A DNA stretch of 42,956 nt. Source: a virus. Location of the stretch: the IMG/VR virus record IMGVR_UViG_3300044957_000646, positions 1 to 42,956 of that record, one strand, 5' to 3'. The notes under the pieces were generated by a model. It made no database searches. It was not told the DNA's origin and saw only the letters and a program-made list of their open reading frames with translations. Below are positions 1 through 42,956 of this stretch, piece by piece (position 1 is the first letter of the stretch; each line of letters starts with the position of its first letter). The position numbers and the translations under genes were made by a program.

Positions 1-123
1 GTGTTTGACTCCATCATGGCATGCAATGCCGATGTTTTGCCGGGCTGGACGCTGGTGGATGGCGTGTGGACGGCGCCGCCGGTGCCTGAGCCGCTTGTGC
101 CGGAGGCGCCGAGTGCCTCTTGA
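1..123 (+). CDS. C-terminal end of an upstream virion protein (partial)
   Basis: Only the last 40 codons are in the window, ending at TGA 121-123. The peptide contains PGWTLVDGVWTAPP followed by a proline- and glutamate-rich tail, a style common at the C-termini of phage tail-fibre or tail-assembly proteins. The stop overlaps the GTG start of the next gene, and this gene's last codons contain that gene's ribosome site. This fits one virion operon. The rest of the protein lies outside the window, so its function cannot be assigned. Confidence 0.6.
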   Translation: MFDSIMACNADVLPGWTLVDGVWTAPPVPEPLVPEAPSAS

Positions 124-1864
124 ACAGCTTGCTAATAGCCTGACCTTTTACGCCTTCTTCACGTCATCGAAGCAAGGCGTAACCGGGCTGACCGTCACGG
201 CAGACGTGTACAGAAACGGGACCGCGATACTGACCGCGCAGGCATGCACTGCGGTGGGCGGTGGCCTGTATTCGTATACATTGTCAAGTGCGAGTGTGAA
301 TGCAGAAGGCGAATACATTGCGCTGTTCAAGACGGCAAGCACAGGGGTGGATCAGCAACACATTCCCGCGATCTGGTGCATTTCAAAGGCGGGCGTGGAA
401 TACCTCGACGCGCAGGTCACCAGTCGCGCAGCCATCGCCGACTACACCAGCGCACGGGCAACCAAACTCGACAACCTTGATGCCGCCGTCACATCACGGC
501 TGGCATCCGGCAATGTGACTGTTGGCTCCTATGCCGTTGGGCAGGACCCGGCAACCCTTGTGTGGGCGGCGGGCACACGGACGCTGACGGGCTTTGGTTT
601 CAGCGTCACGGTCGGCACCAACAACGACAAGACGGGCTATGCACTGGCAGTCACCCCGCCGACCGTTGCCAACATTTGGGATGCAGCTACAAGCGGCATG
701 GCTACCGTTGGCTCAGTGGGCAAGCGCATTGCCGACTATGTGGACGCCGCGGTCTCAAGCAGGCTGGCGACCAGTGGCTACACCACACCAGACAACACGA
801 GCATTGGCACGATCCTAAGTCGCGCCGATGTAGCAATCAGCACCAGAGCGAGTGGGGCGGATTACACGACCGCTCGGGCTGTCAAACTCGACAACCTTGA
901 TGCGACCATCAGTTCAAGACTAACTCCTGCTGGCATCACAAGCATGCAAGCCGATGTGACGGCAATCAAGACACCGGTCACTACAAACCTTGATACGACG
1001 ATCTCAAGCCGACTTGCTCCTGCTGGCATCACAAGCATGCAAGCCGATGTGACGGCAATCAAGACACCAGTTGTTGCCAACGTCGATGCGACGATTAGCT
1101 CGCGGCTTGCGGGCAGTGCCTACACGCCGACTACCGCCATGAGTGCGGATGTCGCTACCATCTTGAGTCGCACCGATGTGGCAACCAGCACCAGAGCCAG
1201 TGGGGCGGATTACACGACCGCTCGGGCAGCCAAGATTGACAACCTTGATGCGACCATCAGTTCGAGGCTTGCGCCTGATGGCATCACGAGTATGCAGGCC
1301 GATGTGACGGCAATCAAAACGCCAGTCGCCACAAATCTTGATGCCACCATCTCAAGCAGACTCGCTCCGGCTGGCATCACCAGCCTGCAAGCCGACGTGA
1401 CGGCAATCAAAACGCCAGTCGTTGCAAATCTTGATGCGACCATCAGTTCGCGTCTTGCCTCCAGCACGTACACGCCGACGACTGCCATGAGCGCAGATGT
1501 CGCCACGATCCTGAGTCGCACTGATGTGGCAACCAGTACGAGGGCTGATGGATCTGCATATACAACTACAAGAGCCGCCAAGCTTGATCGGCTTGATGTG
1601 GCGGTCTCAAGCCGTGTCAGTGCGGGCACGGGAGCCATTGCGTATACCACCACGGTGACTGCACCAGCCACAGGTGCACCAATTGAAGGTGTCGCCGCGT
1701 GGGTCACGAGCGACAGTGCGGGGACAAACGTCATTGCGGGAACACAGTACACTAGCGCAAGTGGGACATGCACGTTTATGCTTGATGCAGGCTCATACTA
1801 TATGTGGCTGCAAAAGACTGGCTGGAACTTTTCAAATCCAGTCTCTATTACAGTGAGCACGTAA
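113..1864 (+). CDS. repeat-containing tail fibre-like virion protein
   Basis: I place the start at GTG 113, because GGAGG lies 6-8 bases upstream and the start overlaps the preceding stop; the frame stays open further upstream. The 583-residue protein has a beta-rich N-terminal domain (about residues 1-95). A long middle part (about 260-500) is made of repeats with the cores LDATISSRL, GITSMQADVTAIKTPV and SADVATILSRTDVATSTRA. The C-terminal domain (about 505-583) resembles a carboxypeptidase-regulatory-like Ig fold. Repeats rich in Ala, Thr, Ser and Asp with regular spacing suggest a fibrous trimeric shaft. It abuts the next structural gene with no gap. Host-recognition fibre is an inference from architecture; no catalytic motif is visible. 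Confidence 0.7.
   Translation: MPLEQLANSLTFYAFFTSSKQGVTGLTVTADVYRNGTAILTAQACTAVGGGLYSYTLSSASVNAEGEYIALFKTASTGVDQQHIPAIWCISKAGVEYLDAQVTSRAAIADYTSARATKLDNLDAAVTSRLASGNVTVGSYAVGQDPATLVWAAGTRTLTGFGFSVTVGTNNDKTGYALAVTPPTVANIWDAATSGMATVGSVGKRIADYVDAAVSSRLATSGYTTPDNTSIGTILSRADVAISTRASGADYTTARAVKLDNLDATISSRLTPAGITSMQADVTAIKTPVTTNLDTTISSRLAPAGITSMQADVTAIKTPVVANVDATISSRLAGSAYTPTTAMSADVATILSRTDVATSTRASGADYTTARAAKIDNLDATISSRLAPDGITSMQADVTAIKTPVATNLDATISSRLAPAGITSLQADVTAIKTPVVANLDATISSRLASSTYTPTTAMSADVATILSRTDVATSTRADGSAYTTTRAAKLDRLDVAVSSRVSAGTGAIAYTTTVTAPATGAPIEGVAAWVTSDSAGTNVIAGTQYTSASGTCTFMLDAGSYYMWLQKTGWNFSNPVSITVST
890..1610 (+). repeat. in-frame coding repeats of the fibre protein
   Basis: Two repeat types alternate. 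The short one is about 93 bp (31 residues) and carries GITSMQADVTAIKTPV. The longer one is about 150 bp and carries SADVATILSRTDVATSTRA. Each unit begins with an LDATISSRL-like segment. DNA identity between copies is high (for example around 925-970 and 1018-1065), which implies recent duplication or homogenisation. All units keep the reading frame, so this is protein shaft repetition and not a CRISPR array. Confidence 0.85.
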
Positions 1865-3160
1865 ATGCCTACATCTCAAGTGATTGTCCCTTCTCCAGCA
1901 GCAAGTAGCAGTGCGGCATCAAATAGCAATGTAGTGAGCAGAAAGGAATTGCGTCGCTATATTGCTGGGCCTTGGGGACTTGGTGGCCTTCATAGTGGCA
2001 TTGCATCAGATGGAACAAATCTGGTGCAGGGACTCAAGCAACTCGTCGATCAAAGTAGCGATGGACTTATAGATACTGCATATGATTCTGATAGATTTGA
2101 GCATGGATGGCTCATGAAGCTTAATAGCGATGGAACATCAGAGTCTCATAGAATTGCTTCTTATAGTCCAAACGATGGAACAATAACCATTGGGCGAGAA
2201 TTTGTAGCGCAGCCTGTTTCTGGTCAAACAGAATATGAAATTCATACACATGGAATGAGTCCGATTGATATCAATGCGGCAATAGACTGGGCGTGCAATA
2301 CCGCGAGGCTCGGCGCGTGGGTAATGCTTGGCGGCCTTGTTGCTGACGGAGACATGCAGTACAGCACTCTTGAATCATGGACAACTTCTGGAGCGACGGC
2401 CCAGAAATTTGCGCTTGTGGCCGGTGGGCGCGCACTGAGTGTGACAGCAAGCTCGGCAAATGGCTATGCTCGGAGCCTGTCTTTTGCAGTGTCGCCGCTC
2501 AAGACATATAGGATCTACGCAATTGGCACGCCGAGTACGACAAGTGGCTCGCTGAGTGTTCAGGCATGGAGCGACTCGGGGCAGGTGTCCGTCACATGGT
2601 TTGGGGGCAGCACGGGGACGGTCACAGGGCACGAAGGATTTTTTGGCGGCTCTTTTCTTGTGCCAGATGGCACGACAGTAATGCATGTGAGGCTCATTGG
2701 AAGCGGCACATGGACTGGAGTGGCCGTCTACGAGAACATGAGCAGGGGTGCGGCGCTGCCCGCATGGTGCATGCCTTATGATCAAGTCATCATTGGAGTT
2801 GCATACATTGATGGTGCTGGAGGTCGCGGCACAAAGGAGTATCGTGTAATACCGGGGCTTCCTGAGCCAAAGGGTGGCTGGCTAGAATTTGTGCCATCAG
2901 ACTGGGGTGGCCCAATTGCACTCAATGTTGCTATTCCTTTTGCGATTCCTTCTGATGACAATGCTCTCTTCCAAATGAGCGCAAGAGACTATATTGCGAC
3001 AGGTGCTTTGCGCTTCATCTATACGGGCCTGTCGCGGCCAAGAACTGTTGATACGAGCCGCTACGAGGCAGGCAGGCTCAAAGTCGAGCGAGAGTGGCAG
3101 GCATATCAGCGTGCAAGAAATCCGCTCGCATCTAAGAGAAATTCTTGGGGCAAGCGCTAG
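1865..3160 (+). CDS. virion structural protein, tail-associated, unknown role
   Basis: The ATG follows the upstream TAA directly, so translation is probably coupled. The 431-residue product has no catalytic motif that I recognise. Its middle part (about residues 160-300) is rich in Ser, Thr, Gly and aromatic residues in alternating beta-strand patterns, with YIYAIG-like and VSVTWFGGS segments typical of beta-sandwich carbohydrate-binding modules in phage tails. The N-terminal region contains YIAGPWGLGGLHSGI and the C-terminus is basic (RARNPLASKRNSWGKR). Third codon positions are more AT-rich than in the replication genes. A tail or adhesin component is inferred from neighbours. Confidence 0.6.
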   Translation: MPTSQVIVPSPAASSSAASNSNVVSRKELRRYIAGPWGLGGLHSGIASDGTNLVQGLKQLVDQSSDGLIDTAYDSDRFEHGWLMKLNSDGTSESHRIASYSPNDGTITIGREFVAQPVSGQTEYEIHTHGMSPIDINAAIDWACNTARLGAWVMLGGLVADGDMQYSTLESWTTSGATAQKFALVAGGRALSVTASSANGYARSLSFAVSPLKTYRIYAIGTPSTTSGSLSVQAWSDSGQVSVTWFGGSTGTVTGHEGFFGGSFLVPDGTTVMHVRLIGSGTWTGVAVYENMSRGAALPAWCMPYDQVIIGVAYIDGAGGRGTKEYRVIPGLPEPKGGWLEFVPSDWGGPIALNVAIPFAIPSDDNALFQMSARDYIATGALRFIYTGLSRPRTVDTSRYEAGRLKVEREWQAYQRARNPLASKRNSWGKR

Positions 3161-5349
3161 TGTCCGGCAAGGTCAGAAACATAGGCACGCTAAGAATTGA
3201 TGGCGTGTCATATCAGCTCGTTCCAAACGGTGAAGGCTGGACGTACACGTACACGGGTGTGGCAAGCGTGTCTCAGCAGACATCACCAGAGGAGCAGATT
3301 CTGGCGAGTGCACCTCCGGGCTACAAGCGCACGGTTGGCTGGCTTGATTGGACAGCGGGCACAGTCGGACCAGACATCTATTCGCCGAACATGAAGTATC
3401 TTGCTTCAGGAGAAGGTCCGCAGACCGAGCTTGCAAGAAAAATTGTAAGGCCCATGCAGAAGAGGCGCATCGAGCTTTCTTCTGCAAAAGGGCGTGTCAT
3501 AGATTTTTTTGAGTTTGACTTTCATGACGGCACCACGGGCCTGTATGTGGTACAGGCAGGAGGCGTGGTAAGGCGCATTACTACAGGCCTCAACGCGGAG
3601 GCAGTTGCCGCGCAGAAGACCACAGTCGGCACAGGAGGCGGAGACTCAGCGGGCGTCACTCTTACGACAAGGACGCTCACCGAAGCATCACCGCCATGGA
3701 CATGGTCCATTGGTGGCGGGAACACAAGGACGGGCGTGCTCTTGGGGGCGAAGGACGCAGCAGTCGTGCGCTGCTACGAGAGTGCATCGACTGCGGGTCT
3801 CCTTGTCTGGGAAGAGGACACTGGAGAGGCATCCGGTGGGGTGAATCACAACCCTGTAAGGTTCACGCACTGGACCACAGGGGTCTACTCAAACGAGGCC
3901 GTAGGCGGCGAGTACTTGTGGGCAAGCACTGCACCAAACTTTGTGCCAGATGTGGGTGGGACCGCAACCAAGCAGGCCATCTGGCCGCTTATTCAGGAGC
4001 AGGATCCATTCATTTGGGATAACTGGGTTGCAGAAATATCACCACTGAGCCTAGATCCGGGCCTGCATAGAATTACTGGTATTGCTGCATTGCGCGACAT
4101 GATTGTGATTACAACAAGTGTAGGCACAGTCTATCGAGTAAAGACAGACGCGGCAGGCGGAGTGCCAGCTCCCGTGCTTGATAGGCGTGCGGCCGTGCCT
4201 GATCCTGATAATGGACGGACGATGCGCGTGTGGAATGGGCGGCTCTTTGTGCCTACGCCTCGTGGCCTTTTTATGTACGTGGAGTTTGACGGACAGGTCG
4301 GCGGCACCCTTGTGTCAGTGGGACCTGAGTGCATCAAGGGCCATAACGGGCCGGTTCGAGGACACTCAGTCATTTATGGTGGCGACCCCGAGTGGCTCTA
4401 TGCTGCATTCTGGAATGGCACTGACTCATATATTTTGAAAGGGCGACTCCCAGAGCAAGGCGAGGAGGCTCCGGGTCGCATGATATGGCACAGCGCCTGT
4501 GCATATATTCCAAATGAGAGAGTCACTGCGCTGCATGTAACAAGTCCAAATGCATCGACAAATCCGATACTGTGCATTGGTACTCAGACGAATCCCACGG
4601 GGACTCAGCTTATACCGAGTGTGCATTTTGTCACACTGCCAAGACCGGGCAAGACGCTATTGACAGACAACAACTTGCGCTTTGATGTGAGTGGGCTGAG
4701 CGCAACATTGCCAGACCATGACTGCATGCTTGCAAATATCAAGAAGACATTTATGAGAGTATCTGTCACGTCTCATAATGTTAGCGCAATAAATCCAATT
4801 GATGTATATGCAAGAATTGATGAGAGCCAATGGGCAAGAGTTGGAGCAATAAAAGATTCGCCAATTGCAGACCTGTCATTGCCAAGAAATCTTACAGGAT
4901 ATAAGCTTGGACTAAAGCTCGTATTTCTTGGAAATGACAACACTGTGCCGAGCTTCGTGCAGGCAGTAGGGGTAGATTTTGTGGCACATATGCCAGCATC
5001 AAAATTTATTGACTGTGACGTGTTTATAGCTCAGGGACAGACAGTAGTGACTGGAGCGAACCAGTACTCTGGAATGAGCAGGGTCGCACTGCTAGAAATG
5101 CTCAAAGACAGCTCTAGGCTTCTTGCCGTAGTTGGTCCAGATGGCATTGAAAGGCAAGCACAGTTCGACAAGACTGCGGGCCTCACATGGTCTTGGGTGG
5201 ATCAAGCCACACCGGACGCACAGTCAGGATTTCGTGCCAAATTTAGACTCAACATATACGACGACTTTGTATTGCAGCGGGCAGCACTGTATGATACGGA
5301 TCCTTATACCGAGGGAACATTCGTTTCATACTATGACATGACAGGCTAA
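3160..5349 (+). CDS. large virion protein, possibly tail hub or beta-propeller-like
   Basis: GTG 3160 overlaps the upstream TAG by one base, with GGGG 3147-3150 upstream; TTG 3145 is an alternative start. The 729-residue protein has repeated short segments of the type RITGIAALRDMIVITTSVGTVYRV and RMRVWNGRLFVPTPRGLFMY, reminiscent of beta-propeller blades that alternate hydrophobic strands with Gly and Asp turns. No enzymatic motif is visible. It sits between two tail-fibre-like genes in one operon, so a structural role at the tail or baseplate is likely. The propeller suggestion is an inference from strand periodicity only. Confidence 0.6.
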   Translation: MSGKVRNIGTLRIDGVSYQLVPNGEGWTYTYTGVASVSQQTSPEEQILASAPPGYKRTVGWLDWTAGTVGPDIYSPNMKYLASGEGPQTELARKIVRPMQKRRIELSSAKGRVIDFFEFDFHDGTTGLYVVQAGGVVRRITTGLNAEAVAAQKTTVGTGGGDSAGVTLTTRTLTEASPPWTWSIGGGNTRTGVLLGAKDAAVVRCYESASTAGLLVWEEDTGEASGGVNHNPVRFTHWTTGVYSNEAVGGEYLWASTAPNFVPDVGGTATKQAIWPLIQEQDPFIWDNWVAEISPLSLDPGLHRITGIAALRDMIVITTSVGTVYRVKTDAAGGVPAPVLDRRAAVPDPDNGRTMRVWNGRLFVPTPRGLFMYVEFDGQVGGTLVSVGPECIKGHNGPVRGHSVIYGGDPEWLYAAFWNGTDSYILKGRLPEQGEEAPGRMIWHSACAYIPNERVTALHVTSPNASTNPILCIGTQTNPTGTQLIPSVHFVTLPRPGKTLLTDNNLRFDVSGLSATLPDHDCMLANIKKTFMRVSVTSHNVSAINPIDVYARIDESQWARVGAIKDSPIADLSLPRNLTGYKLGLKLVFLGNDNTVPSFVQAVGVDFVAHMPASKFIDCDVFIAQGQTVVTGANQYSGMSRVALLEMLKDSSRLLAVVGPDGIERQAQFDKTAGLTWSWVDQATPDAQSGFRAKFRLNIYDDFVLQRAALYDTDPYTEGTFVSYYDMTG

Positions 5350-5360
5350 AGAGGCACACA

Positions 5361-6083
5361 ATGAGCTTTGACCGAGAGCTGGGGACGACAGTCCGCAAAG
5401 AACACATATTGCAAATCGTCAAGGCTTGGGAAGGCGATGAGAGCTACGGCGTGCCCCTCGCACTGACTGCTGTGAGTTCGAGCACAAGCCCCGCGCTGTC
5501 AGTCAGAAATAGATCGGCGAGCGGCGTGGGACTGCTTGTAAGAAATAGCAGTGACACTGGTGACTTGCTGCGGGTCACTGACTCGGGAGCCGCGTTCTCT
5601 TTTCAGCCGGGGTCCATTAATGGCTCTGGTGTGGTCACGCCGAGCATCACGCTTGGTGGAGATAGTGACACAGGCTTCTGGCACCCCGGCGGAAATGATA
5701 ATAACGGCAATATATCAATTGCAAGTCAAGGCGCGGAGGTCGAGCGCTGGACACCTACTGCACATACAGTGTATTTGCCGACAACAATTGACGACCAGAA
5801 TGCAAATGCCGATGGGCTTTCAATCAAGCCGGTCAATGCGGCTGGTGCGTCGCAGGCAGGCCCAAGGCTTGTGCTTCAGGCGACCGCACTGAGCGGAGCC
5901 ACAGTCAATGCAAGGGACTTTATTTTGCGTGTGAGCACCACGGCGGCTGATGGCACGGGGAAGCTCGAAGTGCTAACAAGGCTCAACGGCGGAGCAGAGA
6001 CCGTCGTCATGAGTCTTACGGACAGTGGCACTCTCAGCGATTCATTCTCGACATCAGTAGGCAAGATGTGGCTTTGCTCTTAA
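5361..6083 (+). CDS. tail fibre/tail spike-like protein
   Basis: The ATG is preceded by AGAGG. The 240-residue protein contains ITLGGDSDTGFWHPG (about residues 94-108), a motif seen in many phage tail fibre proteins. It is followed by IYLPTTI-like and LSIKPVNAAG-like beta-rich segments. The N-terminus, with REL and VRKEHILQIVKAWEGDESYGVPL, could be an attachment part. There is no intramolecular chaperone domain. It directly precedes the lysis genes, a common position for the last virion gene. Confidence 0.65.
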   Translation: MSFDRELGTTVRKEHILQIVKAWEGDESYGVPLALTAVSSSTSPALSVRNRSASGVGLLVRNSSDTGDLLRVTDSGAAFSFQPGSINGSGVVTPSITLGGDSDTGFWHPGGNDNNGNISIASQGAEVERWTPTAHTVYLPTTIDDQNANADGLSIKPVNAAGASQAGPRLVLQATALSGATVNARDFILRVSTTAADGTGKLEVLTRLNGGAETVVMSLTDSGTLSDSFSTSVGKMWLCS

Positions 6084-6111
6084 AATAATAATACTATAGA
6101 AAGAAAAAGGC

Positions 6112-6312
6112 GTGGACATTGATTTGCTTCTTGGAATTGCAAGGGAGTCTCCGGGTGTCATACTTACAGTACTAGCACTATACCTTTTTAAAGTAGTGGT
6201 AAACGACATGAAGCATGATGTTGAGAGCATGAAGCACATGCTCGGGCAAATTCAGTCGTCTCTTGCAAAGATTGCAGATACAATTGAAAGGGCAGAGAAG
6301 CGTGGAAATTGA
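6112..6312 (+). CDS. holin-like small membrane protein (BhlA/UviB type)
   Basis: The 66-residue product starts at GTG 6112 behind AAAAAGG. It has one N-terminal membrane segment (about residues 11-28, SPGVILTVLALYLFKVVV) and then an amphipathic, coiled-coil-like tail (MKHDVESMKHMLGQIQSSLAKIADTIERAEKRG). The arrangement MDIDLLL-x-IA..., one membrane helix and a charged tail matches BhlA/UviB-type holins. The 3' end overlaps the endolysin start by 11 bases, so the two form a lysis cassette. It would make membrane lesions that release or activate the amidase. Function is inferred from topology and context. Confidence 0.65.
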   Translation: MDIDLLLGIARESPGVILTVLALYLFKVVVNDMKHDVESMKHMLGQIQSSLAKIADTIERAEKRGN

Positions 6313-7033
6313 ACTGAGGTCCACAAAATTTAAGACATCGACGCCTCATGGAACTATTCGAAAGATCGCGGGTGTTGTGCTGCATCACACAGGCACGACA
6401 AGGGCAGTCGAGTGCCACAGTCAAGGCTCATGGCATTTCATCGTCGATAGAGATGGGACTGTCTACAATGATGTGGACACGAATGATATTGCTTGGCATA
6501 CCGCATATACAAATAGATGGAAGCCAAAGTGGGTTGATGCCAGCGCGCCGTGGTTCACTGGCAGCGCAATCAATGCGTGCAGTATCGGCATTGAAATTGT
6601 GAGCCATCCAGACTTGCCAAACTTTAAGGGCTATACGAATGCGCAGCTCGCAGCACTTGGCGAGCTATTCAGAAAGCTATGGGTGGATCACGGTGACCTG
6701 TGGTACGTAGGCCATGGTCAGGTGCAGCTTGATCGGCGCAGGACCGAGCCGGACGACTTCCCATGGGACAGATACTTCCTGTGGGACGACAACAATGGAT
6801 ATAGATACGTTCATGATATTGGGGGCAATGAAGAAATGACCGACACGCAGCGTGGCATTCTTGCGGCGGCCGAGAGGCAGGGCCTCAAGGAAGAGGCCGA
6901 CATTGACCAGCTCGTCGGGCGCTACAATCTGCTGGCTGAGCAGGTCGAGAGCCTAGAGCATTTGCTTGCTGAGGCGCAGGCAGAGCGCGATGCAGCCATT
7001 GCGGCCAAGGAGGCGGCAGATGCGCGGGATTGA
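6302..7033 (+). CDS. N-acetylmuramoyl-L-alanine amidase endolysin
   Basis: The enzyme would cut the bond between N-acetylmuramic acid and the peptide stem of peptidoglycan at the end of infection. An Amidase_2/PGRP fold is visible: VVLHHTG (about residues 24-30, first zinc-ligand His), the central GIEIVSHPDLPNF strand and loop, and WYVGHGQVQLDRRRTEPDDFPW (second His plus the Asp/Arg region, where a Cys or Asp serves as third ligand). The last 60 residues are an acidic, Ala/Glu-rich coiled coil rather than a clear cell-wall-binding domain. I chose GTG 6302, which follows an AGAGAAG site and overlaps the holin gene. There is no signal peptide, so export depends on the holin. Confidence 0.85.
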   Translation: MEIELRSTKFKTSTPHGTIRKIAGVVLHHTGTTRAVECHSQGSWHFIVDRDGTVYNDVDTNDIAWHTAYTNRWKPKWVDASAPWFTGSAINACSIGIEIVSHPDLPNFKGYTNAQLAALGELFRKLWVDHGDLWYVGHGQVQLDRRRTEPDDFPWDRYFLWDDNNGYRYVHDIGGNEEMTDTQRGILAAAERQGLKEEADIDQLVGRYNLLAEQVESLEHLLAEAQAERDAAIAAKEAADARD

Positions 7034-7235
7034 CAATGAAGCAGTCATGACGTATGTTGCTGCGACACTTGGTATTATCTCGTGTCTTGCAACAATCTAC
7101 GGGGCACTTGTCATTGGGGACAATGACTACAGTGTGGCGCTCGTTTCTATGAATGGGGCGACGACTGCGTTTTTTCTGACATTGCATGCGAAGAAGACGC
7201 TAGGTGGTCCACCTGATGGACCGGGAGTGGCGTAA
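7020..7235 (+). CDS. small two-helix membrane protein, holin candidate
   Basis: ATG 7020 lies 7 bases after a strong AAGGAGG that sits inside the endolysin gene, with a 14-base overlap. The 71-residue protein has two hydrophobic segments (about residues 10-33, with TYVAATLGIISCLATIYGAL, and about 39-56, with ALVSMNGATTAFFLTLHA) and a short charged tail. Two membrane spans next to an amidase fit a second holin or antiholin. It could also be an unrelated membrane protein. No family is recognised with confidence. Confidence 0.6.
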   Translation: MRGIDNEAVMTYVAATLGIISCLATIYGALVIGDNDYSVALVSMNGATTAFFLTLHAKKTLGGPPDGPGVA

Positions 7236-7348
7236 TGGCTGGTAAGACTGGGACGAGAATGCCGTCGAAGAAGATGGCAGTCGTGGTTGTCATCGGCACC
7301 AAGGGGCCGAAGAGCATCGGGCGCAAGCCCAGTGCGAAGAAGTACTGA
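7235..7348 (+). CDS. tiny lysine-rich protein (37 aa)
   Basis: The ATG overlaps the last base of the preceding TAA. The product is 37 residues, with a KTGTRMPSKKM basic start, a short VVVVIG strand and a KPSAKKY end. It is the first of four consecutive very short, strongly basic ORFs. The spacing and overlap pattern supports translation. Possible roles are nucleic-acid binding or a minor virion component. No family is recognised. Confidence 0.5.
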   Translation: MAGKTGTRMPSKKMAVVVVIGTKGPKSIGRKPSAKKY

Positions 7349-7349
7349 G

Positions 7350-7511
7350 ATGGCACCGGAGCATCGTGGCTTCAAGGAAGTGCAGGCAAGCATCGCAAAG
7401 AAGGGTGGCTACAGCATGGAGGCGGCAGGAGCAATTCTTGCCAGCGCCAGTCGCAAGGCTAGCCCTGCTGCGAAGAAGGCAAACCCCCGGCTGAACAAAG
7501 TCAAAGGCTAG
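7350..7511 (+). CDS. small basic phage protein with KKGGYS...ASPAAKKANP pattern (53 aa)
   Basis: The ATG follows the preceding TGA by one base. The product contains FKEVQASIAKKGGYSMEAAG and then SRKASPAAKKANPRLNKVKG. I recall this motif order in small hypothetical proteins encoded near virion genes in many phages, where its role is unknown. The Lys/Ala-rich C-terminus suggests nucleic-acid binding. Confidence 0.6.
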   Translation: MAPEHRGFKEVQASIAKKGGYSMEAAGAILASASRKASPAAKKANPRLNKVKG

Positions 7512-7529
7512 TAAAGGAATAATACAAGA

Positions 7530-7622
7530 ATGTATGGGAAGAAGACTGCTCCTCCGAAGAGAATGCCTGCCGGGCATGACGGCAAGACTAAGTGCCATTG
7601 CGGAATGAAGAAAGGAAAGTAG
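7530..7622 (+). CDS. micro-ORF with Cys-x-Cys motif (30 aa)
   Basis: AAAGGA lies about 11 bases upstream of ATG 7530. The 30-residue peptide reads as a basic head (MYGKKTAPPKRMPAGHDGK) and a KCHCGMKKGK tail with a C-x-C pair and two His. This could bind one metal ion or be structural. Its context in a row of similar basic micro-ORFs supports its being real. It is below the length at which most gene callers report. Confidence 0.5.
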   Translation: MYGKKTAPPKRMPAGHDGKTKCHCGMKKGK

Positions 7623-7623
7623 T

Positions 7624-7797
7624 ATGGTAGCTCGTAAGAAGCCGATGATGGAAAAGGAGCCGACCACTCGGGCGGGCATGGCAGCGGACATGAAGAAGGA
7701 CGCGGCCATGGCAAAGGCAATGGGAAGCAAGAGCAAGGCCCCGGCCAAGCCTGCTGCCAAGGGTGGTCGCCCTATGCCCCCGTGGCTCGGCAAGTAG
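7624..7797 (+). CDS. small Lys/Ala-rich protein (57 aa)
   Basis: The ATG begins two bases after the preceding TAG, behind AAAGGAAAG. The 57-residue product is rich in Lys, Met, Ala and Pro (KKPMMEKEPTTRAGMAAD, then SKSKAPAKPAAKGGRP) and ends PPWLGK. It resembles disordered histone-tail-like or nucleic-acid-binding peptides. It is the last gene before a terminator. No family is recognised. Confidence 0.55.
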   Translation: MVARKKPMMEKEPTTRAGMAADMKKDAAMAKAMGSKSKAPAKPAAKGGRPMPPWLGK

Positions 7798-7811
7798 CCA
7801 CAAAGAGAAAT

Positions 7812-7847
7812 GCCCCCGAGCATCTGAGATGCCGGGGGCTTTCTTTT
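7812..7847. terminator. bidirectional rho-independent terminator between convergent operons
   Basis: GCCCCCG, one bulged A, and GCATC pair with GATGC and CGGGGGC around a TGA loop. TTTCTTTT follows on the plus strand. On the minus strand the hairpin is followed by ATTTCTCTTT. It lies exactly between the plus-strand late genes and the thyX stop codon, so it can end both transcripts. Confidence 0.85.
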
Positions 7848-8568
7848 ACAGGCCGGACTCGATCACGAGCCAGCCGATTGATTTTGGGAAGGCCCGCTTT
7901 ACGAGACTATGGACTACTCGTGCGTAGTCTCGGATCTCGTGCTGTGCGTCATCGCTGAGCCTCTGATTCAAGAAGTGGGCGATGGCGTGGAGACTGCCGG
8001 TCCAGCGCCATGTAGTGTAGAGCGCATAGGCTGGCAGGAAGAGTCGAGCCTGCTCAGCACAGATGCCAGCGTCGAGAGCCTCTTCATAGAGGAGTACGCT
8101 GCGAACCACGTGGCTCGTGAGCAGGGCCTCTTGCCTTGCGCTCTCTCGTGTGGGGGCTGGGCCGCCTGAGCCAGCCTTCGACGAGGCAGGAGCGAGCCGC
8201 CACTCAAGCGGCACGTAGAATTGCGGAGGCATGGTCACGTAGCGCCTTGAGGCCTCGTTGCGCGCGTAGAGGCTGTCGCTGCTGTCTTCCTCGCCCGGCT
8301 CACTGTGGGCACTGCCCACGCGATACTTGAACCACTGCCTCGCCACCATGAGCGGGGCCTTGATCTCAAAGGTCATTGCCGCATGGCGAAACGGGCTGGT
8401 GTGACCATGAAGTGCGAGGTACTTGATGAGCTTCTCGTCGCCCTCTGAGAACTCGCGGCTCTCCTTCATATAGGAGGCGCGAGCCGCATTGACGACAGAG
8501 AGGTCCGTGCCGAGGGTATCGACGTGCCGAACGTAGCCATGAGGGGCAATGTGTATTATGGTATCCAT
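7846..8568 (-). CDS. thyX: FAD-dependent thymidylate synthase ThyX, variant signature
   Basis: It would convert dUMP to dTMP using methylene-tetrahydrofolate, FAD and NADPH. The 240-residue length is normal to slightly long. The fold markers NAARASYMKES, KYLALHGHTSPFRH and FEIKAPLMVARQWF are clear. The normally continuous signature (RHR-x7-S followed by NE-S-RY) is changed. Here RQWFKYR (residues 77-83) has Lys and Tyr in place of Arg-His, and about 17 extra acidic and serine-rich residues (about 87-103) separate the VGS segment from NEASRRY (104-110). It lies 7 bases downstream of the sigma gene in the same orientation. It supplies the dTMP that the dNMP kinase gene product would phosphorylate. 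Confidence 0.92.
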   Translation of the reverse strand: MDTIIHIAPHGYVRHVDTLGTDLSVVNAARASYMKESREFSEGDEKLIKYLALHGHTSPFRHAAMTFEIKAPLMVARQWFKYRVGSAHSEPGEEDSSDSLYARNEASRRYVTMPPQFYVPLEWRLAPASSKAGSGGPAPTRESARQEALLTSHVVRSVLLYEEALDAGICAEQARLFLPAYALYTTWRWTGSLHAIAHFLNQRLSDDAQHEIRDYARVVHSLVKRAFPKSIGWLVIESGL

Positions 8569-8574
8569 GGGGCC

Positions 8575-8580
8575 ATTATA
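8575..8580 (-). promoter_or_regulatory. possible -10 element for a leaderless thyX transcript
   Basis: On the minus strand a perfect TATAAT lies exactly six bases before the thyX ATG, so a transcript would start at or next to the A of the start codon. No ribosome site is visible for thyX. The hexamer contains the sigma-factor stop codon (GTA TAA TGG), so it may be coincidental, and no good -35 is present. Confidence 0.3.
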
Positions 8581-9187
8581 CAGAGAGGGAGTGCCTCATC
8601 GCACGCTTGGCCTTCTCTAGCATGCTCTTGATGATCTGCCAGTCAAGGCCAAGGTCTTCGGCGATCTCTTGATAGCTGTAGCCATCTGCACGCATGATGA
8701 GGACTTGGCGAAGGTCTGGGCTTAATGCAGAAAGTGCACGTGTCATTTTTTCAGACATCGGCTCGGGGCCATCAATAAGCGTCGCTGGGTCCATGGCAGC
8801 GGTCATGCTGCCAGACATAGATGGAATGCCGACAGACGACACGTAGTCGTCGATGCTGTCCATATCTTCTGAGAGTGAGCGCTCTTCTAGGCTGTATATT
8901 TTTATGTATCTGTTTCTGCGACCTTCATCTCGAACAAGGTTGCTTGCAATTGTGTAGAGCCATGCATTAAAATAAAAAGTGCCGTCTCTGATTCCGGGCA
9001 AGCTAGCAATTGCTCTTGCCATTGTTTGCTGCACTATCGCTTCAGTAGCACTTCTGTCTCCGGTAAGCTTGAATACGTGCCTCATAAGGCCGGGCCTGAG
9101 GCGCTCGGAAAGGACACCAAACGCAGCCATGTCTCCAAGGCGTATTCTTTCAAGAAGTGCTTTCGTTTCTTCAGAAGAACTAGTCAT
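8576..9187 (-). CDS. ECF-type RNA polymerase sigma factor
   Basis: The 203-residue protein has the two-domain layout of group IV sigma factors. The sigma-2 region (about residues 10-85) has LLERIRLGDMAAFGVL, AIVQQTMARAIASLPG and FNAWLYTIASNLVRDEGRRNR. The sigma-4 region (about 150-200) has LSALSPDLRQVLIMRADGYS and a YQEIAEDLGL helix-turn-helix. The linker (about 100-145) is acidic and Ser/Met-rich. It would redirect host RNA polymerase to phage promoters, most likely for one temporal class. It is the first gene of a two-gene minus-strand operon with thyX. The N-terminus starts at the same CATG palindrome as a divergent plus-strand gene. Confidence 0.85.
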   Translation of the reverse strand: MTSSSEETKALLERIRLGDMAAFGVLSERLRPGLMRHVFKLTGDRSATEAIVQQTMARAIASLPGIRDGTFYFNAWLYTIASNLVRDEGRRNRYIKIYSLEERSLSEDMDSIDDYVSSVGIPSMSGSMTAAMDPATLIDGPEPMSEKMTRALSALSPDLRQVLIMRADGYSYQEIAEDLGLDWQIIKSMLEKAKRAMRHSLSV

Positions 9188-9374
9188 GGATATTAGACCT
9201 ATTGCTTTGCTGACTTGGCTTTTTCATGTTGGTGTCTCCGAGGCAGGGATTCAAAAGCTTATTCAGCTTCGTATTCAATATACAAAAACGGACGCACGCT
9301 GGGATGGCATGCATCTTGACAACAGGCTCCAGTTTGCGCGCTGGCTGTATCTGACTGGCAAGATCTCAGGCTGA
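9186..9374 (+). CDS. small unrecognised protein, divergent from the sigma gene
   Basis: The 62-residue ORF starts at ATG 9186, inside the CATG that also holds the sigma-factor start on the other strand. Composition looks protein-like: an amphipathic TWLFHVGVSEAGIQKLIQLR helix, then MHLDNRLQFARWLYLTGKISG. AGAAG lies about 8 bases upstream, a weak ribosome site. It precedes dnaE by 17 bases and may be co-transcribed. No family is recognised. The frame is open further upstream inside the sigma gene, so the start is uncertain. Confidence 0.55.
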   Translation: MDIRPIALLTWLFHVGVSEAGIQKLIQLRIQYTKTDARWDGMHLDNRLQFARWLYLTGKISG

Positions 9375-9391
9375 GAGGCTACACTTGGGCC

Positions 9392-12300
9392 ATGAGCAAC
9401 TTTGTCCACCTTCATACTCACAGCGAGTACAGCCTTCTCGATGGCCTGAGCAAGCCGCGTGCCATGGCGGAGCGAGCCTCGGCCCTTGGACAAAAGGCCA
9501 TGGCGATTACCGACCATGGCAACATGCATGGCGCGATTGTCTTTTACGATGCGTGCCATGCGGCTGGCATCAAGCCAATCATCGGCTGCGAGGTCTACAC
9601 CGCAGAGGCTGGCGACAAGGATGCGGGCCACCTCATATTGCTCGCGGCCGACAGCACTGGCTACAGGAACCTGAATCAGATCGTGTCGCAGGCCAGCCTC
9701 ACGAACTTTTATAGGAAGCCGCGTGTGAGCCGAGAGATGCTGGCCTCTTGGCGAGAAGGCATCATCGTGCTGAGCGGCTGCCTCAGGGGAGACCTTGCGC
9801 AGGCCATTATCAATGGAGGCGACCCCATCGAGGTGGCTCGGTGGTATCGCGACATTTTTGGCGACAGGTACTACATCGAGGTTCATGACCATGGAATCCC
9901 AGCTCAAGCAATAGTAAAGCAGGCCGCTGTCGAAATTGCAAGGACCGTTCGTTCTAGAATTGTTGTCGCTCAGGATAGTCATTTTGTAATGAAGGGCGAC
10001 GGGCAGGCGCACGAGATGCTGCTTGCCGTGCAGACAGGTGGGAGGCTATCTGATCCGGGACGCTTCAAGTTTGAGGGCACAGGCTTTCACATTACCTCAG
10101 AGGCGGAGATGCTCGAAACATGGCCTCGCGAGTGGATTGAGGAAAGCGGCCGGATTGCGGACAGATGTGACCTGAAGCTAGAGCTTGGCAAGCAGGTCTT
10201 TCCAAAGACACCGGGCGTAGGCGATGATGAGCAGGGCACCCTAAGGGGACTTGCATATGCTGGCGCACAGGAGCGCTATGGGAGCCTCGCACACAAGGAG
10301 CGCCTAGACTATGAACTGGAAACTATTAGTCGCAATGGCTTCACTCGTTATTTTCTTATCGTTGCAGACATATGTCGGTACGCCAGAAGTGTCGGGATCA
10401 GGAATAGCGCACGTGGATCTGTTGGTGGCAGTCTTGTTGCTTACTGTCTTGGTATTGTGCCTGTAGATCCAATGAGGTTCGGCCTGTCATTTGAGCGCTT
10501 CTTAAACGATGGCAGAAGCCCAGACATTGACCTCGACTTTGAGGATGCAAGGCGAGGCGAGATCATTCAATATATTGCAGCCACCTATGGGCACGACAAG
10601 GTAGCGCAGATTGTCACGTTCTCTGAGATTGGTGGGCGCACGGCATTGCGCGATGTAGGGCGTGCACTGGGCATCGGCTCCGCTCAGATTGATGTATTGG
10701 CCAAGTCTGTGCCACTTGGAAGGCGCATTGAGGAGGCACTTGAGTCTCCGGCACTCAAGGCAATTGAGGGCAGCGACCTCATGCGCTACGCACGGAGGCT
10801 TGAAGGCACGATCAGGCATGCAGGCAAGCACGCGGCAGGTGTCGTTGTTGCCGACAGACCGCTGGTTGAGCGGGCGACACTGATGCGTGACAGTGCAGGC
10901 GTGATGCCGATGGTGGGCATCGACATGGCGAGTGCCGAGCGTGCTGGCCTTATCAAGTTTGATCTGCTGGGACTTAAGACACTGAGCACAGTGAGCCGTG
11001 CAGTGGACCTCATTGAAGAGCGCCACGGGCCTATGGAGCCGAGCATTGACAGGATTCCTGAAGATGAGACCCGTGTCTGGGAAATGCTTGGGCGCGGAGA
11101 CTCAGTGGGTGTGTTCCAAGTAGAAAGTCCCGGAATGCGGCGCGTCCTCAAAGAGATGAAGCCTGCACGAGTTGAGCACCTGCAAGCAGCGGTTGCGCTC
11201 TACCGGCCGGGTCCGATGGATAGCATCAAGCCATATTGTGAGCGCAGGCATGGGAGAGAACAGGCCACGTACTTGCATCCTGCTCTTGAGCCAGTATTGA
11301 GAGACACATATGGCCTCGTGGTCTATCAAGAGGCAATCATGCAGATTGCGAATAGAGTTGCTGGAATGACTCCATATGAGAGCGACCAGTTTCTAGGAGC
11401 AGTGCGCAAAAAGAATCCAGAGAAGCTACGTATCTATGAGCCGAAGTTCAAAGCGGGACTAGAGGCCGCGGGTCTCAGTCGAGAGCAGATCGACAAGCTC
11501 TGGGCGGAGATCGTGCCATTTGCGAACTATGGCTTCAATCAGGCGCATGCTGCCGCCTATGGATGGCTTGCGTATCAGACGGCTTGGCTCAAGGCAGTCT
11601 GGCCACAGGAGTATTACACGGCGCTTCTTACTCAGGACTCAGCGGACCCTGAGCGTATGGCAATCATCTGCCATGATGCGCGGCGGCTCGGAGTGAAGAT
11701 TCATGGACCAAGCGTCAATGAGAGCCTCGCAGACTTTAGCGTTGCAAGTGGTGGCGGCATCCGCTTTGGACTTGCTGCAATTAAATATGTGGGAGTGGCT
11801 GCACGAGAGGCAATTGTTGCGGCAAGGGCAGGCGGGCGGTTCACCAGTGTCGAGGACTTTAGGGGGCGAGTGACAAAGCGGGCGGTCAATAGCCGTGCAC
11901 TTGAGAGCCTTGCCAAGGCCGGTGCATTTGATTGCCTAGGGAACAGGAGGCATGTGCTGGCAGCCCTTGGCATTGAAGCGAAAGATATGATTGCTCGGCT
12001 CTCATTAGAAAGGGAGGTCATGGGGCTGGCCGTGAGTGCCGATCCATTGGCCGCATGGGACTTTGTCGCCTTGGGGCGCGACACGACACTGGCCGAGGTC
12101 GGACCATTGCTCGACGAGGAGCTGTCGCCACAGTGCGTCGTGGCTGGCGAACTAATGGAGCGGCGAGACATCACTACCAAGACCGGGAAGCCGATGGCCA
12201 TTATGATGCTGCGGGATGAGACGGCGACTGTCAGGCTCAGCGCATTTAGAGAGGCCATTGGCCGCTCGGGCCATGTACTGGTGCCGGGCAAGATCATCAT

Positions 12301-12400
12301 GGCTCTGGCCACTCCAGATCGCTGGCAGGGCGAGGATAGCCTGCTGCTGTCCCAAGCATGGGAGCCAGACGCGGGGCTTGACATGGAGGCTGGATCCTAG
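9392..12400 (+). CDS. dnaE: DNA polymerase III alpha subunit (replicative, DnaE-like)
   Basis: This is a C-family replicative polymerase of 1002 residues, about 150 shorter than typical bacterial DnaE. An N-terminal PHP domain (HLHTHSEYSLLDG, ITDHGNMHG, IIGCEVY) comes first. The palm follows: ARGSVGGSLVAYCLGI and SPDIDLDFED supply two catalytic Asp residues (378, 380), and IKFDLLGLKTL supplies the third (Asp 524). Fingers and HhH segments include YRPGPMDSIKPY, VYQEAIMQIANRVAGM and FNQAHAAAYGWLAYQTAWLK. A C-terminal OB-fold-like part (about 900-990) ends the protein, and no clear tau-binding tail is seen. It starts the plus-strand replication region. A phage with its own alpha subunit would still need host clamp and loader or its own versions. 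Confidence 0.95.
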   Translation: MSNFVHLHTHSEYSLLDGLSKPRAMAERASALGQKAMAITDHGNMHGAIVFYDACHAAGIKPIIGCEVYTAEAGDKDAGHLILLAADSTGYRNLNQIVSQASLTNFYRKPRVSREMLASWREGIIVLSGCLRGDLAQAIINGGDPIEVARWYRDIFGDRYYIEVHDHGIPAQAIVKQAAVEIARTVRSRIVVAQDSHFVMKGDGQAHEMLLAVQTGGRLSDPGRFKFEGTGFHITSEAEMLETWPREWIEESGRIADRCDLKLELGKQVFPKTPGVGDDEQGTLRGLAYAGAQERYGSLAHKERLDYELETISRNGFTRYFLIVADICRYARSVGIRNSARGSVGGSLVAYCLGIVPVDPMRFGLSFERFLNDGRSPDIDLDFEDARRGEIIQYIAATYGHDKVAQIVTFSEIGGRTALRDVGRALGIGSAQIDVLAKSVPLGRRIEEALESPALKAIEGSDLMRYARRLEGTIRHAGKHAAGVVVADRPLVERATLMRDSAGVMPMVGIDMASAERAGLIKFDLLGLKTLSTVSRAVDLIEERHGPMEPSIDRIPEDETRVWEMLGRGDSVGVFQVESPGMRRVLKEMKPARVEHLQAAVALYRPGPMDSIKPYCERRHGREQATYLHPALEPVLRDTYGLVVYQEAIMQIANRVAGMTPYESDQFLGAVRKKNPEKLRIYEPKFKAGLEAAGLSREQIDKLWAEIVPFANYGFNQAHAAAYGWLAYQTAWLKAVWPQEYYTALLTQDSADPERMAIICHDARRLGVKIHGPSVNESLADFSVASGGGIRFGLAAIKYVGVAAREAIVAARAGGRFTSVEDFRGRVTKRAVNSRALESLAKAGAFDCLGNRRHVLAALGIEAKDMIARLSLEREVMGLAVSADPLAAWDFVALGRDTTLAEVGPLLDEELSPQCVVAGELMERRDITTKTGKPMAIMMLRDETATVRLSAFREAIGRSGHVLVPGKIIMALATPDRWQGEDSLLLSQAWEPDAGLDMEAGS

Positions 12401-12406
12401 TATGAT
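12378..12406 (+). promoter_or_regulatory. consensus sigma-70-type promoter inside the 3' end of dnaE
   Basis: TTGACA (12378-12383) and TATGAT (12401-12406) are separated by exactly 17 bases. The start point would be near 12413, giving a leader of about 30 bases to the ATG at 12444, which has its own AAAGGAAAGAG site. It would allow the SSB-like gene to be transcribed independently of, and more strongly than, dnaE. The first 14 bases (GCGGGGCTTGACAT, 12371-12384) recur at the 32906 promoter. Confidence 0.8.
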
Positions 12407-12443
12407 CTAGGCTGGCCCACGGGCCAAGAAAGGAAAGAGACCG

Positions 12444-12890
12444 ATGGCAACAGCCGCAGCGGTCAAGGCACCAGAGAGCAATCCTGAGGAGGGGCTGTTC
12501 TTCGCCAAGACCTTCAAGAACCCGAAAGGGGAGTTCACGCTCGTGCTCGATAACTACGAGCTTCGAGAGCACGTCAAGTACGGCACGAGCATCAGCCTGC
12601 GCTTCAAGATCGCCGACGAGGGTGAGTTCGAGGGGCAGTTCGTGAGCCTCACGATTTGGCCAAGCCCGAAGACGAAGCGGCTTGAGCCTTCGTATGGCGC
12701 GAAGCCGAATAACTTTGCTCGCGTGCAGATGGCGCTCATGGGCCGCAAGCTCAAGGACGGCGAGCCGGTGAACTTCAAGACGCTGCTTGCCTCAGGTGCG
12801 AAGATGCGCGCCTTTGTCAAGGAGGACGTGAAGGAAGACGGCAGCCGCTGGCCGAAGATCGACGTAGAGACCATGGAGCACGTGGCCTAG
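12444..12890 (+). CDS. probable ssDNA-binding or replication accessory protein
   Basis: The 148-residue protein has no strong family signature. The segment from about residue 25 to 80 (FKNPKGEFTLVLDNYELREH, ISLRFKIADEGEFEGQFVSL) alternates beta strands in the way of OB-fold and DUF669-like phage ssDNA-binding proteins. Near the end, AKMRAFVKEDVKEDG could be another strand pair. It lies between the polymerase and the primase-helicase. It has its own near-perfect promoter and strongly G/C-ending codons, both of which fit an abundant protein. Assignment rests on context and pattern, not on a diagnostic motif. Confidence 0.5.
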   Translation: MATAAAVKAPESNPEEGLFFAKTFKNPKGEFTLVLDNYELREHVKYGTSISLRFKIADEGEFEGQFVSLTIWPSPKTKRLEPSYGAKPNNFARVQMALMGRKLKDGEPVNFKTLLASGAKMRAFVKEDVKEDGSRWPKIDVETMEHVA

Positions 12891-12919
12891 CACGTTCCTT
12901 CTCACATACGGCTACTTCA

Positions 12920-12962
12920 AAAAGGAGGAAGGGGTCGCGGGGGCGGCCCCTTACTTATCATG
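12920..12962 (+). promoter_or_regulatory. ribosome site separated from its start by a hairpin
   Basis: AAAGGAGG (12921-12928) is about 31 bases before ATG 12960, too far for normal initiation. Between them GGGGTCGC (12931-12938) pairs with GCGGCCCC (12943-12950) around a GGGG loop, with one G-U pair. Folding the hairpin out leaves about 11 bases between the site and the ATG. It could also act as a weak terminator for the upstream gene, but only TTACTTAT follows. No other in-frame start codon lies in between. Confidence 0.5.
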
Positions 12963-15101
12963 GGTAACTTCTTTGATCGCGCGCTAGAATATGTTGGGCG
13001 TGGGTGGTTCGTGTTTCCCGTCTGCTGGCCGAATGCAAGTGGCTCATGCGGCTGCGGGCGTGGTCATGAGAAGGGCGGCAAAGCCCCATTGGCCGATGGT
13101 GGCTACAAGTCTGCGTCCATGGACCTCGACAGGCTTGAGGAGTGGGACAGGCGCTGGCCTGATGCGAACATTGGCATTGCTCTTGGTGTAAGCGGCCTGT
13201 TCGTCATTGACCTTGATGGAGAGGCTGCGGTTGCCGAGGGACAGAGCCTTGGTCTTGGTGCCACTGCTTGGACAGTCACCGGCAATGGGCAGCACTGGTA
13301 CTACTCAAGACCGGTCGGGTGCCAAGTCACAAGGTCTACAGGTCGTGGCCAGAGTGGCAAGATCGACGTGCTTGCAGACGGCGGACTCATTGTGCCTCCG
13401 AGTGCCCATGCTTCAGGCAAGGCCTACCAGTGGGGTCGCACGCCTGAGGCCTGCATGGGAGACCTGCCTGAGCCACCAGCATGGGCGCTAGAGACCTTGG
13501 CCGCACAGGTCAAGGCTCGTGTGCCGGTGGCTATTGGTGTGGGAGAAGTGTCTGCCATTGCATTGCCTGAGCCTCCTAGTGGGCTAAGCGAGGCGGCCCT
13601 GCGTGTCTGGGAGGGCGAGGGCTACGCCGAAGACAGGAGCCGTGCGCTGAGCAGGCTCAGTATGTATCTTGCGAATGCTGGCATGGAGTCGGGTCAGATT
13701 GCGGGTGTGCTCAAGGGATGGGATGAGGCCAAGGGCATCGAGTCTGGGCGTGGTCCTAAGTATGCGGGTCGTGCCGATGGTGACATGCGCTATGGCACGC
13801 TTGCGACCTCTGCCAAAGAGAAGGTAAAGGCACGTCCACAGGGCGACACAAAGGCCACGATCTATGTGCGCCTGTGTGAGGAGTTTGAGGCGCGCTGGCC
13901 GGGGCACATGCTTGTAGATGAAGCATGGTACGAATACAAAGGCGGCGTATGGGAAGAGATCAAGAAGTACGCGATTGAACTTAAAGTGCAAGAACTCATG
14001 GGTGCACAAATGAGGCCCAACGTGGTCTTTGGTGTGGAGCGCATGCTTCGGGGCAGGCTCAGCAAGCCAGCCGATGTATGGAGCGAGGCACCTGAAGTGA
14101 TCGTGTGCCAAAACGGTGCGGTCGATGTCGAGACGGGCCAGTGCTATGGGCATGATCCGAGCTTTTTGGCAAGGCACAAGACATCGTACTTCTATGATCC
14201 AGAGGCGACAGCCCCTGTGTGGGAGGCATTTATTGCCGACAGGTTCGCACCTGATGTGGCCATGTGGCTTCAGGAATTTGCGGGGCTGTGCCTCACGAAT
14301 GACATGAGCCATGAAGTTGCTGTCTGGCTCTATAGTCCGCCGGGTGCAGGGAAGTCTACGTTTATCACTGGCATGCAACGGGCGCTGGGGCCTGCAAGGT
14401 CGGGTCGGCTCTCATTGGCCGACATGGTTCGGAATCCGAGGTTTAGCCTTGTGAACATTCCGGGCAAGACACTCCTCGTGGCGGCTGAGCAGCCAAGCAC
14501 GTGGGTCGATTGCAGCGATGTCATCAATAGCCTGATCTCTGGCGATACAGTTTCGATTGAGGCCAAGCATCAGAACATCTATGACGCGAGGCCAGTCTGC
14601 AAGATTCTCTGGGGCATGAATGAATTGCCGAGGCTACAGTCTGCGGCAGATGGAATCTTCAGGCGCGTCAAGATCGTAAAGATGGCGGCCATCGAGAAGC
14701 TTGATCCACGCATCAAGGACAAGATTGAGTCCGAAGGCGCAGGCATCTTGCGCTGGGCAATGGAGGGACTGAGGCGGCTCCAGCTCAGTGGCCAAGGCCT
14801 AGGGGCGAGAGTGCCTGCATCTATTGATGCGGCAGGCATGGAGTTCCGGCGCTCCAACGATGTGGTGTCCTCGTTCTTTGATGAGCGGATTGAGCGCGAT
14901 GGTCAGTTGCGGGTGCAGGCCCAAGAGCTGTATGATGCCTACAATGCGTGGTGCCTGCGTAATGGCTACAGGCCAAAGAGTAGAAATACCGTGGGCCAAG
15001 AGTGGACACGCATGGGGCTAGAGGCAAAAGTTTCTGGGGGGCGTACGTATTACATCGGTGCGAAGCTTCGCGACATGGGGCTTCCAAGGGAGGACGAATG
15101 A
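12960..15101 (+). CDS. primase-polymerase / superfamily 3 replicative helicase
   Basis: The 713-residue protein combines an N-terminal primase-polymerase (AEP, about residues 5-190) with a D5-like SF3 helicase (about 330-600). The AEP part shows a Cys/His cluster (CGCGRGHEKGGKAPL), the metal-binding FVIDLDGE (about 81-88), QHWYYSRP and KIDVLADGG. The helicase part shows a Walker A (SPPGAGKST, about 461-469), KTLLVAAEQ, and ILWGMNELPRLQ before the arginine-rich FRRVKIVKM. A winged-helix-like C-terminus (QELYDAYNAWCLRNGYRP) is typical of the P4/D5 class. It would prime and unwind DNA at the replication fork for the phage polymerase. Its TGA overlaps the next ATG (ATGA). Confidence 0.92.
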   Translation: MGNFFDRALEYVGRGWFVFPVCWPNASGSCGCGRGHEKGGKAPLADGGYKSASMDLDRLEEWDRRWPDANIGIALGVSGLFVIDLDGEAAVAEGQSLGLGATAWTVTGNGQHWYYSRPVGCQVTRSTGRGQSGKIDVLADGGLIVPPSAHASGKAYQWGRTPEACMGDLPEPPAWALETLAAQVKARVPVAIGVGEVSAIALPEPPSGLSEAALRVWEGEGYAEDRSRALSRLSMYLANAGMESGQIAGVLKGWDEAKGIESGRGPKYAGRADGDMRYGTLATSAKEKVKARPQGDTKATIYVRLCEEFEARWPGHMLVDEAWYEYKGGVWEEIKKYAIELKVQELMGAQMRPNVVFGVERMLRGRLSKPADVWSEAPEVIVCQNGAVDVETGQCYGHDPSFLARHKTSYFYDPEATAPVWEAFIADRFAPDVAMWLQEFAGLCLTNDMSHEVAVWLYSPPGAGKSTFITGMQRALGPARSGRLSLADMVRNPRFSLVNIPGKTLLVAAEQPSTWVDCSDVINSLISGDTVSIEAKHQNIYDARPVCKILWGMNELPRLQSAADGIFRRVKIVKMAAIEKLDPRIKDKIESEGAGILRWAMEGLRRLQLSGQGLGARVPASIDAAGMEFRRSNDVVSSFFDERIERDGQLRVQAQELYDAYNAWCLRNGYRPKSRNTVGQEWTRMGLEAKVSGGRTYYIGAKLRDMGLPREDE

Positions 15102-15712
15102 TCCGGGCAATGCTTGTGGGGCGTGCAGGCGTAGGCAAGGACACGGTTGCTGCGTTCATGAAGAAGCACGCAGGCGAGCCAGTGGCCTTGGCCTCGCTCG
15201 CTGAGGGCGTGAAGCTTCAGGTCGCTGCCATGCTCGACATGGCAATCGACAAGTATGGCGTGCCACGCGCGAAGCTCTGGCAAGGCAGCGATGAGAGTGT
15301 GATGCGAAACGCAAATGAGTCGAGGAGGCTGCTCAGGCCAATATGGCAGTGGTATGGTACGGACTTCGTGCGGAGCGCTGATCCGGGCTTTTGGATCAGG
15401 GACTTGCATAAGCGCACTGGCCATGTGCAGAACCTCATTGTGACCGATTGCCGCTTCAAGAACGAGGCAGACTATGCGAGGCGCAACGGACTCGTGCTGC
15501 TGAGAGTGGCTGGCCCTGATCGGCGCAATACACCAGAGGGCGACCCGGTCCTGAGGCACGAGAGCGAGCGGCAAGTAGATGACATTGCTTGCCAGTTCGT
15601 GATCGACAACGGGTGCACGCTCACTGAGCTTGAGGATTACGTGGCGTCGGCGGTGCTGCCGTTTGTGCGGCTGCACTCATTCCATGGAAATGAAATTGCT
15701 AATGGCTTTTGA
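15098..15712 (+). CDS. deoxynucleoside monophosphate kinase
   Basis: The 204-residue protein begins MIRAMLVGRAGVGKDTVAAFM, with a P-loop at residues 8-15, the hallmark of phage dNMP kinases (T4 gp1 type). Further markers are WQWYGTDFVRSADPGFWIR (about 87-105) and IVTDCRFKNEADYARRNG (about 115-132), which form the nucleotide-binding and lid regions. It would raise dTMP, dGMP and related monophosphates to diphosphates for DNA synthesis. The start is fixed by ATGA overlap with the primase gene and a GGGAGG site. It overlaps the RNR gene start. Confidence 0.88.
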   Translation: MIRAMLVGRAGVGKDTVAAFMKKHAGEPVALASLAEGVKLQVAAMLDMAIDKYGVPRAKLWQGSDESVMRNANESRRLLRPIWQWYGTDFVRSADPGFWIRDLHKRTGHVQNLIVTDCRFKNEADYARRNGLVLLRVAGPDRRNTPEGDPVLRHESERQVDDIACQFVIDNGCTLTELEDYVASAVLPFVRLHSFHGNEIANGF

Positions 15713-17897
15713 TGGTTTGCGCAAGAAGGTGTTCCTCGACAGGTACGCACTGAGGGCAGAAGACGGCACAGTGGTCGAGGCAACCCCCGAGCACATGTGG
15801 AGGCGCGTAGCCCGAGGCGTCGCGCAGGTCGAGGAGCCGAAGAATCGCGCCCACTGGGAGGATGTTTTCTATGGCGCGCTTGAGGACTTCAAGTTCGTAC
15901 CGGGAGGACGCATCCTCTCGGGGGCAGGCACCGGCCATGATGTCACGTACTACAACTGCTTTGTGATCCCGAGTCCTGAGGATAGCCGCGAAGGCATCAT
16001 CAAGAATCTCGGCATCATGGTGGATCTCATGGCACGGGGTGGTGGCGTGGGTGTGAACCTTAGTAGCCTCAGGCCTCGTGGCTCATACATCAAGACAGTG
16101 AACGGGCGCTCAAGCGGCCCGTGCTCGTGGGCGGAGCTGTACTCTGTCGCGACAGGCGACGTGATTCAGCAAGGTGGCACGAGGCGCGGTGCGCTCATGC
16201 TCATGCTCAATGACGACCACCCAGACATCGAAGAGTTCATTAGTGTCAAGCGAGACCTCAAGAGACTCAATCACGCGAACCTGAGTGTGTGCGTGTCTGA
16301 CTCTTTCATGCAGGCAGTCAAGGCTGATGGGCCTTGGGACCTCAAGTGGGATGGCAAGGTCTTGCGCACAATCAAGGCCGCAGACCTCTGGGCCAAGATC
16401 TGTGAGAGCGCATGGGCCTCAGGCGAGCCGGGCCTTGTCTGGATGGAGCGCTACAACAAGCAGGCCCCGACGTATTACTACGAGAATATCATATGCGTAA
16501 ATCCTTGTGGGGAGCAGGGGCTTCCTGAGTGGGGTGTCTGCAACCTTGGGGCACTGAACCTTGCTGCGTTTGTCAATGATGGGGTCTTCGACTTCGTGGG
16601 CCTCGGCGATGTCACGCGAAGGGCCGTGCGGTTCCTCGACAATGTGATTGATAGCACGGGCTATTGGTACGAGGAGAACAGGCAGGCACAGCAGGAGGCC
16701 ACGAGGCGCATTGGCCTCGGCACGATGGGCCTTGCTGATGCACTGATTGCCCTCAAGATTCCGTATGGCAGCGATGAGTGTATCGACTTTATTGATCGAG
16801 CATATGGAACAATTGCAACGCATGCGTACAGTGCGAGCGCAGACCTTGCATATGAGCGCGGCTCATTTGGCAAGTATGAGCGTGAGGCGTATGCGCGTGG
16901 CTGGTTCATGACCAACGTGCTCGACAGGAGTGTGCGCGCGAAGATCCATGACCTCGGGATCAGAAACGCCGTGCTTCTGACGCAGGCTCCGACAGGTACC
17001 ACGAGCCTCCTCGCAGGGGTGTCGTCGGGCATTGAGCCGATCTATGACTTTGTGATGAAAAGGACCGACAGGATCGGCACGCACATCATCAAGCATCCTG
17101 CGCTTGAGGAGTGGGATGCGCAGGCAGGCGAAGGCCAAGAGTCACGTGGCATGCCTCCGTGGCTTGTGTCGGCCAATGATCTGGCACCCGAGGATCACGT
17201 GCGTGTGCAGGCGGCAATCCAGCGATGGACAGACAGCAGTATCTCGAAGACATGCAACGCACCACGCTGGCACACGGTCAAGGACGTAGAGACTCTCTAC
17301 ATGATGGCCTATGATCTTGGGTGCAAGGGGATTACGTACTTCCGTGACGGATGTCGTGAGGGTGTACTGAGCCACGTTGAGCCGGAGCCAGTGCCAGTGC
17401 CAGTGAAGGCCAAGGTGACGAGGCCTCAGGTTCTTGGCGGCAACACCGCGCGAGTGACCACGAAGCTTGGCACGATGTTCGGCACCATCGCAACATTGGA
17501 TGATGGCTCGCCCTACGAGATGTTCTTGAATCTCGGGCGCTCAGGCTCTGAGACTTCCACATTCATGGAGGCACTTGGGCGGCTTGTGAGTCTTGTCTTG
17601 CAGGTCGATGAGCAAGGCCCTGAGGCGAGGTTGCGTGAAGTGCGGAACCAGCTCAGGGGGATTGGTGGCGTGCAGACAGGCGCATATGGGCTGAAGATTC
17701 GCTCAGTGCCTGATGCAGTGGCCGAGGTCATCGACCTGATTCAAGGCTGGGGAGTCGAGGCAGACGTGTTCATGCCTGAGCTTGCGGGGCCAAGGTCGAA
17801 GGTGGCCGCAGACCTGTGCCCTGAGTGTGGCTCGGCAAGCCTCATTAAGGAAGAGGGCTGCTCAAAGTGCTATAGTTGCGGCTACAGCGCTTGCTAG
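15702..17897 (+). CDS. nrdJ: ribonucleotide reductase, class II (adenosylcobalamin-dependent)
   Basis: This enzyme makes deoxyribonucleotides from ribonucleotides and needs vitamin B12 cofactor but no oxygen or small subunit. The order of motifs matches class II: FVPGGRILSGAG, YYNCFV with the first redox Cys, GGGVGVNLSSLRPRGS, NPCGEQGLPEWGVCNLGALNL with the active-site Cys and Glu, and LTQAPTGTTSLLAGVSSGIEP. At the C-terminus a zinc-ribbon-like CPECG...CSKCYSCGYSAC carries the shuttle cysteines. I prefer ATG 15702, which overlaps the kinase stop; ATG 15684 and 15690 in the same frame are possible. Length 731 is normal. It is followed by a terminator, so it closes the replication and nucleotide operon. 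Confidence 0.93.
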   Translation: MAFDGLRKKVFLDRYALRAEDGTVVEATPEHMWRRVARGVAQVEEPKNRAHWEDVFYGALEDFKFVPGGRILSGAGTGHDVTYYNCFVIPSPEDSREGIIKNLGIMVDLMARGGGVGVNLSSLRPRGSYIKTVNGRSSGPCSWAELYSVATGDVIQQGGTRRGALMLMLNDDHPDIEEFISVKRDLKRLNHANLSVCVSDSFMQAVKADGPWDLKWDGKVLRTIKAADLWAKICESAWASGEPGLVWMERYNKQAPTYYYENIICVNPCGEQGLPEWGVCNLGALNLAAFVNDGVFDFVGLGDVTRRAVRFLDNVIDSTGYWYEENRQAQQEATRRIGLGTMGLADALIALKIPYGSDECIDFIDRAYGTIATHAYSASADLAYERGSFGKYEREAYARGWFMTNVLDRSVRAKIHDLGIRNAVLLTQAPTGTTSLLAGVSSGIEPIYDFVMKRTDRIGTHIIKHPALEEWDAQAGEGQESRGMPPWLVSANDLAPEDHVRVQAAIQRWTDSSISKTCNAPRWHTVKDVETLYMMAYDLGCKGITYFRDGCREGVLSHVEPEPVPVPVKAKVTRPQVLGGNTARVTTKLGTMFGTIATLDDGSPYEMFLNLGRSGSETSTFMEALGRLVSLVLQVDEQGPEARLREVRNQLRGIGGVQTGAYGLKIRSVPDAVAEVIDLIQGWGVEADVFMPELAGPRSKVAADLCPECGSASLIKEEGCSKCYSCGYSAC

Positions 17898-17904
17898 GGA
17901 ACTC

Positions 17905-17933
17905 GCGGGGGGCTTCGGCCTCCCGCTCTTTTT
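17905..17933 (+). terminator. rho-independent terminator with UUCG loop after the RNR gene
   Basis: GCGGGGGGC and GCCTCCCGC pair (one G-U) around TTCG, a very stable tetraloop, and TCTTTTT follows. It lies 7 bases after the RNR stop codon. Its right arm GCCTCCC (17918-17924) is also perfectly complementary to GGGAGGC (17934-17940), the ribosome site of the next gene. Confidence 0.9.
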
Positions 17934-17948
17934 GGGAGGCATCTTATG
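17934..17948 (+). promoter_or_regulatory. ribosome site complementary to the terminator arm
   Basis: GGGAGG (17934-17939) is six to seven bases before ATG 17946. GGGAGGC can pair with GCCTCCC 17918-17924 across a 9-base loop. This pairing cannot form at the same time as the terminator hairpin. In read-through RNA that folds the terminator, the site is free. In RNA starting inside the terminator, it is hidden. Confidence 0.45.
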
Positions 17949-18362
17949 GCTAGGCCGCAAAGCTGTCCGGGCGGGCAGCATCAAATCACTTGGTTCACGC
18001 CGAGCCTTGGCATGTGCACGGGGCATCCGTGTGTATGGCGCTACGACGAGGGGCGCGAAGGCTGGGGGAACCTCAAGGGAGACTGGGGGGCGACGGCCGT
18101 CGAACTTGGCAAGGCGTTGCATCTCTTAATGAATGAGCCGAAGCCTGTGGAGGCCGCCCCATTGCCACGGCCTTCATTGCCAATGCCTGATCCAGACAGT
18201 GGGCGAGAGCTGCTTGTGCAATGGCGTGCGAGCATGAAAGTCAGTCAAAGGCAGGCCAGCGTCTTGCTCAAGATAAGTCGTAGCTTCATCGCAGACATTG
18301 AGTGTGGTCGCAAAAAGCTTTCACCAAAGCTCTGGGAAAAAATTAGTAATGCCACACCTTAG
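17946..18362 (+). CDS. XRE-family helix-turn-helix protein
   Basis: The 138-residue protein ends with a Cro/C1-type HTH (about residues 86-135: LLVQWRASMKVSQRQASVLLKISRSFIADIECGRKKLSPKLWEKI). The N-terminal part has three Cys and several Trp (SCPGGQHQITWF, MCTGHPCVWRY), possibly a metal-binding or separate module. It is the first gene after a terminator and begins the run leading to nucleases and terminase, so it may regulate that block. The 3' end overlaps the next gene by 14 bases. Confidence 0.75.
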   Translation: MARPQSCPGGQHQITWFTPSLGMCTGHPCVWRYDEGREGWGNLKGDWGATAVELGKALHLLMNEPKPVEAAPLPRPSLPMPDPDSGRELLVQWRASMKVSQRQASVLLKISRSFIADIECGRKKLSPKLWEKISNATP

Positions 18363-19197
18363 TTTCAGCCAGCTCACCACACTCTGGGGTTGCCCGGAGA
18401 AGCACAGGCGCACGTATGTGCTTGGGGAGCGCGAGGCACCAAGCCCCGCAATCATCATGGGACAGGCCGCGCACTCAGGCATTGAAGGCGCACTGAGGGC
18501 AAGCCAAGGACGCATGCCATTTGGCAAGGCAGGCGTAGTGGCAGAGGTCGAGAGACGCTGGCATGAACTTGCCAAGGGCGTGGTCGATTGGAGCGACGGG
18601 CCAAAGAAGCTTGAGCCAGAGACGGGGCTGGCCTATGCCAAGGCCATGGCGCAGGCACTCTATGAGCATGCAGTCCCTGAGGTGAGGCGCGGCTCTACGC
18701 ACTGTGAGTGGCGCTTTGATGAGGACATTGCTGGAGAGCCGGGCTGGACATTTACTGGGTCGATTGACCACATGCGAACGGTGTCGAAGCAGATCATCAT
18801 TGATGACTGGAAGACAACAAGCAGCCGCTGGAGCCAAAGCCGAGCAGACGCCAGCCTCCAAGTCGATGCCTACTACTGGGCGGTGAGGCGTGCTTTTGGC
18901 AAATTGCCGTCCAAGTTTGTGTTTCATGTGGTGACTAGGCCGAAGCTCGTCAAGGGGCCGAGCGGCACGTTTGAGCTTGGTGAGTGCTCATATGATTCGT
19001 ATGAGACAAGCCGAGAGCCGGGGGCAATTGACCTGTTTGAGAAGCGCATAGGCCTAGGCGTGCAGTACATCAAGCGCATGCATGACGCAGAGGCCATGTC
19101 TGATCCGAGGACCGACTGGGAGTATCACAAGTACTGCTCGTTTAAGAAGCATTGCACGCCGTGGGAGCTTGGCACGCTTGGGAACGTCATACTCTAA
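18349..19197 (+). CDS. PD-(D/E)XK nuclease, RecB/Cas4-like
   Basis: The 282-residue protein starts with SFSQLTTLWGCPEKHRRTYV, as do RecB-like nucleases of the Cas4/AddB type. The core is EWRFDEDIAG, FTGSIDHMR and IIIDDWKTTSS, with the catalytic Asp-x-Lys, and then SLQVDAYYWAVRRAFG (QxxxY motif). Cys 12 and the C-terminal KYCSFKKHC provide three cysteines, one short of the classic four-Cys iron-sulfur set. It probably acts as a recombination exonuclease or processes replication ends. I chose ATG 18349, inside the XRE gene, over upstream in-frame codons because the conserved motif begins there. Confidence 0.8.
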   Translation: MPHLSFSQLTTLWGCPEKHRRTYVLGEREAPSPAIIMGQAAHSGIEGALRASQGRMPFGKAGVVAEVERRWHELAKGVVDWSDGPKKLEPETGLAYAKAMAQALYEHAVPEVRRGSTHCEWRFDEDIAGEPGWTFTGSIDHMRTVSKQIIIDDWKTTSSRWSQSRADASLQVDAYYWAVRRAFGKLPSKFVFHVVTRPKLVKGPSGTFELGECSYDSYETSREPGAIDLFEKRIGLGVQYIKRMHDAEAMSDPRTDWEYHKYCSFKKHCTPWELGTLGNVIL

Positions 19198-19652
19198 TGC
19201 GCACGGCAAGGACTGGACCTGCGGATGACCTAGCAGACGGAATTGTCTACAGGTCCACGTGGGAAAGGAACATTGCTCGGTACTTGCGCTACATGGGTAT
19301 TGAAGCCAAGTATGAGCCGAAGCGCTTCTATTTTCCGGGAAAGGCATGGAGCGAAAGCTACTTGCCTGACTGGCGGCTTATGATTGAGCCGCCACCGGGT
19401 TTCAGTGAAGTCTACATAGAACTCAAAGGGTGGCTCGACAAGAAGAGCATCAGGCGCTTGAAAAACATGCGGGCATACTATGGGAAGCGAGGCATCTTGT
19501 GTATACTTATTGATGAAGACTCTTATGCGAAGATAGAAAATGACTATGCAGAGCGGATCAATGGCTGGGAGGGAAGCTCCATACGAAGGCAGCGGACTTC
19601 AGTCGAACAACTCGGCGAAGGCCCCGTTTCAAGTGAGGGCGAGGCTCAATGA
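19197..19652 (+). CDS. small PD-(D/E)XK endonuclease, resolvase-like
   Basis: The 151-residue protein has VYRSTWERNIARYLRYMG, YLPDW and VYIELKGWLDKKS, that is Glu, then Pro-Asp, then Glu-x-Lys, in the order used by T7 endonuclease I-like and other phage junction-resolving or VSR-like nucleases. It would trim branched DNA before packaging or act in recombination. The ATG overlaps the upstream TAA. The last 92 bases overlap the next gene in another frame. Its C-terminus (EGSSIRRQRTSVEQLGE) is likely disordered. Confidence 0.78.
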   Translation: MRTARTGPADDLADGIVYRSTWERNIARYLRYMGIEAKYEPKRFYFPGKAWSESYLPDWRLMIEPPPGFSEVYIELKGWLDKKSIRRLKNMRAYYGKRGILCILIDEDSYAKIENDYAERINGWEGSSIRRQRTSVEQLGEGPVSSEGEAQ

Positions 19653-20166
19653 GGTCGATGCCCTAAGAGAGCGAGCAAAGGGCAAGAGCTACGAAAAGGT
19701 TGGCGAAGCACTGGGGCTAAGCAAAAATGGCGCGAGGAAAGCAATCTTACGTGGGCTGGAGATCCTCAAGACTGAGCGCGAGGACATTGTTGTCGAGTAT
19801 GCAGGCGTACAGCTTGAGCGCATGAGGCTTGCACTTGAGGCAATCATGCCGCGCGTGGAGGCAGGTGACCTCGACGCAATTGAGACCATGCTCAAGATAG
19901 AGACTCGGACTGCGAGGCTCTTGGCTCTTGATGCACCGGCCAAGTACCCCGAGGATGCAGACGGAAGGCCGATCTTGCCGGGGGTCACAGTGAATATCGC
20001 ACAGAGTCTCGACGGCCTAAGCGAGGCACAGCTTGAGGCACTAAGGCTTATTGGTGTTGGCGGAAGTGTAATTGAGCATGAAGGGTCTTACAGCAGCGCA
20101 GATTCGGGAAGAGGCGGAGAAGGCATTGGCACGGAAGAATCTCCTGCACTTTACGACAAGGACTAA
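19561..20166 (+). CDS. terminase small subunit-like protein
   Basis: The 201-residue protein has an HTH (about residues 31-60: ALRERAKGKSYEKVGEALGLSKNGARKAI) followed by helices ERMRLALEAIMPRVEAGDLDAIETMLKIETRTARLLALDAP. This helix pattern, ending in LLALDAP, is common in phage small terminase subunits that bind the packaging site. It directly precedes the large terminase. The start is uncertain: ATG 19561 overlaps the nuclease by 92 bases, and GTG 19633 is an alternative with a 20-base overlap. The Gly/Ser-rich C-terminus overlaps the terminase ATPase gene by about 90 bases. Confidence 0.75.
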   Translation: MAGREAPYEGSGLQSNNSAKAPFQVRARLNEVDALRERAKGKSYEKVGEALGLSKNGARKAILRGLEILKTEREDIVVEYAGVQLERMRLALEAIMPRVEAGDLDAIETMLKIETRTARLLALDAPAKYPEDADGRPILPGVTVNIAQSLDGLSEAQLEALRLIGVGGSVIEHEGSYSSADSGRGGEGIGTEESPALYDKD

Positions 20167-20926
20167 GCCCGGCTACCAAGTAGGACGCATCCACTGGCTC
20201 ATTGCACAGACACTGATGCTGGTGGAGGCCGGTGTGCTGGACCGTGTGGCAATTCAGATGCCACCACGGCATGGCAAAAGCGAGCTGGCCTCAGTGCGGT
20301 TTCCTGCTTGGTATTTGGGTCGGCACCCTGATAAGCAGTTCGTTGCGGCGAGCCATACACAGGACCTTGCCGATGAGTTCTCGGGGAAAGCAAGAGATGT
20401 CGTCAAGAATGAAAGGTGGCCGTTTCAAAGTGTGAGGCTCGCCGGGAATGCGTGGGCAGTTCGGAGATGGAAAGTCGAGACTAGGCAGCAGCATCGGTGG
20501 GCTGACCTTGGTGGTGTGTATGTTCCTGTTGGCGTTGGTGGTGGCCTCACTGGCAAGGGTGCTGACATACTAAGTATCGACGACCCGGTCAAGGACTGGG
20601 TGCAGGCCGACAGCGAACTCATTCGCGAGAGCCACTGGTACTGGTATCAGTCTGTTGCAAGCACGCGGCTCATGCCGGGGGCGGCTTGCATCATGACACT
20701 TACACGGTGGCACCAAGATGACATTCTTGGGCGTGCACTCAAGGTTGCGTCTGAAATTGCAAATGCGGATCAGTGGTTTGAGATCAAGATGCCAGCCCTT
20801 AGTGAAACAAATTTTGTTCATGCAGATATAAACGTGCCAGACAAGTTAGCAAATGAAGCAGGAATTGATGCAGGCCTTAAGGAGCCTGAGGTACTATTCA
20901 AGAAGCTATGGAGCCTATGCAAATGA
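20078..20926 (+). CDS. terminase large subunit, ATPase half
   Basis: This 282-residue ORF carries the packaging-motor ATPase: an adenine-binding-type helix (about 20-35), Walker A PPRHGKSE (about 62-69), SHTQDLADEFSGKARD, and Walker B ILSIDDP (about 164-170). A coupling segment CIMTLTRWHQDDILGRAL comes after it. Large terminases usually continue into an RNase H-like nuclease. Here the frame ends at TGA 20924-20926, and the nuclease lies in the -1 frame. I chose ATG 20078; TTG 20072, five bases after GGAAG, is also possible. The last 40 residues diverge from a usual linker. Confidence 0.88.
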   Translation: MKGLTAAQIREEAEKALARKNLLHFTTRTKPGYQVGRIHWLIAQTLMLVEAGVLDRVAIQMPPRHGKSELASVRFPAWYLGRHPDKQFVAASHTQDLADEFSGKARDVVKNERWPFQSVRLAGNAWAVRRWKVETRQQHRWADLGGVYVPVGVGGGLTGKGADILSIDDPVKDWVQADSELIRESHWYWYQSVASTRLMPGAACIMTLTRWHQDDILGRALKVASEIANADQWFEIKMPALSETNFVHADINVPDKLANEAGIDAGLKEPEVLFKKLWSLCK

Positions 20927-21744
20927 AGCTGTCAGTGGTGCTGCACGACAAGGGGCCTGCACTTGATCCGGTGAGATGGCCAGAAGAAGATATGGAGAGG
21001 CGCAAGGCCTCTAGCGTGGGGCGAGTGTGGCGCAGCCTTTATCAGCAGGATCCTACTGACATTGATGGCAACCTGTTCAAGGAAGTCTGGTGGCAAATCT
21101 ATGAGACGCTGCCGAGCTTCGTGCGGGTGTGCCTTTATGTTGACAGTGCATACAAGGCTGGAGTGAGCAGCGACTATAGCGTGGGCGCACTATGGGGCAA
21201 GTGCTACAATGGCAATGCGTGGCTCATTGATGTGAGGCGCGCGAGGCTTGAGTTTCCTGAGCTGGTCGAGTTTGTCATCAGCATGCGAGAAAAGCATATG
21301 AAATATAAGCCACCAGTAATTGTTGAGGACAGGTCATCGGGTCAGGCCCTCGTGCCGATCTTGAGGAAGCGCGGGGTACTTGCCATGCCGTGGAAGCACA
21401 ACATCAAGGGCCTTAGGTCAAGCGCATCGAAGATTGCACGGATGGAGGCGATCACCCCGCTTGTGGAGGCCGGGCGTGCATGGATTCCGGCGCGAGCACC
21501 ATGGCGAGACGACTGGCTGGCGGAGCATCGGGCCGTGCCGACCGGGGCGCATGACGACATGGTCGATACGACCGTCATGGCCCTCGATCACTTGCTCGGC
21601 ACTGTGGCCCTTGAGGCCGGGCCGAGCCTCCCATTTCGCGACAAAGATGTGCCTGTGCTTGCCCCTATGGCCGCCGTCAAGAGGAGGCGCGACAGCGAAG
21701 AGGACGAGGAGCTAGAACGATGGCGGCAGGCTGGGCTGCTCTAG
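20923..21744 (+). CDS. terminase large subunit, nuclease half
   Basis: This 273-residue ORF begins at ATG 20923, which overlaps the upstream TGA (ATGA) and has GGAG nine bases upstream. ATG 20908 and 20917 in the same frame are alternatives. It starts with the segment that normally links ATPase and nuclease (PVRWPEEDMERRK, then WRSLYQQDP), then shows the three acidic clusters of the RNase H-like nuclease: YVDSAYKAGVSSDYS, IVEDRSSGQALV and AHDDMVDTTVMAL. It would cut concatemeric DNA at headful or site-specific ends. Both halves are intact, so this may be a real two-subunit terminase or the result of a frame change. Confidence 0.85.
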   Translation: MKLSVVLHDKGPALDPVRWPEEDMERRKASSVGRVWRSLYQQDPTDIDGNLFKEVWWQIYETLPSFVRVCLYVDSAYKAGVSSDYSVGALWGKCYNGNAWLIDVRRARLEFPELVEFVISMREKHMKYKPPVIVEDRSSGQALVPILRKRGVLAMPWKHNIKGLRSSASKIARMEAITPLVEAGRAWIPARAPWRDDWLAEHRAVPTGAHDDMVDTTVMALDHLLGTVALEAGPSLPFRDKDVPVLAPMAAVKRRRDSEEDEELERWRQAGLL

Positions 21745-22260
21745 TGGCAGTGGGCCGGGGCCTTGTGGTGCTAGGGCTTGAGGCTCTAGTGACGGCAATG
21801 GCACTGGGCCTTGTGGTATGGGCGCTTGTGGCATGGGGGCTTCTGGCATGGCTGGTATGGGAGGCATGGGAGGTTGCTCTGGCGCTGGCAAGCTAGGCAG
21901 GGGCGGGAGTGGCTCGCTCAGGAATGAGGCCGGGGATGCAAGGCTCGTGGCTGGCGGCATGAGGTCCTTCTTGAGCTTGATGGACTCGCGAGTGAGCTTC
22001 ACGAGTTCGCCGACACTCAGGCCAGCGAGGATGGCTTGGATCTCGCTGTCATTGGGCTTGTCGTAGCGGGTGAGCTTCTCAATGGTCTCGGCCTTTGTTG
22101 CGCGGGTGGCCCCAGCGGGCGGCCCTACGGCTGCGGTGACCACGCCTTTGTTGGCCACCATGAGGCTACTCAAGTCTGTTTTTAGCGCGTCGAGTTCCCC
22201 GGCGATTCCGAGCAATTTGCTCTTGCGCCCCACTTTGTCCATGATGCTCTGGTAAATCAT
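21712..22260 (-). CDS. proline-rich virion-operon protein
   Basis: The 182-residue protein starts at ATG 22260 with AAGGA nearby, in preference to an upstream ATG. Residues 1-110 are charged and helical (MIYQSIMDKVGRKSKLLGIAG, IEKLTRYDKPNDSEIQAIL). From about 120 on it is a low-complexity Pro/Met/Ala tail (PPMPPIPAMPEAPMPQAPIPQG). It is the last gene of the portal operon and overlaps the end of the terminase on the opposite strand. The helical head and flexible tail could suit a scaffolding-like or connector-associated protein, but this is speculation. Confidence 0.6.
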   Translation of the reverse strand: MIYQSIMDKVGRKSKLLGIAGELDALKTDLSSLMVANKGVVTAAVGPPAGATRATKAETIEKLTRYDKPNDSEIQAILAGLSVGELVKLTRESIKLKKDLMPPATSLASPASFLSEPLPPLPSLPAPEQPPMPPIPAMPEAPMPQAPIPQGPVPLPSLEPQALAPQGPGPLPLEQPSLPPSF

Positions 22261-22663
22261 TGTCTTGTCCTTGTTCTTTGATGTATGCCAATGCCGTGCT
22301 TCCACTAAGGAGCGCTGCGGTAAACGGGCCGTTGCGCCGCAGTGTGTCGAGGAGTGTACTTGAGAGCTGAAGGATCACTTCGTCTTCAGTAGGCTCGGAG
22401 CCTAGCCTGAGGCCGCCGATTGCGTCGTAGGCCGCGTGCCATGCCTCATGCCAGAGTGTGGCGCGCATGTGGTCTTCGGACTGCTCGGGATTGATGACCA
22501 CATGGCCACCGATGCAGTCGGTCAGCCCCGCCACGACAAGGCCTTGTGCAGGGGCGTCTGGATCGGAGCTGATCTTTTCCTTGAGCATGATGTCGCTGCA
22601 TGAGACTCGCCATGTGATGGGGCCGCAGTCAAAGGCAAGCACGTCAGATACTTTCATTGTCAT
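22166..22663 (-). CDS. zinc metallopeptidase-like protein (HEXXH)
   Basis: The 165-residue protein holds LWHEAWHAAYDAIG, with HEAWH the zincin motif (about residues 71-75), preceded by GGHVVINPEQSEDHMRAT. A downstream helix EDEVILQLSSTLLDTLRRNGPF supplies a possible third ligand (Glu). The layout matches small phage and ImmA-like metallopeptidases. The C-terminal 32 residues lie over the next gene in another frame and are probably dispensable. It sits in the portal operon, so maturation of a virion protein is one possible role. Confidence 0.75.
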   Translation of the reverse strand: MTMKVSDVLAFDCGPITWRVSCSDIMLKEKISSDPDAPAQGLVVAGLTDCIGGHVVINPEQSEDHMRATLWHEAWHAAYDAIGGLRLGSEPTEDEVILQLSSTLLDTLRRNGPFTAALLSGSTALAYIKEQGQDNDLPEHHGQSGAQEQIARNRRGTRRAKNRLE

Positions 22664-22667
22664 AGTA

Positions 22668-23063
22668 TTAGAGGGCCTTTATGGTGATGGGGTCTGCAAA
22701 AGCAGGCTCAAGGGCATCGGGGTTCACGAGCAAGTCAAGGTCGATGCCTTCAGCGGCTGCGAGCCTGTGGAGCCTACTTTGTGCTGGTGTGGGGGCGGGA
22801 GGCGGAGGCGGGGGCGGGGGCGTGTATGGCTCATGCGGTGCGAAGACGGGCTTGAGGGCTTCATCGACGACCGCGATATTTTTGAAGCCATAGACATGTG
22901 CGAGGGCTTCGAGCCTGTCGGCCACCGCGCATGCACGCTCTAGGCTCAGGCCCGGCTGTCCAAGTGTGGGGCATGTGTCGGGTCCTTCGGGCGAGGCAAA
23001 CGAGACACGCCATAGGGCACGCTTGGCACGGGCCTCAAGCGCACTAAGAGTCTTCAGGTCCAT
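22668..23063 (-). CDS. portal-operon protein with poly-proline linker
   Basis: The 131-residue protein has an N-terminal helical part (LSALEARAKRALWRVSF, LERACAVADRLEALAHVYG), a linker of nine or so consecutive prolines (about residues 80-90), and a short C-terminal helix (RLHRLAAAEGIDLDLLVNP). The linker explains the run of CCX codons around 22790-22820. It starts five bases after the portal stop and ends five bases before the next start. No family is recognised. Confidence 0.6.
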   Translation of the reverse strand: MDLKTLSALEARAKRALWRVSFASPEGPDTCPTLGQPGLSLERACAVADRLEALAHVYGFKNIAVVDEALKPVFAPHEPYTPPPPPPPPAPTPAQSRLHRLAAAEGIDLDLLVNPDALEPAFADPITIKAL

Positions 23064-23068
23064 AGGCT

Positions 23069-25231
23069 CTAGAGGCCTCCGAGCGTGGGGGCGACAGGTT
23101 GCCCCGAGCGCTGAGCACTAGAGGCCATATTCAGGCCACCAAATGGGGAGGTCTGCGGCGTGGGGCCACCGAGCGCTTGGCCGAGGGCCTGCTGGCCGCC
23201 GGGGCCTCCGCCCATGGTTGTGCCAAGGCCGGGGGCTGGCGTGCCGGGTGGCGCGATGGCCTGCATGAGGCCAGCCATCCCCGGTGCGCCGCCGGGAATG
23301 CCACCTTCGCTTGGTGGGATCACGGCGCCGGGCTGGCCGGGAATGAGGCCACGGGCCGCGAGTTCTTGCTGCAAGGCGGCTGGAGCGAGCGCAAGGTCTG
23401 CGGGACTAAGGCTCGTGAGGCCCTTGGCTGCTTCGACATCTGCGCGCTTCATCGTAAGCTCGGCGTCTTGAATGGCCTGTGCCGTGAGCCACTGCTGGAT
23501 GTCAGGGCTGTTGAGGAACCGCTGGAGGAGTGCGGCGCGCCGATGGCGCTCAGGGTTCTCAAGGCCGAGCCAGCGACTGAGGATCCAGTCCTTGTCGATG
23601 TCGAGCCAGCCATTGGTGGTGGCCTGTGCGAGCTGGATGCCTATTTGGGCGGAGGCAGCATCGGCACTGTCGAGCTTCGGTGCGAGCTTCACGCGCACTC
23701 GGGCAGTGTGTGCCTGCGCGGGCGTGAGGCTAATCCAGCCACCGACCGCAGTGATCGTGCCACTGTCGCTCATCTCGTCGATGGCTCTGTACACGTAGAC
23801 GGGCCTGTCGATGTATTCGACAATGCCGTGTGTGGCCTTGAGCACGTTCTCAATTGATCTGTTTTTGCGATTTACGAAGTTGCTGAGCTTCCGCTGGGCG
23901 GTCTGGATGAGTGTCACGAGCTGGAAGCCGCTGTTTGTTGCCGAGCCTGCCCATGCGGCTGGGTCGATTGTGTCGCGGCTCACGTACCTTGTGAGCAAGT
24001 CATGGAACTCAAGTCCAGCCCTGTATGCATTGAGGTCCGGCTGCACGAACGCGAGCCTTTCGCCGGGGGCAAGGCTGATGACACGGCCCGGCTCCCAGTC
24101 GATCTCGCGTGGCGTCATGGTGTCGGGGTCTACGCCGCCGGGCAATTGGCCTGCTGGACCCCACTCGTGCATGAGTACGAGCTGGCCGCGGCCGTAGCGC
24201 CGAATGGCAGTGGCAGCTTGGCTAATGGCCTCGTCGATTTGCCGCAAGATCACGAGGCTATTGTCGAAGAGGCCTGCGTACTTGTGGATGAGTGCGGGGT
24301 CACTGCCCGTGTCGCCGACGACGACCTCAAAGGGATTGCGGCCTGCTCCGTGCTCAAACGTGTCGAGGATTTCTACATCGCCGGGTTCGATCTGGATTAC
24401 AGAGACGGGCAGGCTGCTCTGGCTGTCTGGGGCGCTGATCGCGATGTTTCTAGAGAGTGCATATGTGAGGTAGCGCCGATTGCCGAATGTCATGAAGAGC
24501 ACGAGTGGGTCGTCACTCGGGCTGTCGGCGAGGCTCTTCGCATAGTCGCGTGCTGCCTTTGATGAGGGATACGCAGCGGCTACTTCAGAGATTGGCCTGT
24601 GGTACCAGTACACGACATTGGGGTGGCCGTAGAGCCTCGTCCATTCGTCGTCGTCGAACATGGTCTGAGGCGCGGGGCAATGCATCCTTAGGATCGGATT
24701 TGGTGCACCACGTGCCCATGAGTCCACTCGCTTGAGGTATGCACTGTCGGCCTCTTTGGGGTCTTGCTCTGGGAAGTCGCGCCAGTATTGCCGCGCCCAG
24801 ACTACATAAGAGACGCCGCGGCCATAGGCAATGGCGTCGCCATCGACGAGGGCCTGCAAGTCATTGCCACCTGAGTCTTGATACCACGCGGCATCCCATT
24901 CTTCGACAGCAGAGGCATCGCGCTGCTTTGTCGGGCCGAGGCCATCGGGCAGGCACTCGAAGCGGGGACTCTCGCCGCTGATGATGCCGACGTATTCGCG
25001 CAGCAGTGTCTTGGCAAGGCCCGTGCGGACGATCTCGTGGTTAAGGCTGGCTTCTTCGCCGTTGGGGCCGACAGGATCAATCGCGTTCTCTTGATAGATC
25101 ACGTCGCGGACTGCGACATCGAGGTCACGCCTCTCGCGCCATCTGTGCCACTGCGCACGAAACCACGAGCTGATCCATTCGGGTGTGGGCTTGGTTGTGC
25201 CCGGCAAGACAAATTTGCGCTGTGTACTCAT
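23069..25231 (-). CDS. phage portal protein
   Basis: The 720-residue product has the features of large podovirus-like portal proteins. These are WFRAQWHRWRERRDLDVAVRD near the start, LVDGDAIAYGRGVSYVVW, the crown-helix-rich middle with YHRPISEVAAAYPSSKAARDY, VVGDTGSDPALIHKYAGLFD and QTAQRKLSNFVNRKNRSIENVL, and a Pro/Gly-rich tail (about residues 630-720) without fold. It forms the dodecameric ring through which DNA passes and docks the terminase. I chose ATG 25231, with AGAGAGG about 12 bases upstream, rather than the longer upstream frame, whose first 90 residues look non-coding. It leads a minus-strand operon, inverted relative to the terminase. Confidence 0.85.
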   Translation of the reverse strand: MSTQRKFVLPGTTKPTPEWISSWFRAQWHRWRERRDLDVAVRDVIYQENAIDPVGPNGEEASLNHEIVRTGLAKTLLREYVGIISGESPRFECLPDGLGPTKQRDASAVEEWDAAWYQDSGGNDLQALVDGDAIAYGRGVSYVVWARQYWRDFPEQDPKEADSAYLKRVDSWARGAPNPILRMHCPAPQTMFDDDEWTRLYGHPNVVYWYHRPISEVAAAYPSSKAARDYAKSLADSPSDDPLVLFMTFGNRRYLTYALSRNIAISAPDSQSSLPVSVIQIEPGDVEILDTFEHGAGRNPFEVVVGDTGSDPALIHKYAGLFDNSLVILRQIDEAISQAATAIRRYGRGQLVLMHEWGPAGQLPGGVDPDTMTPREIDWEPGRVISLAPGERLAFVQPDLNAYRAGLEFHDLLTRYVSRDTIDPAAWAGSATNSGFQLVTLIQTAQRKLSNFVNRKNRSIENVLKATHGIVEYIDRPVYVYRAIDEMSDSGTITAVGGWISLTPAQAHTARVRVKLAPKLDSADAASAQIGIQLAQATTNGWLDIDKDWILSRWLGLENPERHRRAALLQRFLNSPDIQQWLTAQAIQDAELTMKRADVEAAKGLTSLSPADLALAPAALQQELAARGLIPGQPGAVIPPSEGGIPGGAPGMAGLMQAIAPPGTPAPGLGTTMGGGPGGQQALGQALGGPTPQTSPFGGLNMASSAQRSGQPVAPTLGGL

Positions 25232-25618
25232 TTTGATCGTGGGCCTCTCTTTTATGAAACGCGGGGACCATTTTTGGCGGCACACCACCCTTTTTAGAAA
25301 AGGCATGGGGCTTGGTACGGAATTGTAATGCTCAGTTTTAGGATTTTGCTGCGATTTTTTGTGGGTGAGTAGGGGGGATTTTGTACACGTGCACATCTTC
25401 AAAAGGTGTCCTAGCGAGCAGCCAGATTTGAAAATGTGCATATGCGCATAGTGGCATGGGGGCCGGTCGGCAGGGTAGTCTGGCCGCCGTGAGACCAAAC
25501 CCTACCAGATCACTGTGGCGGGGTCTGGCCGCTTGCCAGATAGTTTCGGCGTCGCCCCGATCTCGACAGACGGGGCGACCCGCAGTGATGTACTGCGGCA
25601 CACTTGGGGGCACGGGCA
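25232..25618. promoter_or_regulatory. divergent 387-base intergenic region with RNA-like hairpins
   Basis: This gap separates the portal operon (-) from the accessory operon (+) and must hold promoters for both. No good -10/-35 pair is visible. Features seen: a direct repeat GTCTGGCCGC at 25478 and 25523; a hairpin TCTGGC/GCCAGA (25524-25540); a longer hairpin GTCGCCCCG/CGGGGCGAC (25551-25579) with an 11-base loop and no U-tract; and an imperfect palindrome around CACGTG near 25390. The two hairpins would lie in the RNA leader of the gene at 25619. Confidence 0.5.
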
Positions 25619-26158
25619 ATGGCACGTGTATCGACGGCGGATCTCGCGGCGCGGATTGATGGCCTCTCGGACGCGATTGCGTCACAGGCGGCCACACTCG
25701 GGCGGATCGCCGACAATGGGGAGCGCCTCCTACAGGCGCTGGAGCGCATGGCCGCAGGGCCAGTGCGCGTGATCGAGGGGTCTGTCAAGGTCGCTGGCCA
25801 GATCAAGGCGCCGACGAACCCGGCCATCAAGGCGCCCGCTAAGGCGCTCGGGGCCAGGCGCATCGAGGGCGAGATGGTCGCCGTCGATAGCCTCGTCGTA
25901 GGCGACCGTGTTCGCCTGTCCGCCACCACGGACACGACCAGCAGCGCGAAGGTGCTGCTGGTTGACGGCGACAAGCGTCGGGCAACCCAGACCATCGCGC
26001 CGTGCGGGAGCGGGAACCTCGCAGGCGTGGAAGGGGTGGTCCGCGGGGTCGGCGGATCGAAGTGCATCACGGTCGAGTGTGCACACTCACTCGCCCACGT
26101 AATGCACGTCTGGGTCAAGCGGACCCAGCAGATCGAGAAGATCGGCAGCGCATCGTAA
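25619..26158 (+). CDS. unrecognised accessory protein (179 aa)
   Basis: The ATG follows GGGGG. The N-terminal part (residues 1-45) is helical (VSTADLAARIDGLSDAIASQ, ERLLQALERMAAG), a likely coiled coil. The rest is beta-rich with a hydrophobic VVGDRVRLSATTDTTSSAKVLLVDGD block that resembles a small barrel. It has its own leader region and is followed by a GNRA-loop hairpin, so it seems to be a single transcription unit. High G+C at third positions distinguishes it from the virion genes. No family is recognised. Confidence 0.6.
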   Translation: MARVSTADLAARIDGLSDAIASQAATLGRIADNGERLLQALERMAAGPVRVIEGSVKVAGQIKAPTNPAIKAPAKALGARRIEGEMVAVDSLVVGDRVRLSATTDTTSSAKVLLVDGDKRRATQTIAPCGSGNLAGVEGVVRGVGGSKCITVECAHSLAHVMHVWVKRTQQIEKIGSAS

Positions 26159-26166
26159 GCACACAG

Positions 26167-26199
26167 GGGCGGGCACGCAAGTGTCCGCCCAACACTTTT
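26167..26199 (+). terminator. hairpin with GCAA loop, terminator-like
   Basis: GGGCGGGCAC pairs with GTGTCCGCCC (one G-U) across a GCAA tetraloop, with AACACTTTT after it. The stem is long and stable but the T-run is weak. It sits just downstream of the 179-residue gene, so partial termination is likely. Confidence 0.65.
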
Positions 26200-26218
26200 G
26201 CACACAAGGAGCACGCAA

Positions 26219-26539
26219 GTGAGCATCGCAGTAACTCTCCAAACCGTTACCGTTCCGTTCGACGCTGTCACGCTCGACCGCACGTTCGAGGACTTGACCA
26301 AGCGCGAACAGCGCCTCACGAAGTTGATCGACGATACCGAGGCGGCCTTGTCAGTGGCGAACGCGGAGGACTGGTTCAAGGCGAGTGTCAACAAGTTGGT
26401 GCAGCGCACGATGCACCAGAAGTTGCAGAACCTGCGCGCCAAGAGGTCCGACATTCGGACGCAGCGCGCCACCGTCAAGATGGTGCTTGACGCGGTGGTT
26501 GAGCAACTAGCGCACGAGGCAGCCTCTTCACCACGGTGA
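26219..26539 (+). CDS. small coiled-coil protein (106 aa)
   Basis: GTG 26219 is seven bases after AAGGAG. Residues about 15-105 are highly charged and helical (REQRLTKLIDDTEAALSV, KLQNLRAKRSDIRTQRATVKMVL), so the product is probably a dimeric coiled coil. No catalytic residues are evident. It opens a run of unrecognised small genes. A 102-base gap without a clear gene follows, containing GGAGGG (26562-26567) and the repeated ACTGCCACACACAAGGAGG leader (26616-26634). Confidence 0.6.
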   Translation: MSIAVTLQTVTVPFDAVTLDRTFEDLTKREQRLTKLIDDTEAALSVANAEDWFKASVNKLVQRTMHQKLQNLRAKRSDIRTQRATVKMVLDAVVEQLAHEAASSPR

Positions 26540-26641
26540 TCGCAAGGTCGTGCTCACGAAGGAGGGCAAAGCATAGCACGGAGCACACAAGGGCACGGCA
26601 CGGGGCAGGCCGCACACTGCCACACACAAGGAGGCACAGGC

Positions 26642-26875
26642 ATGAACGCTATTCTCGCGCAGTATCGCGGCGATGTGATCTTCACGTCGCCTGAAACGGC
26701 CGGTGCTCTGGGCCGGACGTTCGCCGGGGCGGACGTCGTGCTCGGTCCCGAAGGCACGGTGACGCAAGTCATCGTGCACAACCGCTTGGATGGGGTGCGC
26801 ATCAAGCGCGCCATCTTGCGGCGACTGCGGGGACAGTTCGTAGCGGTCTCAGAGCGCCAAAGCCGCGCACTCTAG
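26642..26875 (+). CDS. unrecognised small protein (77 aa)
   Basis: The ATG is preceded by AAGGAGG in a 19-base leader that is copied upstream of the next gene. The 77 residues alternate beta strands and a basic helix (GVRIKRAILRRLRGQFVAV). A small alpha/beta protein is likely. No family is recognised. Confidence 0.6.
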   Translation: MNAILAQYRGDVIFTSPETAGALGRTFAGADVVLGPEGTVTQVIVHNRLDGVRIKRAILRRLRGQFVAVSERQSRAL

Positions 26876-26907
26876 GCACCCATGCGGTTGGCAGATCCGC
26901 ATGTAAA

Positions 26908-26933
26908 ACTGCCACACACAAGGAGGACTTCAC
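26908..26933 (+). promoter_or_regulatory. duplicated ribosome-site leader
   Basis: ACTGCCACACACAAGGAGG at 26908-26926 is identical to 26616-26634. Each stands just before a small gene (7 bases before the start here). A shorter CACACAAGGAG version precedes the gene at 26219. The identity extends beyond the Shine-Dalgarno core, so the leader appears to have been copied together with the genes or kept for regulation. Confidence 0.6.
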
Positions 26934-27158
26934 GTGCGTATCACTGTGGCAGATAACGGGGCGGCCTACAAGGCCGTCTGCATGATGCACGAAAGTGCAC
27001 GACGGTCGTTCGATGTGGTCCTGATCCATGCGGGCGACGCACGAGCCGACGTGCTCGTGCATGGTCCCGAGATCGGGGCCGCACTGGCCGCAGTCCGAGT
27101 GCTGCGTGCGCTCTTCAAGCGCTGCGGTGTGAAGAACACCGTGGCAATCGAACTCTAG
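26934..27158 (+). CDS. unrecognised small protein (74 aa)
   Basis: GTG start seven bases after AAGGAGG. The sequence has a beta-alpha-beta look: FDVVLIHAGDARADVLVHGPEIGAA and a helix AVRVLRALFKRCG. No catalytic motif or family is recognised. It is similar in size and composition to its neighbours. Confidence 0.6.
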   Translation: MRITVADNGAAYKAVCMMHESARRSFDVVLIHAGDARADVLVHGPEIGAALAAVRVLRALFKRCGVKNTVAIEL

Positions 27159-27217
27159 GCGGGCAGTCCGTGCGAGGTCATGGCTCGACAGGCTGCGCGA
27201 AGAACTGGAGGCGGACA

Positions 27218-27505
27218 GTGCCTAAGCGTGCACCGAGTGGTCGCACAGAAGGGCCGCACACCGTCACGTACATGATCTATGTGCCACGCAAGTGGCGCAT
27301 AGTTCTTGATGCGTGGCGCGCGGCCATTGCGCGCAGTGATCCACACATGCGGATCTACATAGGTGCCACGCTCAAGGAGGACGTTGGCTATGTAGGCATT
27401 ACATGTGTGGACGACGCCGTCGCGGAGGCATTGACCGCGTCGCTCTGCCGTGCGTTTGAGGCACGCATGAAGGGCACGACATGGATCGCACTCGACAGAC
27501 CATAG
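27218..27505 (+). CDS. unrecognised small protein (95 aa)
   Basis: I prefer GTG 27218, six bases after GGAGG, over an earlier in-frame ATG that lacks a ribosome site. The N-terminus is basic (PKRAPSGRTEG). The remainder has strands YMIYVPRKWRIVL and MRIYIGATLKE followed by helices. No family is recognised. Confidence 0.6.
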   Translation: MPKRAPSGRTEGPHTVTYMIYVPRKWRIVLDAWRAAIARSDPHMRIYIGATLKEDVGYVGITCVDDAVAEALTASLCRAFEARMKGTTWIALDRP

Positions 27506-27515
27506 GAGGCACAGG

Positions 27516-27836
27516 ATGGCAGACACATGGCGCATTCTGCTCTCGGGCATCAAGTTCGACATGGACACTGCGGCCGATCCCGACATGCTTGAGGAGGCAT
27601 ACGTGCTAGGGCTTCCCAAGTGGGCAGTCATTGAGCCTCAAGACGTGAAGCACTTGGGCGCGCAGTTTGCGGATGCGATTGACGCAGCCGACGATGGGTG
27701 GCTCGTGACGGAGAGCCTCGCGTTCGTGACAGAGACCTATGGTTTCTGCATACTTGACGCGACCATCATGCTCGAGATCTCGCGAGGAGACAAGATCATC
27801 GAAGTGGTTGCATTGGCACAAGGAGGCAGGGAATGA
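27516..27836 (+). CDS. unrecognised small acidic protein (106 aa)
   Basis: The ATG follows TAGGAGG. The protein is acidic (many Asp/Glu: DMDTAADPDMLEEAYVLG, ADAIDAADDGW) and alpha/beta. Its stop overlaps the next start (ATGA), so the two are translationally coupled. Confidence 0.6.
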   Translation: MADTWRILLSGIKFDMDTAADPDMLEEAYVLGLPKWAVIEPQDVKHLGAQFADAIDAADDGWLVTESLAFVTETYGFCILDATIMLEISRGDKIIEVVALAQGGRE

Positions 27837-28351
27837 GCGACTACATGTGGCGGCGCAAGTTCGTGCTTGCGGAGCGTGCACTGGGCATCATCATGCGAGA
27901 ATGCACGGGAGACCCGTTCTCGCACGTGAAGAACATCGTGAATAGGTTCACGGATGCGTTGTGTAGCGAGCGGCCGAGTGGCATTCGGCACTTCGACAGC
28001 ATCTATGTGCAGTATGCGTCACCTTATGACAGTGGCTTCATGCCACGCGAGAAGGTAAACATTGGCCTCGCGCTCAACATGAACGCATCGTACTCAGTCA
28101 TGCAGGGACGCTTGCCACAGCACCCTGCGATTGTCACGCATCAAGACTTGCTTGAGGATAGCCACTATGCGAAGTGGCTTGTCTACAAGATGCGCGGGCA
28201 AGACTTCTTCGACGTGCGAGAGTGGCACGTCGATCTGTGCCTTGAGGAGCCAGACGAAGATGTGATACACAAGTGGCGGCTCGCGGAGGACAAGGCCATT
28301 GCATATGCGGTGGCTCAATCGGAACAGACCGCACTTGCGGTGGGAGAATAG
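27833..28351 (+). CDS. unrecognised accessory protein (172 aa)
   Basis: The ATG overlaps the previous TGA, behind AAGGAGG. Features include an N-terminal helix (RRKFVLAERALGIIMREC), IRHFDSIYVQYASPYDSG and an acidic C-terminal segment (LCLEEPDEDVIHKWR). No transmembrane part or known fold can be named. Confidence 0.6.
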   Translation: MSDYMWRRKFVLAERALGIIMRECTGDPFSHVKNIVNRFTDALCSERPSGIRHFDSIYVQYASPYDSGFMPREKVNIGLALNMNASYSVMQGRLPQHPAIVTHQDLLEDSHYAKWLVYKMRGQDFFDVREWHVDLCLEEPDEDVIHKWRLAEDKAIAYAVAQSEQTALAVGE

Positions 28352-28356
28352 AGCGC

Positions 28357-28992
28357 ATGTACACATACAGCAACCTCGAGTACGTCGTAGAGATCCAGAT
28401 GACGGATCGCACGCGGGGACAAGAGCATGTCCTCGACGACATTCGCGGGGCCGCCATAAGCGGACGGCTCAGCCAGTACCTGCGCCCAGTTCCAAGCAGC
28501 ATCTGGCTGCCGCAGTACAACCTCATGCGTCCGAGGTACTACGACGACGCACTTGAGGCATGGAAGGCCGACGCATGGGGCGGCATGGCCATTGATCCAG
28601 CACACGACACGAGTGTGCACATCGACAAGGATGACATGGTTACTCTCAAGTTGCACCTCACGCAGACCGCATGCGTCAAAGCGCCGAAGGGACTGATGCG
28701 CGACATTGCGCAGGCTGGCTGGCGCGTGCGGACCGTCGTGCACTGCCATGGCACGCCCATGGTGGAGCACTGGGACTGTTTCCTTACGGCGGGGGCAAGC
28801 CTCGGCGACCTGCGTAGCGCCATGACTTTTAGCCTCGGGCGTGCGTGGGCACACGAGGCCGATGGCTTCATGCGTGGTATGGATGCCGTGTCCACGAGCG
28901 AGCACTCGTGGAGGGGCATCTCATGCATCGGGGCCTGCGAGAGCGGGCTGTACTACTCGGGTGACATGCGTAAGGAGGAGGTGCGCGCGTGA
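28357..28992 (+). CDS. unrecognised accessory protein (211 aa)
   Basis: The start ATG is 5 bases after the previous stop, with GGGAG upstream. Highlights are ALEAWKADAWGGMAIDP, THLTQTACV-like strands, VVHCHGTPMVEHWDCFLTAG and ISCIGACESGLYYSG. The Cys and His residues are not arranged in a recognisable metal site. The last bases overlap the next start. No family is recognised. Confidence 0.6.
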   Translation: MYTYSNLEYVVEIQMTDRTRGQEHVLDDIRGAAISGRLSQYLRPVPSSIWLPQYNLMRPRYYDDALEAWKADAWGGMAIDPAHDTSVHIDKDDMVTLKLHLTQTACVKAPKGLMRDIAQAGWRVRTVVHCHGTPMVEHWDCFLTAGASLGDLRSAMTFSLGRAWAHEADGFMRGMDAVSTSEHSWRGISCIGACESGLYYSGDMRKEEVRA

Positions 28993-29288
28993 ACATCAAG
29001 CGGTGGAGACGCTACATGAAGGGTCTCAGGCATGCTCGGGGGCTTGATGCCGAGGCGACTGGAAAGGAGGCAGTCGTGTACGTCTGGAACCCGGAGGTAA
29101 TCCGGGGCATCCTTGACGTGCGTCTCGATAGCGCGCGTGTCGAAAGCGCAGATATTGTGGAACTCTACCACACGCTCGTGCCACTGGTGCAGAGAGAACT
29201 TCAATATGCGCGCATGCGTATTGACGAAGTTGTGCTCAGCACTTTGCATGAGTACTGCGAGAAGTACAAGGAGGCCAATGATGCGTGA
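28989..29288 (+). CDS. unrecognised helical protein (99 aa)
   Basis: GTG overlaps the preceding TGA (GTGA), with a strong AAGGAGGTG. Very basic at the start (NIKRWRRYMKGLRHARG), then a long amphipathic helix (DIVELYHTLVPLVQRELQYARMRIDEVV). It could bind nucleic acid. No family is recognised. Confidence 0.6.
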   Translation: MNIKRWRRYMKGLRHARGLDAEATGKEAVVYVWNPEVIRGILDVRLDSARVESADIVELYHTLVPLVQRELQYARMRIDEVVLSTLHEYCEKYKEANDA

Positions 29289-29685
29289 CTTGTTTGATGT
29301 GACCATTCCGGGTGTACCAGAAGGCTGGTACGAGACGCTTATGTGCGACATCCAATGGGATATCACTGCGCCCATAAGCGTGTACGATGAGCACAGGCAG
29401 CCACGCAACACGGGGAAGAGCGAGATAAAGTACTACAGCCTCACGCCTAAGGACTGGCGCGAGGTGAAGCGTCTGCCTCGTGCTTTGTTCCTAAGGTACG
29501 AGTTAGACAGGGGCATATTGCCCCACCACATGACCCGTGTGGTTGAGGACCACTACGGGTGGTACATCTCTGGGGCAACGTGGGCATCCGCGATGCGAGA
29601 GACATGGAACGTGGCCGCAAGGGACGCGGATGCCCATGGCGTGAAGACTGCGTGGATACGAAAGGGGGTGCTGGTATGGCGCTAA
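29281..29685 (+). CDS. unrecognised accessory protein (134 aa)
   Basis: The ATG lies 6 bases after AAGGAGG, inside the end of the preceding gene. The product includes DLFDVTIPGVPEGWYETLMCD, YYSLTPKDWREVKRLPRALF and an aromatic-rich HYGWYISGATWASAM. No family is recognised. Confidence 0.6.
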   Translation: MRDLFDVTIPGVPEGWYETLMCDIQWDITAPISVYDEHRQPRNTGKSEIKYYSLTPKDWREVKRLPRALFLRYELDRGILPHHMTRVVEDHYGWYISGATWASAMRETWNVAARDADAHGVKTAWIRKGVLVWR

Positions 29686-30041
29686 GTGTGGAGATCTATC
29701 CTCGCATAAGCGGGGAGCGGTGCGAGGAGAATGTGAGTGGTTGCCGCATCGTGGCGGTCTGCACACAAGATCCAGAGCACTGGTGGGACTACGAGACCGT
29801 CACATGGCGGATCACCAAGCACAATGGGAGGAAAGTGGCCACGGTTGGCCACTTGGAGTGCACGCATGGCAAGACCACGGTGAGCGTGTCGCAAGTTCGT
29901 CCCACGTGGGATGACCTCACGTGGTTCGAGAGCGATGGGGTCTCGCCCACCACGTGCGAGGAGGCGTGCGAGGTGGAGCCAGATGGCTCATGTGAGCACG
30001 GCCACCGTGCATGGACGTGGCTCGCAGTTGGCTTTGCCTAG
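29676..30041 (+). CDS. unrecognised Cys/Trp-rich protein (121 aa)
   Basis: The ATG overlaps the end of the upstream gene. The product has six or more Cys in clustered positions (RCEENVSGCRIVAVC; then LECTHG; then TCEEACEVEPDGSCEHGH). The C-terminal cluster C-x3-C-x7-C with nearby His could hold zinc. It may be a small zinc-binding or disulfide-rich protein. No family is recognised. Confidence 0.6.
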   Translation: MALSVEIYPRISGERCEENVSGCRIVAVCTQDPEHWWDYETVTWRITKHNGRKVATVGHLECTHGKTTVSVSQVRPTWDDLTWFESDGVSPTTCEEACEVEPDGSCEHGHRAWTWLAVGFA

Positions 30042-30063
30042 TGACCATATGCACAGTCACTAG
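30038..30063. promoter_or_regulatory. 8-base inverted repeat after the 121-aa gene
   Basis: CTAGTGAC (30038-30045) pairs with GTCACTAG (30056-30063) across 10 bases and includes the upstream TAG stop. Without a T-run it is not a terminator. The spacing would suit a dimeric repressor or an RNA hairpin. Confidence 0.4.
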
Positions 30064-30099
30064 TGTGTGTACGCATGGCGCATGGGAGGACACAAGAGC

Positions 30100-30696
30100 A
30101 TGGCACTGAGCATCTTCGCGCGGGTCGGGCGGGCGATCAAGCGTGGGCTTGGGCTGCACATGATCGACGCGCAAGGTGTGGTCACCTTGCAGGAACTGCA
30201 CAAGGTGATCGACGAGATCAAGGCACTCAAGTACGAGGTGCAGGTCCTCGGTGACGACGCGCGCATGGGGCGCATTCATGCTGCCGAGCATCAGGACAAC
30301 CTGTTCAACCAAGTGAATAAACTGCACAAGGTGATCGACGAGATCAAGGCACTCAAGTACGAGGTGCAGGTCCTCGGTGACGACGCGCGCATGGGGCGCA
30401 TTCATGCTGCCGAGCATCAGGACAACCTGTTCAACCAAGTGAATAATGCGTACGCCTCGATCCTCGACCTTCAGGTGCAGATTTCCGACATCAAGTACAA
30501 GATCGGTGAAGTTGTCGATACTAGGACGCAAGTCTACAAGGTGGAAGACAGCATCAGCACTGTCATATTCGTGCTCGAAGAACTCAAGTCAGACATCGCA
30601 GGCGTGCGCGATGTGGTAGACGGGCTTGAGACTGACCCTGTTGGGAAGGTGGCGGAGGCTCTGGCCGAGGCCGCACGTAACTTGGAGGTGCGATAA
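30100..30696 (+). CDS. coiled-coil protein with an internal 42-residue duplication
   Basis: The 198-residue protein starts at ATG 30100 after GGGAGG. The N-terminal 35 residues form an amphipathic, basic helix (MALSIFARVGRAIKRGLGLH). Most of the rest is helical, with heptad-like spacing. A 42-residue block (LHKVIDEIKALKYEVQVLG... ending DNLFNQVN) is present twice in tandem, and six heptads equal 42 residues, so the register is kept. It may be a fibre-like or scaffold-type protein. It is not similar to the tail fibre genes. No family is recognised. Confidence 0.65.
   Translation: MALSIFARVGRAIKRGLGLHMIDAQGVVTLQELHKVIDEIKALKYEVQVLGDDARMGRIHAAEHQDNLFNQVNKLHKVIDEIKALKYEVQVLGDDARMGRIHAAEHQDNLFNQVNNAYASILDLQVQISDIKYKIGEVVDTRTQVYKVEDSISTVIFVLEELKSDIAGVRDVVDGLETDPVGKVAEALAEAARNLEVR
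30194..30446 (+). repeat. perfect 126-bp tandem duplication inside a gene
   Basis: Bases 30194-30319 and 30320-30445 are identical, copy to copy, with 30446 matching the first base of the unit. The unit is 126 bp, a multiple of 3 and of 21, so both the reading frame and the coiled-coil heptad are retained. Lack of any divergence implies a very recent event or an assembly artefact. Confidence 0.95.
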
Positions 30697-30697
30697 C

Positions 30698-31285
30698 ATG
30701 GGCGGCATTCGTGGCGACGAGACGCTTGATCCGAGCCTCATGTACGTGGCGCATGGGAAGGCCGTGCCCACGTATGGGGCACTGCTTGAGTTAGCCCATA
30801 AGTGTGGCCTCGCTGGCATCAAGACCATGCTCGTGCAGGCACCGGCACCTACGAACGGCGGCCTTGCAATCGTCCATGCCACTGCGGTCTTCGTAGTGGA
30901 CGGGGCGTTTGCGGACTACACGGGTCTTGGCGATGCGAGCGTCGCGAACGTGGGGCGTGGGGTGGCCCCACATATTGTGCGTGTCGCAGAGACACGTGCG
31001 AAGGTCCGTGCATTGCGCGACGCACTGTGCATCACAGACGCCGCCCTTGAAGAGATGGGCGGGAGCGCGGATCTTGTGGGCGAAGATAAGCACATGGTGA
31101 TTGAGGATGTACCTAGTGCAGCGGCATTCGCACCCAGTGGGGCCGACCGGCCTGCAAGCGACAAGCAAGTCGCGTACTTGAGTACACTGGCGGCTCGTGC
31201 GAAGACAAGCCTTGATGCACTGGGATTCGATGGCACAAGCACGAGTGCAAGCGCACTGATTGAGCGCCTGAAGGGAGGAAAGTAA
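30698..31285 (+). CDS. putative ssDNA-annealing or ssDNA-associated phage protein
   Basis: The 195-residue protein follows GGAGGTG. It shows GLGDASVANVGRGVAPHIVRVAETRAKVRALRDALCI, a GYGdas...E-T-R-A-x-x-R-A-L-R pattern seen in phage and plasmid proteins related to Rad52/22-type ssDNA-annealing factors. It also has a C-terminal ASDKQVAYLSTLAARAKT segment that many of those proteins carry. The N-terminus is less informative. It lies upstream of the GP88-like and helicase genes, which fits a recombination or repair module. The assignment is tentative. Confidence 0.5.
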   Translation: MGGIRGDETLDPSLMYVAHGKAVPTYGALLELAHKCGLAGIKTMLVQAPAPTNGGLAIVHATAVFVVDGAFADYTGLGDASVANVGRGVAPHIVRVAETRAKVRALRDALCITDAALEEMGGSADLVGEDKHMVIEDVPSAAAFAPSGADRPASDKQVAYLSTLAARAKTSLDALGFDGTSTSASALIERLKGGK

Positions 31286-31286
31286 G

Positions 31287-31532
31287 GTGACGTATGAAGA
31301 GGCACGGGCGGCGGTCCTTGCAGAGGCACGCGAGGCACTCAAGGCACGGATCGACATAGCACGGAGCCGGTCCCAAGAGGCTCGGGCCATGAGTCGTGCG
31401 ACCATGGGTCTCGATGGGGCGGAGAGTGCACGCGAAGTGGACACGGTGGTTCGTGGCCACACACGGGTGTTGCCGGGCTTGCAAGAGGCACTGGGTGTGC
31501 TGGCACTCTTGGCAGAGAATGGAGGCAAGTAA
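31287..31532 (+). CDS. unrecognised small helical protein (81 aa)
   Basis: GTG start after GGGAGGAAA. Strongly helical and charged (YEEARAAVLAEAREALKARIDIARSRSQEARAM). A TRVLPGLQEALGVLALLAENGGK tail follows. It sits tightly between the annealing-like and GP88-like genes and may be a small subunit or regulator. Confidence 0.6.
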   Translation: MTYEEARAAVLAEAREALKARIDIARSRSQEARAMSRATMGLDGAESAREVDTVVRGHTRVLPGLQEALGVLALLAENGGK

Positions 31533-32513
31533 GTGGCAAAGCGCAAGTATTCGTACTTGCAGTGGCACGCGACGGGTGGCTACCCTGTCGTGCCGGGCAC
31601 AAGCCATGGGCTATTGACTCGCACAAGCAAGATGCCATCGAGATCATGGGGCATACCCGCACTAGGGAGCCTCGTGACTGGGAGCGATGGCGGCAGGCTC
31701 GCGGTGCGGACATGCTCTGGTGCTGTGCTCAGGCACAAGAGTCTGAATGTGGCCGACAGAGGGTTCGTGGCCGAGGACATTGATCCGAAGCGCTTCGTGT
31801 GTAGTGTGTGCTATCCGAGGGCCAAGACGAGCCACTACAGATACGCACCGGCCAAGGCATGCCACAAGGCGCGGCTTGAGTGGACCCTGCGATGCCTTGA
31901 GAATGAGCATAGCAAAGACTACTGGGTGGCATATGTGGCAGAAGCCATGCGCTGGTCTGCCAATGAGCGTGGCACTGGTCTCGTGCGCGTACACGACCAA
32001 GGCGACTTCTTCAGTGCGGCCTACGCATGGGCGTGGGTCGCTGTCGCCGAGACCGTGCTCTTGCATGAGCCAGACGTGCGGCTCTGGTTCAGCACGAGGA
32101 GCCACTACAGGCGCGGAGACATGAGCGAGCACGAGGCACGCGAATATGAGGGCACCATGGAAGCCATGCGTGCACTCGATGGGCTGCCCAATGCTGTGGT
32201 GCGGCCGAGCGCACTCGTGACTGTGTACGGTGACGAGGAGGCCTTGTATGAAGGGCTGCACTTGCCGCCGGAGGTGCCGGGCCTGAGCGCAGGCACGATG
32301 GTGCTCATTGATGGGGTGCCTGTGCCAGATGGCGTGCACTTGTGTCCGAGCCATGAGCAGAACAGCAAGTGCTTCGGCGCAAGTGTTGGCGGCGTGGACT
32401 GCGACACGTGCTGGAAAGGGCATGTGCCCGTCGCATACAAGGGGACCGGCGACATCAGGCGGGAAAAGCCACTCACGAAGGAGGTACATGATGAGGCACT
32501 GGTCGGGGTATAA
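31533..32513 (+). CDS. GP88-like protein with paired cysteines
   Basis: The 326-residue protein resembles mycobacteriophage gene 88 products (Pfam GP88), whose function is unknown. Markers are FVCSVCYPRAKT (C90-x2-C93), RVHDQGDFFSAAYAWAWVAVAE (about 152-172), DVRLWFSTRSHYRR (about 181-194) and CPSHEQNSKC...CDTCW (C271, C280, C290-x2-C293). C110 and C121 are extra. Such a set of pairs could hold an iron-sulfur cluster or zinc. RxHDxGDFF may supply acidic and basic active-site residues. The GTG start follows the previous stop directly. It lies between an annealing-like protein and an SNF2-type helicase gene region, so DNA-related chemistry is possible. Confidence 0.7.
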   Translation: MAKRKYSYLQWHATGGYPVVPGTSHGLLTRTSKMPSRSWGIPALGSLVTGSDGGRLAVRTCSGAVLRHKSLNVADRGFVAEDIDPKRFVCSVCYPRAKTSHYRYAPAKACHKARLEWTLRCLENEHSKDYWVAYVAEAMRWSANERGTGLVRVHDQGDFFSAAYAWAWVAVAETVLLHEPDVRLWFSTRSHYRRGDMSEHEAREYEGTMEAMRALDGLPNAVVRPSALVTVYGDEEALYEGLHLPPEVPGLSAGTMVLIDGVPVPDGVHLCPSHEQNSKCFGASVGGVDCDTCWKGHVPVAYKGTGDIRREKPLTKEVHDEALVGV

Positions 32514-32916
32514 GAACTGGCAGACCCACGCCATCATGAAATGGGACATCATCGGACAAGATCTGGCCACGCTCAATGCCATCGAGGACACTGTGCACAA
32601 TGCGCTCATGCGTGGGCCTGATGACTCGATGGCTGACAGGTACCTTACGCACAGTGAATGGCTCTTGCAGGAGGTGGGGCGCATCATCAAGGAGGCCCTT
32701 GAGGACGATACCATGCTCGGTGTCTTCTCGCACGCACGTGTCTCAGACGATGCGCGCTGGGTCGAGGACATGTGGCGTGGCACGTTTGATGACGTGGCAT
32801 GGACAGAGATCGCCATTGCGAGCATAAAGGGGTCCGAGACGTGGGCTAATGCAAGCGAGGCATGGCAGGAGGAGATTGATCGTAGGTACAAGATTGAGCA
32901 TGGGCGCGGGGCTTGA
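32491..32916 (+). CDS. unrecognised acidic helical protein (141 aa)
   Basis: I choose ATG 32491 (six bases after AAGGAGG) over ATG 32488. Acidic and helical (AIMKWDIIGQDLATLNAIED, LLQEVGRIIKEALEDDTMLG, TWANASEAWQEEIDRRYKIEHG). Overlaps the GP88-like gene's end by 23 bases. No family is recognised. Confidence 0.6.
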   Translation: MRHWSGYKNWQTHAIMKWDIIGQDLATLNAIEDTVHNALMRGPDDSMADRYLTHSEWLLQEVGRIIKEALEDDTMLGVFSHARVSDDARWVEDMWRGTFDDVAWTEIAIASIKGSETWANASEAWQEEIDRRYKIEHGRGA

Positions 32917-32942
32917 CATCCGTGGCATGAGATTGCTAGCAT
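32913..32942 (+). promoter_or_regulatory. sigma-70-type promoter with extended -10
   Basis: TTGACA (32913-32918), 18 bases, then TAGCAT (32937-32942), preceded by TGC (extended -10). It shares GCGGGGCTTGACAT (32906-32919) with the dnaE-tail promoter at 12371. Start near 32949 would give a 15-base leader to the HTH gene, with AAAGGGG available as ribosome site. Confidence 0.65.
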
Positions 32943-32963
32943 CACGACAGAAAGGGGCGCACT

Positions 32964-33161
32964 ATGTCTACAAAGCGAAGCGCATGGAGCAACACGAACA
33001 GCGAGTTCCTTACCGTGCCTCAAGTGGGGCGGCTTCTCGGCATCCCGTATAACACGGTGCTCAAGATGGTCAAGACGGGCGTGATCCCCGGCGCGTTTCG
33101 CATCGGGCGACGCACCCTCTACAAGCGGGCCTCGGTCGAGGCATGGCGCACGAGTGCCTAA
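32964..33161 (+). CDS. excisionase/MerR-like HTH DNA-binding protein
   Basis: The 65-residue protein is almost all one winged helix-turn-helix of the excisionase type: FLTVPQVGRLLGIPYNTVLKMV, then a wing GAFRIGRRTLYKRASVEAW. It is likely a DNA-bending or regulatory protein. No integrase is nearby, so its job is probably transcriptional control rather than excision. It has its own promoter and is followed by a terminator, as expected for a regulator. Confidence 0.8.
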   Translation: MSTKRSAWSNTNSEFLTVPQVGRLLGIPYNTVLKMVKTGVIPGAFRIGRRTLYKRASVEAWRTSA

Positions 33162-33190
33162 GGCACGGGCGCGCACACTCGGCATCCACT

Positions 33191-33225
33191 GGCCGTCCCA
33201 GCAATGGGGCGGCCTTGCTGTTTCT
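33191..33225 (+). terminator. terminator after the HTH gene
   Basis: GGCCGTCCC pairs with GGGGCGGCC (one G-U) around AGCAAT, followed by TTGCTGTTTCT. It would isolate the HTH gene from the helicase gene, though read-through or another promoter in the CACACAGGC-rich spacer (33226-33276) must supply the helicase. Confidence 0.7.
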
Positions 33226-33276
33226 GGCACACAGGCCATAAGGCATAAGGCACACAGGCACAAGGAGACACAAGCT

Positions 33277-35427
33277 ATGGGCGCTCGTGAATGGACTGCG
33301 GAAGAGACCCTTGAGCTGGCGCTGCTCTTGCATAGTGGCCTCAGGCACCTTGCCTCTTATGACGAGGACAGGGCACGCAAAGAGAATGAGGTCGGCTTCA
33401 ATGCACGCGACACGGAGTTTGGCCATAGGCTTGCGGGATCTGATCCGCATGGCTGGTCCCCGAAGATGATCGAGATCGCATTCAAGATGGCCCGCACGTA
33501 TAGCCGCACTCAGTTGCGTGGCCTCGGCATCGACTGGTCTCGGCCGTATGTTGCGACAGAAGCGGCAACCGACGCATGGCGCAAGGGATCGAGGCCTGCC
33601 ATCGCGCGAGTCGTCCTTGGCAAGAATAGCCGGGGCGAGGAGGGCATGGTCTTTGAGTTCACATATAGTGCGGCCCATGTGGCGAGCCTCAAGGCTGCTC
33701 GCGCATGGTTCATGCCGGAGAGGACAAGCCGCGGGGCTGGCGCATTGTCCGCATGGTGGGCGGCCTTCGACAATGTGGCCGCACAAGAGCTTGCCCAGTC
33801 TGAGGGCTGGGACATGAGCGACGGCATCATGCTCAAGATTGCAGGTGCTGTCTCCAAGGCACTTGGGCTACCGAGAGTGCGAGGGCCGCAGGCACCAGAT
33901 GCACTTGACTTCACGGGGCTTGAGTCCCTTAGGCCCTTTCAAGTGGAGGGTGCGACGTGGCTTGTGCGCCAAGGCCGTGCAATCCTAGGCGATGACATGG
34001 GCACGGGCAAGACACTTCAAGTGCTCGCTGCCACACAGGCTGCGGGCGCATGGCCATTGCTCGTGATCTGCCCCGCTGTCGTGAAGCTGAACTGGGCGAA
34101 GGAAGTCTTCAAGTGGCTGCCGGGCAGGAGTGTGAGCGTACTGGGTGTGAAGCGCGCGAGTTGCGTGCTCGATGGTGAGGCACGGTCCATTGAGTGCGGG
34201 AACATGGATGCCGATGTTGTGGTCGTGAACTACGACATCGTGGGCAAGTACCGCGAGGCCCTCGGCGCCAAGGCATGGGGTGCAGTGGTCTGCGACGAGA
34301 GCCATTACCTCAAGACGCACAATGCGTTGCGTACCAAGCATGTGACGTGGCTCATGACGGGCTACGACAAGGACTTGAAGCGGCGCACGAAAGATGCCGT
34401 GCCATATCGGTGGCTCTTGAGTGGCACGCCCATGCTCAATCGGCCGATTGAGCTTGTGAGCCAGCTCACGATTATCGACAGGCTACAGGAACTCGGTGGC
34501 TTCAAGAACTTTGTGGCTACGTATTGCGACGCAAAGCACAACGGCTTCGCATGGGACTACAGTGGCGCAAAGAATATGGCGGGCCTCGGCGTGGCCATGA
34601 AGCGCATCATGCTCAGGCGCACGAAGGCCGAGGTCCTGCCGGAGTTGCCACCGAAGAGCCGCGAGTACTTGAGTGTGGGCCTCGCGAATGAGGCCGAGTA
34701 CCGGCGCGCAGAAGGGGCCGTCGCCAAGTGGATCGGCGAGTGCCACGCGAAGGATGCCGAGTTCATGGAGGGCCTCTACGCACAGGCCGCAGAGGCAGGT
34801 CTCGAAGGCGAAGGCTACGAGGCATTTATGGCAAAGGCCATCGAGGCACGCGAGAGATCCGCGACGAAGCGTGCCGAGAGGGCCGAGGCTCTCGTGCGAT
34901 TCACCGCACTCAAGAGGCTGGCCGCAAAGGGCAAGTTGCCCGCAGTCATTGAGTGGGTGCAGGACTGGCTTGACTCAAACGAGGGGCGCAAGCTCGTGAT
35001 CTTTGGCCACCATGTCGAGACCGTGCGGGAACTTGCGGTCGCATTCGGGAGCCGCGCCATCGAGGGGAGCACGAGCGCACAGGACAGGCAGGCCTATGTC
35101 GATGAGTTCCAGACGGACCCGAGTGTGCGCGTGATCGTCGCCAACATTCAGGCGGGTGGCGTGGGCATCACACTGACTGCGGCATCTGACGTGCTGTTTG
35201 TCGAGCAGCATTGGAATCCCGGCACGCACGATCAGGCGGAGGATCGCGTGAACAGGCTGGGTCAGAGCCGTGCATGTGTGGCATACTACATGATTGCAGA
35301 GGGGACCATTGATGAAGAGATCGCAAGCATGATCGAAGGCAAGCGAGCGATTGTCGCAGAAGGCACAGGCGACGAGGGCGCATTGAAGACACTCGGCACA
35401 TGGCTGAGTGCGCGAGGAGGCAAGTGA
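33277..35427 (+). CDS. SNF2-type DNA helicase/translocase
   Basis: The 716-residue SF2 protein has the SNF2/SMARCAL1-like set: motif I GDDMGTGKT (about residues 238-246), Ia VICPAVVKLNWAKEV, motif II CDESH (about 339-343), III LLSGTPMLNRPIEL, and the second domain with IFGHHVETVRELA and ANIQAGGVGITLTAASDVLFVE. Motif VI is QAEDRVNRLGQ. The first 200 residues form an unrecognised accessory domain. It would remodel or anneal branched DNA at stalled forks. ATG 33277 with AAGGAG is chosen over the longer frame, which runs through the non-coding spacer. Confidence 0.9.
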   Translation: MGAREWTAEETLELALLLHSGLRHLASYDEDRARKENEVGFNARDTEFGHRLAGSDPHGWSPKMIEIAFKMARTYSRTQLRGLGIDWSRPYVATEAATDAWRKGSRPAIARVVLGKNSRGEEGMVFEFTYSAAHVASLKAARAWFMPERTSRGAGALSAWWAAFDNVAAQELAQSEGWDMSDGIMLKIAGAVSKALGLPRVRGPQAPDALDFTGLESLRPFQVEGATWLVRQGRAILGDDMGTGKTLQVLAATQAAGAWPLLVICPAVVKLNWAKEVFKWLPGRSVSVLGVKRASCVLDGEARSIECGNMDADVVVVNYDIVGKYREALGAKAWGAVVCDESHYLKTHNALRTKHVTWLMTGYDKDLKRRTKDAVPYRWLLSGTPMLNRPIELVSQLTIIDRLQELGGFKNFVATYCDAKHNGFAWDYSGAKNMAGLGVAMKRIMLRRTKAEVLPELPPKSREYLSVGLANEAEYRRAEGAVAKWIGECHAKDAEFMEGLYAQAAEAGLEGEGYEAFMAKAIEARERSATKRAERAEALVRFTALKRLAAKGKLPAVIEWVQDWLDSNEGRKLVIFGHHVETVRELAVAFGSRAIEGSTSAQDRQAYVDEFQTDPSVRVIVANIQAGGVGITLTAASDVLFVEQHWNPGTHDQAEDRVNRLGQSRACVAYYMIAEGTIDEEIASMIEGKRAIVAEGTGDEGALKTLGTWLSARGGK

Positions 35428-35666
35428 TGAGCATGCTCGGTGCGATGGTCGTGGCTGGTGGCATTGGCGTGGCCATTGGCGCGGGCCTTATGGCCTTTGC
35501 GATCTGGCAGTGGCGTGACTACGAGGCACTTAGAGTGCGCATGCTCAAGCGGCTTGAGGGGCCGCGAGAGCCAGTGCCTGTGAGGTACGGCCCGTTTGTG
35601 AGTGGGCGTGCGGGAACCTTTGGCGTAGGCAAGGGCGGCTATGAGGCGCGACGAAAGGGAGTGTAG
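35427..35666 (+). CDS. small membrane protein (79 aa)
   Basis: The ATG overlaps the helicase TGA with GGAGG upstream. A glycine-rich N-terminal membrane segment (LGAMVVAGGIGVAIGAGLMA) is followed by a basic cytoplasmic tail (RVRMLKRLEGPREP). A function cannot be named; membrane location is clear from composition. Confidence 0.6.
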   Translation: MSMLGAMVVAGGIGVAIGAGLMAFAIWQWRDYEALRVRMLKRLEGPREPVPVRYGPFVSGRAGTFGVGKGGYEARRKGV

Positions 35667-35668
35667 CC

Positions 35669-35923
35669 ATGGCTTCTATGGACAGGGACTACGATGCGCG
35701 CGTGCAGTACGGTGGCGACAAGGCTCTCGAAGAGGCACACGCAAGCGGCATGGCCCACGCACTGGGGATCGCACGCGAGGTATGGCAGGCCCTCATTGTG
35801 AAGCAGGGCTGGCAGGAGGAGCGCAATGTAGAGGCCTCTAGGCAGACCGCACAGCGAGCACGTGGCGCATGGAGTGTGGTGGTTGCAATCGAGGCGGCGA
35901 TGGCCGTGGGAGACTGGGAATGA
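35669..35923 (+). CDS. unrecognised small protein (84 aa)
   Basis: ATG after AAAGGG. Helical and mixed charge (ALEEAHASGMAHALGIAREVWQ; then AQRARGAWSVVVAIEAAMAVG). The final TGA overlaps the next ATG (ATGA). No family is recognised. Confidence 0.55.
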   Translation: MASMDRDYDARVQYGGDKALEEAHASGMAHALGIAREVWQALIVKQGWQEERNVEASRQTAQRARGAWSVVVAIEAAMAVGDWE

Positions 35924-36219
35924 TCGTACATGAGGAATCGGCATACGAGGCGCGATGCAAGGCCCTTGGCATCGAGCCACTGCTTGAGGTGTCGTGTCCC
36001 TTCGACAAAGAGCTTGAGCCTTGGGTCGCAGGCAAGTACGGCGAGGCCATGTACGCGGCCGCAGTTCTCGGCGACCATTGGGTTGCATGGGAATGTGCAA
36101 TGGAACTCGGAATTGGTCTGGCGTGGCATCTTACGAGCCAGTGGAATGAGCACGTGCACTGTGAGGCATGTCATAGGGTGGCCGAAGAGTTGCGTGAGAT
36201 TGAGGAGGCACGGCTTTGA
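35920..36219 (+). CDS. unrecognised small protein (99 aa)
   Basis: ATGA-coupled start. The product contains EPWVAGKYGEAMYAAAVLGDHWVAWE and a C-terminal HVHCEACHRVAEEL with a C-x2-C/His group. A small metal site is possible. Its TGA overlaps the next TTG start. Confidence 0.55.
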   Translation: MIVHEESAYEARCKALGIEPLLEVSCPFDKELEPWVAGKYGEAMYAAAVLGDHWVAWECAMELGIGLAWHLTSQWNEHVHCEACHRVAEELREIEEARL

Positions 36220-36437
36220 AGATCGCACTGATGGCGGACATCATTGATCGCGAGACTCTGCACGAGGTGCTGGCCGACTGGGAGGGTCGGCTGGCAGACG
36301 GGGCCGCAGAGACGGCGACAGAGGCAGTGGCACTCTTGAGGAGGCTCTTGACTACAGAGTGTGAGCGAGAGTACGAGCGTGAGCGTGAGGCCTATCGCGA
36401 GGCCTACGAAGAGGCCTATGCAACATGGGAGGACTAG
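36216..36437 (+). CDS. unrecognised acidic small protein (73 aa), TTG start
   Basis: TTG 36216 overlaps TGA 36217-36219 (TTGA) and is seven bases after GGAGG, which makes it a better start than ATG 36231. The C-terminus is a strongly charged helix (CEREYEREREAYREAYEEAY). No family is recognised. Confidence 0.55.
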   Translation: MKIALMADIIDRETLHEVLADWEGRLADGAAETATEAVALLRRLLTTECEREYEREREAYREAYEEAYATWED

Positions 36438-36439
36438 CA

Positions 36440-36763
36440 ATGGGACAGACGCTGGCTGAGTTCGAGGCGGAGGATCTCTTGCGTGAGCTGCACATGAGGG
36501 GGTACTTTGCGCTTGTGTCGTGGAGCAGCGACGAGCTTATCGACGAGATCGAGCTTCAGGCCTACAATCAGGGTCTCGTGAGCCGTGACGATGAGGCACT
36601 GGAGGCACGTGCTCAGGCGCACTTCTCACCATCCATGAAGCACAGGCTTGAGTCGGCGATGGTGGAAGCGGCATACGAGCTTGTGCGCGACGCCGCCGAG
36701 TCGATTGTGGATGACTTGCGCGAGGAAGGAATCTTGGGGACGCAGGAGGCCCCATGCCAATGA
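36440..36763 (+). CDS. unrecognised acidic helical protein (107 aa)
   Basis: ATG after GGGAGG. Mostly helical and acidic (LAEFEAEDLLRELHMRG, RLESAMVEAAYELVRDAAESIVDDL). It overlaps the next gene by 10 bases. No family is recognised. Confidence 0.55.
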   Translation: MGQTLAEFEAEDLLRELHMRGYFALVSWSSDELIDEIELQAYNQGLVSRDDEALEARAQAHFSPSMKHRLESAMVEAAYELVRDAAESIVDDLREEGILGTQEAPCQ

Positions 36764-37266
36764 ATATATTCGTGCTCGACACAGATCCGAGGCGGGCCGC
36801 CGAGTATCATGCCGACAAGCATGTGGTCAAGATGGCTGTCGAATACAGCCAGATCATGAGCACGGTTGCGAGGCACGCAGGTGCAAGCGAGCCATGGGTG
36901 GCCGAGATGTACAGGCCCACACATGAGAAGCACCCGTGCGTGGGCTGGGCTGCCCATGCCAAGAACTTCGAGTGGCTCATGGATCTGGCACACTGGACAG
37001 GAAAGGAGTACACACACAGATACGGCAAGATACACAAGTCAAGCGGCCTTGTCCCCATGTTTAGGGACTGGTATGCGTGTGAAGGCAAGAGCCTCATGCT
37101 CAAGGGGCGGACGCCATGGGTGCAGGCCATGCCAGATGAGTACAAAGGGCCGGATGCTGTGCGCGCATACAGGACGTACTACACACATGGCAAGGAAGGC
37201 ATAGTCGCGTGGGCTAAGGCAAGGCCCACGCCATGGTGGTATACGAAAGGGGGTGGCCATGGCTGA
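36754..37266 (+). CDS. conserved phage protein, Pyr_excise-like
   Basis: The 170-residue protein starts MPMNIFVLDTDPRRAAEYHADKHVVKM, a highly typical N-terminus of a phage family sometimes labelled pyrimidine-dimer DNA glycosylase-like (Pyr_excise). Later motifs are THEKHPCVGWAAHAKNFEWL and HRYGKIHKSSGLV. The activity has not been shown for this family as far as I know. A repair function is inferred from name and context only. Confidence 0.7.
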   Translation: MPMNIFVLDTDPRRAAEYHADKHVVKMAVEYSQIMSTVARHAGASEPWVAEMYRPTHEKHPCVGWAAHAKNFEWLMDLAHWTGKEYTHRYGKIHKSSGLVPMFRDWYACEGKSLMLKGRTPWVQAMPDEYKGPDAVRAYRTYYTHGKEGIVAWAKARPTPWWYTKGGGHG

Positions 37267-37486
37267 CAAGAGGCTCATCGAAGTGATCGCGGCCAAGCTC
37301 AAGGACCAAGAGGAGTTGCTTACTGAGCGGTTCTACATCGTGGGCGAGGGCAATGGGGCCGAGATCGAGGCGGCACTCAAGGCCGAGATCAAGCGTGAGA
37401 CTGGACGCGAGGCCACGCACGTGGCATGGAGTCCTGTACGGCGAGTGACTGAAGAGGAGGCACGGCGCTATGATGCTGGCAGATGA
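37259..37486 (+). CDS. unrecognised small protein (75 aa)
   Basis: ATG 37259 with AAAGGGGG upstream is preferred to GTG 37253. Helix KRLIEVIAAKLKDQEELLTE and a basic segment (ALKAEIKRETGREATHV). It overlaps the dCTP deaminase start. No family is recognised. Confidence 0.5.
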   Translation: MADKRLIEVIAAKLKDQEELLTERFYIVGEGNGAEIEAALKAEIKRETGREATHVAWSPVRRVTEEEARRYDAGR

Positions 37487-37970
37487 GGCGATCAGGTCCG
37501 CGTGGAAGGCAGGGCGACTGAAGATCGAGCCATGGGATGAGGCATGCTTGCAGCCAGCATCGTATGAGCTGAGGCTCGCTGGGAGCCTTGTGTACTGGGA
37601 TGAGGCAGGGGCGAGCCGCGTCACGAACTTTGAGAACTACACACTCTTGCCGGGACGCTTCGTGCTGACAAGTACGACCGCACGCATTGGGCTGCCATAT
37701 GACGTGGCCGCACGGGTCGAAGGCAAGAGTAGCCTCGGCAGGCAGGGCCTCTTGATCCATGCCACGGCAGGCTGGATTGACCCCGGCTTCGAGGGCGAGA
37801 TCACCCTTGAGTTCAAGCACCTAGGCAATGAGCCGATTGGCCTGAAGGCAGGCATGCGTGTGGCCCAGCTCTGTTTCTTTCAGACGACAGGGTCGGCACG
37901 GCCGTATGGCCATGAGGCACTGGGCAGTAAGTATCAAGGGCAGGTCGGGCCGACAAAGGCTCGGGGCTAG
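37470..37970 (+). CDS. dcd: dCTP deaminase, probably with dUTPase activity
   Basis: The 166-residue protein has ARVEGKSSLGRQGLLIHATAG (about residues 81-101) then WIDPGFEGEITLE (102-114), the core of the dCTP deaminase/dUTPase superfamily. The TAGW/F-DPGF form and the C-terminal GSKYQGQVGPT match the mycobacterial bifunctional enzyme that turns dCTP into dUMP, rather than the E. coli form (TAHRIDPGW). That would feed ThyX without a separate dUTPase, and none is visible. Bifunctionality is inferred from motif likeness. ATG 37470 or 37473 is the start, following GGAGG. Confidence 0.88.
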   Translation: MMLADEAIRSAWKAGRLKIEPWDEACLQPASYELRLAGSLVYWDEAGASRVTNFENYTLLPGRFVLTSTTARIGLPYDVAARVEGKSSLGRQGLLIHATAGWIDPGFEGEITLEFKHLGNEPIGLKAGMRVAQLCFFQTTGSARPYGHEALGSKYQGQVGPTKARG

Positions 37971-37990
37971 GCGCATGTGCATGGGGGCCA

Positions 37991-38065
37991 TGGAGCCGAG
38001 AGTGGGAGTCGAACCCACGACTGGCGGTTTACAGGACCGCTGCTCTGCCACTGAGCTATCTCGGC
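37991..38065 (-). tRNA. tRNA-Thr (anticodon UGU)
   Basis: On the minus strand a full cloverleaf forms: acceptor GCCGAGA/TCTCGGC, D arm GCTC/GAGC, anticodon stem GCGGT/ACCGC, T arm GTGGG/CCCAC, discriminator U and encoded CCA. The anticodon loop reads CCTGTAA, so the anticodon is UGU with C at position 33 in place of the nearly universal U. It is separated by one base from tRNA-Lys. It lies antisense to the plus-strand genes, in the gap after dcd. Confidence 0.88.
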
Positions 38066-38066
38066 G

Positions 38067-38138
38067 TGGCCCCCGTGGGACTCGAACCCACAGCCCAAGG
38101 ATTAAAAGTCCCTTGCTCTACCGTTGAGCTAGGGGGCC
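38067..38138 (-). tRNA. tRNA-Lys (anticodon UUU)
   Basis: On the minus strand acceptor GGCCCCC/GGGGGCC, D arm GCTC/GAGC, anticodon stem AGGGA/TCCTT with loop CTTTTAA, and T arm GTGGG/CCCAC are present, with discriminator A. CCA is not encoded (CG follows). It is transcribed just before tRNA-Thr. Confidence 0.9.
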
Positions 38139-38154
38139 GCATGAGGAGGATACC

Positions 38155-38721
38155 ATGGCATACTCGGGTGATGACGTGACCAAGCCAAGCTGGCATGCGA
38201 GTGTGCGGGTCGGTGGCTTCGACGACGAGTGGCTGAAGTGGGAGGGCGTGGATCGCGCACACATCTTGCACGAGATCGTGAACATCAACGATGCGCCCTA
38301 TGAGGTGCCAGTCGTAGACAAGAACTACGTGAATTGGTGGCCAAAGGGCTGGAGGCTGGGGCTTGTACGGCCCTCGTACTTGTGGACGCTCATTGCCATG
38401 AACGCACACAAGGGGCTGACTGTCAGGGCCGTTGATGATGACCTGACTGTCGTCACGAGGGCGACTGATCCGCTCCTTGTGTGGGATGCAGTGGCGTCAT
38501 TTGCGGCGACTGTTGATGAGACCCTTGTGATCTACAGCAAGGGGCCTAAGCCCGTGAAAATCAGGCTCACCCCTGATCGCGATGTCATGGCCACGTGCTA
38601 CGAGCTAGATTCCGTGACTGGTGCAGATGGCGACCCGCTCGATGGCGATGGCGAATGGCCCGAGGGGGTGGAGTGCGCGAAGCTCGCATGGGACTTGGCG
38701 TGGAAGAGGCATGAGCTATGA
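38155..38721 (+). CDS. unrecognised protein (188 aa) between tRNA pairs
   Basis: ATG after GAGGAGG. The product contains VRVGGFDDEWLKWEGVDRAH, YVNWWPKGWRLGLVRPSY and VVTRATDPLLVWDAVASFAATV, with an acidic C-terminal DGDPLDGDGEWPEG. It lies on the plus strand, with two minus-strand tRNAs on each side. No family is recognised. Confidence 0.6.
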   Translation: MAYSGDDVTKPSWHASVRVGGFDDEWLKWEGVDRAHILHEIVNINDAPYEVPVVDKNYVNWWPKGWRLGLVRPSYLWTLIAMNAHKGLTVRAVDDDLTVVTRATDPLLVWDAVASFAATVDETLVIYSKGPKPVKIRLTPDRDVMATCYELDSVTGADGDPLDGDGEWPEGVECAKLAWDLAWKRHEL

Positions 38722-38756
38722 GGACATAAGTCCGTAAGGACGTGAGGCGGCGCGCG

Positions 38757-38832
38757 TGGTGCCTCGGGCGCGGGTCGAACGCGCGACCGTCCGCTTAGAA
38801 GGCGGATGCTCTGTCCACTGAGCTACCGAGAC
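38757..38832 (-). tRNA. tRNA-Arg (anticodon UCU)
   Basis: Minus-strand cloverleaf: acceptor GTCTCGG/CCGAGGC (one G-U), D arm GCTC/GAGC, anticodon stem TCCGC/GCGGA with loop CTTCTAA, T arm GCGCG/CGCGC, discriminator A and encoded CCA. It reads AGA and, by wobble, AGG. AGG is very frequent throughout this window. Confidence 0.92.
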
Positions 38833-38839
38833 GCGCCCA

Positions 38840-38915
38840 TGGTAGGCCCGGCGGGAATTGAACCCGCGGCCACTGACTTATAAGGTCAGTGCTCTCACCA
38901 CTGAGCTACGGGCCG
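38840..38915 (-). tRNA. tRNA-Ile (anticodon UAU), C1-U72 mismatch
   Basis: Minus-strand cloverleaf: acceptor CGGCCCG against CGGGCCT, D arm GCTC/GAGC, anticodon stem CTGAC/GTCAG with loop CTTATAA, T arm GCGGG/CCCGC, discriminator A and encoded CCA. Position 1 is C and position 72 is U, an unpaired end that elongator tRNAs normally avoid. It is 7 bases from tRNA-Arg, so the pair is likely one transcript. The anticodon reads AUA. Confidence 0.85.
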
Positions 38916-38940
38916 CCACCCTAGGCAAGGAGAAGCATAC

Positions 38941-39357
38941 ATGATCGCGATGACGATTGGCCTGCGCGTGTTCATGGTCGTGCGGGCATTCGGGCCGGGC
39001 CACTATGAGCTGAGCATGGCGACAATGGCAGCATTGGTGGCCGACATCAGTCCGAAGCTGGCGGCCGAGGAGGTTGACCCCGTCGAGATTCTTGAGGCAC
39101 TCGCATGGCTCGACAGTACTGATGAGGCCATGGCCAAGGAGACTGGGTCGGCACGGACGTTTGTGTTTCTCAGCATGAAGCAGATCGGTGATGGCACCTC
39201 TGTTTCTTGGCATGAAGCAGATCGCAAGTGGCATGGGTCTGACTACTCTAGGGTCGTGGCAGTCTTCGAGCGAGAGAACCCAAGCCTAGGAAGCCGCTTC
39301 ATGGCGGATCTCTTTGGGTCTGAGTACCCTACAGTCGTTGGCGAGACGGTGTTGTAG
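38941..39357 (+). CDS. unrecognised protein (138 aa) before the repeat block
   Basis: ATG with AAGGAG upstream. Hydrophobic, helical N-terminus (MIAMTIGLRVFMVVRAF) and several mixed segments (MAALVADISPKLAAEEVDP, EILEALAWLDS, SARTFVFLSMKQIG). The TAG stop lies within the first TGTAGGCTACT repeat. No family is recognised; its position next to the repeat cluster makes a regulatory or replication link possible. Confidence 0.55.
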   Translation: MIAMTIGLRVFMVVRAFGPGHYELSMATMAALVADISPKLAAEEVDPVEILEALAWLDSTDEAMAKETGSARTFVFLSMKQIGDGTSVSWHEADRKWHGSDYSRVVAVFERENPSLGSRFMADLFGSEYPTVVGETVL

Positions 39358-39468
39358 GCTACTCGGCCCAGATTGTAGGCTACTTGGAGGCTACTTCTGC
39401 ATGAATTGCATGGCACATAGAAGCAAGCCTGATCTGGAACTGTAGGGTAGTAGCCTACTTTTAGAAGT

Positions 39469-39477
39469 GCTGGTATA
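39469..39477 (+). promoter_or_regulatory. possible extended -10 promoter in the repeat block
   Basis: TGGTATATT (39469-39477) is an extended -10-like element; no good -35 is present. A near copy of the 11-base repeat (39449-39459) lies 10-20 bases upstream, where a bound protein could block or help RNA polymerase. This is a weak call. Confidence 0.3.
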
Positions 39478-39501
39478 TTCGTGTGGGTGAAAAGAGTTTG
39501 A

Positions 39502-39522
39502 CCCCCGTATATAGTACGGGGG
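39502..39522 (+). other. strong inverted repeat in the non-coding block
   Basis: CCCCCGTA (39502-39509) and TACGGGGG (39515-39522) are exact complements with a 5-base TATAG loop. TTTGAC stands directly before it. No T-run follows, so it is not a terminator. It may be an operator, a structural element of an origin, or an RNA hairpin. Confidence 0.55.
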
Positions 39523-39603
39523 GCGAAGAGGATTGGGCCTCGTGCAATGGGTCGCCTAAAATAGGAAAGTTGCCGAGTAGCCTACAAGCCAAGGAGAACT
39601 GCA

Positions 39604-39924
39604 TTGAACCGTACCGACATGCTTGACAAGGACAGCGAGGCAGGGGAGCACCTGCTTGAGACTCTTGCTCGGATCGAGGCGGGGCTACTTGAAAGTAACC
39701 GTGTGTACACCAAGCTCCTGTCGCGAGTGGCAGTCATCAAGGTGACAGTCGATGACATTGAGGCGAAAGTCAAGAAGCACGACGCCGAGCTTGTAGAGAC
39801 AGGCAAGCTGTGCGACGAGCTGATCGGCGGCCTGCGCGATGTCATGGAGGCGACCCTCAACATGCAGGGCAAGAGTCTCAGTGACGCCGAGGGACTTGCG
39901 CCCGACGAAGAAGGCATGCTATAG
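39604..39924 (+). CDS. coiled-coil protein (106 aa), TTG start
   Basis: TTG 39604 is seven bases after AAGGAGA; ATG 39619 is an alternative. The product is a long charged helix with heptads (EHLLETLARIEAGLLESNRVYTKLL, VDDIEAKVKKHDAELVETG) and an acidic C-terminus (AEGLAPDEEGML). It is the last gene before the terminator that precedes the giant gene. No family is recognised. Confidence 0.6.
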   Translation: MNRTDMLDKDSEAGEHLLETLARIEAGLLESNRVYTKLLSRVAVIKVTVDDIEAKVKKHDAELVETGKLCDELIGGLRDVMEATLNMQGKSLSDAEGLAPDEEGML

Positions 39925-39945
39925 TCTGCTGTCGCGGACTGGCGA

Positions 39946-39970
39946 TGGTGTCACCAGCCTGTTGCTGGTG
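39946..39970 (+). promoter_or_regulatory. overlapping hairpins upstream of a terminator
   Basis: TGGTG (39946-39950) can pair with CACCA (39952-39956) only with a too-small loop, while CACCAGC (39952-39958) pairs with GCTGGTG (39964-39970) around CTGTT. The GCTGG part can alternatively pair with CCAGC of the terminator's left arm. This resembles an attenuator layout, but it may simply be a second small hairpin. Confidence 0.35.
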
Positions 39971-40009
39971 GGATCGGCAAAGACCCAACAATTGAATAGC
40001 GCGCTCTTG

Positions 40010-40045
40010 GGCCAGCCATTTCCCCCGATGGCTGGTCTTTTTTTT
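40010..40045 (+). terminator. strong rho-independent terminator
   Basis: GGCCAGCCAT (40010-40019) pairs with ATGGCTGGTC (40028-40037, one G-U), loop TTCCCCCG, followed by eight T residues (40038-40045). It closes the early/accessory operon or acts as an attenuator ahead of the giant gene at 40090. Confidence 0.92.
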
Positions 40046-40047
40046 AT

Positions 40048-40092
40048 GTCCTCCGTTTCTACAAGTAAGGCTTATTGCGGAGGACACCAATG
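40048..40092 (+). promoter_or_regulatory. hairpin burying the ribosome site of the giant gene
   Basis: GTCCTCCG (40048-40055) is exactly complementary to CGGAGGAC (40078-40085), and the loop is 22 bases. The right arm contains GGAGG (40079-40083), the ribosome site six bases before ATG 40090. Pairing would block initiation until melted by a protein, by RNA processing, or by transcription starting downstream of the left arm. Confidence 0.6.
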
Positions 40093-42956
40093 ACGTTTAC
40101 ATCACGAGGCTTCGGTATCAGAACCAATGCTGACGCACAGAAGGCGCGGCTTGATGAGCTTGCAAGGAGAGTAAACCTAGGGAAGCCTGAAGAGCAGGCC
40201 CCTACTGGCCCCACGGCCGCGGACTACAATGCAGTCGCAGGCCTTGTGCCTGAGGCATTCCCTGCTGGCTTCGAGCCACTGCCCGAGCGTCCAGTCGATC
40301 CAGAGCAGGCAGCCATTGATGCCGCAAGAGCCAGAGCATCGGCGTACCTGAGCGCGCCAGACAACGCTGCGATGCAGACCACAGACATTGGTGGCACGCA
40401 AGTCAGGTCATTGAGGCCGGGCATGACATGGAACTTCACGCCCGAAGAGGCAGCCTCGCGTATCGACACGTTCGAGTCCGCAATCAATGCAGGCGTGAAC
40501 CTCACACCTGCCGAGCGCGAGGAGTACATGGCGGCACAGGCCACCCCCGGCGTGAACATTCGCAAGGGTGGCTGGGACACGGCAGGCAGGAACCTCTTTG
40601 TCGGCGCAACGGGAGGCGTGGCTGCCCCCATTGGCGGTGCCATGCGCTTCATTGGCGAGAATGCTGGCGTGCCGGGCATGGCAGAGAGCGGGGCAGCCAT
40701 CGAGGAAAGCGCGGCTGGGCAACAGGCCAGATTCAATCCGCCGACAAAGGAGCAGCTCGACAAGGCGACGGGCGTGCCTGAGCCGAAGCCAGAGTGGGGG
40801 GCGAACAGCCTGTTCCAAGTCAACACATGGACGGACGGGCGCATGCTTGACCCGAAGTGGTGGGAGGCCCTCGGCGCACAGAACTGGGTCAAGACGACAG
40901 GCATGCAGGGGCTTGGCTCATTTGCTGGAACTGCGCTTGTTACCGCGCCCCTTTCCATGGGGGCGAGCGCACTGCTTGAAGCGCCCATGCTTGTCGTTGG
41001 TGCGCGCTTTGGACTGAAGCCCGGTGTCATTCGAGGCAGCCTTGAGATTGCCGACAGGCTTGGCCTTGGTGGGGGCGATGTCGTTGACGCACTCACAGAA
41101 GCAGCAACTGCATATTCAGATGCAAGACGTGAAGGCAAGTCTATAGACGAAGCAAACAGAATTGCCGGTCAAGTCAGTGCCATGAATGTGGCGACGAATG
41201 TTGCGCTTGGCTCTGCCGGTGAAGTTGCAGCCAAGCTCAAGGGTGCAGGCATGGCGGCACGGAAGCTCAACAATTTGCTGAGACGTAGCCCCGTGCCTGT
41301 TGAGACGCAGCTCGCGACCGCAGAAAGAATGGCATCAGAAGGACTCATTCAAAAAGTCATCCTTGATAAGGTCAAGTCTGCAATTATTGCAGGTGCAAGA
41401 GAGGGACTTCAAGAGGCGCAGCAAGGCAACATTCAGGACACGGCAAAGGACGACACGCCATGGGATGTCATGCGTGCGTACACGAGCGGCAAGTACACGG
41501 ACGACATGCTCGCTGGCGCATTGCTTGGTGGGGGCAGCCGCTTTGTCGGATCAATGCGGACGATGGCAAGGCCAAGCGGTGCGCTCGGCATCATGTCGCA
41601 GCCACAGAAGGCACAGATTGAATCTGTGATTGGCGACAATCCTGTATTCAAAAACCTCCCTGAAGAAAGCGCATCAAGACTTGAGGATCTGAAGAGTCGA
41701 GTATCTTCAGGACAAGTGTCTTTTGATGATGGAGTACGAGAGTTAGTTGACATTGCATTTGAATTGCCATCTGAACATTTTGATGCAATCAGACCAAAAC
41801 TTGACATGCTTGAGGAGAGCGCTGCCGAAAGTGCGACTCAAGAAACAGGAGGTGGTGGGGGCGCACCTCCGACACCGCCACCTACAAAGACGGGCGGAAC
41901 ACCAGTAGATCCAGAAGAGGAGCGCATCAGAAGGCTCATGGATCTAGATGATCCACTCAGGCCGGGGTCAAAACTTATAGATAGATATAGAAGTCTTGCA
42001 AGTCAGGCTCGTCAAGGTGTGCTTACAGCAGATCAACTAAGAAATGATTTGTTTGATCGTATTCAAGATGATAGCAATCTTGATGATGAAGGAGTTAGCG
42101 CTCTTACAGATGCATTGCAAAGTCTTGATATATCTGCTCCACAAAGTGAAGCAGTAGCAAATGCAGAAAGAATGTACGCTGCAAGAGATAGGGAAACAGA
42201 GGAAGTAATCACACCGGAACCTCCAACAAAAAGCTCGTCAAGCATAGCACCTAGTGCAGCTCAAACACCTAGTACTGCTAGGTTTACGAAGCCAGAACAG
42301 ACTATTCCTACAGAGCAAGCGGATGCAGAAGTTCGCAAGGCAGTAGACGAATTCCTTGCACAGAATCCTGACATTAAAATATCTAGAGATATTATATACG
42401 ATCAAAAGTATAAAGATTTTGTGCAAGAATTAACTAATAAATATAATTATACAAGTATATATGCACCTCCTGAGTATAATGAGTTTGCTCCATGGAAAGT
42501 TCCACAAGACTCTGCACGTATGGCTATATATAGTCAGCTAATTCAAGGAAGGCGCGCACAGCAAGCAGGATCACAGCAAGCGGCTACACGTATTATAACT
42601 ACTCCGCAAGCTAGACAGAGGCTTGCAAATCTCGGAATGACAAATGAACAACTTGTACGCTATGTTCCTACTCCAAGCGGAAATAATGGATCATATACTC
42701 TAGCCGACGTAACAAAAGCAGAGAGTCTAATGAATGCGGAGGGTTCCGTCGCGGGAGAGCCTGTTGCCGAACAGCCTGTTGCCAAGCCACCGGCCGCCGA
42801 GCAGCTCGTCACCGAGCCACCGGCCGCCGAGCCACCGGCCGCCGAGCAGCCCGTCACCGAGCAGCCCGTCGCCGAGCGACCAGCCGCCCAACGAGTCGTT
42901 AGGTTTGAAAATCCTTTTATTCAGAAAGCTTTTGAAGCTGCAAAAGAAAATGGACT
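40090..42956 (+). CDS. giant virion or ejection-type protein (partial, at least 955 aa)
   Basis: The frame is open from ATG 40090 to the window's end without a stop, so the gene continues to the right. Visible segments: a Gly-rich membrane-like patch (FVGATGGVAAPIGGAMRFIG, about residues 172-191), a helical GLQEAQQGNIQD...DDMLAGALLGGGSRFVG region (about 446-490) typical of large phage polyvalent or internal virion proteins, a Pro/Thr linker (about 593-605), and a long Gln/Ala-rich, AT-biased part. Near residue 890 there is a Pro-Ala-Glu-Gln repeat encoded by an abruptly GC-rich stretch. It may be an ejected inner-core protein. No enzymatic domain is seen in this part. The ORF is missed by simple gene callers that need a stop. 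Confidence 0.75.
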   Translation, partial: MTFTSRGFGIRTNADAQKARLDELARRVNLGKPEEQAPTGPTAADYNAVAGLVPEAFPAGFEPLPERPVDPEQAAIDAARARASAYLSAPDNAAMQTTDIGGTQVRSLRPGMTWNFTPEEAASRIDTFESAINAGVNLTPAEREEYMAAQATPGVNIRKGGWDTAGRNLFVGATGGVAAPIGGAMRFIGENAGVPGMAESGAAIEESAAGQQARFNPPTKEQLDKATGVPEPKPEWGANSLFQVNTWTDGRMLDPKWWEALGAQNWVKTTGMQGLGSFAGTALVTAPLSMGASALLEAPMLVVGARFGLKPGVIRGSLEIADRLGLGGGDVVDALTEAATAYSDARREGKSIDEANRIAGQVSAMNVATNVALGSAGEVAAKLKGAGMAARKLNNLLRRSPVPVETQLATAERMASEGLIQKVILDKVKSAIIAGAREGLQEAQQGNIQDTAKDDTPWDVMRAYTSGKYTDDMLAGALLGGGSRFVGSMRTMARPSGALGIMSQPQKAQIESVIGDNPVFKNLPEESASRLEDLKSRVSSGQVSFDDGVRELVDIAFELPSEHFDAIRPKLDMLEESAAESATQETGGGGGAPPTPPPTKTGGTPVDPEEERIRRLMDLDDPLRPGSKLIDRYRSLASQARQGVLTADQLRNDLFDRIQDDSNLDDEGVSALTDALQSLDISAPQSEAVANAERMYAARDRETEEVITPEPPTKSSSSIAPSAAQTPSTARFTKPEQTIPTEQADAEVRKAVDEFLAQNPDIKISRDIIYDQKYKDFVQELTNKYNYTSIYAPPEYNEFAPWKVPQDSARMAIYSQLIQGRRAQQAGSQQAATRIITTPQARQRLANLGMTNEQLVRYVPTPSGNNGSYTLADVTKAESLMNAEGSVAGEPVAEQPVAKPPAAEQLVTEPPAAEPPAAEQPVTEQPVAERPAAQRVVRFENPFIQKAFEAAKENG
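42757..42894 (+). repeat. GC-rich Pro/Ala/Glu/Gln coding repeat
   Basis: Units of 4 to 8 codons such as PPAAEQPV, PVTEQPV and PAAEPPAAE repeat about eight times (protein residues about 890-935). The DNA is GC-rich with GCCGCCGAG and CCGGCCGCC, while the surrounding 1 kb is AT-rich. It is in frame and probably encodes a flexible spacer prone to length change. Confidence 0.85.

Follow-up and report, generated by a model that had tools for sequence, protein, structure and literature searches.

The question raised by the locus described here is which process is served by a cluster of short, nearly identical sites that occupies a single intergenic gap in the genome of an uncultured bacterial virus. 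The window, that is the whole stretch of DNA analysed, is an IMG/VR record of 42,956 nucleotides, and the gap in question (39358-39603; 246 bases) is flanked by an ORF without a family match (38941-39357) and by a gene on the + strand encoding a 106-amino-acid coiled-coil protein (39604-39924). The stretch is non-coding, as the earlier note had stated, inasmuch as it contains no + strand ORF of at least 60 amino acids. Upstream of the array lie helicase, deaminase and tRNA genes, while the order downstream is the 106-amino-acid gene, a terminator, a gene for a 2991-amino-acid virion protein, and the major head protein gene; the array is thus positioned at the boundary between the replication/metabolism and the virion gene blocks. 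The four tRNA genes (37991-38138 and 38757-38915) are oriented opposite to their neighbouring genes and were all that Rfam reported in the window at its gathering threshold.

Three exact copies of the motif TGTAGGCTACT anchor the array. The first (S1; 39353-39363, + strand) overlaps the TAG stop codon of the preceding ORF, the second (S2; 39374-39384, + strand) follows as a direct copy 21 bp further on, and the third (S6; 39576-39586, - strand) is inverted and is followed 4 nt later by the sequence AAGGAG (39591-39596) and the TTG start codon at 39604. A copy with one mismatch (S3, TGGAGGCTACT; 39385-39395, + strand) is located 11 bp after S2. These positions bear out the earlier description of two direct, one inverted and one near copy, the first overlapping a stop codon and the last lying just before a ribosome site. 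The additional degenerate copy of that description is present as sequence material at 39441-39459; it consists, however, of two overlapping sites rather than one, a weak site with two mismatches (S4, TGTAGGGTAGT; 39441-39451, + strand) and a one-mismatch site with the full palindromic core GTAGCCTAC (S5, AGTAGCCTACT; 39449-39459, - strand). Spacings within the array are 21, 22 and 11 bp, and S1 and S6 together form a perfect 16-bp inverted repeat (39352-39367 and 39572-39587) that encloses 204 bases. One outlier with a single mismatch (S0; 39323-39333, - strand) is found inside the upstream ORF; it may be due in part to an internal duplication in this ORF and may be incidental. Every core of the type GTAGSCTAC includes, on one strand, the octamer GTAGGCTA, all four window copies of which are confined to the gap.

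When up to one mismatch is allowed, the window contains three exact and three one-mismatch sites, and all six fall within 264 bases (39323-39586), so that the motif search through the remainder of the window, which the earlier note had proposed as a check on chance scatter, yielded none elsewhere. Simulated Markov windows (n = 300) contained on average 0.36 such sites with a maximum of three per window, and in none of the 300 did two of them occur within 275 bases of each other. A tolerance of two mismatches raises the count to 13 sites versus 6.2 expected, a number reached in three of 100 shuffles; this looser definition is noisy, the stricter one is not. The only circumstance that speaks for an artefact of chance or base composition is this roughly twofold excess over the whole window; given the simulated windows and the conservation of the array in a distant relative (see below), we consider such an explanation refuted, its residual probability being practically nil.

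A second record of the same virus, G001 (59,545 bases), covers the window, most of which it matches at 98.9-100% identity. It is probably complete, since the 129 bases at either end are 99.2% identical to each other; IMG/VR classifies it as linear. G001 holds the same six sites with up to one mismatch and no others, and the stretch with the array has the same orientation in both records that hold it, with two mismatches in 4166 bases. Three further records of this virus contain no such site; among them, G004, which was compared in full, does not extend over the array region. The two long records diverge most at about 25.8-30.3 kb. Identity to G001 falls to 90-98.7% in the segment 25753-30320, where gaps and unaligned pieces also occur, and rises to 99.0-99.5% on either side of it.

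To extend the comparison, viral contigs were scanned for two GTAGSCTAC cores separated by 2-32 bases, which returned 65 loci. One of these (L057) encodes an SNF2 helicase (50% identity over the part held by the locus, 44% over 697 amino acids) and a dCTP deaminase (51%), both related to genes located upstream of the window array. Its record, G005 (46,514 bases; incomplete), is colinear with the window for those genes that have a match. Identities of matching proteins range from about 30% to 77%, with the portal (77%), a tail protein (70%), the Prim-Pol protein (63%) and the Pol III alpha subunit (60%) at the upper end, and the beginning of the large virion protein (30%) as the lowest match; some window genes, such as that for ribonucleotide reductase, are matchless in G005. 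All four G005 cores lie at 8333-8502, inside a 234-base gap that extends from the deaminase gene to a gene for a 70-amino-acid protein, and all five copies of the octamer are confined to this gap as well. Read along the coding strand, its left part holds five direct GTAGGC copies, three of them with the full core, followed by a hairpin; the right part holds one full core and two half sites, all inverted and placed ahead of the start codon. The window shares this layout, with S1 to S3 in direct orientation, a hairpin, and the inverted S6 before the start codon, S5 also being inverted. The bases flanking the sites are largely alike within each phage and different between the two (TTGTAGGCTACTYGG versus GGGTAGGCTACTTT), a pattern that would be expected if the sites co-evolve with their binder. 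A tRNA-Arg(TCT) gene is present downstream of the G005 array in the coding sense.

The unique location of the sites and the conservation of position, core and geometry in G005 make it well supported, as far as sequence comparison reaches, that the gap is a selected array of putative sites for one DNA-binding protein. In this respect the reading of the earlier note stands; the sequence is compatible with either of its two functions, operator or replication origin. A core of palindromic form points to a dimer or to binding in pairs, and a half site, GTAGGC, may suffice for the candidate binder, since several of the G005 copies retain this half alone.

How widely does such an array occur? Among the 65 loci, 11 have at least three cores within 400 bases (L007, which belongs to the same record as L019, was not counted). 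Two of them are the records already described (L019 is G001, L057 is G005). In tblastn against window ORFs, the remaining nine were without a match apart from a weak exonuclease match of L072 (26% identity), and were not counted as relatives. They include TAGGCTAC-rich arrays around a short palindrome (L055:4859-5006, L062:4510-4623 and L077:12958-13043), again without window matches, which precede a small gene and a gene for a DnaB-like helicase (family checked for L062, judged by eye for the others); L053 is a coding repeat, and L083 carries triple sites beside what by eye appears to be the end of a recombinase gene. A scan of bacterial genomes for three cores produced 15 loci, 13 of which have no open frame across the array ±150 bases and look by eye like tandem repeats. 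Portal alignment led to six viral loci and to no relative in bacterial genomes. Nine loci of the window's virus group were checked, all of which lack the array region; they are devoid of the core except for L103, a near-identical 8.5-kb fragment with a lone GTAGSCTAC core in its portal gene (L103:962-970) and no array. This single copy argues against strict uniqueness of the core across the virus group. The motif search in related genomes proposed earlier has recovered the same six sites, and these only, in G001, and the four G005 cores in the equivalent gap.

A literature text search for the motif found no description among the matches listed, as judged by their titles, and the gap DNA has no detected similarity to phages. 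A comparison with 50,697 phage records yielded no match for the tail protein, the portal or the first 955 amino acids of the 2991-amino-acid virion protein, and one match (26% identity) for the major capsid protein; by these comparisons, the virus lineage of the window has no close named relative in the collection that was searched. The array is real and specific, its general kind being familiar: it is a conserved control or initiation array, present once per genome in the two phages for which the region is known. It provides a small, exact and testable cis-element for this lineage, and the maintenance of the site between genomes whose proteins share about 30-77% identity narrows the candidate binders to a few conserved proteins.

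In both phages, the cores tend towards a common face of the helix. For the centres of S1, S2, S3, S5 and S6 the resultant is 0.986 (p = 0.0017 with periods of 10.3-10.7 scanned; 0.014 at 10.5), and for the four G005 cores it is 0.981 (p = 0.016 with a scanned period; 0.022 at 10.5). Inclusion of weak sites, S4 among them, reduces the phasing (p = 0.025-0.05 in the window, 0.02-0.03 in G005), and when the window set is reduced to its four full cores, the p values are 0.016 and 0.07. These tests were picked once the spacing was known, and alternative choices of sites and periods give p values between 0.0013 and 0.07.

Between the two arms of the window array lies the hairpin CCCCCGTA-TATAG-TACGGGGG (39502-39522, + strand), a 21-base element found exactly where the earlier note had placed it. 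Folded as DNA, its surroundings (39490-39535) reach -10.8 kcal/mol, a stability equalled by none of 200 shuffles; the G005 hairpin (-8.0 kcal/mol as DNA; one of 200 shuffles) is unrelated in sequence. A transcript of 39486-39640, folded as RNA, shows no unusual stability (z = -1.28). Window and G005 also have one element in common that is not a site (CGCCTWAARTAGGAAA; CGCCTAAAATAGGAAA at 39553-39568, + strand), with 14 of 16 bases identical and four of 200 shuffles scoring as well. The extended -10-like sequence TGGTATATT, also announced by the earlier note, is present at 39471-39479 on the + strand. If it marks a promoter, the centre of S5 would be located at about -32 relative to the expected start.

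We give about an even chance to the proposal that the gap is an operator array at a middle-to-late switch. According to this proposal, the 246 bases would be a conserved cis-control region in which the left arm consists of direct and the right arm of inverted sites with the core GTAG-S-CTAC, and one dimer-forming or cooperative protein, most likely phage-encoded, would occupy sites mostly on one helix face, such that the bound arms converge on a putative promoter for the coiled-coil gene 39604-39924. With S5 placed where a -35 element would be, binding could either block the promoter until the switch, through a loop that joins the left arm to S6, or substitute for -35 contacts and thereby activate it. 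We counted in favour of this proposal the overlap of sites with a promoter-like element, their position ahead of a ribosome site, the recurrence of a small gene, a -10-like element and a terminator downstream, the gene-block boundary, and the presence of genes for three conserved candidate regulators; moreover, the sites are concentrated at one regulatory gap (six of six in the window and G001, four of four cores in G005). The architecture kept in G005, the helical phasing, the hairpin between the arms and the site flanks that largely agree within each phage were counted on this side as well. Against it count that a consensus promoter scan predicted no sigma-70 promoter at 39471 and a number of hits at chance level in the window, with no above-chance support in G005 either, and that the window contains 11 such near-matches, TGGTATATT among them. 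The distance from the presumed -10 element to the sites differs in G005, and the post hoc choices in the phasing tests weigh on the same side.

The three candidate regulators are an HTH_17 protein of the excisionase/MerR-like type (32964-33161, + strand; syntenic in G005, 43% identity), an XRE-type HTH protein (17946-18362, + strand; 36%) and an ECF-like sigma factor (8576-9187, - strand; 38%). The two HTH proteins named earlier as possible binders both exist, are conserved in G005 and remain candidates. There is no GTAGSCTAC core at any regulator's own gene and hence no sign of autoregulation, which is a further point against an operator. An excisionase role of the HTH_17 protein is unlikely, since neither the tyrosine integrase (PF00589) nor the serine resolvase (PF00239) family was detected in the three records searched (G000, G001, G004).

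This absence also bears on the idea that the array is a recombination element, whether as a promoter that can be inverted, as the arm sites of an attP, or as what is left of a small transposon with its terminal inverted repeats. Such a nature would be in keeping with the perfect inverted repeat formed by S1 and S6 and with the excisionase-like HTH protein; given the missing recombinase families, the single orientation of the stretch in both records that hold it, and the multi-site G005 array with its different arm flanks, we regard it as very improbable.

The array has familiar counterparts among phage control regions. The OL/OR operators of phage lambda are operator arrays controlling a lytic switch. 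Like the window, they combine direct and inverted copies of a partly palindromic site at a single locus over a promoter-like element; they differ in that the searched records lack an integrase family and the candidate regulator genes are not adjacent to the array. Stoperators of the Cluster A type are scattered through the genome, whereas all sites of the window, G001 and G005 lie in one gap. In the account of T4 middle promoters given in PMC2988021, a MotA box centred at -30 is combined with a -10 element, often an extended one, at nearly 60 promoters. The position of S5 beside an extended -10-like element, at the place of a -35 element, is similar to this arrangement as described there; many sites at one locus, rather than one box at many promoters, is not.

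If the operator proposal is correct, the array marks the late switch. The 106-amino-acid protein and its 70-amino-acid G005 counterpart are 33% identical in alignment and share a C-terminal ELIxxLRxVMxA motif. The former is predicted to form one long helix (residues 3-87; pLDDT 89 with a two-sequence alignment), and no relative was found in the family libraries used, among solved structures, or among viral structures (best E value 4.5). A Q-like or AlpA fold is unsupported, and the single helix, which is no known late-activator fold, counts against an operator. Further downstream, a second extended -10-like element (TGCTATAGT; 39917-39925, + strand), with TGGTATAAT at the equivalent place in G005, lies ahead of an intrinsic terminator (40009-40038, + strand; TTTCCCCC in the loop region, then a T run) that also has a G005 counterpart; a second transcription unit may thus separate the array from the virion genes. 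The distance from the -10-like element to the terminator stem is 83 bases in the window and 48 in G005. TTTCCCCC occurs once in the window, and in G005 once in the coding sense and once on the other strand. Given the gene-block boundary and this promoter-like element and terminator before the virion genes, the array-controlled unit would most likely time the change to late expression. The putative unit at 39917 is comparable to the late antitermination units of Q and AlpA, as presented in PMC9371919, in its apparent succession of promoter-like element, putative short leader, intrinsic terminator and late genes in both phages; neither a binding element nor a -10-like pause is evident in it, and the modelled single helix of the 106-amino-acid protein is unlike the Q/AlpA fold. 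Beyond the terminator, a potential stem at 40047-40087 (GTCCTCCG...CGGAGGAC) would enclose the ribosome site of the 2991-amino-acid virion gene (z = -3.4; none of 200 shuffles in the window).

A replication origin is the most serious rival to the operator, although we hold it to be rather unlikely. The sites would then be iterons bound by the C-terminal winged-helix-like domain of the Prim-Pol/SF3 helicase, and the hairpin would be a melting or priming structure. The phage does encode a protein with Prim-Pol, D5/SF3 and C-terminal Pox_D5-type domains (12960-15101, + strand), a candidate origin binder. With 70% identity over 146 amino acids, its C-terminal part is better conserved than the other DNA-binding candidates, namely the TerS-like, HTH_17, ECF-like sigma and XRE proteins. 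This conservation fits an unchanged core site, though the whole enzyme is already 63% identical. A single array per genome with direct and inverted copies at 21/22/11-bp spacings, phased repeats (with p values that depend on choices) and a stable hairpin in mid-array in both phages are likewise what an origin might look like. Precedent is provided by phage P4, for which PMC4234260 describes a winged helix of the alpha protein that binds origin repeats; the P4 alpha iteron origin is similar in its short direct and inverted repeats in one non-coding stretch and in a replication protein with an SF3-type helicase and a C-terminal DNA-binding domain. It differs in that the P4 alpha primase is, in that account, of the Toprim type, and in that the window array is without an AT-rich tract and lies at a gene-block boundary.

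Several observations weigh against the origin. GC-skew mapping, one of the checks proposed by the earlier note, revealed no sign change at the array: the skew of G001 is positive except in two of sixty 1-kb windows (48001 and 53001), both away from the array. The detrended skew of G001 does have its maximum near the array, at 41187, but base composition itself shifts near this gene-block boundary, and the incomplete record G005 is without an extremum at its array. An AT-rich unwinding tract is lacking, since the array stretches are 48-50% AT and no 30-base window (15-base steps) exceeds 63% AT in either phage. Furthermore, the Prim-Pol gene lies about 24 kb from the array, and the sites coincide in part with a promoter-like element and are followed by a ribosome site. 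For the Prim-Pol replicons pRN1 and BIP-1, whose proteins have the same layout of Prim-Pol, SF3 and C-terminal winged helix, PMC4234260 proposes as the origin a large stem-loop directly 3' of the gene for the replication protein; pRN1 lacks iterons according to the same source. The window's Prim-Pol gene has no such stem-loop: the 146 bases 3' of it (15095-15240) are coding, within the next ORF, and fold like shuffles (z = 0.04).

Operator and origin functions can coexist in one stretch. It is conceivable, if doubtful, that the gap is at once a Prim-Pol/SF3 origin and a late-programme promoter, which would couple replication initiation with the late switch. The same degree of doubt applies to the corresponding architecture, in which palindromic, phased iterons in two arms converging around a hairpin would be read by the C-terminal domain of the primase-helicase. 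An origin at this place would reveal how a Prim-Pol/SF3 phage replicase locates its start, and the coupled arrangement, if true, would depart from the stem-loop type of origin that has been proposed for such proteins.

cosB-type sites are known to hold repeats, and a packaging site, that is a pac- or cos-like array bound by the TerS-like protein, has also to be weighed. This protein is conserved in G005 (48% identity); the terminase genes (19540-21744), however, are about 18-20 kb away, and the near-identical 129-base end overlap of G001 is far from the array, so that we judge a packaging function to be improbable. The large terminase of the window is encoded by two overlapping frames (20072-20926 and 20908-21744) corresponding by family match to its N- and C-terminal halves, a split repeated in the G005 matches (25859-25005 and 25032-24184), which represents either a two-gene terminase or a frameshift. 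Elsewhere in the window, the coiled-coil gene 30067-30696 contains a 127-base tandem duplication (30194-30446) that is visible as a repeated peptide and in overlapping matches of the end of G004.
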